DNA of 64,000 bases from an uncultured Prevotellaceae bacterium. GTDB lineage: Bacteria > Bacteroidota > Bacteroidia > Bacteroidales > Muribaculaceae. Position 1 is the stretch's first letter, and the number at the start of each line of letters is the position of its first letter. The position numbers and the translations under genes were made by a program. Where the stretch lies: positions 85,664 to 149,663 of the forward strand of contig ONJS01000014.1 in assembly GCA_900318205.1 (NCBI GenBank), written 5' to 3'. Below the pieces are notes generated by a model. That model was given only the letters and a program-made list of their open reading frames with translations, had not been told where the DNA came from and searched no databases. Shown here one piece after another: positions 1 through 64,000 of the stretch.

Positions 1-2711
1 TCAACAGTGCCAACACGCATTACTGTTCCCTGGATGGTGTGTTGTACACTGCAGCAATGGATACCCTATTGCAATACCCGTCCAATAAGAGTGGTTCTTT
101 CTATCAGATTCCTGCCGGAGTGGAAATCATCATGCCTAGAGCGTTCATGAGTTGTCTTCAGCTGGAATCGGTGAACCTGCCCGAAGGCGTCACGACAATC
201 GGTTCTTGGGCATTTGCTTCTTGCGATCAATTGACCACATTCACCATCCCCGCCAGTGTTAATGATATTGGCAATAACTTCTTGTGCTATTGCGCCTCGT
301 TGGTAAGCATTGATGTAGCTGAAGGAAATCAGAACTTCATGAGTGATGATGGCGTCTTGTACACCAGAGATGGCAAGCTGCTTTTGCAATATCCATGTGG
401 ACGCCCCGATAAGCACTACTCCGTATTGAATTCAGCCGATTCAATCGTCTATAACGCATTTTCCAACAGTTTTCTCCTCAAGTCTGTTTATATTCCAGGA
501 AGTGTCAAAATGATTGACGAACAGACATTTATGTATTCCGGTCTGGAGCGACTGGTCATTGACGAGGGATTGGAGAGAATCGAAACCAATGCTTTTGCCA
601 GTTGCGATAACCTTAATAGCATCTACCTGCCATCGACACTCAACTATATTGCAGCCTTGGCCTTCCAGATGGATTTTGAACTTAAGGAAATCACCTTTGC
701 CGGCGCAACACCTCCTCAGTTAGGAGGCAACGCCTTCTATGGTGTGGGAGCCAATTTAGACGCAACAGATATTTTTGTACCTGGCAATGCGGTGGGCACC
801 TACCAGTCGATGAACTGGAACTCTCAAGTATTCCAATACAATGTCAGTCAGATTTCACCCCTGTCGAGTGGCAACACGTTCACCGTCGATAGCCTCACGT
901 TCACTGTGCTTAACAGCAACCAGAACGTCAAGTTGAGTGAAATCACCAGCAATGATCTGGTGGATCCGGGTATCTCCCCTAAGGTGGCTTACCTGGGCCA
1001 GCTGTACACTGTGACTGAGATGCAGGACCATATCTTTGCACACATCAACAAGATGATTCGTGCCGAGGTCCCCTTCACCGTCCAGCTGATTGATGATTAC
1101 AGCTTCTATAATTGTGCCAATCTCGAGAAACTCATCTTGAGGGATGGCGTCAAGCGAATTAAGGGTTATGCCTTCTCCCACATCAACAAATTGACCAGTG
1201 TGGATATCCCTGCCAGCGTGGACAGTATCAGAAATGACGCCTTCTGTTATGATCCAGTCCTGCAAGCGATCAATGTCTCAAGCGCTAACCCCAAGTATTG
1301 CAGTGTGGACGGCATTCTTTTCTCCAAGGACAAAAAGCGGCTAGTGGCCTTTGCCGATGGTCATGGTACAATCTATACCGTGCCCGATGGTACGCAGGTC
1401 GTCGATTACGAGGCATTCCGTGGCGCAACGGCATTGACGGCTGTCTTTATGCCTAAGAGCCTGAGACAGATAGAGCATTCTGCTTTCCTTGACTGCTCGT
1501 CGTTGACTCAGGTGGCTGTGCCCCACGGAGTGACGACTATTGGCAACAGCGCCTTCAACGGCTGCACCTCGTTGTCGCTTGTTGACCTGCCGGCTACGCT
1601 CACCGAGTTGGGCTACAATGCCTTCTATAACGTGCCGGCCCTGTCGACACTTAACGTCAAAGCAATGACGCCACCCACGTGTCTGACCCATATGGATTCA
1701 CACACGTCTCAATACTATGAACCCTTTATCCCTGGCCACTACAGCAATGTCTGGCTGAACGTCCCTAACGGCTGTGCCGCGGCTTACCGTCAAGCCAATG
1801 TCTGGAAAAAGTTCAACCATATCACCGAGACCGATTTCCCCGTAGAATTTACCCGCGGTGACGTGAACGACGATGGTAAAGTCAACATTACCGATGTGAC
1901 TGTCTTGATCAATTACCTGCTCAGTGGCAATGCTGCCGCTGTGAACGTGAAGGCTGCCGATGCGAATGACGACGGTAAGGTAAACATCAGCGACGTCACC
2001 GTCCTGATCAACTACCTGCTCACTGGCAACTGGCCAGAACCTGTACCTATGGACATGTGGTACCTGATGGGTTCTCATATAGGAAGCACCCCGTGGATGA
2101 ATAGTGAGAGCACTATCGGTAAAGGCCTGATTCCACTTTACCCGCTCGGCGAGTTTAACAGTCAGGGCCGTGGCGTGCTCACCTATACGGGCTATTTCGG
2201 AGGAACAGATGCCTTCTTCATCGTGCACACGCCTGGCAGTTGGGACGATGGTTGGACCGTTGATAATAATGGAAACTATGTACGTGGCGCTCTTAATGCT
2301 GGCAATACTGCTTTCACTATGGAAAACAGCGGTTATTATACCATCACCTTGGATACCAGGACCGATGAACTCAGCATTACGCCCTATGATGGCTCTAGTG
2401 CCGGGGTGTATGGATCAATTATTATCGTTGGTCCTCACTGTTATTGGGATGTGACTATCCAAGACTACAACATGGAAGACCTCAATCCCGAGAAGGAGAA
2501 CCACGACTGGATTTTCAGGGATTTCACCGTTACTGCTGATGAAGAAATCAAATTTGCAGCCGACAATAATTGGGACTTCAACTGGGGCGTCAATCAGTTC
2601 CCATGGGGCAGGGGTGTTCAGAATGGCTTGAATGTGCCGGTCAAGGAGGGCATCTATGACGTCTATTTCAACGACATCACAGGCGACTATAATTTCATCC
2701 GCAAAAACTAA
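1..2711 (+). CDS. BspA-like LRR_5 surface protein with dockerin pair and SusE/F-like C-terminus (5' partial)
   Basis: The reading frame is open from base 3, so the start lies upstream of the window. Up to about base 1800 the protein is made of leucine-rich repeats of the BspA/Treponema type (LRR_5), with the recurring pattern 'AF..C..L..v.iP.sv..Ig'. Bases about 1858-2030 encode two dockerin-type calcium repeats (DVNDDGKVN and DANDDGKVN, each followed by DVTVLINYLL). The last 220 residues form two modules like the SusE/SusF starch-binding domains, the second ending in 'GIYDVYFNDITGDYNF'. By family this is an extracellular adhesin or glycan-binding protein; the ligand is unknown. No signal peptide can be seen because the N-terminus is missing. 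A short AACTGAAA-type repeat follows the stop. Confidence 0.88.
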   Translation, partial: NSANTHYCSLDGVLYTAAMDTLLQYPSNKSGSFYQIPAGVEIIMPRAFMSCLQLESVNLPEGVTTIGSWAFASCDQLTTFTIPASVNDIGNNFLCYCASLVSIDVAEGNQNFMSDDGVLYTRDGKLLLQYPCGRPDKHYSVLNSADSIVYNAFSNSFLLKSVYIPGSVKMIDEQTFMYSGLERLVIDEGLERIETNAFASCDNLNSIYLPSTLNYIAALAFQMDFELKEITFAGATPPQLGGNAFYGVGANLDATDIFVPGNAVGTYQSMNWNSQVFQYNVSQISPLSSGNTFTVDSLTFTVLNSNQNVKLSEITSNDLVDPGISPKVAYLGQLYTVTEMQDHIFAHINKMIRAEVPFTVQLIDDYSFYNCANLEKLILRDGVKRIKGYAFSHINKLTSVDIPASVDSIRNDAFCYDPVLQAINVSSANPKYCSVDGILFSKDKKRLVAFADGHGTIYTVPDGTQVVDYEAFRGATALTAVFMPKSLRQIEHSAFLDCSSLTQVAVPHGVTTIGNSAFNGCTSLSLVDLPATLTELGYNAFYNVPALSTLNVKAMTPPTCLTHMDSHTSQYYEPFIPGHYSNVWLNVPNGCAAAYRQANVWKKFNHITETDFPVEFTRGDVNDDGKVNITDVTVLINYLLSGNAAAVNVKAADANDDGKVNISDVTVLINYLLTGNWPEPVPMDMWYLMGSHIGSTPWMNSESTIGKGLIPLYPLGEFNSQGRGVLTYTGYFGGTDAFFIVHTPGSWDDGWTVDNNGNYVRGALNAGNTAFTMENSGYYTITLDTRTDELSITPYDGSSAGVYGSIIIVGPHCYWDVTIQDYNMEDLNPEKENHDWIFRDFTVTADEEIKFAADNNWDFNWGVNQFPWGRGVQNGLNVPVKEGIYDVYFNDITGDYNFIRKN

Positions 2712-2722
2712 GGACAACCACC

Positions 2723-2786
2723 AACTAAAAACTGAAAACTTACAACTGACAACTGTTAACTGAAAACTGACAACTGCTAACTGAAA
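2723..2786 (+). repeat. AACTGAAA/AACTGACA short tandem repeat before prmC
   Basis: A degenerate tandem repeat of 8-11 bp units (AACTGAAA, AACTGACA, AACTGTT) fills the gap between the LRR gene and prmC and runs directly into the prmC start codon. The same unit occurs before uvrA (44362-44400), between mreC and mreB, and before the mutarotase gene. The units carry TGA in more than one frame. Confidence 0.75.
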
Positions 2787-3629
2787 ATGATACTCAAGGA
2801 AGCTATTGAACAACTCAAGAACGGGCTCGTTGGCGTAGCCGAGCCTCAAGAAGTGCAGGCGATGATACGTGTCATCTGCGAGGATGTCTTTAACTACGAC
2901 CAGGTGGATGTCGCCCTGCGTCAGGAGAGCGAACTGCCCGACTTTGCTCCCGAGCGCATTGCCGACATTATTGCCCGACTGCGCCGTCACGAGCCGTTGC
3001 AGTACATCGTGGGCAGTGCCCGTTTCCATGGGCACCGTTTCAAGGTGACGCCTGCTGTGCTCATACCTCGCCCCGAGACCGAGCAACTTGTGGACTTGAT
3101 CATCGATGAGAACCAGGGCAGTGACCTGCGGGTGCTGGACATGGGCACGGGAAGCGGCTGTATCGCCATCTCACTAGCGAGGGCATTGAAGTTTGCCCAG
3201 GTCGATGCCCTTGACGTCTCGCGTGATGCCCTTGAAGTGGCTCGGCAGAATGCCGCAGACCTCAAAGTCAAGGTACGGTTCTTTGAGAGCGATATGCTCT
3301 CGCCGCAGCCTGCCGCCCGCTATGACATCATCGTGAGCAATCCGCCCTATGTGTGCTGGAGTGAGCGCGAGGCAATGGACCGCAACGTCAAGGACTATGA
3401 GCCGGGCCAAGCGTTGTTTGTTCCCGACAATGACCCGCTGCTGTTCTACAAGGCGATAGCCCCCTATGCCGCTCAATCGCTGGAACGCGGTGGCAAGCTG
3501 TATCTTGAAATCAATCAGCGCTTTGGTAATGAGGTGAAGCGCCTGCTGCAGGATAACGGCTTTGACGAGGTACGCATCATTGAGGACAGTTTTGGCAAGG
3601 TGCGCTTTGCTGCCGCCACAGCCCTCTAA
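2787..3629 (+). CDS. prmC: Peptide chain release factor N5-glutamine methyltransferase PrmC
   Basis: PrmC (HemK) methylates the Gln of the GGQ motif in release factors RF1 and RF2, using S-adenosylmethionine, in the cytoplasm. The 280-residue protein has the usual family length: a helical N-terminal domain, then a Rossmann methyltransferase fold with the AdoMet loop 'VLDMGTGSGCIAI' (about residues 113-125) and the diagnostic substrate motif NPPY (in 'VSNPPYV', about residue 190). ATG 2787 directly follows the AACTGAAA repeat tract; no Shine-Dalgarno site is seen, as is normal in this phylum. ribD follows after 16 nt, so the two are probably co-transcribed. Confidence 0.95.
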   Translation: MILKEAIEQLKNGLVGVAEPQEVQAMIRVICEDVFNYDQVDVALRQESELPDFAPERIADIIARLRRHEPLQYIVGSARFHGHRFKVTPAVLIPRPETEQLVDLIIDENQGSDLRVLDMGTGSGCIAISLARALKFAQVDALDVSRDALEVARQNAADLKVKVRFFESDMLSPQPAARYDIIVSNPPYVCWSEREAMDRNVKDYEPGQALFVPDNDPLLFYKAIAPYAAQSLERGGKLYLEINQRFGNEVKRLLQDNGFDEVRIIEDSFGKVRFAAATAL

Positions 3630-3645
3630 AGACCTTAACAACCTA

Positions 3646-4686
3646 ATGAGAGTAGAAGAGAAATACATGAGGCGAGCGCTGCAGTTGGCGCGCCTTGGGG
3701 CAGAGCACACGTCACCCAATCCCATGGTGGGTGCGGTGATTGTCGGTCCTGGCGGTGAAATCATCGGCGAGGGATGGCACCGCAAGTGTGGTGAGGCCCA
3801 TGCCGAGGTCAATGCTGTGGCCAGTGTTGCCGATGCCAACCTGCTGAAGGATAGCACACTATATGTGACGCTGGAACCGTGCTCGCACTATGGCAAGACA
3901 CCACCCTGTGCCAACCTGATCATTGAGCGAGGCATCCCCCGTGTGGTGGTGGGATGCCTGGACCCGTTCGTCAAGGTGGCGGGACGAGGTGTAAAGATGC
4001 TTCAAGAGGCTGGTGTCGAAGTTATTACGGGCGTTCTGGATCAGGAATGCCGGGACTTGAACCGACGTTTCATGACGGCACACACTTCAGGCCGCCCATG
4101 GGTGCAACTCAAGTGGGCACAGACCGCCGACGGCTATATCGCTTTGCCGCCCGAGGCGGGAGAGAATCCCCTGCACATGTCCACCCCTGTGACTATGCGG
4201 TTGATGCATCGCCAGCGAGCGTTGTGTGACGCCATTGTTGTCGGTGCCAATACCGCCCGCATTGACAACCCCTCGTTGACTACCCGCCAATGGCCCGGCA
4301 GGTCTCCGCTGCGCGTGGTTCTATCGCATGACTTGTCAATTCCCGACAACTCAAATCTGCTCGCTGATGGTCTGCCCACCATCGTCTATAACAGTGTGAA
4401 AAATGAAACGGTCGGAGCCGTCGAATATGTCCAATTGGATACCGGTTCGCCCCTGACTTGGCTCGAAGACCTTTATCGCCGTGGTGTGACCAGCGTGATG
4501 GTCGAGGGCGGCACTCGGGTGCTGCAGGGGCTCATTGACGCTGGCGTGTGGGACGAAGCCCGCATTGAGGTCAGTCCTCGCAGGGTGGGGCAGGGTGTAG
4601 TTGCGCCGTTAATACAAGGTCAACAGATTTCCCGATACCAAATAGACCGCAATACCATTACTCACCTCGCGCCCATGGCCCATTGA
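3646..4686 (+). CDS. ribD: Bifunctional riboflavin biosynthesis protein RibD (deaminase/reductase)
   Basis: RibD performs two consecutive steps of riboflavin synthesis: deamination of the diaminopyrimidine ribosylamino phosphate, then NADPH-dependent reduction of its ribosyl group. The N-terminal zinc deaminase has HAEVNA and PCSHYGKTPPC; the C-terminal reductase covers roughly residues 145-346, with 'VEGGTRVLQGLID'. The frame is open upstream into prmC, but the start is placed at ATG 3646 ('MRVEEKYMRRAL') because this matches the usual RibD N-terminus ('..YM.RAL.LA') and leaves a 16-nt gap after prmC. This gives 346 residues, a normal family length. No other rib genes are in the window. Confidence 0.94.
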   Translation: MRVEEKYMRRALQLARLGAEHTSPNPMVGAVIVGPGGEIIGEGWHRKCGEAHAEVNAVASVADANLLKDSTLYVTLEPCSHYGKTPPCANLIIERGIPRVVVGCLDPFVKVAGRGVKMLQEAGVEVITGVLDQECRDLNRRFMTAHTSGRPWVQLKWAQTADGYIALPPEAGENPLHMSTPVTMRLMHRQRALCDAIVVGANTARIDNPSLTTRQWPGRSPLRVVLSHDLSIPDNSNLLADGLPTIVYNSVKNETVGAVEYVQLDTGSPLTWLEDLYRRGVTSVMVEGGTRVLQGLIDAGVWDEARIEVSPRRVGQGVVAPLIQGQQISRYQIDRNTITHLAPMAH

Positions 4687-4848
4687 GGTCATTTGTTCGT
4701 TAAAAAGGTGTAAAAAACCGCGTTTTACCGTTTATTATCTTTAACGGGTGCAGTCCGTATGGCCATGAAATAGTATCTTTACCCCCCAAAAACGGTGGTC
4801 ACTTACATTATAAATGGAAAAAAACCAGTCTGTGACCGAATTTTTTTG

Positions 4849-4856
4849 TAATTTTG
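4849..4856 (+). promoter_or_regulatory. -7 box (TAATTTTG) for the DUF6242-porG-uppS-bamA genes
   Basis: TAATTTTG matches the Bacteroidetes -7 consensus TAnnTTTG and lies 35 nt before ATG 4892. No convincing TTTG -33 element is seen at the right spacing, so the call rests on the -7 box and position alone. Confidence 0.45.
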
Positions 4857-4891
4857 CCGTTTGTAAAAAAAGAAAGAACGATAAAACGACA

Positions 4892-6388
4892 ATGATAAAA
4901 AGAAACGCGTTAAATCTTCTCCCGGCGATGGCTGTGATGCTGTTGTCACTATCGGTGTTGCTCTCCTGTAACAAAAAGGACAAAGACGATGATGACATTT
5001 ACCACTACAGCACCAGCGAGCAGACCACACTCGTCACTGGATTTGCCTTGCAGGCCGATGGCAATATATTGGCCAGCCTGGATTCGGTGCATTTCACTAT
5101 TGACTATGACAAAGGCTTGATTTATAATGCCGACTCGCTGCCCGTGGGCACCAATATCACGGCGCTCAAGGTGACGGTCAACTTCCTCAGTACGGTCAAT
5201 TCGGCGGTATTTAACATTTCGGGTGCTACCAAGCAGGCCGACACGACAATCACTTACTCCGCGTCGATGACCAAGAGTCTGGACTTTACCGGTAAGACCG
5301 TGCTCACTGTGACTTCTTATGACAAGTCACAGGTCAAGGACTATGAGGTGAAGGTGCTTGTCCACAAGGTCAACCCCGACTCGCTCGTGTGGCCCATGGA
5401 CTGGCGTCGCGACCTGCCGGAATCGGCCAATGCCAGGTCTTATAAGACCGTCAAGCAAGGCGGACTGTACCGTGCAATGTCCTATGACGGCTTGAACTGC
5501 ACGCTGCTCACCGCTACTGCCCCCAACCAGGGCACATGGGAAAAGCAGACGGTTGATCTGCAGTTCCACCCCAGGGTGAATACACTTGTTGCCAGCGACG
5601 AAGCCTTGTATATGCTTGACGAGGATGGCATCCTCTATACGTCGTCCGAGGGTCTTGAATGGACCTCATGCGGTGTAATCTGGCATAGCCTGATTGGCGT
5701 GTATGAGAATCGCGTATTGGGCATTGTATCGGGTGCCGACGGTTATTATCACGATGAGTTCCCACGTCCCGAGGGCTTTGATGCCACAGCCGTGGAGGAT
5801 GGATTCCCCATTGAGCACTCGTCGGACATGATTGTGACCGATAACAATTGGACTGTTGCCCAGCAAGCCATCATTGTGGGTGGTGTGGACCGCAACGGCC
5901 AGTTGCTGAGCAATGTCTGGGGATATGACGGCAAGCACTGGGGCAAGGTCAACAATTACAGTTCATCGCTCCCCGCTATTGCCGATGCTACGCTGTTTCC
6001 TTATTATACCTTCACGTCCTTGAGTGGCGTGCGTCGTTCACGCATCCAGCCCACCTGGTTCCTGATGGGAGGAAAACTTGCTGACGGCAATTTGAACAAA
6101 AGGATTTACCTGTCCACGACCCAAGGTATCACCTGGAAGGCAGGTAATGACTCCACTCTGGCTCAGGCCGGCCATATCCCGCCCTTCTATGGCGCTCAGG
6201 GCTTTGTCTTAACCGAGACGCTTTCCACCAATGGTGCCAGCAATATGCCCCGCCGCATCAGTTCGATTGACGGCACGTGGGATTGCCCGTTCATTTATCT
6301 CTTTGGCGGCTACAACAGTGAGGGTGAACTGTTGCCCTACATCTGGCGCGGTGTTTATATCAGAATGATCAACAATCCTGTTTATTAA
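4892..6388 (+). CDS. DUF6242-type lipoprotein
   Basis: A secreted lipoprotein of 498 residues with no known biochemical role. The N-terminus is a signal peptide ending in a lipobox ('SVLLSC', Cys about 26), followed by an acidic, charged linker (KKDKDDDD). This linker resembles the lipoprotein export signals of Bacteroidetes and suggests surface exposure. The next 130 residues look like an Ig-like DUF6242 N-terminal domain; the rest resembles the Kelch/beta-propeller-like part of that family ('LFGGYNSEGELLPYIWRGVY'). The frame extends upstream to 4814, but ATG 4892 is chosen because it gives a proper signal peptide and lies behind the -7 box. It ends 5 nt before porG and probably starts that operon. 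The family name is from memory of the sequence pattern. Confidence 0.75.
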   Translation: MIKRNALNLLPAMAVMLLSLSVLLSCNKKDKDDDDIYHYSTSEQTTLVTGFALQADGNILASLDSVHFTIDYDKGLIYNADSLPVGTNITALKVTVNFLSTVNSAVFNISGATKQADTTITYSASMTKSLDFTGKTVLTVTSYDKSQVKDYEVKVLVHKVNPDSLVWPMDWRRDLPESANARSYKTVKQGGLYRAMSYDGLNCTLLTATAPNQGTWEKQTVDLQFHPRVNTLVASDEALYMLDEDGILYTSSEGLEWTSCGVIWHSLIGVYENRVLGIVSGADGYYHDEFPRPEGFDATAVEDGFPIEHSSDMIVTDNNWTVAQQAIIVGGVDRNGQLLSNVWGYDGKHWGKVNNYSSSLPAIADATLFPYYTFTSLSGVRRSRIQPTWFLMGGKLADGNLNKRIYLSTTQGITWKAGNDSTLAQAGHIPPFYGAQGFVLTETLSTNGASNMPRRISSIDGTWDCPFIYLFGGYNSEGELLPYIWRGVYIRMINNPVY

Positions 6389-6393
6389 GACAG

Positions 6394-7062
6394 ATGAAGA
6401 AATCGTTGTTCATATCACTGCTCATGTTGTTTGCCACGCTGCCCGCGATGGCGCAGCTGTACAAGTATGAGGTGGGTCCCACTTTGGGCATGACCGGATA
6501 CTTGGGCGAGGCCAATAACGGCAACCTGTTCAAGCATCCGAGCTTCACCATTGGCGGCATCTTCCGTTATGTACACAACAGCCGCTGGGCATTCAAGGCT
6601 AACCTGAACTATGCCAACCTCCGCGGCGACAGCATGTATGATGAGACCTGGTACCCCGATGGTGCCAATTACAAGATTTCTTCCAGCTTGATTGATCTGG
6701 GTCTGACAGCCGAGTTCAATTTCCTGAACTTCGGCCGTGGTCCTGCCTACAAGAAATTAAAGCCCATCACTCCCTATATGGTCGCTGGTGTGGGTTTTGT
6801 ATTCGCCATCAATAACGGCCACAATCAGGCTTCGTTCACCATCCCTTTGGGCATCGGTGTGAAATACAAGTTCAAGGACCGCTTGAACCTGGGCTTTGAA
6901 TTCACGATGCGCAAGGAGTTCAGTGACCGCATTGACGGACAGAGCGACCTTTTTAACATTAAACATTCGTTTGCCAAGAACACCGACTGGTATTCTTTTG
7001 CCATGTTCTCGGTATCTTATGAGTTTGGTAAGCGTTGCATCAAGTGTAACTATATAGAATAA
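6394..7062 (+). CDS. porG: PorG-like outer-membrane barrel protein (DUF6089)
   Basis: A 222-residue predicted outer-membrane beta-barrel with a cleavable signal peptide (ending 'LPAMAQ') and repeated alternating aromatic strands. The N-terminal pattern '[17 protein letters not shown]' and the position just before uppS-bamA-skp-skp match PorG/DUF6089. In Porphyromonas gingivalis the same order occurs, and PorG is a component of the type IX secretion system associated with the PorK/PorN ring. The gene starts 5 nt after the DUF6242 lipoprotein gene and is followed 7 nt later by uppS. A T9SS type B sorting-domain protein at 41.9 kb fits a working T9SS. The remaining T9SS genes are not in the window. 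Confidence 0.8.
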
Positions 7063-7069
7063 TAACGCT

Positions 7070-7837
7070 ATGTCATCACTCAGCGACAAAATACAGCAGC
7101 TGGACCCGATGCGCATTCCGCGCCACGTGGCCATCATTATGGACGGTAACGGGCGTTGGGCTAAGCAGCACGGCCAGGAACGCAGCTTCGGTCACGAGAA
7201 CGGAGTGGCTACCGTGCGTCAGGCTACCGAGATTGCCAGCGAAGTGGGCGTGAAATACTTGACGCTCTACACTTTCTCGACCGAGAACTGGAACCGCCCG
7301 CAGGACGAGGTGGACGCACTGATGAACCTCATCGTCGTGAGCATCGAGCAGCAGACCCCCGACCTGATCAAGAACAACGTGCGCCTGACCACCATCGGTG
7401 ACATGGGGCGTATGCCTGAATTTGCGGCAAACCGTTTGCGCAAGTGTATGAGCGACACGTCCCATTGCACGGGACTGGTGTTGTGCCTTGCACTGAGCTA
7501 TTCCTCTCGTTGGGAGATTGTCGAGGCTTGCCGTCAGTTGGCGCGTGAGGCTGCCGATGGCACGTTGAATCCCGCCGACATCGATGATGCTATGCTGTCG
7601 GCACATCTCGCCACCAAGGACATGCCCGACCCGGATCTGCTGATTCGCACTGGCGGTGACCTGCGTGTGAGCAACTATCTGCTGTGGCAGATAGCCTATA
7701 GCGAACTTTACTTCACTTCAAAATATTGGCCCGATTTTACCAAGGAAGACTTCGTCGAGGCGATTGCCGACTTCCAGGCGCGCGAGCGTCGTTACGGTAA
7801 AACGAGCGAACAGGTAAACAGCGATAATGAAGAGTAA
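7070..7837 (+). CDS. uppS: Isoprenyl transferase (undecaprenyl diphosphate synthase)
   Basis: A cis-prenyltransferase that adds isopentenyl units to farnesyl diphosphate to make undecaprenyl diphosphate, the lipid carrier for peptidoglycan and surface glycans. The 255-residue protein has the family signature '[13 protein letters not shown]' near the N-terminus with the catalytic Asp (residue 25), '[14 protein letters not shown]', and the C-terminal '[26 protein letters not shown]'. It lies 7 nt after porG, and its last 11 nt overlap the bamA start, so translation is probably coupled. Confidence 0.96.
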
Positions 7838-10508
7838 ATTGTCAATGAAGAGCTTCAAGCATAAGTTTCTGGCCGCATTGGCTATGGCGTCGGTCCTTCC
7901 TGCCGCGATGAGTGCCCAGGAGACCTACACGGCCAATGATACCATCTATAACCCTAGAATTATCTTCACGTCCTCGCCGTCACAGTATGAAATTGCCGGC
8001 ATCCGTGTTGAGGGTGTGGATAACTATGACGATGACATCGTTATCGGTTATTCGGGACTGGCCGTTGGACAGCGTGTCGATATACCCGGTGACGACATCA
8101 AGGCGGCAGCCAAGCGTTTCTGGCGTCAAGGTTTGTTCTCCAAGGTGCAGATCCAGGTCGAGAAGATCTATAAGGATCAGGCATGGCTGGTGTTCAACCT
8201 GCGTCAGCAGCCTCGCGTTTCCCAGGTGAACTATAACGGTATGAAGGGCAGTGAGAAGAAGGACATCATCGAGCGCCTGAGTTTCCAGCCGGGCAGTCAG
8301 ATGACCCCCAACATCGCCGACCGCATCAAGATCATCGTTGAGAAATACTATGCCAACAAGGGCTTCGGACAAGCCACTTGCGAGGTCGTGCAAGTGCCTG
8401 ACCTCAGCAAGCAGAACGAGGTCATCGTCAATATCAATGTCGATAAGCACGAGAAGATAAAGGTTCACAAGATCTATATCGACGGCAACGAGGTGCTGAG
8501 CGACAATAAGCTCAAGCGCACCATGAAGAAGACTAACGAGAAGAACAACATCTGGAAGATCTTCTCGCAGAAGAAGTTCGTCCAGAGCGATTATGAAGCC
8601 GATAAGCAGCTCATCATCGACAAGTATAACGAGAAAGGTTATCGTGATGCTGTCATCGTCAAGGACAGCGTGGTGCCCTTTGACGAGAAGAGTGTTGACG
8701 TCTATCTCACGGTCAACGAGGGTAAGCGTTACTACATCTCGGACATCACATGGGTGGGTAACACCGTCTATCCCTCAGGTATCCTCGACGAGGTGCTGGG
8801 AATCAAGAAGGGCGATGTCTATAACCAGAAGCTCTTGACCAAGCGCACCCAGGACGATGATGATGCCGTGTCCAACCTCTACCTCAACAACGGTTACCTC
8901 TTCTACCGCCTCATTCCCATCGAGAGCAAGATTGAGGGCGACAGCATCGACTTGGAGATGCGTATGTTTGAGGGTAAGCAGGCCCGCATCAATAAGGTGG
9001 TTATCAATGGTAACGACCGTCTGTATGAGAAGGTGGTTCGCCGTGAGCTGCGTGTGCGCCCGGGTGACCTGTTCTCCAAGGAGGACCTGATGCGTTCGGC
9101 TCGTGAGATTGCCCAGACGGGACACTTCGACCCCGAGAAGATGGACATCCGCCCCGAACCCAACGAGGACAACGGTACCGTTGACATTATCCTTAACCTC
9201 GAGAGCAAGGCCAACGACCAAGTTGAGTTGAGCGCCGGTTGGGGTCAGACGGGTGTCATCCTCAAGGCATCGCTCAAGTTCACCAACTTCTCCATCCAGA
9301 ACCTGCTGCATCCGTCCTCCTATAAGGGACTGATCCCGCAGGGTGAGGGTCAGACGTTTACTATCAGTGCCCAGACCAATGCCAAGTATTACCAGGCCTA
9401 CAGTGTGTCGTTCCTCGACCCGTGGTTCGGCGGCAAGCGTCCCAACTCACTGTCGGTATCGGCCTTCTATAGCCGCCAGACGGGTATCAACTCCTCCTAC
9501 TATAGCCAGTTGTACCAGAATGCCATGTACAACTATGCCAACTCGATGTATGGCTATGGACCTTACGGTTACGGTTATGGCGGCTATGGCTATAACGGCT
9601 ACAGCGGTTACAACTACTACGAGAACGCCTACGACCCCAACAAGTACCTGCAGATGGCTGGTGTGACTGTGGGCTTCGGTAAGCGACTTAAATGGCCCGA
9701 TGACTACTTCACCTTTATGGCTAGCCTGAGTTACCAGTGGTACAGCCTGAAGAACTGGGAGTACCTCTATTATATGAAGAACGGTGTGTCCAATTCGATT
9801 GTATTGGGCTTGACCTTGTCACGCAGCAGTATCGACAACCCGCTGTACACCCGCAGGGGTAGTACGTTTACCTTGTCATTCAACGCCACGCCTCCTGCCA
9901 GCCTGTTCGGCAAGAAGAACTGGAAGGCTTTGAGCGAGAGCAAGACTGAGCAGTCCAAGAAGGAACTCTATCGCTGGATCGAGTATTGGAAACTCAAGTT
10001 CCAGGCTAAAACCTACACGCCGCTCACCGATCCCGACGGTCGCTGGACCCTGGTGCTGATGACTCGTGCCGACTTCGGTCTGCTGGGTAGCTGGAACAAG
10101 TGGTTGAAGTCGCCCTTCGAGACCTTCTATGTGGGTGGTGACGGTATGTCGGGTTCCTATACCTATGCTACCGAGACCATTGCCCTGCGTGGTTATGAGA
10201 ATGGTGCCTTTACGCCCTATGGTTCTGAAGGCTATGCCTACGACCGCTTTGCTATTGAGTTGCACTTCCCGTTGATGCTTTCCCAAAGTGCTACCATCTA
10301 CCCGCTCGTGTTTATTGAGGGTGGTAACGCCTGGACCCATGTCAAGGACTTCAACCCGTTCAATATCAAACGTTCGGCTGGTGTCGGTGCCCGTATCTTC
10401 CTGCCGATGATCGGTATGATGGGTATTGACTGGGGCTACGGTTTCGACACCGTATATGGCCAGAAGGGTGGCAGCAACTTCCACTTCGTGCTCGGCCAGG
10501 AATTTTAA
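7827..10508 (+). CDS. bamA: Outer-membrane protein assembly factor BamA (Omp85)
   Basis: BamA folds and inserts beta-barrel proteins into the outer membrane. The 893-residue protein has a signal peptide, POTRA repeats over about residues 50-440 (each with the 'i..i.v.GN......l......' pattern, for example '[27 protein letters not shown]') and a C-terminal 16-strand barrel ending in Phe ('HFVLGQEF'), the typical barrel signal. ATG 7827 overlaps uppS; an alternative ATG at 7845 gives almost the same protein. About residues 565-600 form an extracellular-loop insert very rich in Tyr and Gly ([15 protein letters not shown]), which is unusual. Two skp chaperone genes follow. Confidence 0.96.
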
Positions 10509-10593
10509 CTAAGTTAACTTAATCGAATAAACGATTTAGCTTAATTGCAGTCTAAAAGTCGAATTTAACAACCAAATAATAGAAAGGAAAGAT

Positions 10594-11106
10594 ATGAAAC
10601 GAATCGTTTTAATCGCAGTGGCGCTTGTTGCCGGCTTCATGGCCGCCAACGCGCAGAAGTTTGCTCTCGTGGATATGGAGTATGTGCTCAAGAACATCCC
10701 GGCCTATGAGATGGCCAATGAGCAATTGAACCAGGTATCGCAGCGCTGGCAGCGCGAGGTGGACGAGCTCAAGAAGGAAGCCGACACCATGTACAAGAAC
10801 TATCAGGCCGATATGGTCTTCCTGACCGACGACCAGAAGAAGAAGAAAGAGACCGAAATCACCGAGAAGGAGAAAGAGGCCCAGCAGCTGCAGTACAAGT
10901 ACTTTGGTCCCCAGGGCGAGCTGTTCAAGAAGCGCCAGGCGCTCATCAAGCCCATCCAGGACGACGTGTACAACGCCTGCAAGAAGGTGTGTGAGGAGCG
11001 TGGTTTTCAGGTGATCTTTGACCGCGCCAGCAGCCAGAGCATCATCTTTGCCTCACCGCGCATCGACGTGAGCAACGAGGTACTCGAGAAGATGGGTTAC
11101 AAATAA
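10594..11106 (+). CDS. OmpH/Skp family periplasmic chaperone (first copy)
   Basis: A 170-residue Skp-like chaperone that would hold unfolded outer-membrane proteins in the periplasm and pass them to BamA. It has a signal peptide (ending 'AANAQ'), the N-terminal strand 'FALVDMEYVLKNIP', a long lysine-rich helical hairpin with coiled-coil character (about residues 45-120), and the closing beta segment 'VIFDRASSQSIIFASP'. It lies 85 nt after bamA, the order seen in other Bacteroidetes. It is less similar to the second and third copies than those are to each other. Confidence 0.9.
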   Translation: MKRIVLIAVALVAGFMAANAQKFALVDMEYVLKNIPAYEMANEQLNQVSQRWQREVDELKKEADTMYKNYQADMVFLTDDQKKKKETEITEKEKEAQQLQYKYFGPQGELFKKRQALIKPIQDDVYNACKKVCEERGFQVIFDRASSQSIIFASPRIDVSNEVLEKMGYK

Positions 11107-11179
11107 GGCTTTAGACATTAGGTTTTAGTGTATTTTTTGAGAAAAAGGATTATTATTATATTAGAAAATTTTTTTAGAC

Positions 11180-11692
11180 ATGTTTAAAAGATTTATGCTC
11201 TTAGCCATTACGGCTACTATGATGTGCTTTGCTGCACAGGCTCAGAAATTCGGTTACATCAACACCAGTGAGATCTTCAACGTGATGCCTGAGAAGGCCA
11301 CGGCCGAGAATACCCTCAAGACGGTGAGTGACAAGTATGAGACCGAGTTCAAGAACCTTCAGGACGCATTCCAGAAGAAGATGGCCGACTATGAGGCCGC
11401 CGACAAGGATGCCACTACCCCTCAGGCAATCAAGGATCGTCACAACCAGGAATTGCAGGACGATTACGTGAAGATTCAGAACTTCCAGCAGACCGCTGCC
11501 CAGGATTTGCAGCGTCAGCAGGAGACACTCCTTGCCCCCATTACCCAGAAGCTCCAGAACGCCATTCAGGCTGTAGGTGCTGAGGGTGGTTACACCTTCA
11601 TCTTTGACCAGGCTGCCGGTTCCATCATCTACACCGGTACCAATGCCGAGGACGTAAGTGCCAAGGTGAAAGCCAAATTGGGCATCAAGTAA
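11180..11692 (+). CDS. OmpH/Skp family periplasmic chaperone (second copy)
   Basis: A 170-residue Skp-like chaperone with a signal peptide ending 'CFAAQAQ', the start motif 'FGYINTSEIFNVMPEKATAENTLK', a central coiled-coil hairpin and the end motif 'FIFDQAAGSIIY'. It follows the first skp by 73 nt, and a strong intrinsic terminator follows, so it closes the porG-uppS-bamA-skp operon. It is clearly the closer paralogue of the third copy at 13.7 kb: both share 'MPEKA.AE..LK..SD.Y.TE' and 'P.AIK.R..QELQ'. The AT-rich gap before it contains TTAG-type short repeats. Confidence 0.9.
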   Translation: MFKRFMLLAITATMMCFAAQAQKFGYINTSEIFNVMPEKATAENTLKTVSDKYETEFKNLQDAFQKKMADYEAADKDATTPQAIKDRHNQELQDDYVKIQNFQQTAAQDLQRQQETLLAPITQKLQNAIQAVGAEGGYTFIFDQAAGSIIYTGTNAEDVSAKVKAKLGIK

Positions 11693-11727
11693 AATAAATT
11701 GACAGCTTCTAGCTGCTTAAAGACAGG

Positions 11728-11770
11728 CTGCCGCCAGTGTGGGTCCCCCACGTTGGCGGCAGTTTTGTTG
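11728..11770 (+). terminator. Intrinsic terminator after the bamA-skp operon
   Basis: A perfect 9-bp stem (CTGCCGCCA / TGGCGGCAG), extended inward by TGTGGG/CCCCAC pairing, is followed by TTTTGTTG. It lies about 35 nt after the second skp stop codon. Confidence 0.85.
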
Positions 11771-12031
11771 TGTCCAGGGCTGCTAAAACGGCGGTGTGTC
11801 ATATTTTAAACCTATATCAATGACCATGCTTCACACTGAGAGATTAAGCGAAAATCTGTATGAAAATCAGACAAGATGTGTTTTAATTTTATTAATGATT
11901 TTGTTTAATTTGGCTCCGCCGAGCTAAAGGTTCTCGGCCGTTAGGCCGATTAAATTCAGAGGCGAATGATGTCGACCGCTCAGTCGCCAATATTTGATAT
12001 CCCGATTGGCTGATAAATCGGGAATTATTAC
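11771..12031. other. Gene-free stretch with clustered hairpins before pepC-like gene
   Basis: No gene is seen. The distal part (about 11920-12025) holds several short inverted repeats: GCCGAG/CTCGGC and the overlapping CGGCC-GTTA-GGCCG, which share bases and exclude each other; GGCGA/TCGCC; and CCCGATT/AATCGGG. They lie just upstream of the pepC-like promoter. Whether they are transcribed is not known. Confidence 0.4.
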
Positions 12032-12039
12032 TATATTTG
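12006..12039 (+). promoter_or_regulatory. Promoter of the pepC-like gene
   Basis: TTG (12006-12008), a 23-bp spacer and TATATTTG (12032-12039) match the Bacteroidetes -33/-7 pattern with a slightly long spacer; ATG 12108 is 68 nt further on. Confidence 0.5.
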
Positions 12040-12107
12040 CAGTCTAAGAAGCTATTAATCCTGCGCAATGGCCAAGTGCCGCGCTCTAAACCATTTCACA
12101 ACTTAAT

Positions 12108-13511
12108 ATGAACAGATTTCTTACACTTGCTCTGGCATTAGGCCTTGCCTTTGCCGGCTCAGCACAAGACCGTTCTCAGGGTGGCATTAGCCCCGACATG
12201 ATGCGCCAGATCGTTGCCTCCTCGGCAGCCAAACAAAACAAGGCGCTAAGCAATGCCATGGCGACAAATGCCATCGACGATCTTGCCAAAAACTACCGCA
12301 ACGCCACAATTTCAGACACTCACTTCAGCATCGAGACGCCCAAACAATCGATCCATAACCAGCGACAGAGCGGGCGCTGCTGGATGTACTCCGGTTTCAA
12401 CGTGCTGCGCGCCAACTTCGCGCGTCGTCACTGCGACTCCATTGCCGTGGAGTTCTCTCATGACTACCTCTTCTTCTATGACCAGCTTGAGAAGGCCAAC
12501 CTCATGTTGCAAGGCGTGATTGATTGCGCCGACAAGCCCATCGACGATACCCGCGTGCAGTTCTTTTTCCACCATCCCATGAATGATGGCGGCACTTTCT
12601 GCGGTGTGTCTGACCTTGCTGAGAAATACGGCCTCGTGCCCGTTGAGGTACAGCCTGAGACCTTCTCGGCCGAACGCACCTCACGCATGAGCCAGCTCGT
12701 TGCGTCCAAGCTGCGTGAATTCGGTCTTGAACTGCGACAGATGGTCGCTGACAAAAAGAACAAAAAAGCTATCAACCAGCGCAAGACCGAGATGCTTGGC
12801 ACCATCTATTCCATGCTCTCGCTCGCTCTGGGCGAACCCATCAAGTCGTTCACCTATGCTTTCCGCGACAAGAACGGTAAAGCCGTAGGTCCCGCACGCA
12901 CTTACACCCCGCTGGAATTCTACCGCGAGACGGTGGGCGGTCCCATCAACGGCACTTTCATCATGGCAATGAACGATCCTCGCAGGGAGTACTACAAGAC
13001 CTACGAAGTGGAATATGACCGTCACACCTATGACGGACACAACTGGCGCTACATCAACCTCCCCATGGAGGACATCGCAGCCATGGCCATCGCTTCGCTG
13101 AAGGATTCCACCAAGCTCTATGCCAGCTTCGACGTGGGCAAACAGCTCAACCGTTCCAACGGATACCTCTCACTCGACAACTTTGACTATGCTACCCTGT
13201 TCGGCACCACATTCCCCATGAACAAGGCCCAGCGCATTGCTACTTTTGACAGCGGTTCAACGCATGCCATGACGATTTGCGCCGTCGATCTTGACGACAA
13301 CGGCAATCCTATCAAGTGGAAAGTGGAGAACTCTTGGGGTGGCGACAGCGGCCACAAGGGATACATCATCATGACCAACGAGTGGTTCAACGAGTACTCC
13401 TTCCGCTTGGTTGTGGACAAGAAATATGTGCCGCAGCACATCCTCAAAGCTGCCGAATCCAAGCCCGTGATGGTCATGCCCGAAGATCCCCTCTTCGGCA
13501 CTGATGACTGA
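12108..13511 (+). CDS. Secreted C1B cysteine aminopeptidase (bleomycin hydrolase/PepC-like)
   Basis: A papain-fold peptidase of family C1B, which removes N-terminal residues from peptides. The triad is visible: Cys in 'SGRCWMYSG' (about residue 92), His in 'GSTHAMTICAVD' and Asn in 'KVENSWGGDSG'. The 467 residues match the family length. Unlike cytosolic PepC it has a signal peptide (ending 'FAGSAQ'), so it would act in the periplasm or outside, probably on dietary or envelope peptides. It has its own promoter and is followed by a long-stem structure and the third skp gene. Confidence 0.92.
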   Translation: MNRFLTLALALGLAFAGSAQDRSQGGISPDMMRQIVASSAAKQNKALSNAMATNAIDDLAKNYRNATISDTHFSIETPKQSIHNQRQSGRCWMYSGFNVLRANFARRHCDSIAVEFSHDYLFFYDQLEKANLMLQGVIDCADKPIDDTRVQFFFHHPMNDGGTFCGVSDLAEKYGLVPVEVQPETFSAERTSRMSQLVASKLREFGLELRQMVADKKNKKAINQRKTEMLGTIYSMLSLALGEPIKSFTYAFRDKNGKAVGPARTYTPLEFYRETVGGPINGTFIMAMNDPRREYYKTYEVEYDRHTYDGHNWRYINLPMEDIAAMAIASLKDSTKLYASFDVGKQLNRSNGYLSLDNFDYATLFGTTFPMNKAQRIATFDSGSTHAMTICAVDLDDNGNPIKWKVENSWGGDSGHKGYIIMTNEWFNEYSFRLVVDKKYVPQHILKAAESKPVMVMPEDPLFGTDD

Positions 13512-13532
13512 TCATTGACAGATATATAGACG

Positions 13533-13629
13533 CAAAAGACAGTGTGTCAAAAACAGACTCGGTAACTTAACCGTGCTCTCGCTGGGCGGTTATAGTTCCA
13601 GCATTTAAATGACGCCACACTGTCTTTTG
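13533..13629 (+). other. 97-nt structured element: 14-bp closing stem with two inner hairpins
   Basis: CAAAAGACAGTGTG (13533-13546) is the perfect reverse complement of CACACTGTCTTTTG (13616-13629). The 69-nt interior can form two more hairpins, CGGT/ACCG and GCTGG/CCAGC, giving a multi-branched RNA shape. A T-rich run (TTTTC) follows. It could be the terminator of the aminopeptidase gene or a small structured RNA; the loop is much longer than in an ordinary terminator. Confidence 0.55.
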
Positions 13630-13652
13630 TTTTCAATAACTTGTTACGTCCC

Positions 13653-13682
13653 TTGCTGTTATTGGAAAAAATGCTACCTTTG
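13653..13682 (+). promoter_or_regulatory. Promoter of the third skp gene
   Basis: TTG (13653-13655), a 19-bp spacer and TACCTTTG (13675-13682) give a near-consensus Bacteroidetes promoter 34 nt before ATG 13717. Confidence 0.75.
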
Positions 13683-13716
13683 CTGTCTGATAACAAACTA
13701 CTAAATTGATTGAAAG

Positions 13717-14223
13717 ATGAAAAAATTTCTCATGATTGCCATCGCGCTGATGCCGCTGATGCTCATGGCTCAGGCCCGTATAGGTATCGTTAACTCACAA
13801 GAGTTGTTTGACCTCATGCCCGAGAAGGCGAGTGCCGAAGCCCAACTCAAAGTGTTGAGCGACAGGTATCACACCGAATATCTCTTGCTGCAGAACGAGT
13901 TTGACAGGAAGTATGCCGACTATCAGGCGGTAGCGTCCGATGCGTCGATGCCCGAAGCCATCAAGGAGCGTCGCGTGCAGGAGTTGCAGGAAAGTGACAA
14001 GAAGATACGTGAGTTCCAGAAACGTGCTGCCGATGACATCGCTGCCCGTCGCGAGGCTCTCACCCGCCCCCTCACCGACAAGGTGCAGGAGGCCATTCGC
14101 GTCGCTGGAGAGCAAGGCGCCTTTGATCTGGTGCTTGATACTGCTGTCACTCCAGTGGCCTATGCCGGTCATAATACCATCGACCTCATGCCGGTGGTCA
14201 AGGCCCTCCTCGGTCTAGAGTGA
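13717..14223 (+). CDS. OmpH/Skp family periplasmic chaperone (third copy)
   Basis: A 168-residue Skp-like chaperone with a signal peptide ending 'LMLMAQ', start motif 'IGIVNSQELFDLMPEKASAE', a coiled-coil central region and a closing 'FDLVLDTAV'. It is a paralogue of the second copy. Unlike the other two it is a single-gene unit with its own promoter and terminator, so it may be expressed under different conditions. Its clients are unknown; the family role is holding outer-membrane proteins unfolded in the periplasm. Confidence 0.88.
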   Translation: MKKFLMIAIALMPLMLMAQARIGIVNSQELFDLMPEKASAEAQLKVLSDRYHTEYLLLQNEFDRKYADYQAVASDASMPEAIKERRVQELQESDKKIREFQKRAADDIAARREALTRPLTDKVQEAIRVAGEQGAFDLVLDTAVTPVAYAGHNTIDLMPVVKALLGLE

Positions 14224-14250
14224 GTCAAGTGTCGTGAAGAAACAAAAAAG

Positions 14251-14279
14251 CCTGCATCGCATTGCGATGCAGGTTTTTA
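14251..14279 (+). terminator. Terminator between skp3 and tRNA-His
   Basis: A perfect stem CCTGCATCGC/GCGATGCAGG with a 3-nt loop, followed by TTTTTAT on the plus strand and preceded by AAAAAAG, so it can serve both the skp gene and the opposing tRNA gene. Confidence 0.88.
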
Positions 14280-14288
14280 TTCACTTAG

Positions 14289-14362
<74 letters not shown>

Positions 14363-14393
14363 CATGTATAGGCATTTCTTTCAAATGCGGGTG

Positions 14394-14424
14394 CAAAGAT
14401 AATGCCATTTTTATTACTGTGCAA
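14394..14424 (-). promoter_or_regulatory. Promoter of tRNA-His
   Basis: On the minus strand TTG (14424-14422), a 20-bp spacer and TATCTTTG (14401-14394) lie about 32 nt before the tRNA 5' end. Confidence 0.7.
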
Positions 14425-14461
14425 GAATATTGTCAAAAAAACTTGATTTTTTTGTCCTGAC

Positions 14462-15658
14462 TCATCGTTTCTCGATGATGGCAGGGGCGATGCGGTCGCT
14501 GCCTTTGACAAATTCGCCCATCGAGAAGACGCTGCGCAGGTTGATGTCATCGTCAAGTAACAGGATGTCGGCGTCCTTGCCGCGTTGCAGTGAACCCTTG
14601 CGGTCATAGATGCCCATAATTCTGGCAGGTGTCTCGCTCGCCATCCTCACGGCGTCATGCAGTGGAACTTCCACCACGCGCGTCATGGTCTTGATGAGGC
14701 GGTCCATCGTGGCGATGCTGCCCGCCAGTGCGCTACGGTCCGAGAGTTTGCACACGCCGTCCTCAATGATAACACGCGGGTCAAAGGCGTGCTCGCTGTC
14801 ACTGTCGGTTACGCCGAGGGCATCGGTACACAATGCCGTGCGCTCAACGCCCTTGATGTGATAGACCAGGTTGAGCAGGGTAGAGGGCACGTGGATGCCG
14901 TCGGCAATGACCTCAACGGCCATATCTTCAAGCAGATAGATACTCTCGACGGTGCCAGCATGCTTGAACTCGCGCACGTTGTGGAAACCGGGCATGGCAT
15001 TATAGAAATGGGTGGCCAGATTATAGCCGGCATCCCAGGCCTTCTTGACGTCGGGGTACTCGGCTCCAGTGTGTCCTATCGCTGCTACGATGCCTTTGCC
15101 GGTGATGTACTTGCCCATCTCGACAGCACCGGGCAACTCGGGAGCAACGTCCCAGCGGCGCATGCAGTCAAAGTCCTCGACAATGTGTATATACTCGTTG
15201 GCGTCAGGGATGCGGATGACCTCAGGCATTTGGGCCCCGGCTTTACTGGGGTTGAAGTAGGGTCCCTCCATGTGCATGCCCATGATGGTCGATTTGGGCT
15301 CGAGCATCAGTTCGTCACAGGTCTGGCAGGCACGTTCCATCATGTCGATGGGCGATGACGAGAGCGTGGCGTAGATGGCGGTTGTGCCATGGCGCAGGTG
15401 GGTCATCGCTGCTGTCTCAAATGCTTCGCGGGTACATTCCTGGAAATCATGGCCGCCACCGCCGTGGCAATGCAGGTCGATGCCACCAGGCACAACGTGC
15501 ATGCCATGGGCATCGATGGTCTTGTCCATGCCCTGCAACTGGCGGCTGCTCTTGCTCACCTCCTTGATGCGTTGGTCCTCAATGATGATAGACCCACCAT
15601 TGATCCAACCTTCGGGCGTGAGCACGTGGCCATTATAAATCTGAGTCAACATTCCCAA
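14462..15658 (-). CDS. nagA: N-acetylglucosamine-6-phosphate deacetylase
   Basis: NagA removes the acetyl group from GlcNAc-6-phosphate to give glucosamine-6-phosphate, in amino-sugar catabolism and cell-wall recycling. The 398-residue protein is an amidohydrolase with metal motifs 'GGIDLHCHGGGGHDF' and 'GMHMEGPYFNPSKAGA', later His residues in 'AIGHTGA' and 'ATHFYNAM', and the catalytic Asp in 'LCTDALG'. It is the usual family length. The start 15658 gives 'MGMLTQIYNG'; ATG 15652 is an alternative. A minus-strand -7 box TATATTTG (15688-15681) lies before it. No other nag genes are nearby. Confidence 0.95.
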   Translation of the reverse strand: MGMLTQIYNGHVLTPEGWINGGSIIIEDQRIKEVSKSSRQLQGMDKTIDAHGMHVVPGGIDLHCHGGGGHDFQECTREAFETAAMTHLRHGTTAIYATLSSSPIDMMERACQTCDELMLEPKSTIMGMHMEGPYFNPSKAGAQMPEVIRIPDANEYIHIVEDFDCMRRWDVAPELPGAVEMGKYITGKGIVAAIGHTGAEYPDVKKAWDAGYNLATHFYNAMPGFHNVREFKHAGTVESIYLLEDMAVEVIADGIHVPSTLLNLVYHIKGVERTALCTDALGVTDSDSEHAFDPRVIIEDGVCKLSDRSALAGSIATMDRLIKTMTRVVEVPLHDAVRMASETPARIMGIYDRKGSLQRGKDADILLLDDDINLRSVFSMGEFVKGSDRIAPAIIEKR

Positions 15659-15963
15659 TCTTTTTTATCCTTCAGAATTGCAAATATACGCAGTTTTTCA
15701 ATATGCCACATGCTTTTGTTACGTTTTTTTTGATTTATTGACGAATTTTTTGGGTACGGCCTGCCCTATAGGGTGAAACTTGGCCATGCAGTTTCAGTTG
15801 CCTCGGCGTCATCGTATCTTGTTGCTGATTAGCCATGAAAAATGATTAGAAGATGTTAAAAAGGGGTGTTTTTTACTTAAAAATGTTCTTTTTGGGGTGA
15901 TGAAATGGGGCTAAAATGGAAAAAAATAACTATCTTTGCATTTAAAATCAAAACAACAGCAAC
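15659..15963. other. Divergent promoter region between nagA and the GT5-like gene
   Basis: No gene is seen. The region holds two divergent -7 boxes: TATATTTG on the minus strand (15688-15681) for nagA, and TATCTTTG on the plus strand (15931-15938), 25 nt before the glycosyltransferase-like gene. Neither has a clear TTTG element at the usual spacing. Confidence 0.55.
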
Positions 15964-16770
15964 ATGGAAGTAAAAAAAATCTTGTTTATTTCACAAGAGA
16001 TTGAACCATACGTGCCTGAACGTCGTCTGTCGGTGATTGGCCGATTATTCCCTCAGGGCGCCAAAGAGCAGGGCATAGAAGAGCGTACTTTTATGCCGAA
16101 GTATGGCATGATCGCCGAGCGAAGCAATCAGTTGCACGAGATGATCAGGCTGTCGGGCATGAATGTCATCATCGATGATACCGACCACCCGCTGATCATC
16201 AAGGTGGCAACCCTGCAACAGGCTCATTTCCAGGTCTATTTCATTTATAACGAGGATTATTTTGCCAGCAGCCGCATCGACGAGCTGGAGATGAATTGCT
16301 CACCCGACGATAACGATGAGCGCAGCATGTTCTTTGTGCGTGCGGTCATTGAGTCGATACGCAAGATGCGTTGGGTGCCCGACATCATCCAGTGCACCGG
16401 TTGGATTTCGGCCCTGGCTCCTGTCTATATCCGCACGCTCTATGGTGACGACCCGTCATTCCGTGATGCTAAGATTGTGACATCATTGTTCAACGAGTCA
16501 ATCCCCATGCCGTTGGGTGACCGCCTGGCCGAGAAGATGCATCAGGACGGTATCCCCAAGAGTGCCCTCAAGCCCATCAATGGCAAGGAGTTGACCTATG
16601 AGGAACTGATGGCCTATTCACTGCGCTATGTTGATGGCGTCATCCAGTGTGAAGAGGGTGTGAACGATATGGTGCTTGAGGCTGCTTCATCGTTGCCCAA
16701 ACTGGAATTCCTCGGTGACGACGATAACGTGGCACGGGTGACCGAGTTCTACGGTTCGTTGTTCGATTGA
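15964..16770 (+). CDS. Glycogen/starch synthase N-domain-like protein (GT5 half)
   Basis: A 268-residue protein similar to the N-terminal Rossmann half of GT5 glycogen/starch synthases ('KKILFISQEIEPYVPE', 'DIIQCTGWISALAPVYIR'). A full synthase is nearly twice as long; the C-terminal half that binds the ADP-sugar is missing, and the N-terminal KxGGL motif is not seen. A short protein of this kind next to a DUF4270 gene is a recurrent arrangement in Bacteroidetes, so this is not simply a broken gene. Catalytic activity is doubtful and the role is unknown. It is followed 57 nt later by the DUF4270 lipoprotein gene. Confidence 0.78.
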   Translation: MEVKKILFISQEIEPYVPERRLSVIGRLFPQGAKEQGIEERTFMPKYGMIAERSNQLHEMIRLSGMNVIIDDTDHPLIIKVATLQQAHFQVYFIYNEDYFASSRIDELEMNCSPDDNDERSMFFVRAVIESIRKMRWVPDIIQCTGWISALAPVYIRTLYGDDPSFRDAKIVTSLFNESIPMPLGDRLAEKMHQDGIPKSALKPINGKELTYEELMAYSLRYVDGVIQCEEGVNDMVLEAASSLPKLEFLGDDDNVARVTEFYGSLFD

Positions 16771-16827
16771 ACCTGATCCGGACATATTCTGTATTCTCAT
16801 AAAATTGTTCTACTGCATTTCAAGAAT

Positions 16828-18237
16828 ATGAAACAGTTTTTCAATGTGATACTGGCAGCGGGTTTGCTGCTTGGCCTGTACGCATGTACCGACGAGACCA
16901 TCGGTGTGAGCATCACCGACGGTGTGTCGTCAATCATTGAAGATTCATCATTTGTCATCACGGGCCACTCGGTGAGGAATGACCGGGTGCAGATGCGCAC
17001 CAGCACCAAGATGCTGGGCGTGCTGCAGGCCGATGGCTTCGGGCGCTTGAGCGCCGAGGCTGTAACGTCATGGATGCCTGCCGTGTCGATTGATACCGCT
17101 GGCACCCGTGTTGAGTGGATCGACTCTTGCCGACTGAAGTTGCGCATACCTTACCGCAACGGCTTCACCGGTGATTCGTTGGCTCCGATGCGTCTCAATG
17201 TATATCGCCTGAACAAGGCGCTCCCGTCTCCCATCTATAGTGACTTTGACCCGACGGACTACTATGACAGCGATGATTTGCTGGCCAGCGAGTCCTATTC
17301 TCCTTCATCGGGATCGATGGAGGTTTCCACCTCCTATGTATCGGGTACGAGCCAGTATGATACCGTGCGCGTTATCTCGGTGCCGATGCCTGTTGAGCTG
17401 GGCCGCGAATTGTTTGGCGCCTACAAGGACGATCCTCTTACATTCTCGTCGCCTAAGCGGTTTTCCGATGTCTTCCCCGGCATTTACATTTCCAACAGCT
17501 ATGGCAGCGGCCACGTGTTGAACATCAAGGCCACTGAGCTGGATGTTTATTACCGCAAGCACGTTCAGTTGACGGATACGACCGATACCATCTATCCCGG
17601 CAAGTGCCAGTCCTATCTGGCGTCAACGCCCGAGGTGGTTTCCAACAACATCATCCACTTTGACATTGACGATGCCATCACCTCGATGGTCAATCAGGGT
17701 GAGGCTCTGATTGTGGCTCCCGCTGGCTATGAAGTACAGGTGCGTTTCCCCATCCAGGACATCATCGACAAGTACAAAGCCAACATCGGCAACAACCAGT
17801 CCATTATCAACACCTTGTCGTTGACACTGCCCGTGAGTGTGCCCTTTACCGAGTATAACATCCAGCCGCCCACCTATCTGTTGATGGTCAAGACGTCCCA
17901 GAAGGATAACTTCATCAATGGCGACAGCCTGGCCAACAACAAGGACTCGTTCTATGCGGTGTATTCCCCTTCCCAGAAGGAGTATGTTTTCACTGGCCTG
18001 CGCGACTATGTCATCAATATCCTGAACAAGAAGGGCGGCATTGCCACCGAGGATGACTTCAACTTCACGATCACTCCTGTTGACGTGACCAACTATACTT
18101 ATCAAGCTTCCTATTATACGGGAACGACCAATGTGGTGACCAAGATTTCGCCTATGGTGTCGCGGCCAGCCATTGTCCGTCTGCTGCTTGATAAGGCGAA
18201 GATCAATCTAACCTACAGCAAACAAATTGTCGATTAA
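16828..18237 (+). CDS. DUF4270 family lipoprotein
   Basis: A 469-residue predicted lipoprotein with a signal peptide and lipobox 'GLYAC' (Cys about 20). The pattern 'IGVSITDGVSSIIEDSSFVITGHSVRNDRVQMRTSTKMLG' near the N-terminus is typical of DUF4270, a Bacteroidetes-specific family with no assigned function. The body is rich in beta-strand-like segments and ends in 'SRPAIVRLLLDKAKINLTY'. It directly follows the GT5-like gene, a conserved pairing in the phylum, and is probably in the same transcript. The next gene, tRNA-Thr, has its own promoter. Confidence 0.82.
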   Translation: MKQFFNVILAAGLLLGLYACTDETIGVSITDGVSSIIEDSSFVITGHSVRNDRVQMRTSTKMLGVLQADGFGRLSAEAVTSWMPAVSIDTAGTRVEWIDSCRLKLRIPYRNGFTGDSLAPMRLNVYRLNKALPSPIYSDFDPTDYYDSDDLLASESYSPSSGSMEVSTSYVSGTSQYDTVRVISVPMPVELGRELFGAYKDDPLTFSSPKRFSDVFPGIYISNSYGSGHVLNIKATELDVYYRKHVQLTDTTDTIYPGKCQSYLASTPEVVSNNIIHFDIDDAITSMVNQGEALIVAPAGYEVQVRFPIQDIIDKYKANIGNNQSIINTLSLTLPVSVPFTEYNIQPPTYLLMVKTSQKDNFINGDSLANNKDSFYAVYSPSQKEYVFTGLRDYVINILNKKGGIATEDDFNFTITPVDVTNYTYQASYYTGTTNVVTKISPMVSRPAIVRLLLDKAKINLTYSKQIVD

Positions 18238-18239
18238 AG

Positions 18240-18271
18240 TTTGTGGGATTAAAAAAATAGTGCTACCTTTG
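18240..18271 (+). promoter_or_regulatory. Promoter of tRNA-Thr
   Basis: TTTG (18240-18243), a 20-bp spacer and TACCTTTG (18264-18271) match the Bacteroidetes consensus fully; the tRNA begins 33 nt downstream. Confidence 0.85.
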
Positions 18272-18303
18272 CACCCGCATTGCAAAACATCGCAGTGCAC
18301 CAA

Positions 18304-18379
18304 GCCGCAATAGCTCAGTCGGTAGAGCATTTCATTCGTAACGAAAAGGTCGCGGGTTCGAGTCCCGCTCGCGGCTCCA
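18304..18379 (+). tRNA. tRNA-Thr (CGT), CCA encoded
   Basis: A complete 76-nt cloverleaf: D-arm 'GCTCAGTCGGTAGAGC', anticodon loop TTCGTAA (anticodon CGT, reading ACG), T-arm 'GCGGGTTCGAGTCCCGC' and an encoded CCA end. Two weak pairs are seen: A6-C67 in the acceptor and A31-C39 at the base of the anticodon loop. Confidence 0.94.
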
Positions 18380-18385
18380 ACATCA

Positions 18386-18428
18386 ACGGGGAAACCATCA
18401 TCAGTGACGGTTTCCCCGTGATTTTTTT
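18386..18428 (+). terminator. Terminator after tRNA-Thr
   Basis: A perfect 11-bp stem ACGGGGAAACC/GGTTTCCCCGT is followed by GATTTTTTT, directly after the tRNA. Confidence 0.92.
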
Positions 18429-18518
18429 GTGATTTTCTCTGTTAATAGCTCATCAAAATAGAGGTTTCAGTTACGAGCGATTAATTGATTAATCCGTTTA
18501 AGATCTTTAGAAAGGGCT

Positions 18519-18588
18519 AAATATTTCCATTGGGAATAGAAATTTTTTTGAAATATTTCTATTTAGAATGGAAATATTTGTAAATTTG
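18519..18588 (+). promoter_or_regulatory. Promoter and double dyad operator of the DUF4143 ATPase gene
   Basis: Two copies of a 21-bp dyad, ATTTCYATT-N3-AATRGAAAT, lie at 18523-18543 and 18555-18575, with centres 32 bp apart (about three helical turns). Together with flanking bases they also form one large interrupted palindrome with 13-bp outer arms at 18519-18531 and 18567-18579. The -7 box TAAATTTG (18581-18588) begins 5 bp after the second dyad, so the second dyad covers the -33 region. This geometry suggests cooperative repression, possibly autoregulation. Confidence 0.65.
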
Positions 18589-18604
18589 CGGTATCAAAAT
18601 TGTG

Positions 18605-19879
18605 ATGCCTATGCTTACCAAAGATCAAATCATGCGTGTGATGCTCAATCAGCATTCTGTGCCCCACGAAGTGGGTATGCCTCGCCATATTGATGATAAA
18701 TGGATGAAGACCAAGCAGGTAGTAGTCATTTCTGGCGTCCGCCGATGTGGTAAATCCTATCTATTGAGGCAAATTAGGGAAAAATGTGCCGAGAAGGATT
18801 ATTACATGAGGTTTGATGACGACAGGCTCATTAATTTCTCGGTAGAGGATTTTGAAACATTGGATGCCTGTTTTGCCGAAGTCTATGGATTGCAGCACAC
18901 CTATTTCTTTGACGAGATCCAGAATGTTGCTGGATGGGAATTATATGTCCGTCGGTTATATAATCAAGGAGCCAAGGTTTTTATCACAGGAAGTAATGCC
19001 AAGATGCTGAGCCGTGAGATGGGCACCCATCTGTCTGGCATCCACTTGCCGATAGAACTTTATCCTTTCTCGTTCGCTGAGTATCTTCAATTGCGTGGTA
19101 TACAGATTGGCAAGACAGATTTCTATACGACCCAAGGCTCTGCCATGCTGGTGCGGGAACTGAAGTCATATATACAGACTGGTGGTTTCCCGGCCTATCT
19201 TGATGGAGAAACCGATGACTATATCTCGTCATTGTACCAGAGCATTATATATAAGGATGTGCTCATGCGCAACAACATCAGTAATGGCAGGGAAGTCCTG
19301 GAATTGATGCATTTCCTGGCAAGCAATGCAGCCAAGCGTCATTCTTATATGTCATTGGCAAGGGTGGTTGGCGTTAAACATTCTGATACGATCAAGAACT
19401 ATGTGCAGTGCCTTGAGGAAACTTATTTATTGGCTCAACTGATGAAGTATTCCCATTCGGTGAAATCTCAGGAAGGTAGCATCAAGAAGATGTATCTGAT
19501 TGATAATGCCATCATCAAGGTGGTAGGTTTCAACCCCACTGATAACATCGGGCCATTGCTCGAGAATATGATTTTCATAGAACTGAAGCGTCGTGGATTG
19601 GATATCTTCTATCATGATGATGCCAAGGAGTGTGATTTTGTTGTACGTGAGGGGTTGCAAATCGTCCAGTGTATTCAGGTGACGGTATCGATTGCCGATG
19701 AACGTACGCGTAAACGTGAACTGGATGGCCTGTTGGATGCAGCTAAGACCTATGGTACAACCGATAATCTCATCATCACGCTTGATGATGACGGATTACA
19801 ACTTGATATTGAAAATGTGAGAGTTATTCCTGCCTGGAAATTTTTATTGGAGGATCAGATTAATGGAAATCAGTGTTAA
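18605..19879 (+). CDS. AAA ATPase with C-terminal DUF4143
   Basis: A 424-residue orphan P-loop ATPase of the AAA_14-DUF4143 type. Walker A is 'SGVRRCGKSYLL' (about residues 42-53) and Walker B is 'YFFDEIQNV', followed by a sensor-like 'VFITGSNAKML'. The C-terminal half is DUF4143, with the nuclease-fold-like 'FIELKRRGLDIFYHDDAKECDFVV'. The cellular role is unknown. ATG 18605 is preferred over the overlapping GTG 18602; ATG 18611 is also possible. The leader is very short after the -7 box at 18581. The last 17 nt overlap the DUF3843 gene, so translation is probably coupled. Its promoter carries a double operator. Confidence 0.87.
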   Translation: MPMLTKDQIMRVMLNQHSVPHEVGMPRHIDDKWMKTKQVVVISGVRRCGKSYLLRQIREKCAEKDYYMRFDDDRLINFSVEDFETLDACFAEVYGLQHTYFFDEIQNVAGWELYVRRLYNQGAKVFITGSNAKMLSREMGTHLSGIHLPIELYPFSFAEYLQLRGIQIGKTDFYTTQGSAMLVRELKSYIQTGGFPAYLDGETDDYISSLYQSIIYKDVLMRNNISNGREVLELMHFLASNAAKRHSYMSLARVVGVKHSDTIKNYVQCLEETYLLAQLMKYSHSVKSQEGSIKKMYLIDNAIIKVVGFNPTDNIGPLLENMIFIELKRRGLDIFYHDDAKECDFVVREGLQIVQCIQVTVSIADERTRKRELDGLLDAAKTYGTTDNLIITLDDDGLQLDIENVRVIPAWKFLLEDQINGNQC

Positions 19880-20612
19880 AGACTTTATGGAGCGTCAGCC
19901 CAATAACCCTAATGTGGCGGTGACTGACCAGTTCTATTTGTGGATTGCCCTGCGGCTGGCCAAGCTGTGGGACGAGTCGCCGTGGCTGCGTGACCTGGAT
20001 GATACCGTGAGGCGTGACGTGGTGCTTGCCGTGACGGGCTACTACCAGGATGTGGTGGCCGATGGTGGCGTCTGGCGCTCGTTCTCGCGCATGCACAGCG
20101 AGCGTCATGGCATGCCCGTTCCATTTTATGAGCGCAGCGAGGACTATGTGGACTACGAGTTGAATCTTGACGATGTGCGCTATGTGATCTGGTGGACGAT
20201 AGCGGGCGAGCGCGGCAGTGATGTCCTTGATCCGCAGGATGATGGCCTCAAAGCGCTTGCCACAGCCTTCCACATGTTGCTTGACGAGGAATATGAGCAG
20301 GCTCCCGTGCCGCAGCAGTTCTGTATCGCCAGCGAGGTGGAGTTGACCAATCCCGCCGATGCCCAGCGCATCTATGATTACGCCTACTGGCTCTATTGGC
20401 GCAGTTTCCTGTTGCGCCCTTCATCCCAGGCTGTGATGGAGCGAGCCATGCCCGAGGCCCATGCCATCATTGCCCGCGTCGGCGAGGCTGATGCCCGCCC
20501 CCTGCTGTATGACCTCAACGAACGCCTCATGTCCACCGAGCCAGCTGGCCCCATCCCCTTGACCACCGCTCAATGGCTCCACCTCATCCTCGACGACAAG
20601 CTGCCGGTCTAG
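19863..20612 (+). CDS. DUF3843-like protein
   Basis: A 249-residue soluble protein without signal peptide or membrane segments. The pattern 'WRSFSRMHSERHGMPVPFY' followed by 'YELNLDDVRYVIWWTI' resembles DUF3843, a Bacteroidetes family of unknown function; the assignment is from pattern memory and is moderate. It is rich in Trp, Asp and Glu. It overlaps the ATPase gene by 17 nt, but its GC-rich, high-quality codon use contrasts with the AT-richer ATPase gene, which suggests the ATPase was inserted upstream of a resident gene. A CTAGA repeat block and a bidirectional terminator follow. Confidence 0.68.
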   Translation: MEISVKDFMERQPNNPNVAVTDQFYLWIALRLAKLWDESPWLRDLDDTVRRDVVLAVTGYYQDVVADGGVWRSFSRMHSERHGMPVPFYERSEDYVDYELNLDDVRYVIWWTIAGERGSDVLDPQDDGLKALATAFHMLLDEEYEQAPVPQQFCIASEVELTNPADAQRIYDYAYWLYWRSFLLRPSSQAVMERAMPEAHAIIARVGEADARPLLYDLNERLMSTEPAGPIPLTTAQWLHLILDDKLPV

Positions 20613-20714
20613 ATAGTCTAGAAAAACTAGATGTTCTAGACACACTAGATGTTCTAGACACTCTAGATAGACTAGATACTCTAGATATTCTAGAAGGTCT
20701 AGATTATCTAGATG
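20607..20714. repeat. CTAGA-rich short tandem repeat (about 12 units)
   Basis: Twelve copies of CTAGA, mostly inside TCTAGA or ACTAGA, are spaced 7-12 bp apart between the DUF3843 stop codon and a terminator. A smaller block with the same unit lies at 54288-54328, and single copies occur at 44351 and 55365. CTAG is normally rare in bacterial DNA, so the density is striking. Every unit carries TAG. Confidence 0.85.
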
Positions 20715-20718
20715 GATA

Positions 20719-20766
20719 GAAAAAAAGAGTTCCCGCTAGCCCAAGTGGCTGGCGGGAACTCTTTTT
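20719..20766. terminator. Bidirectional terminator between DUF3843 gene and secA
   Basis: A 15-bp stem (GAGTTCCCGCTAGCC / GGCTGGCGGGAACTC, with one T-G pair) has a 5-nt loop and is flanked by an A run on the left and TTTTTG on the right. It serves the converging DUF3843 (+) and secA (-) genes. Confidence 0.92.
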
Positions 20767-20790
20767 GTTGATTGTTATTGCCGTCGGCAA

Positions 20791-23700
20791 TTATGCCAGG
20801 CCGCGGCCGTGGCAGTTCTTGTACTTCTTGCCGCTACCGCAGGGGCAGGGATCGTTGCGGCCAATCTTGGGACCCTCGTTGCGGATGGGGCCGGTGGGGC
20901 CTTGCGGACGGGGACCGACGGGCGCATTGGGACGGCTGGGATCGGGCTGGCCGCCGCGACCCTCGCTGTAGCGCTGCTGGCGCTGCGGCTCACGCTCCTG
21001 TACGTTCTCTTGGGGCGGTGCCTCGGGAATCTGGCCACGCATGAGGATGGCGATGGACTTGCCGTTCATGACGCCAACCATCTGCTTGAACATGTTGAAG
21101 GCCTCGGTCTTGTAGATTACCAGCGGGTCTTTCTGCTCATAGCTAGCGTTCTGCACACTCTGGCGCAACTGGTCCATCTCGCGCAGGTGCTCCTTCCAGT
21201 TGTCATCGATGGTGAGCAGCATGACAGCCTTCTGCCATTGCTTGGTGAGCGACTTGCAGTGGGTGTCGGCGGCTTCCTTGATGTCGATGACGATGCCGAA
21301 GGTGCGCTTGCCGTCGGTGATGGGCACGCGGATGAGGCCCTGGGGCTCCATGCCGTCGGCTTTCTGCCTCTCGACAATCTGTTGGATGATGGGGTCGGCA
21401 ACTTCGCTCAGGCGTTCCATCTTGCGGTTGAAGGCCTTCAGCACGTTGTCATACAGGATGTCCTGCTTCTTGCCGTCATCCATGCGGCGGTACTCTTCCT
21501 CGTTGTAGGGGGGCTCAATGGCGTAGGTCTTGAGCACCTGCATCTGGAAGTCCTCGTAATCGTCGGGACCATATTTCTCGACCATGTCCTCAACGCTGTC
21601 GTAGAGGGTGTTGATGATATCCAGACCGATACGCTCACCGATGAGGGCGTGGTGGCGGCGTGAGTAAATCACCTTACGCTGGGCGTTCATCACGTCATCA
21701 TACTCGAGCAGGTGTTTACGGATACCGAAGTTGTTCTCCTCGACGCGTTTTTGGGCGTTCTCGATGCTCTTGGTCACCATGTTGCTCTCGATGGCCTCGC
21801 CATCCTTGAGTCCCATGCGGTCCAGCATCTTGACGGTTCTCTCGGGGGCAAACAGACGCATCAGCTTATCCTCGAACGAAACGAAGAATACTGATGAACC
21901 CGGGTCTCCCTGACGACCGGAACGGCCTCGCAGCTGACGGTCCACGCGGCGTGACTCGTGGCGCTCGGTACCGATGATGGCAAGACCGCCGGCGGCCTTC
22001 ACCTCGGGCGAGAGCTTGATATCGGTACCACGACCTGCCATGTTGGTGGCGATGGTCACGACACCCTTTCCGTCGATGGCCTGACCAGCCTGTGCGACGA
22101 TGTCGGCCTCCTTCTGGTGCAGCTTGGCGTTCAAGACGTTGTGCGGGATGTGGCGCAGGTTCAACATGCGGCTCAGCATCTCACTGATCTCGACGCTCGT
22201 GGTACCCACCAGCGTGGGACGTCCGGAATTGCGCATGGCCTCAATCTCGGCGATTACGGCATTGAATTTCTCCTTCTGCGTCTTGTAAACGCGGTCGGCC
22301 ATATCGTTGCGGATTACCGGCTTGTTGGTCGGGATGGTCACGACATCCAGCTTGTAGATGTCCCAGAACTCACCGGCCTCGGTCTCGGCGGTACCGGTCA
22401 TACCTGCCAGCTTGTGGTACATGCGGAAGTAGTTCTGCAGCGTGATGGTGGCAAACGTCTGGGTAGCAGCCTCGACATTCACACCCTCCTTGGCCTCGAT
22501 AGCCTGGTGCAGACCGTCGCTGTAGCGGCGTCCCTCCATCACACGTCCCGTCTGCTCATCGACGATCTTTACCTTGCCCTCGGCATCGACGATGTACTCG
22601 TCGTCGCGGTTGAACAGGGTGTAGGCCTTCAAGAGCTGTGTCACGGTGTGTACACGCTCGGCCTTGACCGAATAGTTAGCAAGCAGTTCATCCTTCTTGT
22701 TCATCTTCTCCTCCTCGGTCAGCGGCTCGTTGGTCACTGCCGACAGCTGGGCTGCGATGTCGGGCAGGATGAAGAACTCGGGATCGTCGGTACCCCTGGT
22801 GAGCACGTCGATACCCTTATCGGTCATCTCGACAGAGTTGTTTTTCTCGTCGATGATGAAGAACAGGGGATCGGTCACGGTGGGCATCTCGCGGTTGTTG
22901 TCCTGCATGTAGTAGGCCTCGGTCTTGAGCATGGCGGCCTTGACGCCCTCCTCACTCAGGTACTTGATCAACGGCTTGTACTTGGGCAGACCCTTGAAGG
23001 CACGGAAGAGTCGCAGGGTACCTTCCTTGACGGTTTCCGGGTCGTCGCTGGCCATCATCTTCTTGGCATCGGCGAGCAGTCCGGTCACCAGCTGGCGCTG
23101 AGCGTTATAGACGCGCTCCACGTTGGGCTTGAATTGGTTGAACATCTGGTCTTCACCCTTGGGCACCGGACCAGAGATGATCAACGGGGTACGGGCATCA
23201 TCGATGAGCACACTATCGACCTCATCGACGATGGCGAAGTTGTGGGGACGCTGCACCATGTCCTCGGGGCGCATCGCCATATTGTCGCGCAGGTAGTCGA
23301 AACCGAACTCACTGTTGGTACCGAAGGTGATGTCGCAGTTGTAGGCTGCACGGCGCTGGGGCGAGTTGGGCTCGGTCTTGTCGATACAAGCCACGGTCAT
23401 GCCGTGGAACATGTAGAGCGGTCCCATCCACTCGCTATCGCGCTTGGCCAGGTAATCGTTGACGGTTACCACGTGGACACCGTTGCCGGTCAGACCGTTC
23501 AGGAAGACGGGCAGGGTAGCCACCAGGGTTTTACCTTCACCAGTCGCCATCTCGGCAATCTTACCCTGATGCAGGACGATACCACCGATGAGCTGAACGT
23601 CATAGTGTACCATGTCCCACTTCATGTCGTTACCACCGGCAATCCAGTGGTTGGTGTAGATGGCCTTGTCACCGTCGATGCTCACAAAGTCCTTGCCCTG

Positions 23701-24120
23701 GGCTGCCAGGTCACGGTCGAGTTGGGTGGCGGTAACGGTAATGGTCTCGTTCTCGGCAAAGCGGCGAGCGGTGGATTTCACGATGGCAAACACGGTGGGC
23801 AACACCTCGTTGAGCTTGTCCTCGAGGACGTCGAGGATTTCCTTCTGGATGTCATCGACCTTCTTCCACAGCGGTTCACGTTCCTCATACTCGAGGGTTT
23901 CGATTTCGGCCTTGATGCGGTCGATCTCGTCGCGCTTGTCTTGTACCGAGTCATTGAGCTGCTGGCGGATGTCGGCGGTGCGCTGGCGCAGGCTGTCGAT
24001 GTCCAGAGCGTCAATCTCGGGATAAATGTCCTTGATTTGCTTGACAATAGGCGTGAGCTTCTTCAGGTCACGCGTTGACTTATTGCCAAACATGGATTTC
24101 AAAATGTCACTAAGTCCCAT
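20791..24120 (-). CDS. secA: Preprotein translocase ATPase SecA
   Basis: SecA is the motor that drives unfolded preproteins through SecYEG. The 1109-residue protein, long as usual for Bacteroidetes, has Walker A '[11 protein letters not shown]', the DEAD-like '[19 protein letters not shown]', preprotein cross-linking and helical scaffold domains, the second nucleotide domain ('NMAGRGTDI', '[13 protein letters not shown]') and the C-terminal zinc-binding SecB/ribosome contact motif '[14 protein letters not shown]'. A Pro/Gly/Arg/Gln-rich linker precedes the zinc motif. A minus-strand -7 box TACCTTTG (24180-24173) lies 53 nt before the start. A long antisense ORF on the plus strand is a shadow of its codon pattern. 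Confidence 0.98.
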
Positions 24121-24319
24121 TTCTTGGTTTGTTGTATTATATATTTATGTTTTGTTTTTGTCGTCCAAACTGCAAAGGTACACATTTTAAGTTGATTAGC
24201 CGCTATGATATAGCGATTTTTAGCAGATAGGAGCATTTAGGCCTCGTGGGCCTAGAAAAGACGTGGAGATTTTTAAGGTCTTTAAGTAGTGCTGACACCT
24301 AAAGTCTGACACCTAAAGC

Positions 24320-25582
24320 CTAACGCTTGGAGGTCGGGCCACGAGTGGGCTTGCCTAGCAGCCACACGTTGGTCAACGAGCGCACTACCAGTGCTGCCAT
24401 AATCGGGAAGAAGGCGATGTTGCCCACCTGGGGTTGCCAGGGCCATGCCAGCATGAGCAGACTCACAACCAGCGCGTTGAGGGCGTGGAGCCAGCCAGCA
24501 GCCGTGCGGGTTTTCTTGAACCAGGGCAACACGGCCAGCAACAGCAGCAGGGGGTGTAGCCAGGCGATGTTGATGTTGGGTGATGTGGCTTCGTGGGTAG
24601 AGAAGAAGATCAGGAAGAAGAGCAGGCATCCAGCCAATCCTCCTGTAGTAAACAGCATGGTGTCGAACCAGCGGGACACGTCACGGCGGCGCCAGTCACG
24701 ACTGCTCACGAGGAGCGTCAGCAGCAGCACGAGCAGTGCCACCGCCATGGGGGAGATGTACCACGGCGTGGGCGGTTTTACCTTGCCGGCGGTGCTCGCA
24801 TCGACAGGCACGGTGGTCGCCTTGACCAGTGGCATGGTCACGCTGTCGGTCTTGATGGTGGCACGGTCGATGGCATCCATCAGTATCATGGGGATGAACA
24901 TGGTGGCGCGCTGGTCGAGCACGGTGTCCACGTTCCAGCCCAATACCAGGTCGATGCCGAATTTTTCCCATGCATAGTTGCGGCAGTAGTGTGCCAAAAT
25001 GTCACGATAGGTGACAGTCGTGTCGCCCATCGCGGGATATTGCAGCCCCTCGCCCGCCGCCATCTCGATGATGTCGCGGGGACGGGTAGAGCAGTTGTCG
25101 CTCAGGAATTTGTAACGATAGGTGCGGTTCTCGGGTTGGGCATTGTACCACAGGAAGTTGCGCACGGCAATGGCGCGGTCCTGCGGCAGGTTGAGTTCCT
25201 GTTCCACCATGCGGCGCCCCTCCATGCCCATTGTGGCATAGGCGCGGGGCACGGGCATGCACAGGTAGTCGGTCTCGCCCAGCATGAATCGCCACATGAA
25301 GGCCGGTGCCTGGAAATCAAATACGCCGTAGTTAAAGTACAGGTCGATAGGGCCTTGCTGCACCCTGATCTCGCTGTGACCCCAGATGTTGTGGGGCTCG
25401 CTGCCGGGATAGAACGTCACGAGGCTCACGCGCACCGAGTCCTCCTCCTGTTGCTTCTGGGTCGGGACCGGTTCGGCAGGGAAGGGCAGTTCGGGCGCGG
25501 CTTCAAGTGTCCCCGTCGCACACAGGGCACACAATACCGTCATGCAATATGTTCGCAGCAGCCGTTGCATATATTTTATCAT
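24320..25582 (-). CDS. DUF4105/Lnb-type membrane protein
   Basis: A 420-residue membrane protein: an N-terminal signal sequence, a periplasmic domain of the Lnb/DUF4105 type (about residues 45-220) with the conserved His in 'NIWGHSEIRV' and Cys in 'FLSDNCSTRPRD', then five predicted transmembrane helices (from about residue 270, for example 'MAVALLVLLLTLLVSS' and 'LAGCLLFFLIFFS'). The Pfam domain name comes from Lnb, a lipoprotein N-acyltransferase of Gram-positive bacteria; the His/Cys pair fits a thiol acyltransferase. Whether this homologue acylates lipoproteins is inference. The start could be 25582 or ATG 25570. The region is 199 nt from secA, with TAAAG-type short repeats between them. 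Confidence 0.8.
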   Translation of the reverse strand: MIKYMQRLLRTYCMTVLCALCATGTLEAAPELPFPAEPVPTQKQQEEDSVRVSLVTFYPGSEPHNIWGHSEIRVQQGPIDLYFNYGVFDFQAPAFMWRFMLGETDYLCMPVPRAYATMGMEGRRMVEQELNLPQDRAIAVRNFLWYNAQPENRTYRYKFLSDNCSTRPRDIIEMAAGEGLQYPAMGDTTVTYRDILAHYCRNYAWEKFGIDLVLGWNVDTVLDQRATMFIPMILMDAIDRATIKTDSVTMPLVKATTVPVDASTAGKVKPPTPWYISPMAVALLVLLLTLLVSSRDWRRRDVSRWFDTMLFTTGGLAGCLLFFLIFFSTHEATSPNINIAWLHPLLLLLAVLPWFKKTRTAAGWLHALNALVVSLLMLAWPWQPQVGNIAFFPIMAALVVRSLTNVWLLGKPTRGPTSKR

Positions 25583-25980
25583 GTGGCAAGAATAATGCCA
25601 ATAATATAATAACGTGAAATCGACGAAATTATTTCCAGTTTCAGGTAGGATCTGTCACCTAAATCGGGTGGGGAATGTGGGATTTTTGCTGATAAAAATT
25701 CGGGGGAAATGTTAAAAGATTGTTAAATTTCTTGTAATTCACTGATTTACAGGACACCTTCATCAGGGCGCCGAGTTCATTGCCCTTGAGCCTTCGGGTC
25801 ACCCTGAGCCAGATTGCCGGGTTAAGTTGTATGGTAAGTGATGTTTTCATGACTTCTCCTCGGTTTAAAATGGTTTTTTGTCACTTTTGCCGCAAAAGTA
25901 ACCCACCTCCTCACCGCCCCACCATGTCAAAAAGCACAAACAACCCCAAACACTACAACAAAGTGGTTTCAAGCCTCTAG
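25583..25980. other. Gene-poor stretch; one doubtful minus-strand small ORF
   Basis: No confident gene is seen. A minus-strand ORF of 63 codons (25850-25659) has a TACTTTTG -7 box 43 nt before its ATG (25900-25893), inside a small palindrome ACTTTTGC/GCAAAAGT. The peptide ('...RVTRRLKGNELGALMKVSC...') is not recognised, and the ORF may be a remnant of a mobile element. Confidence 0.3.
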
Positions 25981-26437
25981 TGGGCATCCGCACACTTGAC
26001 GAAAATGGAAAACAAGAAGTACAATAAATACTATGGCATGCGCGTCCTTTGTATATTAACAACAACTGAAATAACTGAAACAAGCTGGGCATCCGCATAC
26101 TGAACTAAAAGGAAAACAAGAAGTACAACAAATACTATGGCATTCGCGTCCTTGCTAAATTAACAACAACTGAAACAAGCTGGGCATCCGCATACTGAAC
26201 TAAAAGGAAAACAAGAAATACAACAAATACTATGGCATGCGCATCCTTGCTGTATTAACAACAACTGAAACAACTGAAACAAGCAGGGCATCCGCACACT
26301 GAACGAAAAGGAAAACAAGAAATACAATAAATACTATGGCATGCGCGTCCTTTTATATTAACAACAACTGAAACAACTGAAACAAGCTGGGCATCCGCAT
26401 ACTGAACTAAAAGGAAAACAATAAATACAATAAATAC
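25981..26437 (+). repeat. Tandem array of about 100-bp units tagged GGGCATCCGC (4.5 copies)
   Basis: Units start at 25981, 26086, 26181, 26285 and 26388 (last one partial), with lengths of about 105, 95, 104 and 103 bp. Each begins with GGGCATCCGC, continues with an A-rich block (GGAAAACAAGAAATACAA), has a second half opening with GGCATNCGCG, and ends with one or two AACTGAAAC copies. The length differences come from the number of these 9-mers. A diverged copy in opposite orientation lies at 30490-30635. The array forms the left edge of the AT-rich cassette. Confidence 0.92.
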
Positions 26438-26588
26438 AAATCTGTTCTAGTGAGAATCAATACAATTTATTTTCTTCCCTGCACTTCTTGTCTTAATAAT
26501 CACATGACAATAATCACTATTTGCACTGATTACCAATAATTTGTGTTGTTATCATTAAAAATGTATTCTAATAGGATACACTCATTTC

Positions 26589-26619
26589 TTGCATGGTATT
26601 GGCGCTGCTATTAATTTTG
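26589..26619 (+). promoter_or_regulatory. Promoter of the HTH-HNH operon
   Basis: TTG (26589-26591), a 20-bp spacer and TAATTTTG (26612-26619) match the Bacteroidetes consensus and lie 30 nt before ATG 26650. Confidence 0.78.
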
Positions 26620-26649
26620 CAAACAAAAAACAATTTAAAATATATAATT

Positions 26650-27276
26650 ATGAATAATAAGAAACTATTAGGTAAACTCATCGAAGAAGAAGTGAGGCGT
26701 CAGCAAATTCCAATAACAAAATTTGCTGATATGATTTGTTGCCAAAGAAATAATGTGTATAAGATATTTGATCGCTCATCATTGCACGTCGACCAGTTGG
26801 CATTAATCTCGAAGGTCCTGAATCGTAACTTTTTTGAAGAACTGGCAATTGACCCATCATTAATTGACATTAATAGTGAGGAAGCAATCCAAGAGATTGA
26901 GAATAGAAGGGCTGTTTCTCAATTCATGGAAGTTGTACCAAAGGTGTTATCTGATATGGGAAGACAACCGGTCATTGCTTTTGGAATACCATTAGGAATG
27001 GAAGATGTGGAAGAACTTCCTGATTTCATGCTAACGGATTATGGAATTTGCTTTTCTAAAAACAACTTTATGGCTCTAAAACCGCAATATAAGACAAATC
27101 CTTTATTTGATTTTAGGGAATTTGAGAACAATGATGGAATTAAAGTTTACTTGATGATTAATACGTTGACTGGCTCGCATATGATTGATGTCAAATTGGA
27201 TTATAAGACAGAAGAAGAGTGGGAGAAAACCTTTAGATTTATATTTGAGACTTTTTTTGATCATGGAAGTAAATGA
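26650..27276 (+). CDS. HTH (XRE-like) protein of the AT-rich cassette
   Basis: A 208-residue protein. The N-terminal 65 residues form a Cro/CI-type helix-turn-helix ('KFADMICCQRNNVYKIFDRSSLHVDQLALISKVLN'), an XRE-like arrangement. The rest is an uncharacterised domain with no membrane segment. ATG 26650 is chosen over upstream codons because it lies directly behind the promoter and starts at 'MNNKKLLGKLIEEE'. The stop overlaps the HNH gene by 14 nt, so the two form an operon. The strong AT bias compared with the resident genes suggests acquisition by transfer. It could regulate the cassette, but no operator was identified. Confidence 0.72.
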   Translation: MNNKKLLGKLIEEEVRRQQIPITKFADMICCQRNNVYKIFDRSSLHVDQLALISKVLNRNFFEELAIDPSLIDINSEEAIQEIENRRAVSQFMEVVPKVLSDMGRQPVIAFGIPLGMEDVEELPDFMLTDYGICFSKNNFMALKPQYKTNPLFDFREFENNDGIKVYLMINTLTGSHMIDVKLDYKTEEEWEKTFRFIFETFFDHGSK

Positions 27277-28342
27277 TTTGTTGAATGATTTTAATGAAGT
27301 CCGAGAATGCGACTTTAAAGGTGAGCATTATTCCGTTCGCGATAATGGTGCTGTTTATCGTCATGCTCGTCTCAATAAAAGGAAGAGAAAATATGATAAT
27401 ATATGGACATTTGGTACACCGAACAATTCAAATGGTTACATGTATCTAAGCACCGTAAGGGTTCATCATATCGTCGCTACAGCATATTTCGGAGATCGTG
27501 ATACAAAGGTATATGTTGTTGATCATAAGGACTCGAATAAACGGAATAATCGTGTTGAGAATCTCCATTGGCTTACTCGTTTAGAGAATATCCTGACTAA
27601 TCCCGCAACATTGAAGAAAATCATATTTTATTGTGGTAGTGTCGAAAACTTTTTGAGTAATCCGGTCTTAATTAGGAGATTTGCGAATCAAAATCCAGAT
27701 TATAGTTGGATGAGAAGTGTGTCAAGAGAGGAAGCGAAATGCACCTTAGAAAACATGAATGAATGGGCTAAAAAGCCTAATGAGGAGCCAAAAGGAGGGA
27801 AAATGGGAGAATGGATTTTTAAATCATTAGGCTTTAACCCTCAAATGGAGATAATGAGAAGATCGATGCAGATTGGCCAGTCGAAGAAAAAGAATCAGTC
27901 AATGCCCATTCATGATAATCTGGCATCTGAAGAAATGACCAGGAATTATGTAGTTGCAAATAGTCCCAGTAGTGCGGTCCAAAAAGATTGGAGAACACCT
28001 ACCGATTTTACTCTTTGTCCGTCAGAAGTGTCAGATACGGCATTAATAGATTACTATAATAACATCTCAAGAGGGAAAGTTATGACGAGTAATGTTTTTG
28101 GAGGAACAAAAGTGTTTGATTATGCCATAAATGAGAAGAACACATATATTTGGGTATTATGTAGAAGAACGGAGAAGCACCCAATTAAACGCTGGGCTTT
28201 ATCAGGTATTTTTGTTGATAATGGAAAGTTTGTTCATGAGAATTTAGGCTCTTTTTTTTCAGCAAGGGGTGGATATAAACAATTCATACTCGCCCAGGGA
28301 AAAGAATGGAATGGTGGCAATAGTGTAGATGATTACTGCTGA
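27263..28342 (+). CDS. HNH endonuclease-domain protein with unknown C-terminal region
   Basis: A 359-residue protein. Residues about 20-110 look like an HNH_3 nuclease domain of the homing/phage kind: 'VRDNGAVYR', then 'VRVHHIVATAYF', 'VVDHKDSNKRNNRVENLHWLT' with the paired His, Asp/His and Asn. The remaining 240 residues ('...PTDFTLCPSEVSDTALIDYYNNI...') are not recognised. A free-standing homing endonuclease would not need them, so they may hold a target-binding or effector role. ATG 27263 lies inside the upstream HTH gene (14-nt overlap), which supports this start over the in-frame codons further upstream. Codon use is AT-rich like its neighbours. Confidence 0.75.
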   Translation: MEVNDLLNDFNEVRECDFKGEHYSVRDNGAVYRHARLNKRKRKYDNIWTFGTPNNSNGYMYLSTVRVHHIVATAYFGDRDTKVYVVDHKDSNKRNNRVENLHWLTRLENILTNPATLKKIIFYCGSVENFLSNPVLIRRFANQNPDYSWMRSVSREEAKCTLENMNEWAKKPNEEPKGGKMGEWIFKSLGFNPQMEIMRRSMQIGQSKKKNQSMPIHDNLASEEMTRNYVVANSPSSAVQKDWRTPTDFTLCPSEVSDTALIDYYNNISRGKVMTSNVFGGTKVFDYAINEKNTYIWVLCRRTEKHPIKRWALSGIFVDNGKFVHENLGSFFSARGGYKQFILAQGKEWNGGNSVDDYC

Positions 28343-28522
28343 AACTCAATTAAAAATGAATTGAAAAGCAGTACCCTCACGCACAGGATGAAACGAACGA
28401 AACGGAAAACTCTCACGACTCCCTTTTGGGTTGCAATCACTTCCAACCAAATGAATCGTTAGATTCCACTAAGAGTTGTTTTTTATTTCCATCGTTTTGG
28501 TAGAGGCAATTGGAAATATTAG
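28343..28522. other. Spacer between the two HNH genes
   Basis: No gene is seen. It holds a short hairpin (CAATT/AATTG) just after the first HNH gene, which may weaken read-through, and the promoter elements of the second HNH gene at its end. Confidence 0.4.
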
Positions 28523-28530
28523 TATATTTG
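28495..28530 (+). promoter_or_regulatory. Promoter of the second HNH gene
   Basis: TTTTG (28495-28499), a 23-bp spacer and TATATTTG (28523-28530), 49 nt before ATG 28580; the spacer is longer than usual. Confidence 0.5.
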
Positions 28531-28579
28531 CCGTGAAACACGAGAACGTGGGACCCATTTCTGAAGAAAGAATAGTAAT

Positions 28580-29443
28580 ATGGAATACAAAGGAGATTTC
28601 ATCATGCAGAAGTACGTTGATTGGTCTCTGCTTAATCAAGGTATCACAATACCTGTAGCTGTTTATTCTATCTTGGCTACTTGGGACAAATCATTATTGA
28701 TGCATGGAAATAATAAAGATATAAAGATTCTTATCGATGGAGAGTTTTATGACGCAAAACTCAAGAATCTCAATTTTAATCAAGCAAATCACGCTGGGCA
28801 TAGGGATATTATTCAAATAAGGTATAGCCCTGGTTCTCCTTTGGCAAATAAATTGCGCGCAATATTCAAGAGGAGTTATGATTACTATTATGCCGAGCGA
28901 CTCCTGCAAGGTAATAGCCGTCGCAATATACCTCTACCAACAGATTTTAAAGAATACATCCAGTTGTATCTGTCGACATCACCAAACGTGTTATGCATGG
29001 ATTATTGTTCTGACTCAGAATCACAAAAATTAGCAAATGCACTGATTTCTATTCCCGAAGAAATATATGAAGTCGGCGATGATGAGTTTTTCATGTCAGA
29101 CGATACTGCTAAAATTGTTGAAAGAGAGACTCTGATGAAGTACCGTAAGATAGATCGAAATGTTATCAAGATGCTCAAAAAATTCTATGATTACAGGGAC
29201 GAGATTAGTGGAGAGAAAATAGGTAGTGAGTTTGGTGAGAGTGTTGTTGAGGCCCACCATATAGACTACTTTACTAAGTCACAAAACAATGACTCAACCA
29301 ACATCATCATTATTAGTCCTAATTACCATCGAATTATCCATAAGAACAATCCTCATTTCAATCGAAAGAAATATCGGTTCGAGTTTGAAAACGGTGAGGT
29401 GCTCAAACTGAAATTGTATGAGCATCTAAGGGTTGGTAATTAA
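28580..29443 (+). CDS. HNH endonuclease, restriction-like
   Basis: A 287-residue protein. The N-terminal 200 residues are unrecognised ('GHRDIIQIRYSPGSPLANKLRAIF' near residue 75). The C-terminal part (about residues 205-275) is an HNH nuclease domain of the type common in single-protein or type II restriction enzymes: 'FYDYRDEISGEKIG', 'VEAHHIDYFTKSQNNDSTNIIIISPNYHRIIHKNNPHFN', with the catalytic His pair, Asn and last His. The usual zinc-binding CxxC pairs are absent. No methyltransferase is nearby, so it is not an ordinary restriction-modification pair. ATG 28604 is an alternative start. AT-rich like the rest of the cassette. Confidence 0.75.
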   Translation: MEYKGDFIMQKYVDWSLLNQGITIPVAVYSILATWDKSLLMHGNNKDIKILIDGEFYDAKLKNLNFNQANHAGHRDIIQIRYSPGSPLANKLRAIFKRSYDYYYAERLLQGNSRRNIPLPTDFKEYIQLYLSTSPNVLCMDYCSDSESQKLANALISIPEEIYEVGDDEFFMSDDTAKIVERETLMKYRKIDRNVIKMLKKFYDYRDEISGEKIGSEFGESVVEAHHIDYFTKSQNNDSTNIIIISPNYHRIIHKNNPHFNRKKYRFEFENGEVLKLKLYEHLRVGN

Positions 29444-29468
29444 TCAAGGATATAGAATTAAGATTATG

Positions 29469-30182
29469 CTACCACAAAGAAGCACTTACTTTGGATAGAC
29501 CTTCATATTTTTTGATAATCTGAGCATACTCCAGGAAACCTACGCGTCCTTTTATCGGTTGATATATTGATTTGTTGAGTTTGCTTTCAAATTCAGCTTT
29601 TCTGTAATAGTCTGCCACAATATAGAAATGTGCAGCAAAATCCTGCAATTCAAAGAAACGGTCAAATGCGCCTGTCATATTTGTTGTGTGTTCTACCTCA
29701 AATAGGCGTGACGGAAGGCATCTTTCCTTATTGAACCAGATGACATCTACTTGACGAGCCGTGTTTAGCAGATTGTCATAAGTGAAGGTCGGAAGGGTGG
29801 TAGTATCGACAATGTCTTTCAGGGGTTTATCAATAAACAGCCTGCTTTGGTCTTGTGCTGGAACGTATGTGATGAGGTTCTCCAATTTTCCGATTTCAAC
29901 TAGCAAACCTTGATAGTAGCCGTGGGTGAATAGTTCTTCGCTCTCTTTGTCACCTATTTTCAGTTTGAATTTTGCCAATACCTCATCACGACACTCCTCA
30001 AGAGCCCATAAACCTGGCTGTATCCTAAAGATATGTTTACTATCTTGGACAATCCTGCGTACTGAGGCCTGTGGAGTTTTTGTTTTCCAAGTAGAAAAAT
30101 CCATTTTAGCATTGAGCTGTCTGAATGTGGAATACCCGCCCAAGGCCCTCATCATTTCAATTACTTGTTGTTCCTGTGTCAT
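29469..30182 (-). CDS. HARE-HTH plus PD-(D/E)XK-like restriction endonuclease
   Basis: A 237-residue protein. The N-terminal 75 residues look like a winged-helix HARE-HTH domain ('QQVIEMMRALGGYSTFRQLNAKM...SVRRIVQDSKHIFRIQPGLWAL'), a module often fused to restriction enzymes. The C-terminal half has a nuclease-like core: 'GLLVEIGKLENLITYVPAQDQSRLF' and 'VDVIWF......SRLFEVEHTTNMTGAFDRFFEL', where Asp and the E-x-E pair could be the PD-(D/E)XK site. ATG 30182 is chosen over 30233 because it lies behind a consensus minus-strand promoter. It converges with the second HNH gene, 25 nt apart. No methylase is seen. Confidence 0.74.
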   Translation of the reverse strand: MTQEQQVIEMMRALGGYSTFRQLNAKMDFSTWKTKTPQASVRRIVQDSKHIFRIQPGLWALEECRDEVLAKFKLKIGDKESEELFTHGYYQGLLVEIGKLENLITYVPAQDQSRLFIDKPLKDIVDTTTLPTFTYDNLLNTARQVDVIWFNKERCLPSRLFEVEHTTNMTGAFDRFFELQDFAAHFYIVADYYRKAEFESKLNKSIYQPIKGRVGFLEYAQIIKKYEGLSKVSASLW

Positions 30183-30202
30183 ATCAGTGAGTTTATGAGT
30201 TA

Positions 30203-30233
30203 CAAAGGTAACGAAAAAGAATAAAGCAAGCAA
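30203..30233 (-). promoter_or_regulatory. Promoter of the HARE-type nuclease gene
   Basis: On the minus strand TTG (30233-30231), a 20-bp spacer and TACCTTTG (30210-30203), 21 nt before ATG 30182. Confidence 0.75.
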
Positions 30234-30246
30234 AAAACATGGTTAA

Positions 30247-30423
30247 TTACGTCAGTATACCTATTATGTGGGGCCGGGCTTGACCTCGACGCATTGGCTG
30301 GTGTATGATGCCGAGCGGGATTTATATGGCGACTCGGTGGACTGGTGCGAATACTATTGGTGCACCCGCGAGGACTTTATGCGGGCACGTGGTGACCGGT
30401 GGTGGAGCCTGGATCATGGTTGA
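30247..30423 (+). pseudogene. Gene fragment (58 codons, no start)
   Basis: A GC-rich open frame, quite unlike the AT-rich DNA on either side, encodes a protein-like tail '...LTSTHWLVYDAERDLYGDSVDW' followed by 'CEYYWCTREDFMRARGDRWW' and a TGA stop. There is no plausible start codon or promoter, and TAA at 30244 closes the frame upstream. It looks like the 3' end of a lost gene left when the cassette was inserted. The family was not recognised. Confidence 0.5.
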
Positions 30424-30489
30424 TTTTAAACAGCGGATACTGCAAAAAATGACATGCACAACAGCCGATTAAAAAATCGCGTTGTTGTG

Positions 30490-30635
30490 CATGTGCAGTG
30501 TTGTTTTAATTGTTGTTTATCAAAGGGATGCGGATGCCCCTTAGTGTTTGTTGTATTTATTGTTTTCTTTTTTGTTGGTGTGCGGATGCCCGCTTGTTTG
30601 AGTTGTTTAAGTTGTTGTTTTTAACTGTTGGCGTG
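30490..30635 (-). repeat. GGCATCCGC repeat unit, inverted relative to the 26-kb array
   Basis: Read on the minus strand it holds GGGCATCCGC (tags at 30589-30582 and 30537-30530, 52 bp apart), an A-rich block with AAACAATAAATACAA and ACAACTTAAACAAC-type ends, matching one unit of the array at 25981-26437. It sits between the gene fragment and the LRR/dockerin gene. Confidence 0.85.
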
Positions 30636-30637
30636 AA

Positions 30638-32680
30638 TCAGTTTCTTTGCTTGATGGCGCGGGAGACTGATTTTATGGCGGCGGCATCTTGACTTTGACG
30701 GTGAGGCTTTCTGTCGACGGCAGCACTGGCGGAAACGACTGGGCGATAGGCGGTATAATTGGTGAAACTCTGGTTAAGCGACAGCAAGAGGTAGCCGTTG
30801 TCATCTATGTCGCAGTAGAGTTCCTCATAATCGCCGTCGTTGTACCAGATGTATAGCCGTTGGCCTTTCAAAACCCACCTCAGATCAATAATACAGTCGA
30901 TGATTTCATTATTAACATAGGTGCTATAGGAGTAGTGGCCAGTCTTGTTGGCATTGAACGTAAACTGCACCGCGATTTGTTCCGGTATATCATATTTGCC
31001 ATATTCATCGACAGCATACTCAGAGTACCATGTGCCTGTAATGTCTAGGGCACAATAATCTCCCAAAATTACATCAGCCACGGCATTGACGTCAGCAATA
31101 TTGACTTCGCCGTCACCGTTCACATCGGCTGCTGCATTGTCGCCGCCAAGAATCACATCGATGACGGCATTGATGTCGGCAATGTTGACCTCATCGTCGC
31201 CGTTCACGTCGCCATAGACATGTCCCGTCTCCACAATCCTCTCGAAAAACGGGAACCAATGCCAATCGGCTTGATAGGCATCGGCAGTGCCGTGGGGCAC
31301 ATGAAGTGTGCGACCTGAAAAGTCAGGAATGTCTAGGCTGAAGACATTATGCTCCATTGTGATTGCTGACGGGTCGGTAATATAGCAGTATACGTCCTTC
31401 AGGCTGGTACAGTTACGGAAGGCCTCGGTGCTGATGGTCGTGACTGAATTGGGGATGGTTACGCTTGTTAAGTTTTCACAGTCAAGGAATGCGCCCTCGC
31501 CAATGAAAGTGACCACATCAGGGATGTCCATGCTGGTCAGACCAGTGCAGTTATCAAACGCATAGGCATCGATGGTTGTGACGGAATTACCGATGGTGAG
31601 GTCAGTCAAGCCGGTGCAGTACGAGAATGCCCCCCTGCCGATGGTGTAGACTGAATTGGGAATGATGACGCTTGACAAGCCGCTGCAATCCACGAATGCC
31701 CAGTCGCCGATCGCGGTGACCGTATTGGGGATAACAGTGTTCTGGCAACCCGCAATCAGGGTGTTGCTTGAGGTCTCGATGATTGCGTTGCAGTTGTCGC
31801 GTGAATCGTATTTAGGATTACTGCTATCGACGATGATGCTCGTCAGGCCACTGCAGCCGCAGAAAGCATTGCCGTCGATTGCGTTGACCGAACTGGGGAT
31901 AGACAAGCTCGTTATACTCTCGCAGCCAGAGAATGCCTCGTTGCCGATGGTAGTGACCGCGTCAGGGATGTCGGCGCTCGTCAGTTCACTGCAGTTAGCG
32001 AATGCACAATTGCCGATTGAGGTGAGAGAGACAGGCAAGTTGACACTCTTCAGGCCTGTAAAGTTAAAGAACGCATAATCATTGATGGCAGTAACTGAAC
32101 TGGGGATAACAAGATCAGTAACCTCCACATCATTTAAATATAAGCGATGTGCGTAATTAAGAGGATTAGAAGCATGTGTGGAAAATGAGATATTGCACCA
32201 AGCCGCCAGGTCGGTAATCCTGACGATGGCTAAGTTGTTGCAGTCCCAAAATGCCTGATCGCCAATAGAAATGACCGAGCTGGGGATGTCCACGCTCGTC
32301 AGGCCACTGCAGTAATAGAATGCCCGCTCGCCGATTGAGGTGACGGCGCCAGGGATAGTCATGCTCGTTAAACTATTACACCAAAAGAATGCTTCGGAGC
32401 CGATGGTCGTGACAGAGCTAGGGATGGTCACACTTGTCATCTCATTGCTGCCGTAGAAGGCACCACTGCCGATGGCGGTGACCGAGTAGGTCTTGTCCCT
32501 ATAGGTCACAGTTGAGGGGATCGTCACGTCGCCGCCGTAGTAGCCATAACCTTTTGTCACGGTGACTTCGTTGCCGTTGATATTGTAGTAGATGCCATCG
32601 ACCTCAAAGTCAAAGGCGGTGGCAGTGGCTGGCAACAGCAGGGCCAGCAGCAGGAGTGTGGATGTGATAAAGTTTTTCAT
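30638..32680 (-). CDS. Secreted BspA-like LRR protein with dockerin pair
   Basis: A 680-residue secreted protein: signal peptide (ending 'PATATAF'), about 15 LRR_5 repeats to residue 480 ('IPSSVTTIGSEAFFWCNSLTSMTIP' type), a dockerin pair (DVNGDDEVN..DINAVIDVIL and DVNGDGEVN..DVNAVADVIL, about residues 497-550) and a C-terminal 120-residue beta-rich domain that starts 'DITGTWYSEY' and resembles lipocalin-like domains. BspA-like proteins often bind host or bacterial surfaces; the ligand here is unknown. A minus-strand consensus promoter lies at 32761-32729. The last codons reach the GGCATCCGC repeat. Confidence 0.9.
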   Translation of the reverse strand: MKNFITSTLLLLALLLPATATAFDFEVDGIYYNINGNEVTVTKGYGYYGGDVTIPSTVTYRDKTYSVTAIGSGAFYGSNEMTSVTIPSSVTTIGSEAFFWCNSLTSMTIPGAVTSIGERAFYYCSGLTSVDIPSSVISIGDQAFWDCNNLAIVRITDLAAWCNISFSTHASNPLNYAHRLYLNDVEVTDLVIPSSVTAINDYAFFNFTGLKSVNLPVSLTSIGNCAFANCSELTSADIPDAVTTIGNEAFSGCESITSLSIPSSVNAIDGNAFCGCSGLTSIIVDSSNPKYDSRDNCNAIIETSSNTLIAGCQNTVIPNTVTAIGDWAFVDCSGLSSVIIPNSVYTIGRGAFSYCTGLTDLTIGNSVTTIDAYAFDNCTGLTSMDIPDVVTFIGEGAFLDCENLTSVTIPNSVTTISTEAFRNCTSLKDVYCYITDPSAITMEHNVFSLDIPDFSGRTLHVPHGTADAYQADWHWFPFFERIVETGHVYGDVNGDDEVNIADINAVIDVILGGDNAAADVNGDGEVNIADVNAVADVILGDYCALDITGTWYSEYAVDEYGKYDIPEQIAVQFTFNANKTGHYSYSTYVNNEIIDCIIDLRWVLKGQRLYIWYNDGDYEELYCDIDDNGYLLLSLNQSFTNYTAYRPVVSASAAVDRKPHRQSQDAAAIKSVSRAIKQRN

Positions 32681-32728
32681 TTCGTTTTTAAGTATTATTT
32701 TGTGATGTTATTTGTCATTTTCATGCTG

Positions 32729-32761
32729 CAAATTTAGGCACTCTTGTAGTCTCCCACCAAA
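32729..32761 (-). promoter_or_regulatory. Promoter of the LRR/dockerin gene
   Basis: On the minus strand TTTG (32761-32758), a 21-bp spacer and TAAATTTG (32736-32729), 48 nt before the ATG. Confidence 0.72.
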
Positions 32762-32861
32762 TTAAAAAACACAAATACTCAGGAGTGTAAAAATTTTTTA
32801 CACCCAAGTGTCAATTATTTTTACATTCTTTATTGAGAAAAGATACTTTTTTGAACTGAAA

Positions 32862-32940
32862 TTTGGTGGCTTGAGAATATTCATATAATTTTGCATTGCG
32901 AAAAGTTCGTAACGAAAAATCCGTAACGAAAAGTTCGCAA
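32862..32940 (+). promoter_or_regulatory. Promoter with three 14-bp direct repeats at the start site of the second ATPase gene
   Basis: TTTG (32862-32865), a 20-bp spacer and TAATTTTG (32886-32893) form a consensus promoter. From 32899 to 32940 follow three exactly adjacent 14-bp units, CGAAAAGTTCGTAA, CGAAAAATCCGTAA and CGAAAAGTTCGCAA, beginning 5 bp after the -7 box and so covering the expected start site. CATTGCGAA and TTCGCAATG close the block as a 9-bp inverted repeat. This looks like a multi-site operator or a leader element. Confidence 0.72.
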
Positions 32941-32963
32941 TGGGCAATTAATAAGATGTATCT

Positions 32964-34097
32964 ATGAACAGGAAGAAATCTACTCCGCTTAATCCTTTCC
33001 TATTAACAGGATATGTGTCACCTGATTATTTCTGTGATAGGGAAGAAGAGACCAAAAGGCTTATCTCAGCATTGCTGAATGGTCGCAATGTAACCCTGAT
33101 AAGCCCCCGACGTATGGGCAAAACAGGTCTGATTCGACATGCTTTTCATCATTTGAATGTCGGAAAGCAAGCAAAGTGCTACTATGTGGATTTATATAAG
33201 ACTGATAGCTTGTCGTCTTTGGTTGAGCAATTGGCTAATGTAGTGTTGGGCTCTCTTGATACAACTGAGGACAAGATTATAAGGCAGGTCACCACATTCT
33301 TTAAATCATTACGTCCTTTATTCAGTTTTGATTCTTTGTCGGGTGTGCCAACCTTTACAGTCGATGTGAAGCCAGAATTGGCTGAATACTCCCTGAGCGA
33401 GATTTTCTCTTATATGGAGCAGTCCGGACAGCAGTGCGTCATAGCGATGGATGAATTCCAGTCAATCGTTAATTACAAGGACAAAAATGTGGAGGCATTG
33501 TTGCGTTCCCATATTCAGCAACTCACGTCGGTTCATTTCATCTTTTCGGGTAGCCAACGCCATGTCTTGGAAAACATGTTTGCCTCGGCTAACCGTCCTT
33601 TTTATCAGAGTACACAGATTCTGAATCTCTTTGAAATTCAGGAGGATTCCTACAGTAAATTTGCAAGGAGTAAATTTGAGGCTCATCATCAGCAAATAGA
33701 TGAAGATGTTTTTGATTATATATATCAAAAGCTTTTTGGGCATACTTGGTATATACAGGTACTGTTGAACCGTTTGTATGAAATAGGAGAATCATCAATT
33801 GATAAAGAATTGATTGACAAAGTCCTGGCTGATGTGGTTGATGAGAATGAAGCTACATTCCAGACGTTCATTCGCTTAATCAGTCCTGCCCAGGTAAAGT
33901 TACTACGTGCCATCTCGGCTGAAGGTATTGTACAACAGGTACTGAATCAGTCATTTATCAGTAAATATCATTTGGGAGCGACCAGTACAGTTAGCTCGGC
34001 TCTTAAGGCCTTAGTTGAAAAAGAGTTGGTTTTAGATGTTAAAGGCAAGTATCAGGTTTACGACCGTTTTTTTGGCCTTTGGCTAAAATCAAATTAA
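32964..34097 (+). CDS. Orphan AAA/archaeal-type ATPase
   Basis: A 377-residue P-loop ATPase: Walker A 'LISPRRMGKTGLIRHAF' (about residues 45-61), Walker B 'CVIAMDEFQSIVNY', sensor 'FIFSGSQRHVLENMF', then a C-terminal winged-helix-like region ('ISPAQVKLLRAISAEGIVQQVL' to 'YQVYDRFFGLWL'). This resembles the archaeal-type ATPase families common as single genes in Bacteroidetes; the role is unknown. It is a different subfamily from the DUF4143 ATPase at 18.6 kb, since no DUF4143 is present. It is AT-rich, has its own promoter with repeats, and is followed by a GGCATCCGC repeat, so it may belong to a movable segment. Confidence 0.85.
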   Translation: MNRKKSTPLNPFLLTGYVSPDYFCDREEETKRLISALLNGRNVTLISPRRMGKTGLIRHAFHHLNVGKQAKCYYVDLYKTDSLSSLVEQLANVVLGSLDTTEDKIIRQVTTFFKSLRPLFSFDSLSGVPTFTVDVKPELAEYSLSEIFSYMEQSGQQCVIAMDEFQSIVNYKDKNVEALLRSHIQQLTSVHFIFSGSQRHVLENMFASANRPFYQSTQILNLFEIQEDSYSKFARSKFEAHHQQIDEDVFDYIYQKLFGHTWYIQVLLNRLYEIGESSIDKELIDKVLADVVDENEATFQTFIRLISPAQVKLLRAISAEGIVQQVLNQSFISKYHLGATSTVSSALKALVEKELVLDVKGKYQVYDRFFGLWLKSN

Positions 34098-34195
34098 AAA
34101 ACAACTTAAACAAGGATCCGTCCACAAATAGAGCGCGGATGCCAGCTAGTTTAAGTTGTTTAAGTTGTTGTTATCAGAGGGATGCGGATGCCGGG
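34098..34195 (-). repeat. GGCATCCGC repeat unit after the ATPase gene
   Basis: Read on the minus strand, tags GCATCCGC at 34191-34184 and 34142-34135 are separated by a block with AACAACAACTTAAACAACTTAAAC, like the unit at 30490-30635 and in the same orientation. The two copies therefore bracket the LRR-ATPase segment as direct repeats. Confidence 0.82.
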
Positions 34196-34210
34196 TCGTT
34201 GTGGTAGGGG

Positions 34211-35680
34211 TTACCAGGAGCCGTAGGCGCCGCGGTCGGCGTCGAGTCGTAACAGGATGAACAGCAGCACGGTAAAGCCCAGCAATGAGGAGCCGCCGTA
34301 GCTGAAGAACGGCAAGGGGATGCCGATGACAGGACACAGGCCGATGACCATGCCGATGTTGATGGTGAGGTGGAAGATGAGGTAGGACGCGACGCAGTAG
34401 GCATAGACGCGCGCAAATGTCGAGTGGTTGCGCTCCGCCAGTGTGATGATGCGCAGGATCAATGCCAGGAAGAGCACCAATACTGCCACGCTGCCCACGA
34501 AGCCCTGCTCCTCGCCGATGGTGCAGTAGATAAAGTCGGTGTGTTGCTCAGGCACATACTTCAGTTTGGTCTGCGTGCCGTTGAGGAATCCTTTGCCCAT
34601 GATGCCGCCGCTGCCGATGGCGATTTTGCTCTGGTTGACGTTATAGCCGGCGCCCCTGAGGTCTTCCTCGATGCCCAGGGTGACCTTGATGCGCTGTTGC
34701 TGGTGGGGCTCGAGCACCTTGTTGAACGCGAAGCTCACCGTGAACATGAACACGAGTGACGCTGCGGCAAAACAGATGGTAATGAGCACCTTCTTCAAGT
34801 CGTCATGCAGCATGCCCCACAAGAGGTAGAGCAGTGACAGGATGATGACGGGCAGGAAGAAGGCATAGCCGTTGACATTAACGCCAGCCAGTGTCAAGCC
34901 TCCAGCGATGGCACCCGCCGCCAGGTAGCCCAGCAGCACGTTGCGCCCCAGAATCCACGAGCGGCAATAGATCAACAGCATGCCCACCACGAGCACCATC
35001 ACGATGATAAAGGCGATGGCGATGCCCAATGGTATGCCCATAAAGGTGATGGCTGCAAACTTCAGTACCACGACAAAATAGACCACCGCCATCAAGGCTG
35101 CAAACAGCACAAAGCCTGACATGCCCTCACGGTAGAGGACAAAGAACAGGGCGGTGTAAACCAGTGCCGTGCCCGTCTCGCGCTCCAGGATGATGCACAG
35201 GATGGGCAGCAGGATGATGCCTAGAGCGATGGCATAGTTGCGCCATCCGTTGAGCGTGAACCCGTAGGTGCTGAACAGTTTAGCCAGTGCCAGCGCCGTC
35301 GCTGTCTTGGCAAACTCGGCAGGTTGCAGGCTCACCGGTCCGAATACGAGCCAGGACCGGGAGCCCTTGATGTCGGGCGCGACAAAACTGGTGATAATCA
35401 GCAGCAATATCATGAATCCGTATAGCGGATAGGCATAGGCTTCATAGATGCGCCTGTCAATCAGCAGCAGGGAGAAACCAATCAGGAACGAGAGACCAGC
35501 CCACAGGAACTGCTTGCCCGAGAACTCGCTCAGGTCAAACATGCTCGCCTTGTCATAATCATAGGTCGCGGCATAGATGCTCACCGCCCCGGCAATGATC
35601 ATGATGAGGTAGAGGACAATGGTAATCCAGTCCACTGACCTCAATAGGTTGGTATTCTCATCTTCGTTCCTTACTTCCAT
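34211..35680 (-). CDS. rodA: Rod-shape determining protein RodA
   Basis: RodA is the SEDS-family peptidoglycan glycosyltransferase of the elongasome. The 489-residue polytopic membrane protein has the family's helices and the C-terminal signature 'GLCPVIGIPLPFFSYGGSSLLGFTVLLFIL'. It is longer than proteobacterial RodA (about 370 residues) because of extra central hydrophobic segments (about residues 190-310), as often in Bacteroidales. It is the last gene of mreB-mreC-mreD-mrdA-rodA and is separated from mrdA by a TTAGAC repeat tract. Confidence 0.95.
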   Translation of the reverse strand: MEVRNEDENTNLLRSVDWITIVLYLIMIIAGAVSIYAATYDYDKASMFDLSEFSGKQFLWAGLSFLIGFSLLLIDRRIYEAYAYPLYGFMILLLIITSFVAPDIKGSRSWLVFGPVSLQPAEFAKTATALALAKLFSTYGFTLNGWRNYAIALGIILLPILCIILERETGTALVYTALFFVLYREGMSGFVLFAALMAVVYFVVVLKFAAITFMGIPLGIAIAFIIVMVLVVGMLLIYCRSWILGRNVLLGYLAAGAIAGGLTLAGVNVNGYAFFLPVIILSLLYLLWGMLHDDLKKVLITICFAAASLVFMFTVSFAFNKVLEPHQQQRIKVTLGIEEDLRGAGYNVNQSKIAIGSGGIMGKGFLNGTQTKLKYVPEQHTDFIYCTIGEEQGFVGSVAVLVLFLALILRIITLAERNHSTFARVYAYCVASYLIFHLTINIGMVIGLCPVIGIPLPFFSYGGSSLLGFTVLLFILLRLDADRGAYGSW

Positions 35681-35777
35681 TGGTTTTTAGACTTTAGACT
35701 TTAGATGTTAGACTTTAGATGTTAGACGTTAGACGTTAGATGTTAGACGTTAGACGTTAGACGCTTGTCACTAATCA
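35681..35777. repeat. TTAGAC/TTAGATG short tandem repeat between rodA and mrdA
   Basis: About eleven units of 7-8 bp (TTAGACT, TTAGATG, TTAGACG) fill most of the 97-bp gap inside the mre operon, ending in 'CACTAATCACTAATCC' of the ATTAGTG type seen at 43.3 and 59.4 kb. Confidence 0.88.
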
Positions 35778-37628
35778 CTAATCCTTCTTCACCTTGGGGG
35801 TGGCAATAGTGTGGCGACTCGCCATGGCGCGACCCTGGGCCTGCAGGCCGGGGGAGTCACCGCGCAGGTAGCGCTGTATCATCAATGCCCCGATGGGCAC
35901 ACCGAAGGCGGCGCCGAAGCCCGCATTCTCGACATACACGCACACGGCGATTTTGGGGTCGTTCATCGGTGCAAATCCCATGAACACCGAGTGGTCACGA
36001 CCGTGCGGGTTCTGGGCTGTACCCGTCTTGCCGCACACGTCAAGTCCCGGAATATTGGCACGGGTGCAGGTTCCGCCCAGCACCGCCATGCGCATACCCT
36101 CGACAATGTCGTTGTAGTAGCGCTTGTCGATGTCGGTGTCGTGGCGTTCCAGGTTCTTCTTGAGCACGCCGACGCCCTCGATGTGCTTCACGACATGGGG
36201 CGTGATGTAGTAGCCGCGGTTGGCGATGGTGGCACTCAGGTTGGCGATTTGCAGCGGCGTGGCGAGGATTTCGCCTTGTCCGATGGCGTCGCTGATGATG
36301 GACTGTCCTGTCCACTTGCCCTTCTTGTGGAACTTGTCATAGAAGGCGGTGTTGGGGATAAATCCACGGCTCTCGCCCGGCATGTCCACGCCCAGTTTGT
36401 AGCCATAGCCCATCGACACCATGTGATTCTTCCAGACCTCAAAGGCCTTGCCCGTCGAGCCGTACTTCTTGCGGTTGTCCATCATGTGCTTGAAACCCCA
36501 GCAGAAGTAGGCATTGCAGGATGTCTGCAAGGCTGGTTTCAGCGAGATGGGGGAGCCGTGGCCGTGGCATCCCACACGCAAGCCGGCATTGACGTAACCG
36601 CGACGGCAGGGATACATCGTGCTCGTGGTGATGATGCCCTCGTCGAGGAAAATCAGACCCTGTGAGGGCTTGAAGGTGGAGCCTGGCGGATAAGCCGCCA
36701 TGATAGCGCGGTCGTAGAGGGGTTTGAGCCTGTTGTTCACCAGGTTGCTGTAGTTCTTGCCGCGTTCCTTACCCATGAGCAGCGCCGGGTCATAGGTCGG
36801 GCTGGATACCAGGGCGAGGATTTCGCCCGTCTTGGGCTCGATGCACACGATGGCTCCCACCTTGCCCTGCATGAGCATTTCGCCATAGGCCTGCAGCCCG
36901 ATGTCGATGCTCAACTTCAGGTTATTGCCGGCAACGGGCGCCACATCGTCGGCTCCGTCGTTGTAGCGCGTCTTGATCTTGCCAGTCGCGTCGCGAACGA
37001 GGATTTCCTTGCCCTTGACGCCGCGCAGCCACTTCTCATAGCTCTTCTCGATGCCCAGGTCGCCGGTGTAGTCGCCAGGACGGTAGTAGTTATCGTTCTC
37101 GATGTCGCGGGCGTTGACCTCGCGGATGTCTCCTAGCACATTGGCAGCGACGTGATAGTTGTATTGCCTGAGGATGCGCTGCACGACAAAGAAGCCCGGG
37201 AAGCGGTGCAGTTTCTCCTGCAGGCGGCCGTAGTCTTCGGGGGAGAGGTGGTTCATGAACACCTGCTGGGTGAACGCCGAGTAGTTGCGGCCTTTCTTCA
37301 TGTCCTGCAGGCGACGGTCAAATTCCTCGCGGCTGATTTGCAGCGTGTTGCAGAAGTCGATGGTGTCAAAGGGCAATACGTCCTTGGGGGTCATCATTAG
37401 GTCATACTCGGGCGAATTGAAGACCACCAGCGAGTCGTTGCGGTCATAGATGAGGCCGCGCGACGGATAGATGACCTTCTCCATAAAGGCATTGCTGTCG
37501 GCATGGGCTTTGTAGGTGTTGTCCAGCACCTGCAGCTGCACCAGGCGGATGATGTAGATGATGACAATCGCTACAATGAACCCGCCGATGACAAGTTTTC
37601 GCTTCTCGAGGTTATAGTCTTTTCTCAC
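35778..37628 (-). CDS. mrdA: Penicillin-binding protein 2 (elongation transpeptidase)
   Basis: PBP2 cross-links peptidoglycan during cell elongation together with RodA. The 616-residue protein has an N-terminal membrane anchor ('LVIGGFIVAIVIIYIIRLVQLQV'), a pedestal/dimerisation domain and a transpeptidase domain with all three motifs: SxxK in 'GSTFKPSQG' (catalytic Ser), SxN in 'TSCNAYF' and KTG in 'CGKTGTAQNP'. Its start overlaps the end of mreD by 17 nt, so translation is probably coupled. Confidence 0.96.
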   Translation of the reverse strand: MRKDYNLEKRKLVIGGFIVAIVIIYIIRLVQLQVLDNTYKAHADSNAFMEKVIYPSRGLIYDRNDSLVVFNSPEYDLMMTPKDVLPFDTIDFCNTLQISREEFDRRLQDMKKGRNYSAFTQQVFMNHLSPEDYGRLQEKLHRFPGFFVVQRILRQYNYHVAANVLGDIREVNARDIENDNYYRPGDYTGDLGIEKSYEKWLRGVKGKEILVRDATGKIKTRYNDGADDVAPVAGNNLKLSIDIGLQAYGEMLMQGKVGAIVCIEPKTGEILALVSSPTYDPALLMGKERGKNYSNLVNNRLKPLYDRAIMAAYPPGSTFKPSQGLIFLDEGIITTSTMYPCRRGYVNAGLRVGCHGHGSPISLKPALQTSCNAYFCWGFKHMMDNRKKYGSTGKAFEVWKNHMVSMGYGYKLGVDMPGESRGFIPNTAFYDKFHKKGKWTGQSIISDAIGQGEILATPLQIANLSATIANRGYYITPHVVKHIEGVGVLKKNLERHDTDIDKRYYNDIVEGMRMAVLGGTCTRANIPGLDVCGKTGTAQNPHGRDHSVFMGFAPMNDPKIAVCVYVENAGFGAAFGVPIGALMIQRYLRGDSPGLQAQGRAMASRHTIATPKVKKD

Positions 37629-38130
37629 GGCGTGTGCTCACTAAAGTGTCCAACCCAAAGATGAGGATAATCGACAGGATGCTGCTGCCGACGATGCGTG
37701 CAAGAGTGAGCAGGATGTCGTGCAGCGAGAAGGCCTGGATGAGGAAGATGAGTGAGCAATAGATGGTCACCAGCGTTGCCATGTACTTGAAATAATCACC
37801 GACACCCATGGAATCTACCGACGGGATGGGGATGTTCATATCGTTCTCGCGAGAGACGAACATGTTGAACACCGGTCGCCTTACCGCTGCCAGCATGGTG
37901 CAAGCCAGGGCGTTCATGCCGGGCGTGTTGTTGAAGATGTCGATAATCAGACCCGAGAAAAAGGCAATGGTCAGCACCCAGCCGCCGTGCAGGTTGACGG
38001 GCAACCTGAGGATAAGGTAGATGAACACCACGGGCATGGCGATATTGAACAGCACAATCTTGTTGCATACCAGCTGCACAACAACCAGTGCCAGAAACAG
38101 CACGATGAATTGTATTACGGTCTTGGTCAT
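37612..38130 (-). CDS. mreD: Rod-shape determining protein MreD
   Basis: A small membrane protein of the elongasome, 172 residues with five or six predicted helices ('VIQFIVLFLALVVVQLVC' at the start, 'IVGSSILSIILIFGLDTLV' at the end). Weak sequence conservation is normal for MreD; the identification leans on size, topology and position. It overlaps mreC by 4 nt and mrdA by 17 nt. Confidence 0.9.
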   Translation of the reverse strand: MTKTVIQFIVLFLALVVVQLVCNKIVLFNIAMPVVFIYLILRLPVNLHGGWVLTIAFFSGLIIDIFNNTPGMNALACTMLAAVRRPVFNMFVSRENDMNIPIPSVDSMGVGDYFKYMATLVTIYCSLIFLIQAFSLHDILLTLARIVGSSILSIILIFGLDTLVSTRREKRL

Positions 38131-39107
38131 GGCTGCTCTCCTCCTTGTTCGGGTTCAACGGGTTTGGTGGTGTTATCGGGGGCTTCGGTAGCCTTGGGAC
38201 TCTCGGGGTTCTCTGGCTTCTCGGCGTTCTTTCCGGGCTTGGAATTCTGGGGCTTGACGGGGTCACCGGGCAGCACGTCGATGATCTCGGGCTTGATTTC
38301 GGGACGCGTCTGGATGCTGGCGGCGGTGTCAATGCCTTGCTCGGCACGACGCAGGGCGTCGATCTGTTCCTTCATGCTGTTGGTGATGACACGCACGCTG
38401 CTCAGCTGGCTGAAGTTGGTCGTCAGCCTGATGCGCAACGACACGAAGCTGTCGCTCATGTCACGCGCCAGTCCCTCGACGGTACCCACGATGATTCCCT
38501 CGGGGAATACTGCCGAGTAGCCGCTGGTGACGATGGTGTCGCCCTTGTGGAAGGTGATGTGCTTGGGCAGCTCCTCGAGCACAGCAAAGCGGGGGCTCTT
38601 GCCGTCCCATACCAAGCTGCCGTAGAAACCGCTGCCGCGCAGTTTGCATGAAAGCCTCATGTGCGGGTTCAGCAGCGAGATGATGCGTGCAGCATGGGGT
38701 CCCACCACGTTGACAATACCCACGACGCCGTTCTGGTCGATGACGCCCATCTCGGGGCTCACGCCGTCGATGTGACCGCGGTCGATGGTAATGTAGTTGT
38801 TGGGCTGTGAGATGCTGTTGCTGATGACGTGTGCCATGACAAAGCTGTACTGCTGCAGTGCGGGCTGCCGTAACGAGTCGGGCCGTAGCAGTTCCAGGTC
38901 AGACATCTGCTCCCGTAGCTCAATCAGTTCCATCTCCAGCGCGGCGTTGCGTTCCTGCAGGCTCTCGTTGATGTCACGCAGGTGGAAATAGGACGTGACT
39001 CCATTGAACGCCTTATAGACCGCGGCGCTCACTCTGTTGGCCGAGGTCAGATAGACGCTCTGCTGGTAAGGATTATCCTTAAACAGCAGTACGAGGCTCA
39101 ATATCAC
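38127..39107 (-). CDS. mreC: Rod-shape determining protein MreC (start uncertain)
   Basis: MreC is the bitopic elongasome scaffold that links MreB to PBP2. It has the membrane helix, a coiled coil ('INESLQERNAALEMELIELREQM'), the beta domain ('NYITIDRGHIDGVSPEMGVID', 'GDTIVTSGYSAVFPEGIIVG') and a Pro/Glu/Lys-rich tail of about 60 residues. GTG 39107 is the only normal start codon, but it cuts the membrane helix. The frame continues upstream to TGA at 39179 and encodes 'FFVKHSAWFIFAIYV', which looks like the true MreC N-terminus. The only start-like codon there is CTG 39173 inside the AACTGAAA repeat. An ATG at 39153 would fit if one T were missing from a T5 run. Confidence 0.9.
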   Translation of the reverse strand: MILSLVLLFKDNPYQQSVYLTSANRVSAAVYKAFNGVTSYFHLRDINESLQERNAALEMELIELREQMSDLELLRPDSLRQPALQQYSFVMAHVISNSISQPNNYITIDRGHIDGVSPEMGVIDQNGVVGIVNVVGPHAARIISLLNPHMRLSCKLRGSGFYGSLVWDGKSPRFAVLEELPKHITFHKGDTIVTSGYSAVFPEGIIVGTVEGLARDMSDSFVSLRIRLTTNFSQLSSVRVITNSMKEQIDALRRAEQGIDTAASIQTRPEIKPEIIDVLPGDPVKPQNSKPGKNAEKPENPESPKATEAPDNTTKPVEPEQGGEQP

Positions 39108-39164
39108 ATAGATAGCGAAAATGAACCACGCACTGTGTTTGACGAAAAAGCATCGTGCCTTATT

Positions 39165-39243
39165 AGTTTTCAGTTGTCAGTTTTCAGTTGTCAGTTGAAT
39201 GCGGATGCGCTGTAAAACTGAAAACTGCAAAACTGAAAACTGC
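39165..39243. repeat. AACTGAAA repeat with inverted arms around GCGGATGC, between mreB and mreC
   Basis: Units CAGTTTTCAGTTGT on the left and AAAACTGAAAACTG on the right flank GCGGATGC (39201-39208), so the whole block can fold as a long imperfect hairpin. It occupies the entire mreB-mreC gap and reaches the mreC start region. Confidence 0.8.
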
Positions 39244-39245
39244 TA

Positions 39246-40268
39246 TTAACGCATGAGGAACTTGAAGTGCTTGATGTTCTTCAGTGCGATGCCGGTACCC
39301 TTGGCAACAGCGTGCAGGGGATCGTCGGCGACATGGAACTCGATGCCGATCTTGTCGGTCAGGCGACGGTCCAGACCACGCAGCAATGCACCACCACCAG
39401 TCAGGAAGATACCGTTGTGGACGATGTCCTGATACAGCTCGGGAGGCGTCTGCTCCAGGGCGCTGAGGACGGCAGCCTCGATCTTGGAGATGGATTTCTC
39501 GATGCAGTGGCACACCTCCTGATAGGTCACGGGCACCTCAAGGGGCAGGGAGTTCACCTGGTTGGGACCATGGATGATGAAGTCCTCGGGGGCATCGGGA
39601 CCCAGGTCGGTCAATGCTGAGCCGACGTTGATCTTGATAGCCTCGGCAGTGCGCTCACCGACGCGCACATTGTGGGCGCGGCGCATGTGCTCCTGGATGT
39701 CCTCGGTCAGGTCGTCACCAGCGGTGCGGATGCTCTTGTTGCTCACGATACCGCCCAGAGAGATAACGGCGATCTCGGTCGTACCGCCACCGATGTCAAC
39801 AATCATGTTGCCCTCGGGAGCCAGCACGTCAAGGCCGATACCCAATGCGGCAGCCATCGGTTCGTAAATCATATAGACGTCGCGGCCACCGGCATGTTCG
39901 CTGGAGTCGCGGACGGCGCGGATCTCAACCTCGGTCGAGCCTGAGGGGACGCATACGACCATGCGCAGCGAGGGAGAGAACCAGTGGTTCTTGGCACTCA
40001 CTTTCTTGATCATGCCGCGGATCATGTGCTCGGCGGCGTTGAAGTCGGCGATGACACCGTCGCTCAAGGGCCTGACGGTGCGGATGCCCTCATGGACCTT
40101 GCCGTGCATCTCGCGTGCACGCTCACCCACGGCGATGGGGCGTCCTGTCTTGGTCTCCAGGGCGACAACCGAAGGCTCGTCGATGACGATGCGGTCGTTA
40201 TGGATGATAATGGTGTTGGCTGTTCCTAAATCGACAGCGATTTCTTGTGTGAATGAAAACCATCCCAT
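39246..40268 (-). CDS. mreB: Rod-shape determining actin homologue MreB
   Basis: MreB is the bacterial actin that organises lateral wall synthesis. The 340-residue protein has the phosphate-binding motifs 'AVDLGTANTIIIH' and 'NMIVDIGGGTTEIAVISLGG', the adenosine motif 'IFLTGGGALLRGLDRRL', and the typical 'VVCVPSGSTEVEIRAVRDSSEHAG'. It is the first gene of the mre operon; a minus-strand -7 box TAATTTTG (40325-40318) lies 50 nt before the start. Confidence 0.97.
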   Translation of the reverse strand: MGWFSFTQEIAVDLGTANTIIIHNDRIVIDEPSVVALETKTGRPIAVGERAREMHGKVHEGIRTVRPLSDGVIADFNAAEHMIRGMIKKVSAKNHWFSPSLRMVVCVPSGSTEVEIRAVRDSSEHAGGRDVYMIYEPMAAALGIGLDVLAPEGNMIVDIGGGTTEIAVISLGGIVSNKSIRTAGDDLTEDIQEHMRRAHNVRVGERTAEAIKINVGSALTDLGPDAPEDFIIHGPNQVNSLPLEVPVTYQEVCHCIEKSISKIEAAVLSALEQTPPELYQDIVHNGIFLTGGGALLRGLDRRLTDKIGIEFHVADDPLHAVAKGTGIALKNIKHFKFLMR

Positions 40269-40429
40269 GATTGTTTACTTATGAATGCTTAATAATTTAC
40301 TCTCGTTTAATGGACTGCAAAATTACTCAAATCTCGCCAAATAGACGCTATAAAAATTGAATTAAAAAATAAAAAATATCGCCATCAGTAGTATCGACTG
40401 ATCAGCAGGATTTTACGTGATCGGCTCCA

Positions 40430-40831
40430 TCAAAGGGTTTCCTCAAGGGCCTCTACAGCATGGCGCACACAGTCCTCACAGGAGCACAACACGCCACGGC
40501 CGCTGCCCACGCCCTTCAGGTCCTTGCAGCGCGTGGCACCGCAGCGTTGTTCAAACTCTGCCCGCAGTTGGCTGGCCTGGGGATTCATGCGGCGGCCGTC
40601 ATATCGCAACATTCCTTGCGCCATCTGCGCACCGCACAGGGCACCACAGGTCTCGTCCATGCTGCCCATTCCGCTGCCGAAACAGGCTCCCATCGCCAAC
40701 AGTTTCTCCTCGGGCAGCCCCAGTTCGGGGGCAAAGGCCAGCAGTACTGCCTGGCAGCAGTTATACTCACGCTTGTACATCACCGCGCGCTCGCGGCGCG
40801 GCATTCCGTTCATCATTTCGTTCTGTTCCAT
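40430..40831 (-). CDS. C_GCAxxG_C_C family redox-type protein
   Basis: A 133-residue protein rich in cysteine, of the C_GCAxxG_C_C family (putative redox-active or metal-binding; function not known). Cysteines are ordered as in the family: 'YNCCQAVLLAF', 'GACFGSGMGSMDETCGALCGAQMAQGM' and 'CGATRCKDL...VLCSCEDCVRHAVEAL'. There is no signal peptide, so it is cytoplasmic. A minus-strand -7 box TACCTTTG (40870-40863) lies 32 nt before the start. It stands alone between mreB and a repeat region. Confidence 0.85.
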   Translation of the reverse strand: MEQNEMMNGMPRRERAVMYKREYNCCQAVLLAFAPELGLPEEKLLAMGACFGSGMGSMDETCGALCGAQMAQGMLRYDGRRMNPQASQLRAEFEQRCGATRCKDLKGVGSGRGVLCSCEDCVRHAVEALEETL

Positions 40832-40883
40832 GTTTATATATAATTAATGTGATAGTCTCCTGCAAAGGTAGTAAAAAGATTTT

Positions 40884-40990
40884 ATGCTCGCGCTGCTCGC
40901 AGTTTAGAGTTTAAGTCAAAGTCAACGGCTAGCGCCGTGGAGAAGGGATAATGTTTAATGTTTAATGAGGCATCCGCAATGTTGAGACGC
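40884..40990. repeat. Composite repeat: GCTCGC micro-ORF, TTTAATG repeats and GCATCCGC tag
   Basis: It contains ATGCTCGCGCTGCTCGCAG (40884-40902), TTTAGAG and TAATGTTTAATG short repeats, a small hairpin (CGGCTAGCGCCG) and GCATCCGC (40970-40977). The same parts recur at 43287-43365, 59394-59460 and 60351-60474. Confidence 0.75.
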
Positions 40991-41236
40991 AATATTTGTG
41001 CAAGCCGAACACGATGGTGCTTGCTGATGGCGGTCGTGATATACGCAAGATGAAGGTGGATGACTGGTTATGGGCGAAGAAAACAAGTACTACTGAAATT
41101 GGTAGTTTGTCACGCCTCAAACTACAAATAATTGTGTATTATAAAGGTCGGCTTACCGTAATTTGTTATTTTTGTCAGAGAAACGGAAAACAGATGAAAT
41201 CCCAAAAAAGTTTAACCTCAATAAAATGATGAGCTT
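40991..41236. other. Region upstream of the membrane-protein gene
   Basis: A 77-codon ORF (40996-41229) lacks a promoter and recognisable domains and is not called. A -7-like TATTTTTG (41167-41174) lies 63 nt before the next start and may be the promoter of the membrane-protein gene. Confidence 0.35.
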
Positions 41237-41740
41237 ATGTCTAGTGAAGCATCCAACAAACGAAAAGAAAAGGAGGCTACCGAGAACAGGCGCCGAACGA
41301 TAAACTATATTGTCGTTGCTGCATTGGCTGCCTTGATCGTTACGGTTCTTTTCCTGGTGTTTGGCCGTTCGGACAATAATTCCAACAATGGTCAATCGCC
41401 TTCAGGAACGACGACCGAACAGGTTACCAACCCCTCGTCAACAAATGGCACAGCCACTACTCCGTCAACAAACGGTACAACCACTGCTCCGTCAACAAAC
41501 GGTACAGCCACTACTCCGTCAACAACCGTGAACCGTCCTCCCGCGAAGGTCACCCGTCCGGCTAAGGGCAATACTATTAATCGCCCAACTTCGTCGGATA
41601 GCAAGCCTACTTATAATGGAAGGACTGACGTCCCCCACACGGAAAAAGGCGAGATCTTGAAGCAAATCGAGGCCGAGAAAGCCAAGGAGAAAGAGAACTC
41701 CAGCAATAAGCCGATTCGCAACGCAGCAAAGCGTCGCTAA
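41237..41740 (+). CDS. Single-pass membrane protein with Thr/Ser/Pro/Asn repeats
   Basis: A 167-residue protein of unknown function. The N-terminus is short, charged and probably cytoplasmic ('KRKEKEATENRRR'). It is followed by one transmembrane helix ('TINYIVVAALAALIVTVLFLVF', about residues 21-42), an extracytoplasmic low-complexity stretch with four near-identical 9-residue units of the STNGTATTP type, and a lysine/arginine-rich tail. The N-in topology and flexible region resemble a tether or cell-division-type linker, but no domain is recognised. The repeated DNA behind the 9-residue units makes copy-number variation likely. A strong terminator follows. Confidence 0.7.
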   Translation: MSSEASNKRKEKEATENRRRTINYIVVAALAALIVTVLFLVFGRSDNNSNNGQSPSGTTTEQVTNPSSTNGTATTPSTNGTTTAPSTNGTATTPSTTVNRPPAKVTRPAKGNTINRPTSSDSKPTYNGRTDVPHTEKGEILKQIEAEKAKEKENSSNKPIRNAAKRR

Positions 41741-41755
41741 ATCGGTTGTAGCACA

Positions 41756-41810
41756 GCATCTCCATGTCACGAGGGTCCTGACACTACCTGTGACATGGAG
41801 ATGCTTGTTG
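41756..41810 (+). terminator. Long-stem terminator after the membrane-protein gene
   Basis: GCATCTCCATGTCAC (41756-41770) pairs perfectly over 15 bp with GTGACATGGAGATGC (41790-41804), with a 19-nt loop and TTGTTG after it. Confidence 0.78.
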
Positions 41811-41905
41811 CACGGGCATTTTGATGCCATAATCTGGCGGGTTGTGGCAATAAGCGGGGCTGGTTCACGTTATATATAATGTAATATAGATATCAAGTGC
41901 GCACT

Positions 41906-43255
41906 ATGAATAAGAGAATCATCATGCTCATGGCGGCCGCGCTGGCTTTGTTGTCGGCGAGTGCCCAATTGGCGTTTACTGGTATAGGGCAATATCCCGT
42001 CATTGAGGTGACCCCCGATAAAACCACCGGTTTGGACAAGATATATGTGGTCTATAATACTCAAGGGGTGGGGATGACCTATACTTCTTCAACCGGTGAT
42101 AGGCCGACATGGACAAGTTATGACTCGCATAACTGGAATTATCCTGATACAGTCTCTGCTGCTTGGAATGGGCAGATGTCTACCTTATTGAGTCAGGATA
42201 TTTCCAACAAGGGATACAAGATTCAGGAGGGTAACGATTCTCCCTTTTACTTCTGGGTAGTCAATTATGCCGACTTCCCCATGGAACTGAATGACATGTC
42301 CTGCAACAATATGGAGCCATGCCACCTCCTCACGCTCAATATTGACGGCCATGCCGACGCCATCCCATTCTATACCATCAACGGTCACCGTCAGGTGCTG
42401 GACCGTGAAATAAAACTGACTTATAACACGCTAGTGTGGGACGACAGCACCCACTGGCAGGAAGCTGTAACTGTCGAGAGTTTTGCAGCGCTGGACCAAG
42501 GTGTCGAGATAACGCCGCCGTTGTGCAACACGGCATTCTTGCTTACGGGAGACCGCTTCCTGGAGGAGTGGGGTATCGGCGAAAGTGTTGAGGGTGATTA
42601 TTATTACACCCAGGCTGTGGACTGTAATACCACTGCTGTTCAAGAAGATCGTGGCAACAATAACGAGAAGGGCATTGAGAGCGGCCTGGGAGGTTCGGCT
42701 CCGGTCAATATCGTGTTTACCGGTTATCCAACCGATGCTGTGGTCTATCGTGTGTGGGAAATGGCTACAGATCAGGATTTTGAAAACGTCATCCTGCAAT
42801 ACAATCAGGATGAGGTGGATTACTCCTTTACTGAAGCCGGTACCTACTACATGCGCTATATGGTTGACAATGCATCCGGCACATGCCCGACCTATGGCGA
42901 GACCTACACGATTACCGTCAGCGAAAGTGAGTTGGTGTGCCCCAACATTTTCTCTCCTGGTTCAACCGAGGGTGTGAACGACATCTGGAAAGTCTCTTAC
43001 AAGTCGCTTGTGGAGTTCCACTGCTGGATCTTTAACCGCTGGGGAACCCTGGTGTGTGAATTCACTGATCCCGGCAGCGGTTGGGACGGTACCTATCACG
43101 GCAAACTCGTTGACACCGGCGTCTATTATTATGTCGTGACGGCTCTGGGCAGTGACGGCGTGAAATACAAGAAACGTGGCGACATCACCATCCTGCGTTA
43201 CAAGAAGGGTGCCAGCGGCACCTCGGGTAACGGCTCAGGTGGAGGAGGATATTAA
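41906..43255 (+). CDS. T9SS type B sorting-domain (gliding-motility C-terminal-like) protein
   Basis: A 449-residue exported protein. A signal peptide ('MNKRIIMLMAAALALLSASA') is followed by unrecognised beta-rich regions, and the C-terminus (about residues 345-430) is a type B T9SS sorting domain: 'CPNIFSPGSTEGVNDIWKVSYKSL' followed by 'FNRWGTLVCEF', 'GWDGTYHGKLVDTGVYYYVVTA' and 'KKRGDITIL'. Such domains direct secretion through T9SS across the outer membrane. A Gly/Ser tail of about 20 residues follows, which is unusual because the domain normally ends the protein. ATG 41906 is preferred over GTG 41897. The cargo function is unknown. Confidence 0.85.
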   Translation: MNKRIIMLMAAALALLSASAQLAFTGIGQYPVIEVTPDKTTGLDKIYVVYNTQGVGMTYTSSTGDRPTWTSYDSHNWNYPDTVSAAWNGQMSTLLSQDISNKGYKIQEGNDSPFYFWVVNYADFPMELNDMSCNNMEPCHLLTLNIDGHADAIPFYTINGHRQVLDREIKLTYNTLVWDDSTHWQEAVTVESFAALDQGVEITPPLCNTAFLLTGDRFLEEWGIGESVEGDYYYTQAVDCNTTAVQEDRGNNNEKGIESGLGGSAPVNIVFTGYPTDAVVYRVWEMATDQDFENVILQYNQDEVDYSFTEAGTYYMRYMVDNASGTCPTYGETYTITVSESELVCPNIFSPGSTEGVNDIWKVSYKSLVEFHCWIFNRWGTLVCEFTDPGSGWDGTYHGKLVDTGVYYYVVTALGSDGVKYKKRGDITILRYKKGASGTSGNGSGGGGY

Positions 43256-43284
43256 ACAAATTGCGGCTTTTGCCGCAATTTGTT
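43255..43284 (+). terminator. Hairpin after the T9SS cargo gene
   Basis: A perfect 13-bp stem (AACAAATTGCGGC/GCCGCAATTTGTT) with a TTTT loop starts at the stop codon; there is no strong T run, so termination efficiency is uncertain. Confidence 0.6.
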
Positions 43285-43368
43285 GATTAGTGATTAGTGA
43301 TTAGAGATTAGTGAGGCATCCGCGATTATGCTCGCGTTGCTCGCAGATTAGAGATTAGAGAGGAACGA
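43285..43368. repeat. Composite repeat: ATTAGTG repeats, GCATCCGC tag and GCTCGC micro-ORF
   Basis: Tandem ATTAGTG/ATTAGAG heptamers (43286-43314) are followed by GGCATCCGCG, then ATGCTCGCGTTGCTCGCAG (43328-43346) and further ATTAGAG units. It ends shortly before the start of the lytic transglycosylase gene and is nearly the same arrangement as at 59394-59460. Confidence 0.85.
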
Positions 43369-43375
43369 TCATTAC

Positions 43376-44341
43376 ATGAAGAAGATTATATTGATGGCTG
43401 TGTTGCTGGTGGCTTCTACTACGGTGGCACAGGCTCAACTCAAACGAGAGTACAGCAAGACGAGTACGGGTAACTCGTCTCCCGTGTTCAGTACAACGGC
43501 AAGTCCTGACATTCCCATGAGTATCAACTTTGCGGGCGAGACCGTGAGTTTTGACAGGCTGGATATGGCAGAGCGACTGGACCGGGAACTGACAAGCATT
43601 ATCTATGGCCAGACGACGACCGAACTTTGCTTCAAGCGCGCCAACCGCTATTTCCCTGCATTGGCCAAAATCCTCAAAGAGCAAGGTGTGCCTCTGGATT
43701 TCCTGTATCTTGCTGTGACCGAGAGTTCTATGGATTACAGCGCCTACTCCAGCGCCAAGGCTGCCGGCATGTGGCAACTCCTGGCTGGAACAGGACGTGA
43801 CTTCGGTCTGGAGGTCACCGACGAGGTAGACGAGCGCTATGACCCAGAAAAATCGACCGTTGCCGCTTGCAAGTATCTCAAGTCGGCCTATAAGAAATAT
43901 GGTCACTGGCCCACTGTTGCCGCCAGTTATAATGCTGGTATGCAGAAGATCAGCAATGAACTGTCCAAGCAACGCGTGGACAACACCTTTGACCTGTACC
44001 TGGTTCAAGAGACGTCGCGTTATGTGTTCCGCATCATGGCTTACAAGTTGCTGATGGAGTCGCCCAAGCGTTATGGCTACCGCTTCTCGCGCAAGAACCT
44101 GTGGCAACCAGTGGACTATACGACCGTTGATGTGACCGGCTCGGTCGCCAGTTGGATAGACTGGGCCAAGGACAAGGGCCTTACTTACGCCCAATTGCGG
44201 GAAGCCAACCCCTGGATCCGTTCCACCAAGTTGACAAACGCCTCGGGCAAGACCTACAAAGTGCGCATTCCCAAGAAGAGTGAGCTCTATCGCAGCAAGC
44301 GCACCTATAGCGTCTATAATAAGGACTGGGTCATCGATTAG
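43376..44341 (+). CDS. MltD-like lytic murein transglycosylase
   Basis: A 321-residue secreted transglycosylase that cleaves the glycan strands of peptidoglycan with formation of anhydro-muramic ends. It has a signal peptide (ending 'TVAQAQ') and an SLT domain (about residues 85-240) with catalytic Glu in 'LAVTESSMDYSAYSSAKAAGMWQLL' and the conserved 'VAASYNAGMQKI'. The C-terminal 50 residues ('NPWIRSTKLTNASGKTYKVRIP') look like a remnant of a LysM-type binding domain; full MltD proteins have one or more clear LysM repeats. The start follows a composite repeat directly. Confidence 0.9.
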   Translation: MKKIILMAVLLVASTTVAQAQLKREYSKTSTGNSSPVFSTTASPDIPMSINFAGETVSFDRLDMAERLDRELTSIIYGQTTTELCFKRANRYFPALAKILKEQGVPLDFLYLAVTESSMDYSAYSSAKAAGMWQLLAGTGRDFGLEVTDEVDERYDPEKSTVAACKYLKSAYKKYGHWPTVAASYNAGMQKISNELSKQRVDNTFDLYLVQETSRYVFRIMAYKLLMESPKRYGYRFSRKNLWQPVDYTTVDVTGSVASWIDWAKDKGLTYAQLREANPWIRSTKLTNASGKTYKVRIPKKSELYRSKRTYSVYNKDWVID

Positions 44342-44361
44342 AGTTAGGAGTTCTAGATTAT

Positions 44362-44400
44362 CTGACAACCGAAAACTGACAACTGAAAACTGAAAACTGA
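44362..44400 (+). repeat. AACTGAAA short tandem repeat before uvrA
   Basis: About five units (AACCGAAAACTGACAACTGAAAA pattern, 7-8 bp each) run directly into ATG 44401, exactly as before prmC. Confidence 0.75.
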
Positions 44401-47235
44401 ATGAAAATTAACGGGCAGGAAATAGACAGCGTTGAGGTATTGGGCGCGAGGGTCCATAACCTTAAGAACATAGATGTGGAGGTGCCGCATGACCGACTCA
44501 CTGTGATCACTGGATTGAGTGGCAGCGGCAAGTCGTCATTGGCGTTTGACACCATCTTTGCCGAGGGGCAGCGTCGCTACCTCGAGACCTTCTCTTCCTA
44601 TGCCCGCAACATGTTGGGAATCCTCGAACGCCCCAACGTGGATAAGATTTCGGGTCTGTGTCCCGTCATTTCGATAGGGCAGAAGACCGTGAACCGCAAT
44701 CCCCGCAGTACGGTAGGAACAACGACCGAGGTATATGACTACCTGCGTCTGCTCTATGCCCGCGCGGCTGATGCCTATTCCTATCTATCGGGCGAAAAGA
44801 TGGTGAAATACACCATCGACAAGATACTCAACCTCATTCTCGAGCGTTACCAGGGACGCAGAATCTACGTCCTGGCTCCGCTGGTCAAGAACCGCAAGGG
44901 CCATTACAAGGACCTGTTTGAGAACTTGCGCAAGAAGGGGTATATCAACGTGCGTGTTGACGGCACGTTGAGGGAAATCACTTTCGGCATGAAGTTGGAC
45001 CGCTATGTTAACCACACGGTGGAACTGGTAGTCGACCGTCTCAAAGTCGCCGACAAGGATGTGAAACGGCTGGCCGATACTGCCGACCTGGCTTTCAAGC
45101 AGGGTAACGGGCAGTTGATGATTCTGGATGCCGAGAGTGGCGAGGTGGGTTATTACAGCCGTTCGCTCATGGATCCTGCCACAGGCTTGTCTTATCTGGA
45201 GCCAGCGCCTCATAATTTCTCGTTCAATTCGCCATTGGGCGCTTGCCCGCACTGCAAGGGCCTGGGCTATGTCAACCTCATCGACAAGGACAAGATTATG
45301 CCCGATATGTCCCTGAGTATCAGGGGCGGAGGTATTCTGCCGCTGGGAAAATACAAAAATGTGCAGATTTTCTGGCAGATACAGGCGATCTGTGAAAAAT
45401 ACGGATGCACGCTCGACACGCCATTGGGCGAACTGCCCGAGGAGGCCTTGAACGATATCCTCAACGGCACCAACGAGCGGTTGAACCTGCGCACCGAGAC
45501 GCTGTCCACCAGCAACTACTTCCTCACCTTCGACGGACTTGTCAAGTACATCGAGATGCAGCAGGACGATACCGCCACCAGCGCTGCCCAGAAGTGGGCC
45601 GGACAGTTTTTCTCACGGGCCGTATGCCCCGAGTGCGGTGGGGCGCGCCTCAACCGCGAGGCGTTGCATTTCAAGCTTGCCGGCAAGAATATCGCCCAAC
45701 TAGCGGCGTTGGATATCAACGAACTGAAAGATTGGGTTGATGACCTCCACAATCACGTAACGCCAACCCAATGGGAAATCGCTCGCGAAATCGTCAAGGA
45801 AATCAGCTCAAGACTCAGTTTCCTCATTGAGGTGGGCCTGGACTACATGTCGCTGAATCGCAACTCGGCCTCGTTGTCGGGTGGTGAGAGCCAGCGCATC
45901 AGGTTGGCCACCCAGATCGGGTCGCGTCTGGTCAATGTGCTTTACATCCTTGACGAGCCGTCCATCGGTTTGCATCAACGTGACAACCAGCGTCTCCTCG
46001 ATGCGTTGAAGACCCTGCGTGACGACGGCAATACTATCCTCGTGGTCGAGCATGACAAGGAAATGATGCTGCAGGCCGACTATGTCATTGACATCGGTCC
46101 GCTGGCGGGTCGCAAGGGCGGCAGCATCGTGTTTGCCGGCACACCCCAGGAACTGTTGAAGCAGCATACCCTCACCGCCGACTACTTGAACGGAACCCGT
46201 TGCATCGAGGTGCCTGCCAAGCGACGTGAAGGAAACGGCAAGACGTTGCGTCTCACGGGTTGCAGCGGTAATAACCTGAAGAATGTTGCCGTATCGTTCC
46301 CGCTGGGCACTTTCATCTGTGTGACGGGCGTGAGTGGCAGCGGCAAGTCAACGCTTGTCAATGCCACGTTGCAGCCCATCCTGAGTCAGCGGCTCTATCG
46401 TTCCCATACCGCCCCGATGCCATACGAGACCGTCAGCGGTCTGGAATATGTGGACAAGGTGGTGACCGTCGATCAGGCACCGCTGGGTCGCACGCCCCGC
46501 TCCAATGCTGCAACCTATACCGGCGTGTTTACCGACATTCGCAACCTTTTCGTCAATCTGCCGGAATCCAAGATCCGTGCCTATAAGCCTGGCCGGTTCT
46601 CGTTCAATACCAGCGGTGGCCGTTGTGAGAAGTGCAACGGTAACGGTTATAAGGCGGTGGAGATGAATTTCCTCCCCGATGTGCTGGTGCCCTGTGAAGA
46701 ATGTGGAGGCAAACGCTACAACCGTGAGACCCTTGAGGTCAAGTTCAAGGGCAAGTCGATTGCCGACGTGCTCGACATGACCATCAACCAGGCGGTGGAA
46801 TTTTTTGACGCCGTTCCTTCGATTCTGCGCAAAATCAAAGTTCTCCAGGACGTCGGTCTGGGCTATATCAAGTTGGGCCAGCCTTCGAGCACCTTGTCGG
46901 GTGGTGAGTGCCAGCGTGTGAAACTGGCGTGTGAACTTGCCAAGAAGGATACGGGCAAGACGGTCTATATTCTGGACGAGCCGACGACGGGGCTGCACTT
47001 CGAGGACATCAAGGTGCTGCTCGGCGTGCTCAACCGTCTTGTCGAGAAAGGCAACACCGTTATCGTCATTGAGCACAATCTGGATGTCATCAAGTGTGCC
47101 GACTACATTATCGACATGGGACCCGAGGGAGGGCGGGGTGGAGGACAGGTCGTCGCAAGCGGAACTCCCGAGCAGGTGGTACAGTCCGAGCAGTCCATTA
47201 CAGGCCGTTTTCTCAAGCCAGAACTTATACAATAA
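44401..47235 (+). CDS. uvrA: Excinuclease ABC subunit UvrA
   Basis: UvrA is the damage-recognition ATPase of nucleotide excision repair. The 944-residue protein has two ABC modules: Walker A 'GLSGSGKSS' and 'GVSGSGKST', signatures 'LSGGESQRIRLA' and 'LSGGECQRVKLA', and Walker B segments 'YILDEPSIGLH' and 'YILDEPTTGLH'. Zinc fingers are visible as 'CPHC...CPEC' and 'CEKCNGNG...CEECGG'. It is full length. Its ATG sits at the end of an AACTGAAA repeat tract, and a hairpin terminator follows. uvrB and uvrC are not in the window. Confidence 0.98.
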   Translation: MKINGQEIDSVEVLGARVHNLKNIDVEVPHDRLTVITGLSGSGKSSLAFDTIFAEGQRRYLETFSSYARNMLGILERPNVDKISGLCPVISIGQKTVNRNPRSTVGTTTEVYDYLRLLYARAADAYSYLSGEKMVKYTIDKILNLILERYQGRRIYVLAPLVKNRKGHYKDLFENLRKKGYINVRVDGTLREITFGMKLDRYVNHTVELVVDRLKVADKDVKRLADTADLAFKQGNGQLMILDAESGEVGYYSRSLMDPATGLSYLEPAPHNFSFNSPLGACPHCKGLGYVNLIDKDKIMPDMSLSIRGGGILPLGKYKNVQIFWQIQAICEKYGCTLDTPLGELPEEALNDILNGTNERLNLRTETLSTSNYFLTFDGLVKYIEMQQDDTATSAAQKWAGQFFSRAVCPECGGARLNREALHFKLAGKNIAQLAALDINELKDWVDDLHNHVTPTQWEIAREIVKEISSRLSFLIEVGLDYMSLNRNSASLSGGESQRIRLATQIGSRLVNVLYILDEPSIGLHQRDNQRLLDALKTLRDDGNTILVVEHDKEMMLQADYVIDIGPLAGRKGGSIVFAGTPQELLKQHTLTADYLNGTRCIEVPAKRREGNGKTLRLTGCSGNNLKNVAVSFPLGTFICVTGVSGSGKSTLVNATLQPILSQRLYRSHTAPMPYETVSGLEYVDKVVTVDQAPLGRTPRSNAATYTGVFTDIRNLFVNLPESKIRAYKPGRFSFNTSGGRCEKCNGNGYKAVEMNFLPDVLVPCEECGGKRYNRETLEVKFKGKSIADVLDMTINQAVEFFDAVPSILRKIKVLQDVGLGYIKLGQPSSTLSGGECQRVKLACELAKKDTGKTVYILDEPTTGLHFEDIKVLLGVLNRLVEKGNTVIVIEHNLDVIKCADYIIDMGPEGGRGGGQVVASGTPEQVVQSEQSITGRFLKPELIQ

Positions 47236-47260
47236 TTATTCAATTTTTTCTGACTCATAA

Positions 47261-47302
47261 CAGGGGGTGTTACTATGCATAGTGACGCCCCCTGATGTTT
47301 AT
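47261..47302 (+). terminator. Terminator after uvrA
   Basis: CAGGGGGTGTTACTATG pairs with CATAGTGACGCCCCCTG over 17 positions (two G-U pairs); ATGTTTATC follows. Confidence 0.72.
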
Positions 47303-48760
47303 CTCTATCGTGAACCTGTCCTTCCGATTTCAAAATTCACAACAGGCTCGTTATATTTTTCTGGCGATGGAATGTGATACCCTGGGATGCCTTGAGCATA
47401 ATTTCCTCATCATTTTTTTTGCACCAGGATAATCTGTGATCCTGTCATCATCATCGGCTCGTTTTTGATAGAAGAGAACCAGACAGCGTCTTCATCGTGG
47501 AAACGGCAAGAAGAATTTTTCTGAACTTTTTCTAGGCATTTTTCTGGTGAGAGGATGAGTTGGGGAGATCAGGATGACCAGAAATTGCTCCCAGTTTTTT
47601 GCCCTCAGCAGTCCATCTTGGCCTCAATTTTTTGGACGGTGAAGTGGGGCAGAATCGCCGTTTGATAAAAATTGCACAGATTTTGGGTCAGATAATTTGA
47701 CTTTAGGGGCCCAAAAACAGAACCCGAAGCGGATTGCTCCCCCAAAAAAATCAGAAAAAAATCCTGTCAGATTCCGGCAAAAAATACCCCTAACCGCTTG
47801 AAGGGTGGGAGAGAATAGCCAGAAAAGCCCTCAAGTGATTTGGTCATAAAATTGGTCTAAATGTCCGATTTTGCTCATTTCAAGGTCAAAATCGGTCAAA
47901 TCAGGTAAAAATGCCATTTTCCATCAGTTTTCCACTTTTCTGAGGCTGCTTTTTTAGGGGTGTTTTTCTATATTAAAAATGCCGATAAGAGCCGTGAAAT
48001 AAAGGGAGTTGTCAATTAACGGAAACAACTTTAATTCCTTAGAATTTCTCAAAATCCCATTTTTCCACCGAGAGTAGGGTGGGCTGGAAAATTTTGCAAG
48101 GAAATCGAGTTGAGCCTCCAGAAAATCAAAAATGGTATTTTACCAACGCCTTGTTCGGCTTTGAAAACCGTCCCTGGTTTGCGTTTTCAAACATGGGGTA
48201 GGGGACGAAAACTGGGTGTTTGGGTCCTGGATCGGGAGTTTGCGTTTGTGTCATGTGCTTAAAAAATGAGAATTTGCGACCGTAAAGTTTACAAAATCAC
48301 CAAAAATACGCATTAACATTTCTTAAACTATGCTTCAATTAACTGAAAAACAACCAATTACACCAAAAACCTCTAGTTTTACTATATATTATTGGTATAC
48401 AGGAGTAAATCGGTTGTTTTGGTTGATTTAAAGTTTTGTAAAACACTATAAATTAGTCTATTATAAGGTTATATCTAAAGTGTAAATTTAATTAAATTTA
48501 TTTACTTTTGAAATTATATGATAATTGCCAGTTTTTGACAAGTTTAATTGCAAATTTTAAAATTTTCGTTTTTAAATTTGGTCAGTTCAAAAAATCATTT
48601 TAAATTTGCAATCCCAAAATTAAAAATCGCAAACAGCCATTTTTTGAGGTTTTGGGCGATTTCGGGAGGTTTCCCGGGTCGTAGGTTGGGTTCAGAAAAT
48701 TTTCTGACAGTAAATTTGCTAATCTCGCTCACTTGAGCACCATATAAAAATTGTTCTTAA
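47303..48760. other. 1.5-kb AT-rich non-coding region
   Basis: No protein-coding frame of believable composition is seen on either strand. The DNA is full of A and T runs (for example CAATTTTTTGG and CCCCCAAAAAAATCAG) separated by short G/C blocks. Short inverted repeats include TTTGAAAAC/GTTTTCAAA (48160-48168/48183-48191) and an AAACAACC/GGTTGTTT pair around 48345-48420. TTTTCCAC occurs at about 47932 and 48061, but clear DnaA boxes are missing. It ends at an HTH gene. It may be a decayed gene region, an untranslated regulatory region or a structural chromosome site; the sequence does not decide. Confidence 0.6.
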
Positions 48761-49294
48761 ATGGATATCGTATCGAGGTTAAAAATGTTTCTTGAGCAAG
48801 CCGGGATTTCCAATTCCCAGTTTGCGGACACTTGCGATATTCCTCGTCCCACACTCTCGCAGCTTCTCAATGGCCGCAACAAGAAAGTGAGTGATGAGGT
48901 GATCGGAAAGATACATCGTGCCTATCCTTCCCTGAACGTTATGTGGCTCATGTTTGGTGATGGTGAGATGCTGCTTCGTGGTTCAGATCCTATGGGCAAC
49001 TCCGGTGACCTGAACGGTGACGCGCGTCATAATAATAATGAGTCCAGGATTGAGGAGAATGGCCAGCGTGCCATTTCGTTTGACGAGGACGAGCCCATGG
49101 GTTACCGCAGCAATGCTCCCAAAGCCCAACAGCGTACCTCGAACACCGCCTCGATCGAGACCCTGCAGAACATCATGCGCAATGTCGTCGGCCGCACTTC
49201 CAAGCGAGGTGCTGCCGGAGACAGTGAGCGTCGTGTGGTCAATATTTTCGTGTTCTACAACGACGGGCGCTTTGAACAGTTTGAACCAGCGTAA
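48761..49294 (+). CDS. Helix-turn-helix DNA-binding protein
   Basis: A 177-residue protein. Residues 1-65 form a Cro/CI-like helix-turn-helix ('MDIVSRLKMFLEQAGISNSQFADTCDIPRPTLSQLLNGRNKKVSDEVIGKIHRAYPSLNVMWLMFGDG', shown here only by its start and pattern: SNSQFAD then PRPTLSQLLNGR). The middle is polar and flexible. The end 'RRVVNIFVFYNDGRFEQFEP' is a short strand-rich motif common in Bacteroidetes HTH proteins of this size. Targets are unknown. It follows the long non-coding region, which may contain its promoter, though no consensus -7 box is clear. Confidence 0.85.
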   Translation: MDIVSRLKMFLEQAGISNSQFADTCDIPRPTLSQLLNGRNKKVSDEVIGKIHRAYPSLNVMWLMFGDGEMLLRGSDPMGNSGDLNGDARHNNNESRIEENGQRAISFDEDEPMGYRSNAPKAQQRTSNTASIETLQNIMRNVVGRTSKRGAAGDSERRVVNIFVFYNDGRFEQFEPA

Positions 49295-49544
49295 AAAATA
49301 GATTGTATAATAATGTAATAATGTTGATATTTCATTCACTTGGCTTTGCCGGCTGTCACAACACTTAAGACAACGACTTTTGCCGCACATTAATAATAAA
49401 ACAGACAATACCTGAAAAATTCAAACCATTGCTATCGTAATTAGGCGGCCGGCAAGCCTGTGGATGAGCGTTTAGAAAGAAATATAAACAACCATTGATT
49501 TAAGCACTAATAAAGCGAAAAACGAAGACCATTAAGCACAAAGC

Positions 49545-49585
49545 AATCGGTCCAGGGTAGTCCCTAGACCGATTGTGTTTTGTGG
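49545..49585. terminator. Terminator between the HTH gene and the HerA-like gene
   Basis: AATCGGTCCAGGG/CCCTAGACCGATT forms a 13-bp stem with one C-A mismatch and a 4-nt loop, extended by CACAAA/TTTGTG; GTGTTTTG follows. It serves converging genes. Confidence 0.8.
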
Positions 49586-49624
49586 GTGTACCGCGATGTG
49601 TAGCGCCTTGCCTGGGGTGTCAGG

Positions 49625-51208
49625 TTACTTGACTAGGTTGCCCAGGACGTCGCGCAGGATCTGTCGCCCTGCAGCGGTGGTGGCATTCTTGACGGCACGT
49701 CCGGCAGCGTCCTTAACACTGGTATTCTTCTTGCTCTTCTTGCCAGTGATGGTGTCGGAGACAGTCTTTCCCAGGATGGTTGCCAGGGTACCTGTCACAG
49801 CGGTGACCACCGCTTTCCACACCTTGTCCCAGATGGTTTTCTCCTTCTTCTTGGACTTTTCTTCCTTCTCGGCCTCCTTGGCGGCAGCAGCCTCTTCGGC
49901 AGCCTGGGCTTCGGCTTCGGCCTCGCGTGCGAACACCTCGAACACGCTCTCGCGTTCCTGAACCTCCTTATACTTGGCGTTGATGTCACGGTTGGAGTTC
50001 ATGATGTCCAGGCGCTGCCCCTCGGTAATGGCACCGATCTGGCTTAAGGGGAAGAGCACCTTGGCGCGTTGTACGATGCCGGGAGCGCCCTTCTCGTCGA
50101 GGAACGATACGAGGGCCTCGCCCGTCTCCAGCTCCAAGATAGCATCCTCGGTCTTGAATTCGGGATTGGCACGGAAGGTTTCGGCGGCTACCTTGACAGC
50201 CTTCTGGTCACGCGGCGTGTAGGCACGCAGGGCATGCTGTACCCTATTGCCCAACTGTCCGAGGATGACGTCAGGGATGTCGGTGGGCAGCTGTGAAATG
50301 AAGAAGATGCCCACGCCCTTACTGCGGATGAGGCGGATCACCTGTTCAATCTTGTCGGTCAACGCCTTGCTGGTGTCTTCAAACAGCATGTGTGCCTCGT
50401 CAAAGAAGAAGACCAGCTTGGGCTTCTCCAGGTCGCCCACCTCGGGCAGCGTGCTGTAGAGTTCGCTCAGCAGCCACAGCAGGAAGGTAGAATAGAGTTT
50501 GGGTTGCAGCATCAGCTTATCGGCAGCGAGGACGCTCAGGATGCCCTGTCCGTCACGCGTTTCCAGCAGGTCCATGATGTTGAATGACGGGATGCCGAAG
50601 AACTTGTCGGCACCTTGGTTCTCGAGGTGCAACAGGGCGCGCTGGATGGCGCCGATGGTGGCGGGTGCTACATTACCATACTGGGTGGTGTACTCCTTGG
50701 CGTGGCGTGAGAGCCAGTCCAATGCCGAGCGCAGGTCCTTGATGTCGTCGAGCAGGATGCCCTTCTCGTCAAGGATGCGGTACAGGATGTTAAGCACGCC
50801 CGTCTGGGTGTCGTTCAGGCCCAGGATGCGGGCCATCAGGTCGGGACCCATCTCGCCGATAGTGGAGCGCATGGGGATGCCCTGCTCGCCATAGACGTCA
50901 TAGAACCTCACGGGGCAGCCCTCAAAGGTGAGCGCCTCCTGGGTCATGCCGAATTCCGGAATCCTCTTCTCGATAAATCCTGACAACTTGCCGGGCTGGC
51001 TGACGCCCGAGAGGTCACCTTTCATGTCGGCCATGAAGCAAGGCACGCCCGCCTTGCTGAAACTCTCGGCAATCACTTGCAGGGTCACCGTCTTACCTGT
51101 TCCCGTGGCGCCGGCGATGAGACCGTGGCGGTTAGCCATATTGCCCAGGATGCTGATGGGGCCGTTGGGCCCGTGGGCGATGTAGAATCCGTTCTCTTGA
51201 GTGTACAT
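49625..51208 (-). CDS. HerA-like P-loop ATPase (DUF853)
   Basis: A 527-residue FtsK/HerA-superfamily ATPase of the DUF853 type. Walker A is 'AGATGTGKTVTLQV' (residues about 32-45) and Walker B 'KLVFFFDEAHMLFED', with the arginine-rich 'FFISQLPTDIPDVILGQLGNRVQHALRAYTPRDQKAV' typical of the family. The C-terminal 110 residues contain an Ala/Glu/Lys coiled coil ('REAEAEAQAAEEAAAAKEAEKEE') and a basic region. Function is unknown: HerA relatives work on DNA ends, but DUF853 stand-alone proteins have no settled role, and no NurA nuclease gene is nearby. A minus-strand -7 box TAACTTTG (51264-51257) lies before it. Confidence 0.9.
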   Translation of the reverse strand: MYTQENGFYIAHGPNGPISILGNMANRHGLIAGATGTGKTVTLQVIAESFSKAGVPCFMADMKGDLSGVSQPGKLSGFIEKRIPEFGMTQEALTFEGCPVRFYDVYGEQGIPMRSTIGEMGPDLMARILGLNDTQTGVLNILYRILDEKGILLDDIKDLRSALDWLSRHAKEYTTQYGNVAPATIGAIQRALLHLENQGADKFFGIPSFNIMDLLETRDGQGILSVLAADKLMLQPKLYSTFLLWLLSELYSTLPEVGDLEKPKLVFFFDEAHMLFEDTSKALTDKIEQVIRLIRSKGVGIFFISQLPTDIPDVILGQLGNRVQHALRAYTPRDQKAVKVAAETFRANPEFKTEDAILELETGEALVSFLDEKGAPGIVQRAKVLFPLSQIGAITEGQRLDIMNSNRDINAKYKEVQERESVFEVFAREAEAEAQAAEEAAAAKEAEKEEKSKKKEKTIWDKVWKAVVTAVTGTLATILGKTVSDTITGKKSKKNTSVKDAAGRAVKNATTAAGRQILRDVLGNLVK

Positions 51209-51398
51209 AGTTGAGTTATATTTTTGGGTTATTATAATCTGTCATTTAGTTGGTCACAAAGTTAGGCTTTTTTTGGCATAGATGCAAATCAAGTCTGCAA
51301 ATCATTATTTCTTGCGTATCTTTTGGCTGGCTTAGAGGCGTAATATGACCGATTTTTATAGTTGTGGGAGTGAATCGCGGTTTTTTTCTTGATTTTTC

Positions 51399-51430
51399 TT
51401 GGTGCGTATCAAATAGTGGTTATATATTTG
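51399..51430 (+). promoter_or_regulatory. Promoter of the trp leader-trpB2 transcript
   Basis: TTG (51399-51401), a 21-bp spacer and TATATTTG (51423-51430). The transcript would start about 20 nt before the leader-peptide ATG. Confidence 0.78.
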
Positions 51431-51457
51431 CAACATCAACATAAATATGAGACAATA

Positions 51458-51514
51458 ATGGCTATGATTTCAGCATTCTGGTGGTGGCGCAGCTCAAGAT
51501 TGAAAAAGTCGTGA
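51458..51514 (+). CDS. Trp leader peptide (WWW)
   Basis: An 18-codon ORF encoding MAMISAFWWWRSSRLKKS, with three successive Trp codons at residues 8-10 and a TGA stop. It lies between a consensus promoter and a terminator hairpin upstream of trpB2, as in classical ribosome-stalling attenuators. When charged tRNA-Trp is scarce the ribosome would stall on the Trp codons. The resemblance to the Bacteroidetes trp leader class (Bacteroid-trp) is from memory and was not searched. ATG 51464 is a possible second start. Confidence 0.9.
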   Translation: MAMISAFWWWRSSRLKKS

Positions 51515-51596
51515 GTCGCCTGACCGTGTGAAATCATTAAAGATTATAATACAATAAGAGGTCTGTCGTTCTTGCGACGGACCTCTTAAATTTTTA
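51483..51596 (+). promoter_or_regulatory. Trp transcription attenuator with competing stems
   Basis: Region 1 (GGTGGCG, 51483-51489, inside the Trp codons) can pair with region 2 (CGCCTGACC, 51517-51525). Region 2 can instead pair with region 3 (GGTCTGTCG, 51560-51568; seven of nine bases). Region 3 with region 4 forms the terminator AAGAGGTCTGTCG/CGACGGACCTCTT (51556-51587; one T-G pair) followed by TTAAATTTTTA. Stalling at the Trp codons would mask region 1, free region 2 to form the antiterminator and allow trpB2 transcription. Confidence 0.88.
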
Positions 51597-51618
51597 TCAA
51601 TATAAATACATAACAAAA

Positions 51619-52974
51619 ATGAAACAGAAAAGATTTATTCTGCAAGAGAACGAGTTGCCGACAGCATGGTACAACATCCAGGCCGACATGCCCACCAAAC
51701 CCATGCCTCCCATCCACCCTGCCACCAAGCAGCCGCTGGGCGTAGATGACCTGGCGCACATTTTCCCACGTGAATGTTGCGTGCAGGAGTTGGACACCGA
51801 GCACGACTTCATTCCCATCCCCGAGGAGGTGATGGACAAATATAAAGCCTACCGCAGCACTCCCCTGGTGCGTGCTTATGCCCTGGAGGAGGCCCTGCAG
51901 ACACCAGCCCATATCTACTTCAAGAACGAGTCGGTAAACCCTCTGGGCTCCCACAAGATCAATTCTGCCCTCGCCCAGTGCTACTATGCCAAACAGGAAG
52001 GGACGACCAATGTCACCACCGAGACCGGAGCCGGGCAATGGGGCACCGCCCTCGCCTATGCCGCAAGGGTGTTTGGGCTTGAGGCTGCGGTCTATCAAGT
52101 CAAAATCTCCATGCAGCAGAAGCCTTACCGCTCGTCAATCATGCGGACTTTTGGTGCTGCCGTGACGGGTTCGCCGTCCATGTCCACCCGTGCAGGCAAG
52201 GACATCATCACCGTTGACCCTCATCATCCCGGTTCGTTGGGAACAGCCATCTCGGAGGCGGTAGAACTCGCCACGACGACACCTAACTGCAAGTACACCT
52301 TGGGGTCGGTCCTGAACCATGTGGTTCTGCATCAGACCATTATCGGCCTGGAGGCAGAGAAGCAGATGGCGATGGCTGGGGAGTACCCCGACGTGGTCAT
52401 TGCCTGTTTCGGTGGCGGTTCCAACTTCGGTGGTCTTGCCTTCCCCTTCATGCGCCATCATCTGAAGGACGGCAGACGGACCGAGTTCATTGCCGCCGAA
52501 CCCGAGAGTTGCCCCAAGTTGACACGCGGAGAGTTCCGCTACGACTTCGGTGACGAGGCAGGCTATACCCCCCTGCTGCCGATGTTCACGTTGGGTCACA
52601 GTTTCAAGCCAGCCAACATCCACGCTGGCGGTCTGCGGTATCACGGTGCCGGCGTGATCATTTCCCAGTTGCTCAAGGACGGCCTGATGCACGGCGTCGA
52701 TATCCCTCAGTTGGAATCCTTTGATGCCGGTATGCTGTTTGCCCGCACCGAGGGCATCATCCCTGCTCCCGAGTCCAACCATGCCATCGCCGCTGCCATC
52801 CGTGAGGCCCAAAGGTGCAAGCAGACTGGCGAGGAGAAGGTCATCCTGTTCAATCTCTCCGGGCATGGCCTCATCGACATGAGCGCCTATGAACAATACC
52901 TGAACGGTGACTTGGTCAACTATGCGGTCACTGACGATGACATCCAGCGGACGCTCCAGAGCGTTCCCCAATAA
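51619..52974 (+). CDS. trpB2: TrpB-like tryptophan synthase beta chain (TrpB2)
   Basis: A pyridoxal-phosphate enzyme that joins indole and serine to tryptophan. The 451 residues and the sequence are of the TrpB2 type, which is longer than TrpB1 and not built for tight TrpA binding. The PLP lysine lies in 'NPLGSHKINSAL', the catalytic/monovalent-cation region in 'TTETGAGQWGTALAYA', the phosphate loop in 'CFGGGSNFGG', and the C-terminal Ser motif in 'FNLSGHG'. It stands alone, without trpA or other trp genes, suggesting indole salvage. Its expression is probably controlled by the Trp attenuator directly upstream. Confidence 0.93.
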   Translation: MKQKRFILQENELPTAWYNIQADMPTKPMPPIHPATKQPLGVDDLAHIFPRECCVQELDTEHDFIPIPEEVMDKYKAYRSTPLVRAYALEEALQTPAHIYFKNESVNPLGSHKINSALAQCYYAKQEGTTNVTTETGAGQWGTALAYAARVFGLEAAVYQVKISMQQKPYRSSIMRTFGAAVTGSPSMSTRAGKDIITVDPHHPGSLGTAISEAVELATTTPNCKYTLGSVLNHVVLHQTIIGLEAEKQMAMAGEYPDVVIACFGGGSNFGGLAFPFMRHHLKDGRRTEFIAAEPESCPKLTRGEFRYDFGDEAGYTPLLPMFTLGHSFKPANIHAGGLRYHGAGVIISQLLKDGLMHGVDIPQLESFDAGMLFARTEGIIPAPESNHAIAAAIREAQRCKQTGEEKVILFNLSGHGLIDMSAYEQYLNGDLVNYAVTDDDIQRTLQSVPQ

Positions 52975-53000
52975 ATAAGATGATTAAAAGTTAAACAATG

Positions 53001-53036
53001 AAGAAGTCGGGCGGAAGAGTTTTTTCCGCCCTTCTT
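53001..53036 (+). terminator. Hairpin after trpB2
   Basis: GGGCGGAA/TTCCGCCC with outer AAGAA/TTCTT pairing; the T run lies partly inside the loop and the tail is weak, so it may be only a partial terminator. Confidence 0.55.
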
Positions 53037-53060
53037 GCTGCACTTGTGGGTTGGAAATTG

Positions 53061-53068
53061 TACCTTTG
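53061..53068 (+). promoter_or_regulatory. -7 box (TACCTTTG) of the deoxysugar cluster
   Basis: TACCTTTG lies 30 nt before GTG 53098; a possible TTG at 53035-53037 gives a 23-bp spacer. Its position argues against the TTG 53086 start, which would leave almost no leader. Confidence 0.6.
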
Positions 53069-53097
53069 TCGGTTAAACGTAAAATTTGGAAACGACA

Positions 53098-54258
53098 GTG
53101 AGCGACAAGAAGGTTTTTGTGTCAGGTTGCTATGACCTGTTACACTCGGGACATGTGGAATTCTTCAGGCAGGCGTCACAGTATGGCGACCTGTATGTGG
53201 GCATCGGCAGCGACAAGACGATAGAGCAGTTGAAGAACCACAAGACGCTGTACAGCGAGCGTGAGCGCCTGTTCATGGTGCGTGCCATCCGCTATGTCAA
53301 GGAGGCCTATATCAATGAGGGCAGCGGCATGCTCGACTTCCTGCCCACCCTTGATATTGTCCATCCTGACTGTCTGGTGGTCAACGAGGACGGGGACCGC
53401 GAGGAGAAACGCCAGCTGTGCCGTGAGCGCGGTATGGAGTATATTGTCCTGCGACGTGAGCCCGCCGAGGGCCTGGATGCCCGCAGCAGCACCGACCTCA
53501 AGCGGTCCACCTGCCAGTTGCCTACCCGTCTGGACCTGGCGGGCACTTGGATTGACCAGCCCTACGTGTCGTGCCATGCCCCTGGCTGGGCATTGACCAT
53601 CTCGCTGGTGCCGACGTTTGAGGTGCGTGAGCGTTGCGGCCTGTCCACGAGCACCCGCAACATCATCAAGCGCGTGTGGCCCTACCGTCTGCCCGATATG
53701 GACCCCGAGATGCTGGCACGTCTGGTCTTCTGCCTCGAGAATTCTCCCGAGCGCAGCGACGGCATCATCAGCGGTGCCCAGGACGCTATCGGCATCTGTG
53801 TGCCGGGCTTGGCGAGACATTATTATAATGGAAACTTCTGGCCCGAGAAGATAGAATATACCCGCGACCCCGAGATATTGCGCTGGCTGGAGGACCACCT
53901 GTGCATGATTCCCATGTTCCCACGCCGTCCCGGCTGTAGCGTGGTAGAGGGCAAGGACATCACGCCCGTGAAGGTGCGTGCCCTTGCTGCCGCTGCCGAT
54001 CGCTGCTGGGACGCCATCCAGCGCCGTGACTTGGAGGAATTTGCGGCAGCCTATCGTGCCTCGTTCGAGGCTCAGGTGGCGATGTTCCCGGCGATGATAC
54101 AGCCCGGGGTACAGGACTACATCGACCGCTACAGCGCCATGGACGGTGTGATGGCATGGAAGATGCCCGGTGCGGGAGGCGGTGGTTACCTGGCGCTCGT
54201 CTGCCGTGACCGAGACCACTTCCCCGAGGGAGCGATTGAGTTAGAAATTAGGAGTTAG
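53098..54258 (+). CDS. Cytidylyltransferase fused to GHMP-kinase-like domain
   Basis: A 386-residue two-domain protein. The N-terminal 130 residues are a nucleotidyltransferase of the cytidylyltransferase family ('VFVSGCYDLLHSGHVEFFRQA' motif with HSGH at about 17-20, and 'YVGIGSD'). From about residue 140 a GHMP-kinase-like domain follows ('PTRLDLAGTWIDQPYVSCHAPG', 'SGAQDAIGICVPGLARHYY', 'MPGAGGGGYLALVC'). The glycine-rich ATP loop (motif 2) of active GHMP kinases is not visible, so kinase activity is uncertain. It leads a cluster with a mutarotase and a FucP-type permease and may activate or sense a deoxysugar phosphate. GTG 53098 is chosen over TTG 53086 because of the -7 box. Confidence 0.78.
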   Translation: MSDKKVFVSGCYDLLHSGHVEFFRQASQYGDLYVGIGSDKTIEQLKNHKTLYSERERLFMVRAIRYVKEAYINEGSGMLDFLPTLDIVHPDCLVVNEDGDREEKRQLCRERGMEYIVLRREPAEGLDARSSTDLKRSTCQLPTRLDLAGTWIDQPYVSCHAPGWALTISLVPTFEVRERCGLSTSTRNIIKRVWPYRLPDMDPEMLARLVFCLENSPERSDGIISGAQDAIGICVPGLARHYYNGNFWPEKIEYTRDPEILRWLEDHLCMIPMFPRRPGCSVVEGKDITPVKVRALAAAADRCWDAIQRRDLEEFAAAYRASFEAQVAMFPAMIQPGVQDYIDRYSAMDGVMAWKMPGAGGGGYLALVCRDRDHFPEGAIELEIRS

Positions 54259-54361
54259 GAGTTAGAAGTTAGAAGTGGGGACTTCATTCTAGACTCTCTA
54301 GATCATCTAGAAATTCTAGATTATCTAGAAAAAAACTGAAAACTGGAAAATAAGACTGAAA
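54255..54361. repeat. TTAGGAG, CTAGA and AACTGAAA short repeats between cluster genes
   Basis: Three repeat kinds follow each other: TTAGGAG/TTAGAAG heptamers (54255-54275), five CTAGA units (54288-54328) and AACTGAAA-type units, ending 2 nt before the mutarotase ATG. This is the only place in the window where all three occur together. Confidence 0.82.
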
Positions 54362-54703
54362 ATGAAAAGATATTGCCAGACACTGGAATTGCGGGATGAC
54401 CGTGAAATGATTGAGAAATATGTGGAAGCCCATGCCCATGTGTGGCCTGAGATTCAGGAGGGTATCCGCAGCGTGGGCATCCTCGACATGCAGATTTATA
54501 TCCTCGGCAACCGCCTGTTCATGATATGCGACACGGTTGATGACTTTGACTGGGAGAAGGACAATGCCCGCCTGGCAACGTTGCCGCGTCAGGCCGAGTG
54601 GGAAGCCTATGTGGCACAATTCCAGGGATGCGACCCTAATGCCCCCTCGACCGCCAAGTGGCAGCTGATGGAACGCATTTTCAAATTAGATAATAGATAT
54701 TAG
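54362..54703 (+). CDS. L-rhamnose/L-fucose mutarotase family protein
   Basis: A 113-residue protein of the RhaM-like dimeric ferredoxin-fold family, which interconverts alpha and beta anomers of deoxysugars. The conserved 'YVEAHAHVWPEIQEGIRSVGILDMQIYILGNRLFMICD' contains the His and Tyr positions typical of the family, and 'WQLMERIFKL' closes it. Family resemblance fits rhamnose mutarotase, but the FucP-type permease downstream suggests fucose as substrate. No signal peptide, so cytoplasmic. The ATG directly follows short repeats. Confidence 0.87.
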   Translation: MKRYCQTLELRDDREMIEKYVEAHAHVWPEIQEGIRSVGILDMQIYILGNRLFMICDTVDDFDWEKDNARLATLPRQAEWEAYVAQFQGCDPNAPSTAKWQLMERIFKLDNRY

Positions 54704-54839
54704 GTATTAGTATCCATATTTAAATTATAAAAGACGAGAAGAAAACTAGACTGGTGGCGAAAACATCAGGGCAGATTATCCTGGATTTATTTTAGATTGG
54801 CATCATTCTTATCATCAAGAAGAAATAACATATTTGTTT

Positions 54840-55301
54840 ATGAAAAAGCTTTTGTTAGTGATTGGTATTCTGATTATTAGTGTGATCGTCTTTAACAGAT
54901 CTTGTTCTCATGTTGTAAAAGAGCCTTATACCGTAAAATTCATAGAACTGGACCAGGAAATACAAGATACCATATTTGCCCTCTGGAAGTGTCAACAAGA
55001 TTGTATTTATGTAGTTAGTTTAAATATAGATATGATTGATTTCACCAACAATTATGTCTATGAAAAAAAGAGACATATATTATATTATTTGATTACCGAT
55101 ATTTACTATGATGAAATTACCAATAAATCGAAAGGATGGGAGTACAAATTCCCCCCAAGTTCAGTACATAAACCTATGATTATCAAGGGAGATAAAATCT
55201 ATGCTCCAACTTCATTATATCATTTATTTGCGATTAACTCTTTTTCATCAAAGTCGGAGATAGATTCATGTCGTTTTGATGTTTATACCATAAAAGAATG
55301 A
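54840..55301 (+). CDS. AT-rich hypothetical secreted or membrane-anchored protein
   Basis: A 153-residue protein not recognised. The N-terminal 20 residues are a strong hydrophobic signal or anchor ('KKLLLVIGILIISVIVF'), followed by 'NRSC', which is not a good lipobox because Arg precedes Ser. The rest is rich in Ile, Tyr, Asp and Lys. ATG 54840 is chosen over TTG 54834. The gene is much more AT-rich than the mutarotase and permease genes on either side, so it probably entered the cluster separately. A stem of CAAACAAC/GTTGTTTG type follows. Confidence 0.6.
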   Translation: MKKLLLVIGILIISVIVFNRSCSHVVKEPYTVKFIELDQEIQDTIFALWKCQQDCIYVVSLNIDMIDFTNNYVYEKKRHILYYLITDIYYDEITNKSKGWEYKFPPSSVHKPMIIKGDKIYAPTSLYHLFAINSFSSKSEIDSCRFDVYTIKE

Positions 55302-55313
55302 TTGAAAAAGAAT

Positions 55314-55358
55314 CAAACAACCGGAACAACCCTTTTTTATGTTGTTCAACGTTGTTTG
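55314..55358 (+). terminator. Hairpin between the hypothetical gene and fucP
   Basis: CAAACAAC + GAACAAC pair with GTTGTTC + GTTGTTTG (8 and 7 bp, small internal loop); the loop contains TTTTTT. GTTGTTTGAAAA is then repeated at 55371, next to a TCTAGA. Confidence 0.55.
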
Positions 55359-55395
55359 AAAAGATCTAGAGTTGTTTGAAAAACCAGGAAACAGA

Positions 55396-56736
55396 ATGAC
55401 AACCGATAAAGAAAAGAAATCTCGATTGCTGGTGACGCGTGAGGGCGTGAGCTATGTGCTGCCCTTTATCGTGGTGACCTGCTGCTTTGCCCTGTGGGGC
55501 TTTGCCAACGATATCACCAACCCGATGGTGAAGGCGTTTTCCAAGATCTTCCGCATGAGCGTGACCGACGGCACGCTGGTGCAGGTGGCATTCTATGGCG
55601 GCTACTTCTGCATGGCCTTGCCGGCGGCGCTGTTCATCCGCCGCCACTCGTTCAAGAGCGGCATAGTCATGGGACTGGCACTGTATGCCCTGGGTGTGTT
55701 GCTGTTCATCCCCGCGAGGGCGATGGGCAGTTTCTGGCCCTTCCTTGTCGCTTATTTTATCCTCACCTGTGGTCTGTCGTTTCTCGAGACGACTGCCAAC
55801 CCCTGCATCCTGCTCATGGGCGATAGCGAGACCGCTACGCGCCGCCTGAACTTCGCCCAGTCGTTCAACCCCATCGGCTCGTTGGCGGGCATGTTTGTGG
55901 CGATGAACTTCATTCAGGCGCGTCTGTCGCCGCTTGACACGGCGCAGCGTGCGACACTGGACGATGCCGCGTTCGAGACGTTGAAGCAGAGCGACCTGAG
56001 CGTGCTGGTACGTCCTTACGCCCTGCTGGGCGTCGTGCTGGTGCTGTTGCTGGTGGTGATGCTGTTTGTGCGCATCCCTGCCGTGCGTCAGGCCTCTAGG
56101 GAACGTCATGAGCCGCTGCTGCCGGCTGTCAAGCGGCTGTGGGCCAACAGGCCTTATCGCAACGGTGTGGTGGCACAGTTCTTCTATGTGGGAGCGCAGA
56201 TTTGTTGCTGGACCTTTATCATCCAGTACGGCACGCGCGTCTTTATGGCCGAGGGGATGGGAGAGCAGGCCGCCGAGGTGCTGTCCCAGCGTTACAACAT
56301 CGTGGCGATGGTGCTCTTCTGCCTAATGCGTTTTGTGAACTTTTTCCTGATGAAGTACGTCAAGCCGGCACGGTTGCTCACCTTGTTTGCGGCAGTGGCA
56401 TTGGTGCTGCTGTGTGGCGTGGTCTTTGTCGGCGGCCGCATGGGCATCTGCTGCCTGGTGGCTGTCTCGGCGTGCATGAGCCTGATGTTCCCCACCATCT
56501 ACGGCATTGCGCTGGGTGGTGTGCGCGAGGATGCTGAGCTGGGCTCAGCAGGACTCATCATGGCGATATTGGGCGGCAGCCTCTTGCCCGCCTTCCAGGC
56601 GATGATTATCGACAGCCATGTGCAGTGGATTCCCTCGGTCAACCTGTCGTTTGTCGTCCCCGCCGTCTGCTTCGTCGTGGTCATGTTCTACGGCATACCT
56701 CACGCTTTTGAAAACAAGAAATACAAGAATAACTAG
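55396..56736 (+). CDS. fucP: FucP-type L-fucose:proton symporter (MFS)
   Basis: A 446-residue major-facilitator permease of the FucP family with about 12 predicted transmembrane helices. Family landmarks: 'FIVVTCCFALWGFANDITNPMVKAF' in helix 1 with the conserved Asn/Asp, 'CGLSFLETTANPCILLMG' and 'RLNFAQSFNPIGSLAGMF' in helices 4-5, and 'FPTIYGIALGG' late. It would import L-fucose, or a related sugar, with protons. ATG 55396 is preferred over TTG 55372. With the mutarotase and the cytidylyltransferase-GHMP protein upstream it makes a deoxysugar uptake and processing cluster; fucose isomerase, kinase and aldolase are not in the window. Confidence 0.9.
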   Translation: MTTDKEKKSRLLVTREGVSYVLPFIVVTCCFALWGFANDITNPMVKAFSKIFRMSVTDGTLVQVAFYGGYFCMALPAALFIRRHSFKSGIVMGLALYALGVLLFIPARAMGSFWPFLVAYFILTCGLSFLETTANPCILLMGDSETATRRLNFAQSFNPIGSLAGMFVAMNFIQARLSPLDTAQRATLDDAAFETLKQSDLSVLVRPYALLGVVLVLLLVVMLFVRIPAVRQASRERHEPLLPAVKRLWANRPYRNGVVAQFFYVGAQICCWTFIIQYGTRVFMAEGMGEQAAEVLSQRYNIVAMVLFCLMRFVNFFLMKYVKPARLLTLFAAVALVLLCGVVFVGGRMGICCLVAVSACMSLMFPTIYGIALGGVREDAELGSAGLIMAILGGSLLPAFQAMIIDSHVQWIPSVNLSFVVPAVCFVVVMFYGIPHAFENKKYKNN

Positions 56737-56857
56737 GGCATCTTCACACTACCTATATTCATTTAAAAATTTGTTTAATTTCCCGTGTGATAGCACGGTA
56801 ATATTGCCGAGTCGCAATGATGACACACCCTCTTGTTTTCTTGACGATGCGGGAGGG

Positions 56858-57532
56858 TTAGTTTCCTGACAGGAGCATGTTGATGAGCGCTGTCACATCA
56901 TCGATGCTGATTTTTCCGTCCTTGTTGACATCGGCTGCGTCGGCATTGGTTTCTTGTGGGCTCAGCAGGTAATTGATGAGTGCGGTCACGTCGGCAATAG
57001 TGGCATGGCCATCGCCGTCCACATCACCCGTCACCGTCGTGGGGACAGCGGCAACGGTTCCGGTGAGAACGATTTTCCTTACCGCCCCGCCGTTGTTGAC
57101 ATTGGCTTCCCAGGAGACGAAGCGCAACCGTGCAGTTGTCAGTCCTGCAGGAACAGGCAAGGTCATGGGCAGGACTTGCGGTGCCGTGACCGCCTGGGTG
57201 GGATAGCACGAAACGGAGTCCAGCGGCGTGCCGTCGGCATCATCAATCGCCATCGTCAACGGGATGTTGATGCTTAATGATTTCCAGTACACATCGGCAT
57301 GGATCGTGTCGATGTCTTGACAGGAAAACTCGGGCGAGGTGAGCGTGAGCGCCACGTTCATACTGGTGACATAGAGGGTGATATTCCCGTTGCCGATATT
57401 GGTGGACGTCAACTCTACCCCGTTGTAGCTCCAACCCTCAAAGTCGTTGAAAGCAAACTGAGGCAACTGCTGCGCTTGGCCCCCCAATGGCAGCACAAAT
57501 AATGCCGCAAAGAATAAAAACAAATTTTTCAT
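56858..57532 (-). CDS. Secreted dockerin protein
   Basis: A 224-residue exported protein: signal peptide ('MKNLFLFFAALFVLPLGGQAQ'-like; cleavage after AQ), a beta-rich 140-residue domain that resembles carbohydrate-binding jelly-roll folds ('FNDFEGWSYNGVELTSTNIGNGNITLYVTS', shown by pattern only) and a C-terminal dockerin pair (DVDGDGHAT..DVTALINYLL and DVNKDGKIS..DDVTALINMLL). The start ATG 57532 is chosen over 57574 because of the signal peptide and the promoter at 57593-57562. The ligand and the partner of the dockerin are unknown. Confidence 0.83.
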   Translation of the reverse strand: MKNLFLFFAALFVLPLGGQAQQLPQFAFNDFEGWSYNGVELTSTNIGNGNITLYVTSMNVALTLTSPEFSCQDIDTIHADVYWKSLSINIPLTMAIDDADGTPLDSVSCYPTQAVTAPQVLPMTLPVPAGLTTARLRFVSWEANVNNGGAVRKIVLTGTVAAVPTTVTGDVDGDGHATIADVTALINYLLSPQETNADAADVNKDGKISIDDVTALINMLLSGN

Positions 57533-57561
57533 AACACCGATGGACTGGTTGATTGGAACTC

Positions 57562-57593
57562 CAAAGTTAGCCATTTTATTTCAAATAGACAAA
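57562..57593 (-). promoter_or_regulatory. Promoter of the dockerin gene
   Basis: On the minus strand TTTG (57593-57590), a 20-bp spacer and TAACTTTG (57569-57562), 30 nt before ATG 57532. Confidence 0.75.
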
Positions 57594-57667
57594 TGTGTAG
57601 CCTGGCATTTCCGTCCGCATATTATATATAACGGACGGAAAACAAAGGATTCCATTATTATTCTTAT

Positions 57668-57801
57668 AAAAAAGTGTTTTTTCTTGGCATTGTGCTCAAC
57701 TTGCACTACCGTTGCCTTCGGCGAAGGTAGGCTGCGTTTCGGAATTGCAAACAAAAAAGCGTTTTTGTTTGGCACTTCGCTCAACTTGCACTACCTTTGC
57801 C
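57668..57801 (+). promoter_or_regulatory. Duplicated promoter of glnA
   Basis: A 49-bp segment occurs twice, at 57668-57716 and 57753-57801 (85 bp apart, 42 of 49 bases equal). Each copy contains a promoter with a 20-bp spacer: TTG 57684-57686 with TACCGTTG 57707-57714, and TTTG 57768-57771 with TACCTTTG 57792-57799. The second is a perfect consensus; the first has one change in the -7 box. Between them lies a small hairpin CCTTC/GAAGG that only the first transcript would contain. Confidence 0.8.
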
Positions 57802-57875
57802 CCAAAGAACTAAAACCATTAATTAACCTGCTTTTCAGCCATCGGCTGAAAGCCTAACATCATTAAAAAGAAAAA

Positions 57876-59384
57876 GTGGAAAACGAAATTCTGGCATTGA
57901 ACGCCAACCAGGTAGTGGCCTACCTGCAGAAAGAGCCTCGTGAATTCACCAAGGCCGACATCATCCGTTTCATTGAGGAGAACGGCATCCGCATGGTCAA
58001 CTTCATGTACCCCGGCGGTGACGGCAAGTTGAAAACCCTGAATTTTGTCATCAGCAGCAAGGACTACTTGCGCACGATCCTGACATGCGGTGAGCGCGTT
58101 GACGGCTCCAGCCTGTTCAGCTTCATCGAGGCAAGTTCGAGCGACTTGTATGTGCTGCCGCGTTTCAGCACTGCCTTCCTGGATCCGTTTGCCGAGATTC
58201 CTACCCTGTGCATGCTCTGCTCCTTCTTTGACAAGGACGGCAACCCGCTGGAGAGCTCTCCCGAGCAGACGCTGAGAAAGGCCGCTCAGGCCTTCCGCGA
58301 GGTGACCGGCATGGAATATGAGGCCATGGGTGAGCTGGAGTATTATGTTATCCGTCCGTCGGTGGCTTACTATCCTGCCCGTGACCAGCACGGCTATCAC
58401 GAGTCGATGCCCTATGCCAAGACCAACGGCTTCCGCCAGCGCTGCATGGACTATATCGCCAAGGCTGGTGGCCAGATCAAGTACGGCCATAGCGAGGTGG
58501 GTAACTTTGAGCAGGACGGCGTGGTCTATGAGCAGAACGAGATCGAGTTCCTGCCGGTGCCCGTTCTTGACGCTGCCGACCAGCTGATGATTGCCAAGTG
58601 GGTGATCCGTAACCTGGCATTCCGTGCCGACCTGAATGTAACGTTTGCTCCCAAGATCACGACCGGTAAGGCCGGTTCGGGTCTGCATGTGCACATGCGC
58701 ATGATGAAGGATGGCCGTAACATGATGATCAACGATAAGGGCGTCCTGAGCGACGAGGCCCGCAAGGCCATCGCCGGTATGATGGACCTGGCTCCCGCCA
58801 TCACCGCCTTCGGCAACAAGAACCCGATGTCTTACTTCCGTCTGGTTCCCCACCAGGAGGCTCCCACCAACGTATGCTGGGGCGACCGCAACCGCTCGGT
58901 GCTCGTGCGCGTGCCTCTGGGCTGGACTGCTGGTGCCGACATGTGCCGCACAGCCAACCCGCTGGAGCCCGCCAGCAACTTTGACACGACCCAGAAGCAG
59001 ACCGTCGAGATGCGCTCGCCGGACGGCTCAGCCGACATCTATCAGCTGCTTGCCGGTCTGTGCGTAGCCTGCCGCCATGGCTTTGAGATGGAGAACGCTC
59101 TGGAGCTGGCCAAGAAGACCTACGTTGACGTGAACATCCACGATGCCGCCAACGCTGCCCGCCTCAACGAGCTCGACTGCCTGCCCGACAGCTGCGTCGC
59201 CAGTGCCGACTGCCTGGAGAAACTGCGTGCCGCATTTGAGGAGCACGGCGTGTTCAGCGCTCACATGATCGACGGTATCATCGCCGAGTTGCGTGCCTTC
59301 AACGACCGCACCCTGCGCCACGACATCGAGCACGATCCCAAGCGCACCTCGCAACTCGTCAACGAGTACTTCCAGTGTGGCTAA
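57876..59384 (+). CDS. glnA: Glutamine synthetase (GSI-like)
   Basis: Glutamine synthetase makes glutamine from glutamate, ammonia and ATP and is the main ammonia-assimilation step. The 502-residue protein follows the GSI plan: N-terminal beta-grasp ('MVNFMYPGGDGKLKTLNFVI'), catalytic domain with 'GELEYYVIRP', 'YEQNEIEF', 'GSGLHVHMRM', 'SYFRLVPHQEAPTNVCWGDRNRSVLVRVP' and 'VEMRSPDGSADIYQLLAGLC'. The start is GTG 57876; no closer ATG fits. Two upstream promoters suggest graded control, perhaps by nitrogen supply, although no operator was recognised. A strong terminator follows. Confidence 0.93.
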   Translation: MENEILALNANQVVAYLQKEPREFTKADIIRFIEENGIRMVNFMYPGGDGKLKTLNFVISSKDYLRTILTCGERVDGSSLFSFIEASSSDLYVLPRFSTAFLDPFAEIPTLCMLCSFFDKDGNPLESSPEQTLRKAAQAFREVTGMEYEAMGELEYYVIRPSVAYYPARDQHGYHESMPYAKTNGFRQRCMDYIAKAGGQIKYGHSEVGNFEQDGVVYEQNEIEFLPVPVLDAADQLMIAKWVIRNLAFRADLNVTFAPKITTGKAGSGLHVHMRMMKDGRNMMINDKGVLSDEARKAIAGMMDLAPAITAFGNKNPMSYFRLVPHQEAPTNVCWGDRNRSVLVRVPLGWTAGADMCRTANPLEPASNFDTTQKQTVEMRSPDGSADIYQLLAGLCVACRHGFEMENALELAKKTYVDVNIHDAANAARLNELDCLPDSCVASADCLEKLRAAFEEHGVFSAHMIDGIIAELRAFNDRTLRHDIEHDPKRTSQLVNEYFQCG

Positions 59385-59390
59385 GCTCGC

Positions 59391-59460
59391 TGATTAGTGA
59401 TTAGAGATTAGTGATTAGTGAGGCATCCGCGGTGATGCTCGCTGCGCTCGCTGATTAGTG
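59391..59460. repeat. Composite repeat: ATTAGTG repeats, GCATCCGC tag and GCTCGC micro-ORF
   Basis: Heptamers ATTAGTG/ATTAGAG (59391-59421), GGCATCCGCGG (59422-59432), then ATG CTCGCTGCGCTCGCTG (59435-59453) and ATTAGTG. Same order as at 43285-43368. Confidence 0.85.
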
Positions 59461-59502
59461 AGGAGTCTGCGTTCTTTGGAACTCACGCTAAGAAATGAGA
59501 GA

Positions 59503-59568
59503 CTGCTCGCAAGAGCTCGCATGAAATCAAACCAGATTTCGATGAGGCTCTTGCGAGCAGACTTTTTA
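59503..59568 (+). terminator. Terminator-like long hairpin downstream of glnA
   Basis: CTGCTCGCAAGAGC (59503-59516) pairs perfectly over 14 bp with GCTCTTGCGAGCAG (59547-59560); an inner GAAATC/GATTTC stem fills the loop, and ACTTTTTATC follows. Confidence 0.72.
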
Positions 59569-59880
59569 TCCATCACCCTGCCATATCCTATGTAGAGACG
59601 CAAAATCTTGCGTCTCTAGGGAAGCATTTGGTATTGTTTAACGTTAGGAGACGCAAGATTTTGCGTCTCTACTGGCTAACTGAGAGCTAGAATAGAATAT
59701 TGTCCTGACGTTGTTTGAGTTGTTTTTAATATCAAGTGCGGGGATGCATTTTATATGTGTATCGGGTAATGGGGTGGCGTTCAGTGGGTTTTAATAGACA
59801 AACCACACCACTAGGCCGCCTTTTTGGGGTTAAGGCAGTGTAGTGGTGTGGTGATATGGGTCGAAGTTAATAGCTAAAGG
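59569..59880. repeat. Intergenic region with a pair of GAGACGCAA palindromes
   Basis: No gene is seen. Two palindromes, AGAGACGCAA-AATC-TTGCGTCTCT (within 59593-59618) and GAGACGCAA-GATT-TTGCGTCTC (within 59648-59671), are the same element in opposite orientation; a degenerate half lies at 40987. Further on are a degenerate GCATCCGC-like unit (about 59700-59750) and AT-rich DNA. Confidence 0.75.
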
Positions 59881-60231
59881 CTATTTCTCTTCTTGCTCAT
59901 CCATGAGGCCTGCACGGTAGCCGCCAGCCTGTGCCACAGCCACGCCGTACTGGTAGCCGAGCTGATAGGCTTGCTGCACGAGCTGCTGCATCTGCTGCAT
60001 GATCATCTGATACTGCTGCTGATACTGCTGCTGATTAGGCATCTGTGGTTGCTGTTGGGGCTGCTGATAGCCTGGAGGGTAGTTTGGCGCCTGCTGTTGC
60101 GGTTGCTGCGGTGCCTGGTCCCAAGGGTTGGGGATTTCTCCACCACCGACTGATCCTCCGCCACCTTGCTGCTGTTGAGCCTGGCGTGCGGCTTCTTCTA
60201 GCTTTTTCTGAAGTTCATCAAGTAATCCCAT
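59881..60231 (-). CDS. Gln/Pro-rich low-complexity protein
   Basis: A 116-residue protein not assigned to a family. It begins with an amphipathic helix ('MGLLDELQKKLEEAARQAQQQQ'-like), then Gly-rich and Pro/Gln/Tyr-rich stretches ('PQQPQQQAPNYPPGYQQPQQQPQ'-like, about residues 40-65), a long Gln/Met helix ('YQMIMQQMQQLVQQAYQLGYQ') and an acidic tail. No signal peptide is visible. The composition is that of prion-like or condensate-forming proteins, but it could also be a scaffold. ATG 60231 is chosen over 60243 because the conserved-looking helix starts there. The DNA behind it is CAG/CTG-repeat-like and may vary in length. Confidence 0.65.
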   Translation of the reverse strand: MGLLDELQKKLEEAARQAQQQQGGGGSVGGGEIPNPWDQAPQQPQQQAPNYPPGYQQPQQQPQMPNQQQYQQQYQMIMQQMQQLVQQAYQLGYQYGVAVAQAGGYRAGLMDEQEEK

Positions 60232-60554
60232 AATACAATGCATTTAAAGGTTTATCATAAAAAGATTTACAAAAATAGACATTTCCACGAAACAGCGCAA
60301 CACTTGTAACAATGTTTAACCATTTTTTAAAATTGCGGGAGGGGAAGAGTTGCTTGCGTTGCTCGCAGTTTAAAGTTTAGAGTTTAAAGTTTAAAGAGCA
60401 TCCGCGTTCCAGCCAATTGGAACGCGGATGCTATCTCTAATCTCTAATCACTAATCCGCGAGCAACGCGAGCATAAAGCCTGCGAGCCTCTTGCGAGCAA
60501 TAAACTTAGCGACTTGGCGGCTTAGCGTGAGATTCAGCCTAAAGCCTAGCTAGG
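60232..60554. repeat. Composite repeat with perfect GCATCCGC hairpin and two micro-ORF copies
   Basis: No gene is seen. A perfect 15-bp hairpin AGCATCCGCGTTCCA/TGGAACGCGGATGCT lies at 60397-60432 with a 6-nt loop. TTGCTTGCGTTGCTCGCAG (60351-60369) and, on the minus strand, ATGCTCGCGTTGCTCGCGG (60474-60456) flank it, with TTTAAAG and ATTAGAG repeats between. CTCGCAAGAGGCTCGCA and CTCACGCTAAG on the minus strand (60469-60535) resemble the glnA downstream hairpin. Confidence 0.8.
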
Positions 60555-62465
60555 CTATTTTGTGCTCGTGTTGTCATCCATGACGAGGCGCAGGTCGATG
60601 TCGGAGTTATCGGTTGCCGGGTCGATACCAGTACGGTAGGATACACGGCAGAAGGTGGGATCAGGCCAAAAGTAGCCACCACCACGAATAACGCGTTCAG
60701 TGCCCGATTCGGGTCCGACCGGATTGACGAGCGGCTCGCTGCCATAGGGACCGAACCAGTCTTGACACCATTCCCACATGCTGCCGCTCATTTCATATAA
60801 TCCCAATTCGTTGGGGAATGACATCCTGACTAAAAGAGTGCTGATGGCGATATCGTCAAGATTGTCGCTGCCGGCATATTTGTAGCCGTGGCTGTAGTTG
60901 CCGCCACGTGCGGCGAACTCCCACTCGGCCTCGGTGGGCATGCGGAATGTCCTGCCGGTCATCTCGTTGAGTTTGGCGATAAACTCTTGACAATCATCCC
61001 ATGATATGAGCCGTGCAGGCATTCTGGGGTCGTGATTGTGCTCTGGTAAATTGGACGGTATAGGACAGTAACCCATCACGGCTTTCCACAATCCCACAGT
61101 CACCTCGGTCTGCCCGATGTAGAACGACGAGAGCGTCACCTCGTGAACCGGTCGCTCGTCGTCGGTGGCCTCGTCCTCCTGCTCGGGTGTAGCACCCATC
61201 AGGAAAGTGCCGCCCTCAACCTTGATCATGGTAAACTTCTCGTCGCCCACGGTGAATTTCTCCATGGCAAACTTGCTCGGGTTGACTGTCACGGCAACGG
61301 TCGCCTGTTCACCAGTGGTGAGATCGCAGACGGTGACATTGGCCGTTCCCACTTCGATGGCATCCAGCCGGATGGCAGTGTCTTTATGTGAGACGGTCAG
61401 GGCTTCGTTGTTGTCGCAGTTCACCTGATAGAGGCCGCTGCCACCTGCAATGGTTAATGTGTCACACCAGCCGTCGTTGATTTCAATTTCATATTTTGAC
61501 AGCGACAGTGGCGTGTTATAGACCGGTTCGCCCATGGCAAGGCGCAGACCTCTTGCAGGCCATGCTGATGATGCCGGAACACTTGAAACCAACGAGCCGG
61601 TGAAATTCCAATTGCCACCACAAGCCACATGCTCACCGTCGGTCGTCGGCAGAATCGGGTTGGTCAGCGGGTTACTGCAGAAGTAGTTGTTGCCCCATCC
61701 ATCCTGACAATACTCCTCCACATTGCCGCTCATGTCATATAACCCTAATTCGTTGGGACGCAACTCGGCAACGGGGTGAGTTTTATGGCCGGAATTCTGC
61801 CTAAGCCATGCGACCTCATCTCTATCATCGCTGCCGGCATACTTGTAGCCGTGGCTATAGTTACCGCCACGTGCGGCAAATTCCCACTCGGCCTCGCTGG
61901 GCAAGCGGAATGTGCTGCCAGTCATCTCGTTGAGTTTAGCGATAAACTCCTGGCAGTCATCCCATGACACCTCCTCGACGGGATTGTCGGGGCCGCCGGG
62001 GCGGTTGTCGCCATTGAAATAGCTCGGATTGCTGCCCATCACGGCCTCCCACAAGGCTTGCGTCACCTCGGTCTGCCCGATGGCAAATGGTGACAGGGTC
62101 ACTTGGGGGCTATGTATCGACATGAATGAGCCTCCCTCGACCTCTACCATGTTGAACGACACGTCGCCCACGGTGAACGTCTTGATGTGGCTAGATTGCT
62201 CGTCAAGAATAAGGCCAATAATGGCATTCACGTCGGCGATATTGATTTCGCTGTCGTGGTTCACGTCGGCTGCGGCATTGTAGGCGCCACCGTTAAAAAT
62301 GTAGTCAAGAACCGCATTCACGTCAGCGATACTCACCTCGCTGTCGCTGTTCACGTCGCCATTGATTGGCGTTACTTCATCCTGGGCTGGTGCTGCAAGC
62401 GCAACAAGGAATAAGCAAAGCAGCAACCAACTTGTTCTCCTGAGAGTAATAAACCTTTTTTCCAT
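60555..62465 (-). CDS. Secreted protein with N-terminal dockerin and two SUMF1 (FGE-sulfatase) domains
   Basis: A 636-residue exported protein: signal peptide (ending 'LAAPAQ'), an N-terminal dockerin pair (DVNSDSEVS..DVNAVLDYIF and DVNHDSEIN..DVNAIIGLIL, about residues 36-90), SUMF1 domain 1 (about 95-310), an Ig-like linker (about 320-400) and SUMF1 domain 2 (about 405-630). Both SUMF1 domains share 'VSWDDCQEFIAKLNEMTG' and 'EAEWEFAARGGNYSHGYKYAGSD', so they arose by duplication. The two active-site cysteines of formylglycine-generating enzyme are not in place (domain 2 has one near 'PTFCRVSYR'), so sulfatase activation is unlikely; a binding or lectin-like role is possible. Confidence 0.88.
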   Translation of the reverse strand: MEKRFITLRRTSWLLLCLFLVALAAPAQDEVTPINGDVNSDSEVSIADVNAVLDYIFNGGAYNAAADVNHDSEINIADVNAIIGLILDEQSSHIKTFTVGDVSFNMVEVEGGSFMSIHSPQVTLSPFAIGQTEVTQALWEAVMGSNPSYFNGDNRPGGPDNPVEEVSWDDCQEFIAKLNEMTGSTFRLPSEAEWEFAARGGNYSHGYKYAGSDDRDEVAWLRQNSGHKTHPVAELRPNELGLYDMSGNVEEYCQDGWGNNYFCSNPLTNPILPTTDGEHVACGGNWNFTGSLVSSVPASSAWPARGLRLAMGEPVYNTPLSLSKYEIEINDGWCDTLTIAGGSGLYQVNCDNNEALTVSHKDTAIRLDAIEVGTANVTVCDLTTGEQATVAVTVNPSKFAMEKFTVGDEKFTMIKVEGGTFLMGATPEQEDEATDDERPVHEVTLSSFYIGQTEVTVGLWKAVMGYCPIPSNLPEHNHDPRMPARLISWDDCQEFIAKLNEMTGRTFRMPTEAEWEFAARGGNYSHGYKYAGSDNLDDIAISTLLVRMSFPNELGLYEMSGSMWEWCQDWFGPYGSEPLVNPVGPESGTERVIRGGGYFWPDPTFCRVSYRTGIDPATDNSDIDLRLVMDDNTSTK

Positions 62466-62607
62466 ACAAATTTTAAATAATTAGGTTAAACCAAACTGCT
62501 AATAATGATACTTGCCGGACAAAGCCATTGTGCGGCATTTTTCCTAACCGACTTATCGCTTGATGTGAAATTTTAAGGAATCAAGCCGTTTTGCGTTCAG
62601 GTTGTCG

Positions 62608-62639
62608 CAAAGGTAAGGCATATTGTGTGAATTTTCAAA
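62608..62639 (-). promoter_or_regulatory. Promoter of the SUMF1/dockerin gene
   Basis: On the minus strand TTTG (62639-62636), a 20-bp spacer and TACCTTTG (62615-62608) match the consensus fully. The leader to ATG 62465 is about 140 nt. Confidence 0.78.
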
Positions 62640-62763
62640 ATTTTTCAATCAAGAATGCGTTGATTTATTCTTTTCAGTAAGCAAATGCATGCGGGACTAG
62701 ACGCCCGAAGGGTGGCAGTGCATCTTAATGGCATCCGCGCTTGGGTTTCTCACACGCACATAA

Positions 62764-62925
62764 GCGGATGTAACGGACGATACGGATGGAACGGATGGAA
62801 CGGACGGAACGGACGATACGGACGATACGGATGGAACGGATGGAACGGATGTAACGGATGAAACGGATGGAACGGGTGTAACGGATGTAACGGATGAAAC
62901 GGATGAAACGGATGAAACGGGTGAG
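62764..62925. repeat. 9-bp minisatellite ACGGATGNA (18 units)
   Basis: Eighteen adjacent 9-bp units, mostly ACGGATGGA, ACGGACGAT, ACGGATGTA or ACGGATGAA, cover exactly 162 bp. Because the period is a multiple of three it opens long artificial reading frames on the minus strand (Ser-Val-Pro repeats), which are not genes. A GCATCCGC tag lies just before it at 62731-62738. Confidence 0.93.
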
Positions 62926-62936
62926 GTACAGGGGGT

Positions 62937-62979
62937 AAAGAAAACTTGGGACAGGAAACGCGTGTTTCCTGCCCCAAGT
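62937..62979 (-). terminator. Terminator after the pyruvate:ferredoxin oxidoreductase gene
   Basis: On the minus strand ACTTGGGGCAGGAAAC pairs with GTTTCCTGTCCCAAGT (16 positions, one G-T pair, 4-nt loop), followed by TTTCTTT. Confidence 0.85.
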
Positions 62980-63003
62980 GTAATGTCAGGTTTGACGGGC
63001 TGA

Positions 63004-64000
63004 TTAAGCCTCAGGATCAACACCCCACTGCTGGCGGGCCAGGCGGCGGTAGTTGTTGTAACGCCACTGAGCGTTCTCCTTAGCGGCCTTGAACAGCTCG
63101 GCTGCCTCGTCGGGATACTGCTTCAGTACCGATGCGTAGCGCACCTCGCCCTTGAGGAAGTTCTCGAACTCGTCCCAGTTGGGAGCGGGGCTATCGAGGG
63201 TGAAGGGATTCTTGCCCTCGGCCTCGAGCTGAGGATTGTAGCGCCACAGGTGCCAGTAACCGCAAGCAACGGCTGCCTTCTCCTCGGCCTGAGCCTTGCC
63301 CATACCAGCCTTTATACCGTGGTTGATACAGGGAGCGTAAGCGATGATGATCGAAGGACCGTCATAGGCTTCAGCCTCGCGGATGGCCTTCAGGCACTGA
63401 GCGTCGTTGGCGCCCATAGCGATCTGTGCGGCATATACATAGCCGTAGGTGCTGGCAATCAGACCGAGGTCTTTCTTGCGGACGCGCTTGCCGGCAGCGG
63501 CAAACTTGGCGATAGCACCAATCGGGGTAGCCTTAGAGGCCTGACCACCGGTGTTGGAGTAAACCTCGGTATCGAGTACGAGGATGTTGACGTTCTTGCC
63601 GCTGGCAATCACGTGGTCCAGACCGCCGAAGCCGATGTCATAGCTGGCGCCGTCACCACCAATGATCCACTGCGAACGCTTAACCAGGTACTGACCCAGC
63701 TCGCGAACCTTCACGTCGGCAGGATTGTCGCTGTGCTCGATAGCCTCGAGGATCTTGTCGCTCAACTCGCGGGTCTTGTCACCATCGTTGAAGTTCTCGA
63801 TCCACTCCTTGTAGAGAGCCTTCACGTCGTCAGCAACGGTAGCGTCGTCGAGAGCCTCCTTGACGAAGCCCAGAACGCGGGCGCGCATCTTCTCGTCGGC
63901 AATGGTCATACCCAGACCGAACTCGCAGAAGTCCTCGAACAGGGAGTTGGCCCAAGCGGGACCGTGACCCTTCTCGTTAACGGTGTAAGGAGTCGAGGGA
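63004..64000 (-). CDS. nifJ: Pyruvate:ferredoxin (flavodoxin) oxidoreductase, C-terminal part
   Basis: PFOR oxidises pyruvate and CoA to acetyl-CoA and CO2, passing electrons to ferredoxin; central in anaerobic Bacteroidales. Only the last third lies in the window. The frame stays open to base 64000 through 'NEKGHGPAWANSLFEDFCEFGLGM', so the ATG at 63909 is internal. The thiamine-diphosphate domain is visible: 'GGDGASYDIGFGGLDHVIASG', 'VLDTEVYSNTGGQASKATPIG', and the conserved 'YAPCINHGI' with the cysteine near the C-terminal cluster. The end 'RRLARQQWGVDPEA' is normal. A terminator follows. Confidence 0.95.
   Translation of the reverse strand, partial: PSTPYTVNEKGHGPAWANSLFEDFCEFGLGMTIADEKMRARVLGFVKEALDDATVADDVKALYKEWIENFNDGDKTRELSDKILEAIEHSDNPADVKVRELGQYLVKRSQWIIGGDGASYDIGFGGLDHVIASGKNVNILVLDTEVYSNTGGQASKATPIGAIAKFAAAGKRVRKKDLGLIASTYGYVYAAQIAMGANDAQCLKAIREAEAYDGPSIIIAYAPCINHGIKAGMGKAQAEEKAAVACGYWHLWRYNPQLEAEGKNPFTLDSPAPNWDEFENFLKGEVRYASVLKQYPDEAAELFKAAKENAQWRYNNYRRLARQQWGVDPEA

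Follow-up and report, generated by a model that had tools for sequence, protein, structure and literature searches.

A 7.2-kb insertion with two nuclease modules in a Prevotellaceae genome, one of them a widespread XRE–HNH_3 operon

Introduction

A stretch of 64,000 nucleotides from an uncultured Prevotellaceae bacterium (hereafter the window) contains four adjoining AT-rich genes, for an HTH protein, an HNH_3 protein, a second HNH-like protein and a further nuclease-like protein. A preliminary description read them as one inserted defence or selfish cassette that lies between inverted repeats and lacks a methyltransferase. The locus therefore raises the question of whether these genes belong together at all, and of what such nucleases might do beside no protective methylase.

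Results and discussion

The features on which the analysis is built are the following (coordinates in the window, strand in brackets).

25620–32824 (no strand): whole insertion as compared with the empty site, between an Lnb-like gene and an AAA gene, from blastn to syntenic relatives
25981–26437 (no strand): tandem array of a 104-nt unit, 4.5 copies, from a repeat family dispersed throughout the genome
26562–26580 (no strand): candidate operator ahead of the XRE gene, the palindrome TGTATTCTA-A-TAGGATACA, 9-nt arms with 1 mismatch
26650–27276 (+): XRE-type regulator XRE-208, N-terminal HTH and C-terminal alpha/beta domain (AlphaFold model, pLDDT 84.6)
27263–28342 (+): HNH_3 nuclease, I-HmuI-like N-terminal domain and C-terminal domain (Pfam HNH_3, E 2.8e-13; PDB 1u3e, E 6.7e-10)
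27938–28339 (+): residues 226–359 of the HNH_3 protein, its C-terminal domain (pLDDT block means 92–98 from residue 231)
28580–29443 (+): second HNH-like protein, N-terminal domain without assignment, PHROGs matches in the C-terminal half
29469–30182 (-): type II restriction enzyme-like protein (PADLOC REase_II, E 2.7e-4)
30265–30420 (+): GC-rich coding fragment, which accompanies the restriction-like gene in genome G222 as well
30490–30635 (no strand): a pair of diverged copies of the repeat, where the LRR gene has its 3' end; another species (G193, L095) has one similar copy at the 3' end of its LRR homolog

The block is an insertion that is absent from relatives. Of the 58 other genomes of the genus that have the Lnb-like gene, 20 were compared, and all 20 of these syntenic relatives lacked the four block genes, in agreement with the insertion proposed in the preliminary description. 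In blastn alignments only 15 bp separate the counterparts of positions 25619 and 32825 in the closest relative, L077, and 14 bp those of 25620 and 32825 in L084; in L096 the match runs to 25619 and resumes at 32830 across a gap of 20 bp. Different DNA occupies the site in L083 and L093 (about 1.9 and 1.1 kb, respectively). The insertion is nuclease-rich as described, but at 7.2 kb it is larger than had been claimed and takes in the LRR gene. The AT bias was borne out in 500-nt steps, with a GC content of 0.31–0.41 at 26000–30250 as against mostly 0.55–0.62, with dips to 0.48, on the left (20000–25500) and 0.45–0.54 on the right, within the LRR gene. All four open reading frames were recovered, including the 14-nt overlap of the HTH and HNH_3 genes, and a Pfam scan of seven proteins, in the block and at its edges, found no methyltransferase. 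The repeats also exist, with the diverged copies (30529–30622) in the opposite orientation to the array, but they mark no cassette ends: across the genome, its own places counted, the array is matched 36 times, mostly in part, and the insertion ends elsewhere, at 25620 and 32824.

The four genes do not travel as a single unit. In a survey of 247 genomes of the family, own genome included, all four occurred together in none of the 246 others, although the restriction-like protein was present in 18, the HNH_3 protein at full length in 14, full-length HTH in 5 and the second HNH protein in 2. The preliminary description had named genes unlinked in most relatives as an outcome that would refute it, and for the four genes together this is the outcome; the HTH and HNH_3 genes are not unlinked: these two are adjacent in G237, in G082 and in 15/80 named loci, and in five further loci a single exported gene intervenes. 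The second HNH and restriction-like genes are neighbours in G222, in an order and orientation that differ from those in the window. We therefore distinguish a module A, which is an XRE regulator with an HNH_3 nuclease, from a module B, which is an HNH-like protein with a type II-like restriction enzyme, and consider the two independent because all four genes co-occur in none of the other genomes. If the four genes were one defence system with parts that act jointly, as their adjacency and shared AT richness might suggest, then they should not be scattered in this way; each module is found alone, module B is rearranged in G222, and the family survey largely rules the four-gene system out, leaving this reading very improbable. 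The best explanation of the block is that two mobile nuclease modules, unrelated to each other, have accumulated with an LRR gene between two genes, at a place where the content varies.

Module A was followed through 80 named loci, kept from 370 related stretches, some of which match in the HNH part only. The HNH_3 label proved to be a genuine Pfam assignment, and the protein has an I-HmuI-type HNH catalytic domain complete with its D/H/N residues. The HMMER alignment to 1u3e places D87/H88/N109 over D74/H75/N96 of I-HmuI, residues that are termed catalytic in PMC12724721. These three residues are invariant in 71/71 rows of an alignment of the window with 70 of the 80 loci (omitted: L144, L152, L153, L161–L164, L168, L169 and L197). 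As to a C-terminal DNA-binding part of the I-HmuI kind, the PDB profile match is confined to profile positions 22–115 and chain residues 12–101 of 174. A Foldseek search of the whole HNH_3 model against the PDB gave no match at E ≤ 0.001, which is weak evidence since I-HmuI too was absent among the 50 matches listed, and a pTM of 0.46 makes the domain arrangement uncertain. The C-terminal domain is not named by any Pfam or NCBIfam model; a similar domain stands alone (137 aa) on Rhizobiaceae plasmids.

By comparison of coding sequences, the HNH_3 and XRE genes are under purifying selection. Between the window and L133, the HNH_3 gene has a dN/dS of 0.127 over its full length, with 0.054 in the HNH part and 0.22 in the C-terminal domain (0.22–0.43 across the pairs tried), and the XRE gene one of 0.092. 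With an open reading frame, purifying selection and a place in an operon, the HNH_3 gene lends no support to its being an intron remnant.

XRE-208 (aligned from 15 of its 20 loci and the window) matches no Pfam or NCBIfam model, and Foldseek found nothing for it at E ≤ 0.001. The best match was the N-terminal domain of CapH (E 7e-3), a CBASS regulator, and the nearest structures also include restriction control proteins, namely C.BclI, C.AhdI and C.Esp1396I (all E > 0.001). The CapH match is limited to the HTH domain and, in contrast to CBASS, the module A operon holds no CBASS gene. Type II restriction-modification systems with an XRE control protein likewise set a nuclease beside an XRE gene, but the operon in the window has no methyltransferase. 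The motif GATACAC, picked after the sequences had been seen and in promoters that share ancestry, lies within 160 nt upstream of XRE-208 in 12/13 distinct other loci, as against 6/559 other genes and 0/18 genes of a second XRE family. For this count and for that of exported genes below, 73 of the 80 loci were used, leaving out the near-identical L152, L161–L164, L168 and L169, and the window was not counted.

The partners of the nuclease recur among loci but are exchanged. Within 5 kb of the HNH_3 relatives we found XRE-208 in 20/80 loci and the second, differently built XRE family in 19/80. With the exception of L206 (opposite strand), these XRE genes are on the same strand as HNH_3 and adjacent to it, or, for XRE-208 in five loci, separated from it by a single exported gene. 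The recurrent same-strand partners are the two XRE families and several small exported proteins, in permuted order. Small exported proteins, called by a home-made rule, make up 23/79 adjacent genes versus 45/548 others (30/92 versus 46/593 prior to removal of near-identical loci); they are common beside relatives and absent in the window. DNA methyltransferases stand in front of a few HNH_3 relatives (L185, L190 and L217). On the HNH_3 tree of 81 rows, a partner state with three values changes at least 16 times (raw count). The flanking families seen in at least 4/80 loci are the partner families and one mobilisation-like family (5 near-identical loci); past the partner genes, the flanks consist mostly of genes seen once. 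A tRNA-Gly gene is found some 160 nt from the G082 copy (L157). This copy, from Muribaculaceae, and L159, from Bacteroides, have only 1825 bp in common, at 95%, which indicates that module A spreads horizontally. Defence-model matches occurred among both the nearest (130) and the farthest (101) neighbours and so did not discriminate a defence-island placement. Our literature searches returned no title on an operon of XRE and HNH_3 genes with exported partners. Module A is a widespread operon that has been little described, with a repressor-like gene ahead of a phage-type nuclease gene that includes an unnamed extra domain.

These partner counts bear on the possibility that module A is a toxin-antitoxin pair, in which the XRE protein would neutralise a DNase toxin. 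The two-gene operon with overlapping frames and the XRE gene first, the horizontal spread of the pair, and the matches of the second XRE family to antitoxin models (all under the curated cut-offs) are what would be expected of such a pair. If an antitoxin were required, however, then a constant partner should accompany the nuclease, and none does: two unrelated XRE families account for 38/80 loci on the same strand, and neither is on that strand nearby in 42/80. Elsewhere exported proteins or DNA methyltransferases precede HNH_3, and XRE-208 itself has the lack of Pfam and NCBIfam matches described above. We consider this reading improbable.

We propose that module A is a mobile nuclease operon under repressor control, derived from homing endonucleases and without a methylase, that probably acts on invading DNA, within a block formed by accretion of two modules, and assign this a probability of about one half. 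The XRE protein would keep the operon low by autoregulation, bound at its own promoter to a palindrome of the GATACAC type. The HNH_3 protein, derived from phage homing endonucleases of the I-HmuI type, would nick or cut DNA through D87/H88/N109, and its C-terminal domain may provide recognition of a target or trigger, in which case a protective methylase would be unneeded. The likeliest benefit would be the cutting of phage or plasmid DNA, as some host-expressed phage HNH enzymes reduce the plating of related phages. In PMC12724721, two such enzymes expressed in Lactococcus lowered EOP to 0.12 and 0.10, and five others were without activity; these inactive enzymes count against our proposal. 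Further observations do so as well. In 42/80 loci there is no same-strand XRE gene nearby, the small exported partners fit badly with simple cytoplasmic restriction, defence-model matches do not set the nearest neighbours of the loci apart from the farthest, the C-terminal domain has the higher dN/dS, and GATACAC was chosen post hoc in promoters of shared ancestry.

Homing endonucleases spread selfishly, without benefit to the host, and module A might be no different. It would then be a free-standing element that nicks empty sites and is copied by repair, with the regulator and exported genes as passengers. The catalytic domain is like that of the I-HmuI type in its aligned D/H/N residues, many of the named BFVD matches of HNH_3 come from phages and large viruses and are HNH or homing endonucleases, the partner genes vary among loci, and the flanks past them are mostly one-off. 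Relatives occur in viral contigs too, as with I-HmuI-type enzymes: 13 of the 35 matching contigs hold a match over nearly the whole HNH_3 protein, which also counts against our proposal. A search for close phage relatives among 50,697 phage records gave 216 matches to HNH_3, none of which reaches 80% query coverage. If the operon were simply a homing element, then its copies might be expected at a shared target; the insertion sites in the 80 loci are diverse, with no common target site found, and both genes are under purifying selection. Module A also differs from free-standing I-HmuI-type enzymes in having an XRE gene of its own that is preceded by a conserved element, among its relatives in chromosomal operons with exported partners, and apparently in its C-terminal domain, for which no match was found. 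A dedicated regulator with such an element is not known from homing genes, which counts against the selfish explanation. We take the selfish explanation to be unlikely on balance, though it follows close behind the regulated nuclease operon that we prefer.

If module A is active, it would show how a selfish phage gene has been turned into a bacterial operon that is regulated and handles DNA with no methylase for protection. A function would then also follow for a C-terminal domain that has no name in Pfam or NCBIfam and stands alone on Rhizobiaceae plasmids, and small exported proteins that gut bacteria have and that belong to no named family would be linked to nucleases in a way that can be tested. 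A bolder extension, which we consider doubtful, is a class of defence operons that crosses phyla, has a domesticated phage homing endonuclease at its core and takes module A as its prototype. Here the XRE regulator would be swappable, the C-terminal domain would sense invading DNA or a phage product, the exported proteins would form an envelope-side arm, and phages would be restricted without a methylase by nicking at sites that the host lacks.

Module B looks, from its sequence, like a solitary type II-like restriction gene with an HNH-like companion. For the second HNH protein the HNH label is weak: no Pfam match rose above the cut-off and the best PHROGs family is of unknown function (E 2.1e-5), followed by an HNH endonuclease family (E 0.0037); the best PDB sequence match of its N-terminal domain reached just E 0.52. 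Its homologs are in G222 and G027, and neither the 50,697 phage records nor the viral-contig scan held a match. The HARE label given to the nuclease-like protein in the preliminary description found no Pfam support at E ≤ 1. This protein had no Pfam and no PDB sequence match, and its PADLOC model, without a curated cut-off, gives weak direct support; the type II restriction label is better backed by relatives, since some plasmid homologs are annotated as type II restriction endonucleases, and some distant relatives have a DNA methyltransferase beside them (L321 and L324) or one gene away (L317). At the locus itself, no cognate methyltransferase lies beside the gene. Solitary type II restriction endonucleases, as described in PMC3488263, similarly have no neighbouring methylase, but module B differs from them in the HNH-like companion present in both the window and G222.

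The missing methylase, the methylases beside some distant relatives and the gene fragment that adjoins the module could also mean that module B is the decayed, functionless remnant of a restriction-modification system; in PMC3488263, 99/272 solitary restriction genes were likely fragments, which favours decay. Against this, both frames are open in the window and 62–67% identical to those of G222, with 0.23–0.24 nonsynonymous differences per site where synonymous differences are saturated, and of the restriction-like genes in 18 other genomes 14 are uninterrupted and nearly full length, 3 are interrupted or split and 1 is cut by a contig end. We therefore regard decay as rather unlikely. The GC-rich gene fragment noted in the preliminary description is indeed present and is shared: it is 53% identical to L045:10413–10562 of G222, and in both genomes it is divergent from the restriction-like gene.

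Insertion and its composite make-up

The four genes of the block, which lies in the window (G000:C16:85664-149663, in a draft genome of 3.6 Mb and 53 contigs), are arranged as the preliminary description had it, the HTH and HNH_3 genes overlapping by 14 nt, and that observation is real in most details. GC content is 0.31-0.41 in the block versus mostly 0.55-0.62 on its left side. The block is an insertion, composite in make-up, and its 7.2 kb (25620-32824, between an Lnb-like gene and an AAA gene) contains the following features:

25981-26437: repeat array, 104-nt unit, 4.5 copies
26650-27276, + strand: XRE-208 (HTH) regulator gene, module A
27263-28342, + strand: HNH_3 nuclease gene, module A
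28580-29443, + strand: second HNH-like gene, module B
29469-30182, - strand: type II restriction-like gene, module B
30265-30420: GC-rich fragment
Right of these: right-hand repeats and an LRR gene

We compared the site with 20 syntenic stretches from genus relatives, out of 58 other genomes in which the Lnb-like gene occurs. None of the 20 contained any of the four block genes, and 15 held the Lnb-like gene together with the 34211 gene, labelled FtsW/RodA-like by eye. In the closest relative (L077), the counterparts of window positions 25619 and 32825 are only 15 bp apart; the corresponding gap is 14 bp in L084 and 20 bp in L096, and L083 and L093 hold other DNA there. No clear target-site duplication was seen at the insertion edges. 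The AAA ATPase gene (32964-34097) was found in 7 of the 20 relatives, and in G271 (L077) it is cut down to its two ends.

The repeats had been proposed as cassette boundaries, which is wrong, since the 104-nt unit is dispersed across its own genome (36 matches at E<=0.001, mostly partial and including the window's own places) and a similar copy lies downstream of an LRR homolog in another genome, G193 (L095). The genome has 19 occurrences of the repeat core GGGCATCCGCA, including 7 at the window's two repeat places, versus 0 of the core pattern read backwards. The proposed single four-gene cassette also had to be abandoned, because among 247 family genomes only the window's own carries all four genes; they fall into two modules. 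The HNH_3 protein had matches in 17 of these 247, full length in 14 besides its own and restricted to the HNH part in G031 and G223. The HTH protein matched in 125, mostly by the HTH domain alone and at full length in 5 others; the second HNH protein was found in 2 other genomes and the restriction-like protein in 18.

Module B

The restriction-like gene is present in both genomes that have the second HNH protein; it adjoins the HNH gene in G222 and is on a separate contig in G027. In G222 the restriction-like gene and a companion fragment are inverted and lie on the opposite side of the HNH gene relative to the window, which implies either a rearrangement of the pair or two separate origins. 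Module B probably amounts to an ordinary solitary restriction gene accompanied by an unusual HNH-like protein. PADLOC gave the 29469 protein a weak type II restriction-enzyme match, and a Pfam scan of the three block proteins other than HNH_3 returned no match above cut-off. Eleven of the 18 other genomes encode the restriction-like protein at 50-67% identity, and among their contexts read by eye a methyltransferase appeared only in G173 (L317; D12 class, one KilA-N gene between). Six others have 40-46% identity, and a methyltransferase gene adjoins in three (L321 and L324, N6/N4 by Pfam; L323, by eye); G073 was left out of the contexts. Plasmid homologs (20 of 73 records listed) include several annotated as type II restriction endonuclease, the rest being mostly hypothetical proteins. 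Restriction genes that stand alone have been described before; among 272 that were examined, 99 were probably fragments, and for 57 a candidate methylase lay at a distance (PMC3488263).

The HNH_3 nuclease

Pfam assigned an HNH_3 domain to the 27263 protein, and PADLOC matched it to a homing endonuclease. Searched against the PDB, a 71-sequence profile had I-HmuI, a phage HNH homing endonuclease, as its sole match at E<=0.1 (1u3e, E 6.7e-10). Residues D87, H88 and N109, unchanged in 71/71 sequences, align with I-HmuI D74, H75 and N96, which are termed catalytic (PMC12724721). Between the window and L133, dN/dS was 0.127 for the whole gene, 0.054 for the HNH part and 0.22 for the C-terminal domain. 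The AlphaFold model (mean pLDDT 84.7, pTM 0.46) reaches pLDDT 92-98 in the C-terminal domain (residue 231 onward). No PDB structure matched the model at E<=0.001; since I-HmuI was also absent among the 50 matches listed, this says little about fold novelty. A similar C-terminal domain forms a stand-alone 137-aa protein on Agrobacterium and Rhizobium plasmids. The stand-alone loci L128-L132 lie on plasmids, one from Legionella fallonii and the others from Rhizobiaceae, with a 143-aa gene directly upstream in L130 and L132.

Module A as an operon

The module A operon is widespread. Scanning named genomes gave 370 stretches encoding an HNH_3 relative, some perhaps the HNH part alone; we analysed the best 80, every one matched to residue 357 or beyond. 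By record title these come from Bacteroidota, Chlamydiae, Alphaproteobacteria, Helicobacter and others, many being metagenome bins in which contamination is possible. Partner families recurring in at least four of the 80 loci within 5 kb were:

XRE-208, the window type: 20 loci
Second XRE family, HTH at the C-terminal end: 19 loci
Three small exported/membrane families: 15, 7 and 4 loci, usually adjacent, once at 3.7 kb
Mobilisation-like family (by eye): 5 near-identical loci

Gene orders are permuted (XRE-exported-HNH_3, XRE-HNH_3-exported, exported-HNH_3, HNH_3-exported). By a signal-peptide rule devised for this analysis, small exported genes made up 23/79 adjacent same-strand genes versus 45/548 other genes in 73 loci with near-identical copies removed (Fisher P 9e-7). 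On the HNH_3 tree, XRE-208 appears on three separate branches. In G042 and G021 it precedes a different 253-258-aa gene (L308:2307-3083, L309:5311-6072; alike by eye), which indicates that partners were exchanged; the L308 copy had no Pfam family above cut-off. This operon is a variation on a nuclease kind already known, and our literature searches listed no description of it.

In 21/24 loci the 160 nt upstream of the XRE-208 start contain GATACAC or its reverse complement, at a distance of 52-79 nt from that start; the window's copy forms one half of a 9-nt palindrome, TGTATTCTA-A-TAGGATACA. The exceptions are G042, G021 and L135, the last with a perfect palindrome, TGTCACC-TAAAT-GGTGACA, in its place. 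With near-identical copies, the window and G genomes removed, the motif preceded 12/13 XRE-208 genes versus 6/559 other genes of the same loci (P = 1e-19, indicative only, since the motif was chosen after inspection and common ancestry aids it). It preceded 0/18 genes of the second XRE family.

Because the regulator, the nuclease and the C-terminal domain are found together repeatedly and evolve under purifying selection, with a conserved element upstream of the regulator gene, we prefer to read module A as a regulated anti-invader nuclease. Phage HNH enzymes expressed in a host point the same way, two having reduced phage plating (EOP 0.12 and 0.10); five others are reported in the same source as showing no activity (PMC12724721). 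The preference is by a small margin over a selfish homing gene with passengers, because a nearly full-length relative occurs on 13/35 viral contigs and two viral-contig loci, L214 and L225, sit, by eye, among phage structural genes; the L225 relative shares residues 1-190 and no more. A toxin-antitoxin pair is also a live reading, and closeness of defence genes to HNH_3 loci did not settle the choice. Module A is worth an experimental test.

DNA methyltransferase genes precede a few HNH_3 relatives: L185 (Dam), L190 (D12 class, at a distance of 99 nt) and, on a viral contig, L217 (N6/N4). On the related viral contigs L216, L217, L219-L221 and L223 the relative begins 15 nt downstream of a ParB-like/N6-N4 methyltransferase gene (methylase confirmed by Pfam on L217 only). 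In genomes without an HNH_3 match, two small exported protein families, often paired, lie next to or near other nuclease- or defence-like genes (L367, NERD; L382, HNH; L383, GmrSD; L385, AAA_21; also L370 and L371). HNH_3 cassettes with differing XRE types in L134, L135 and L144 lie ~0.9-1.5 kb from one secreted-protein family (MKNAVFHF...), possibly a shared insertion region.
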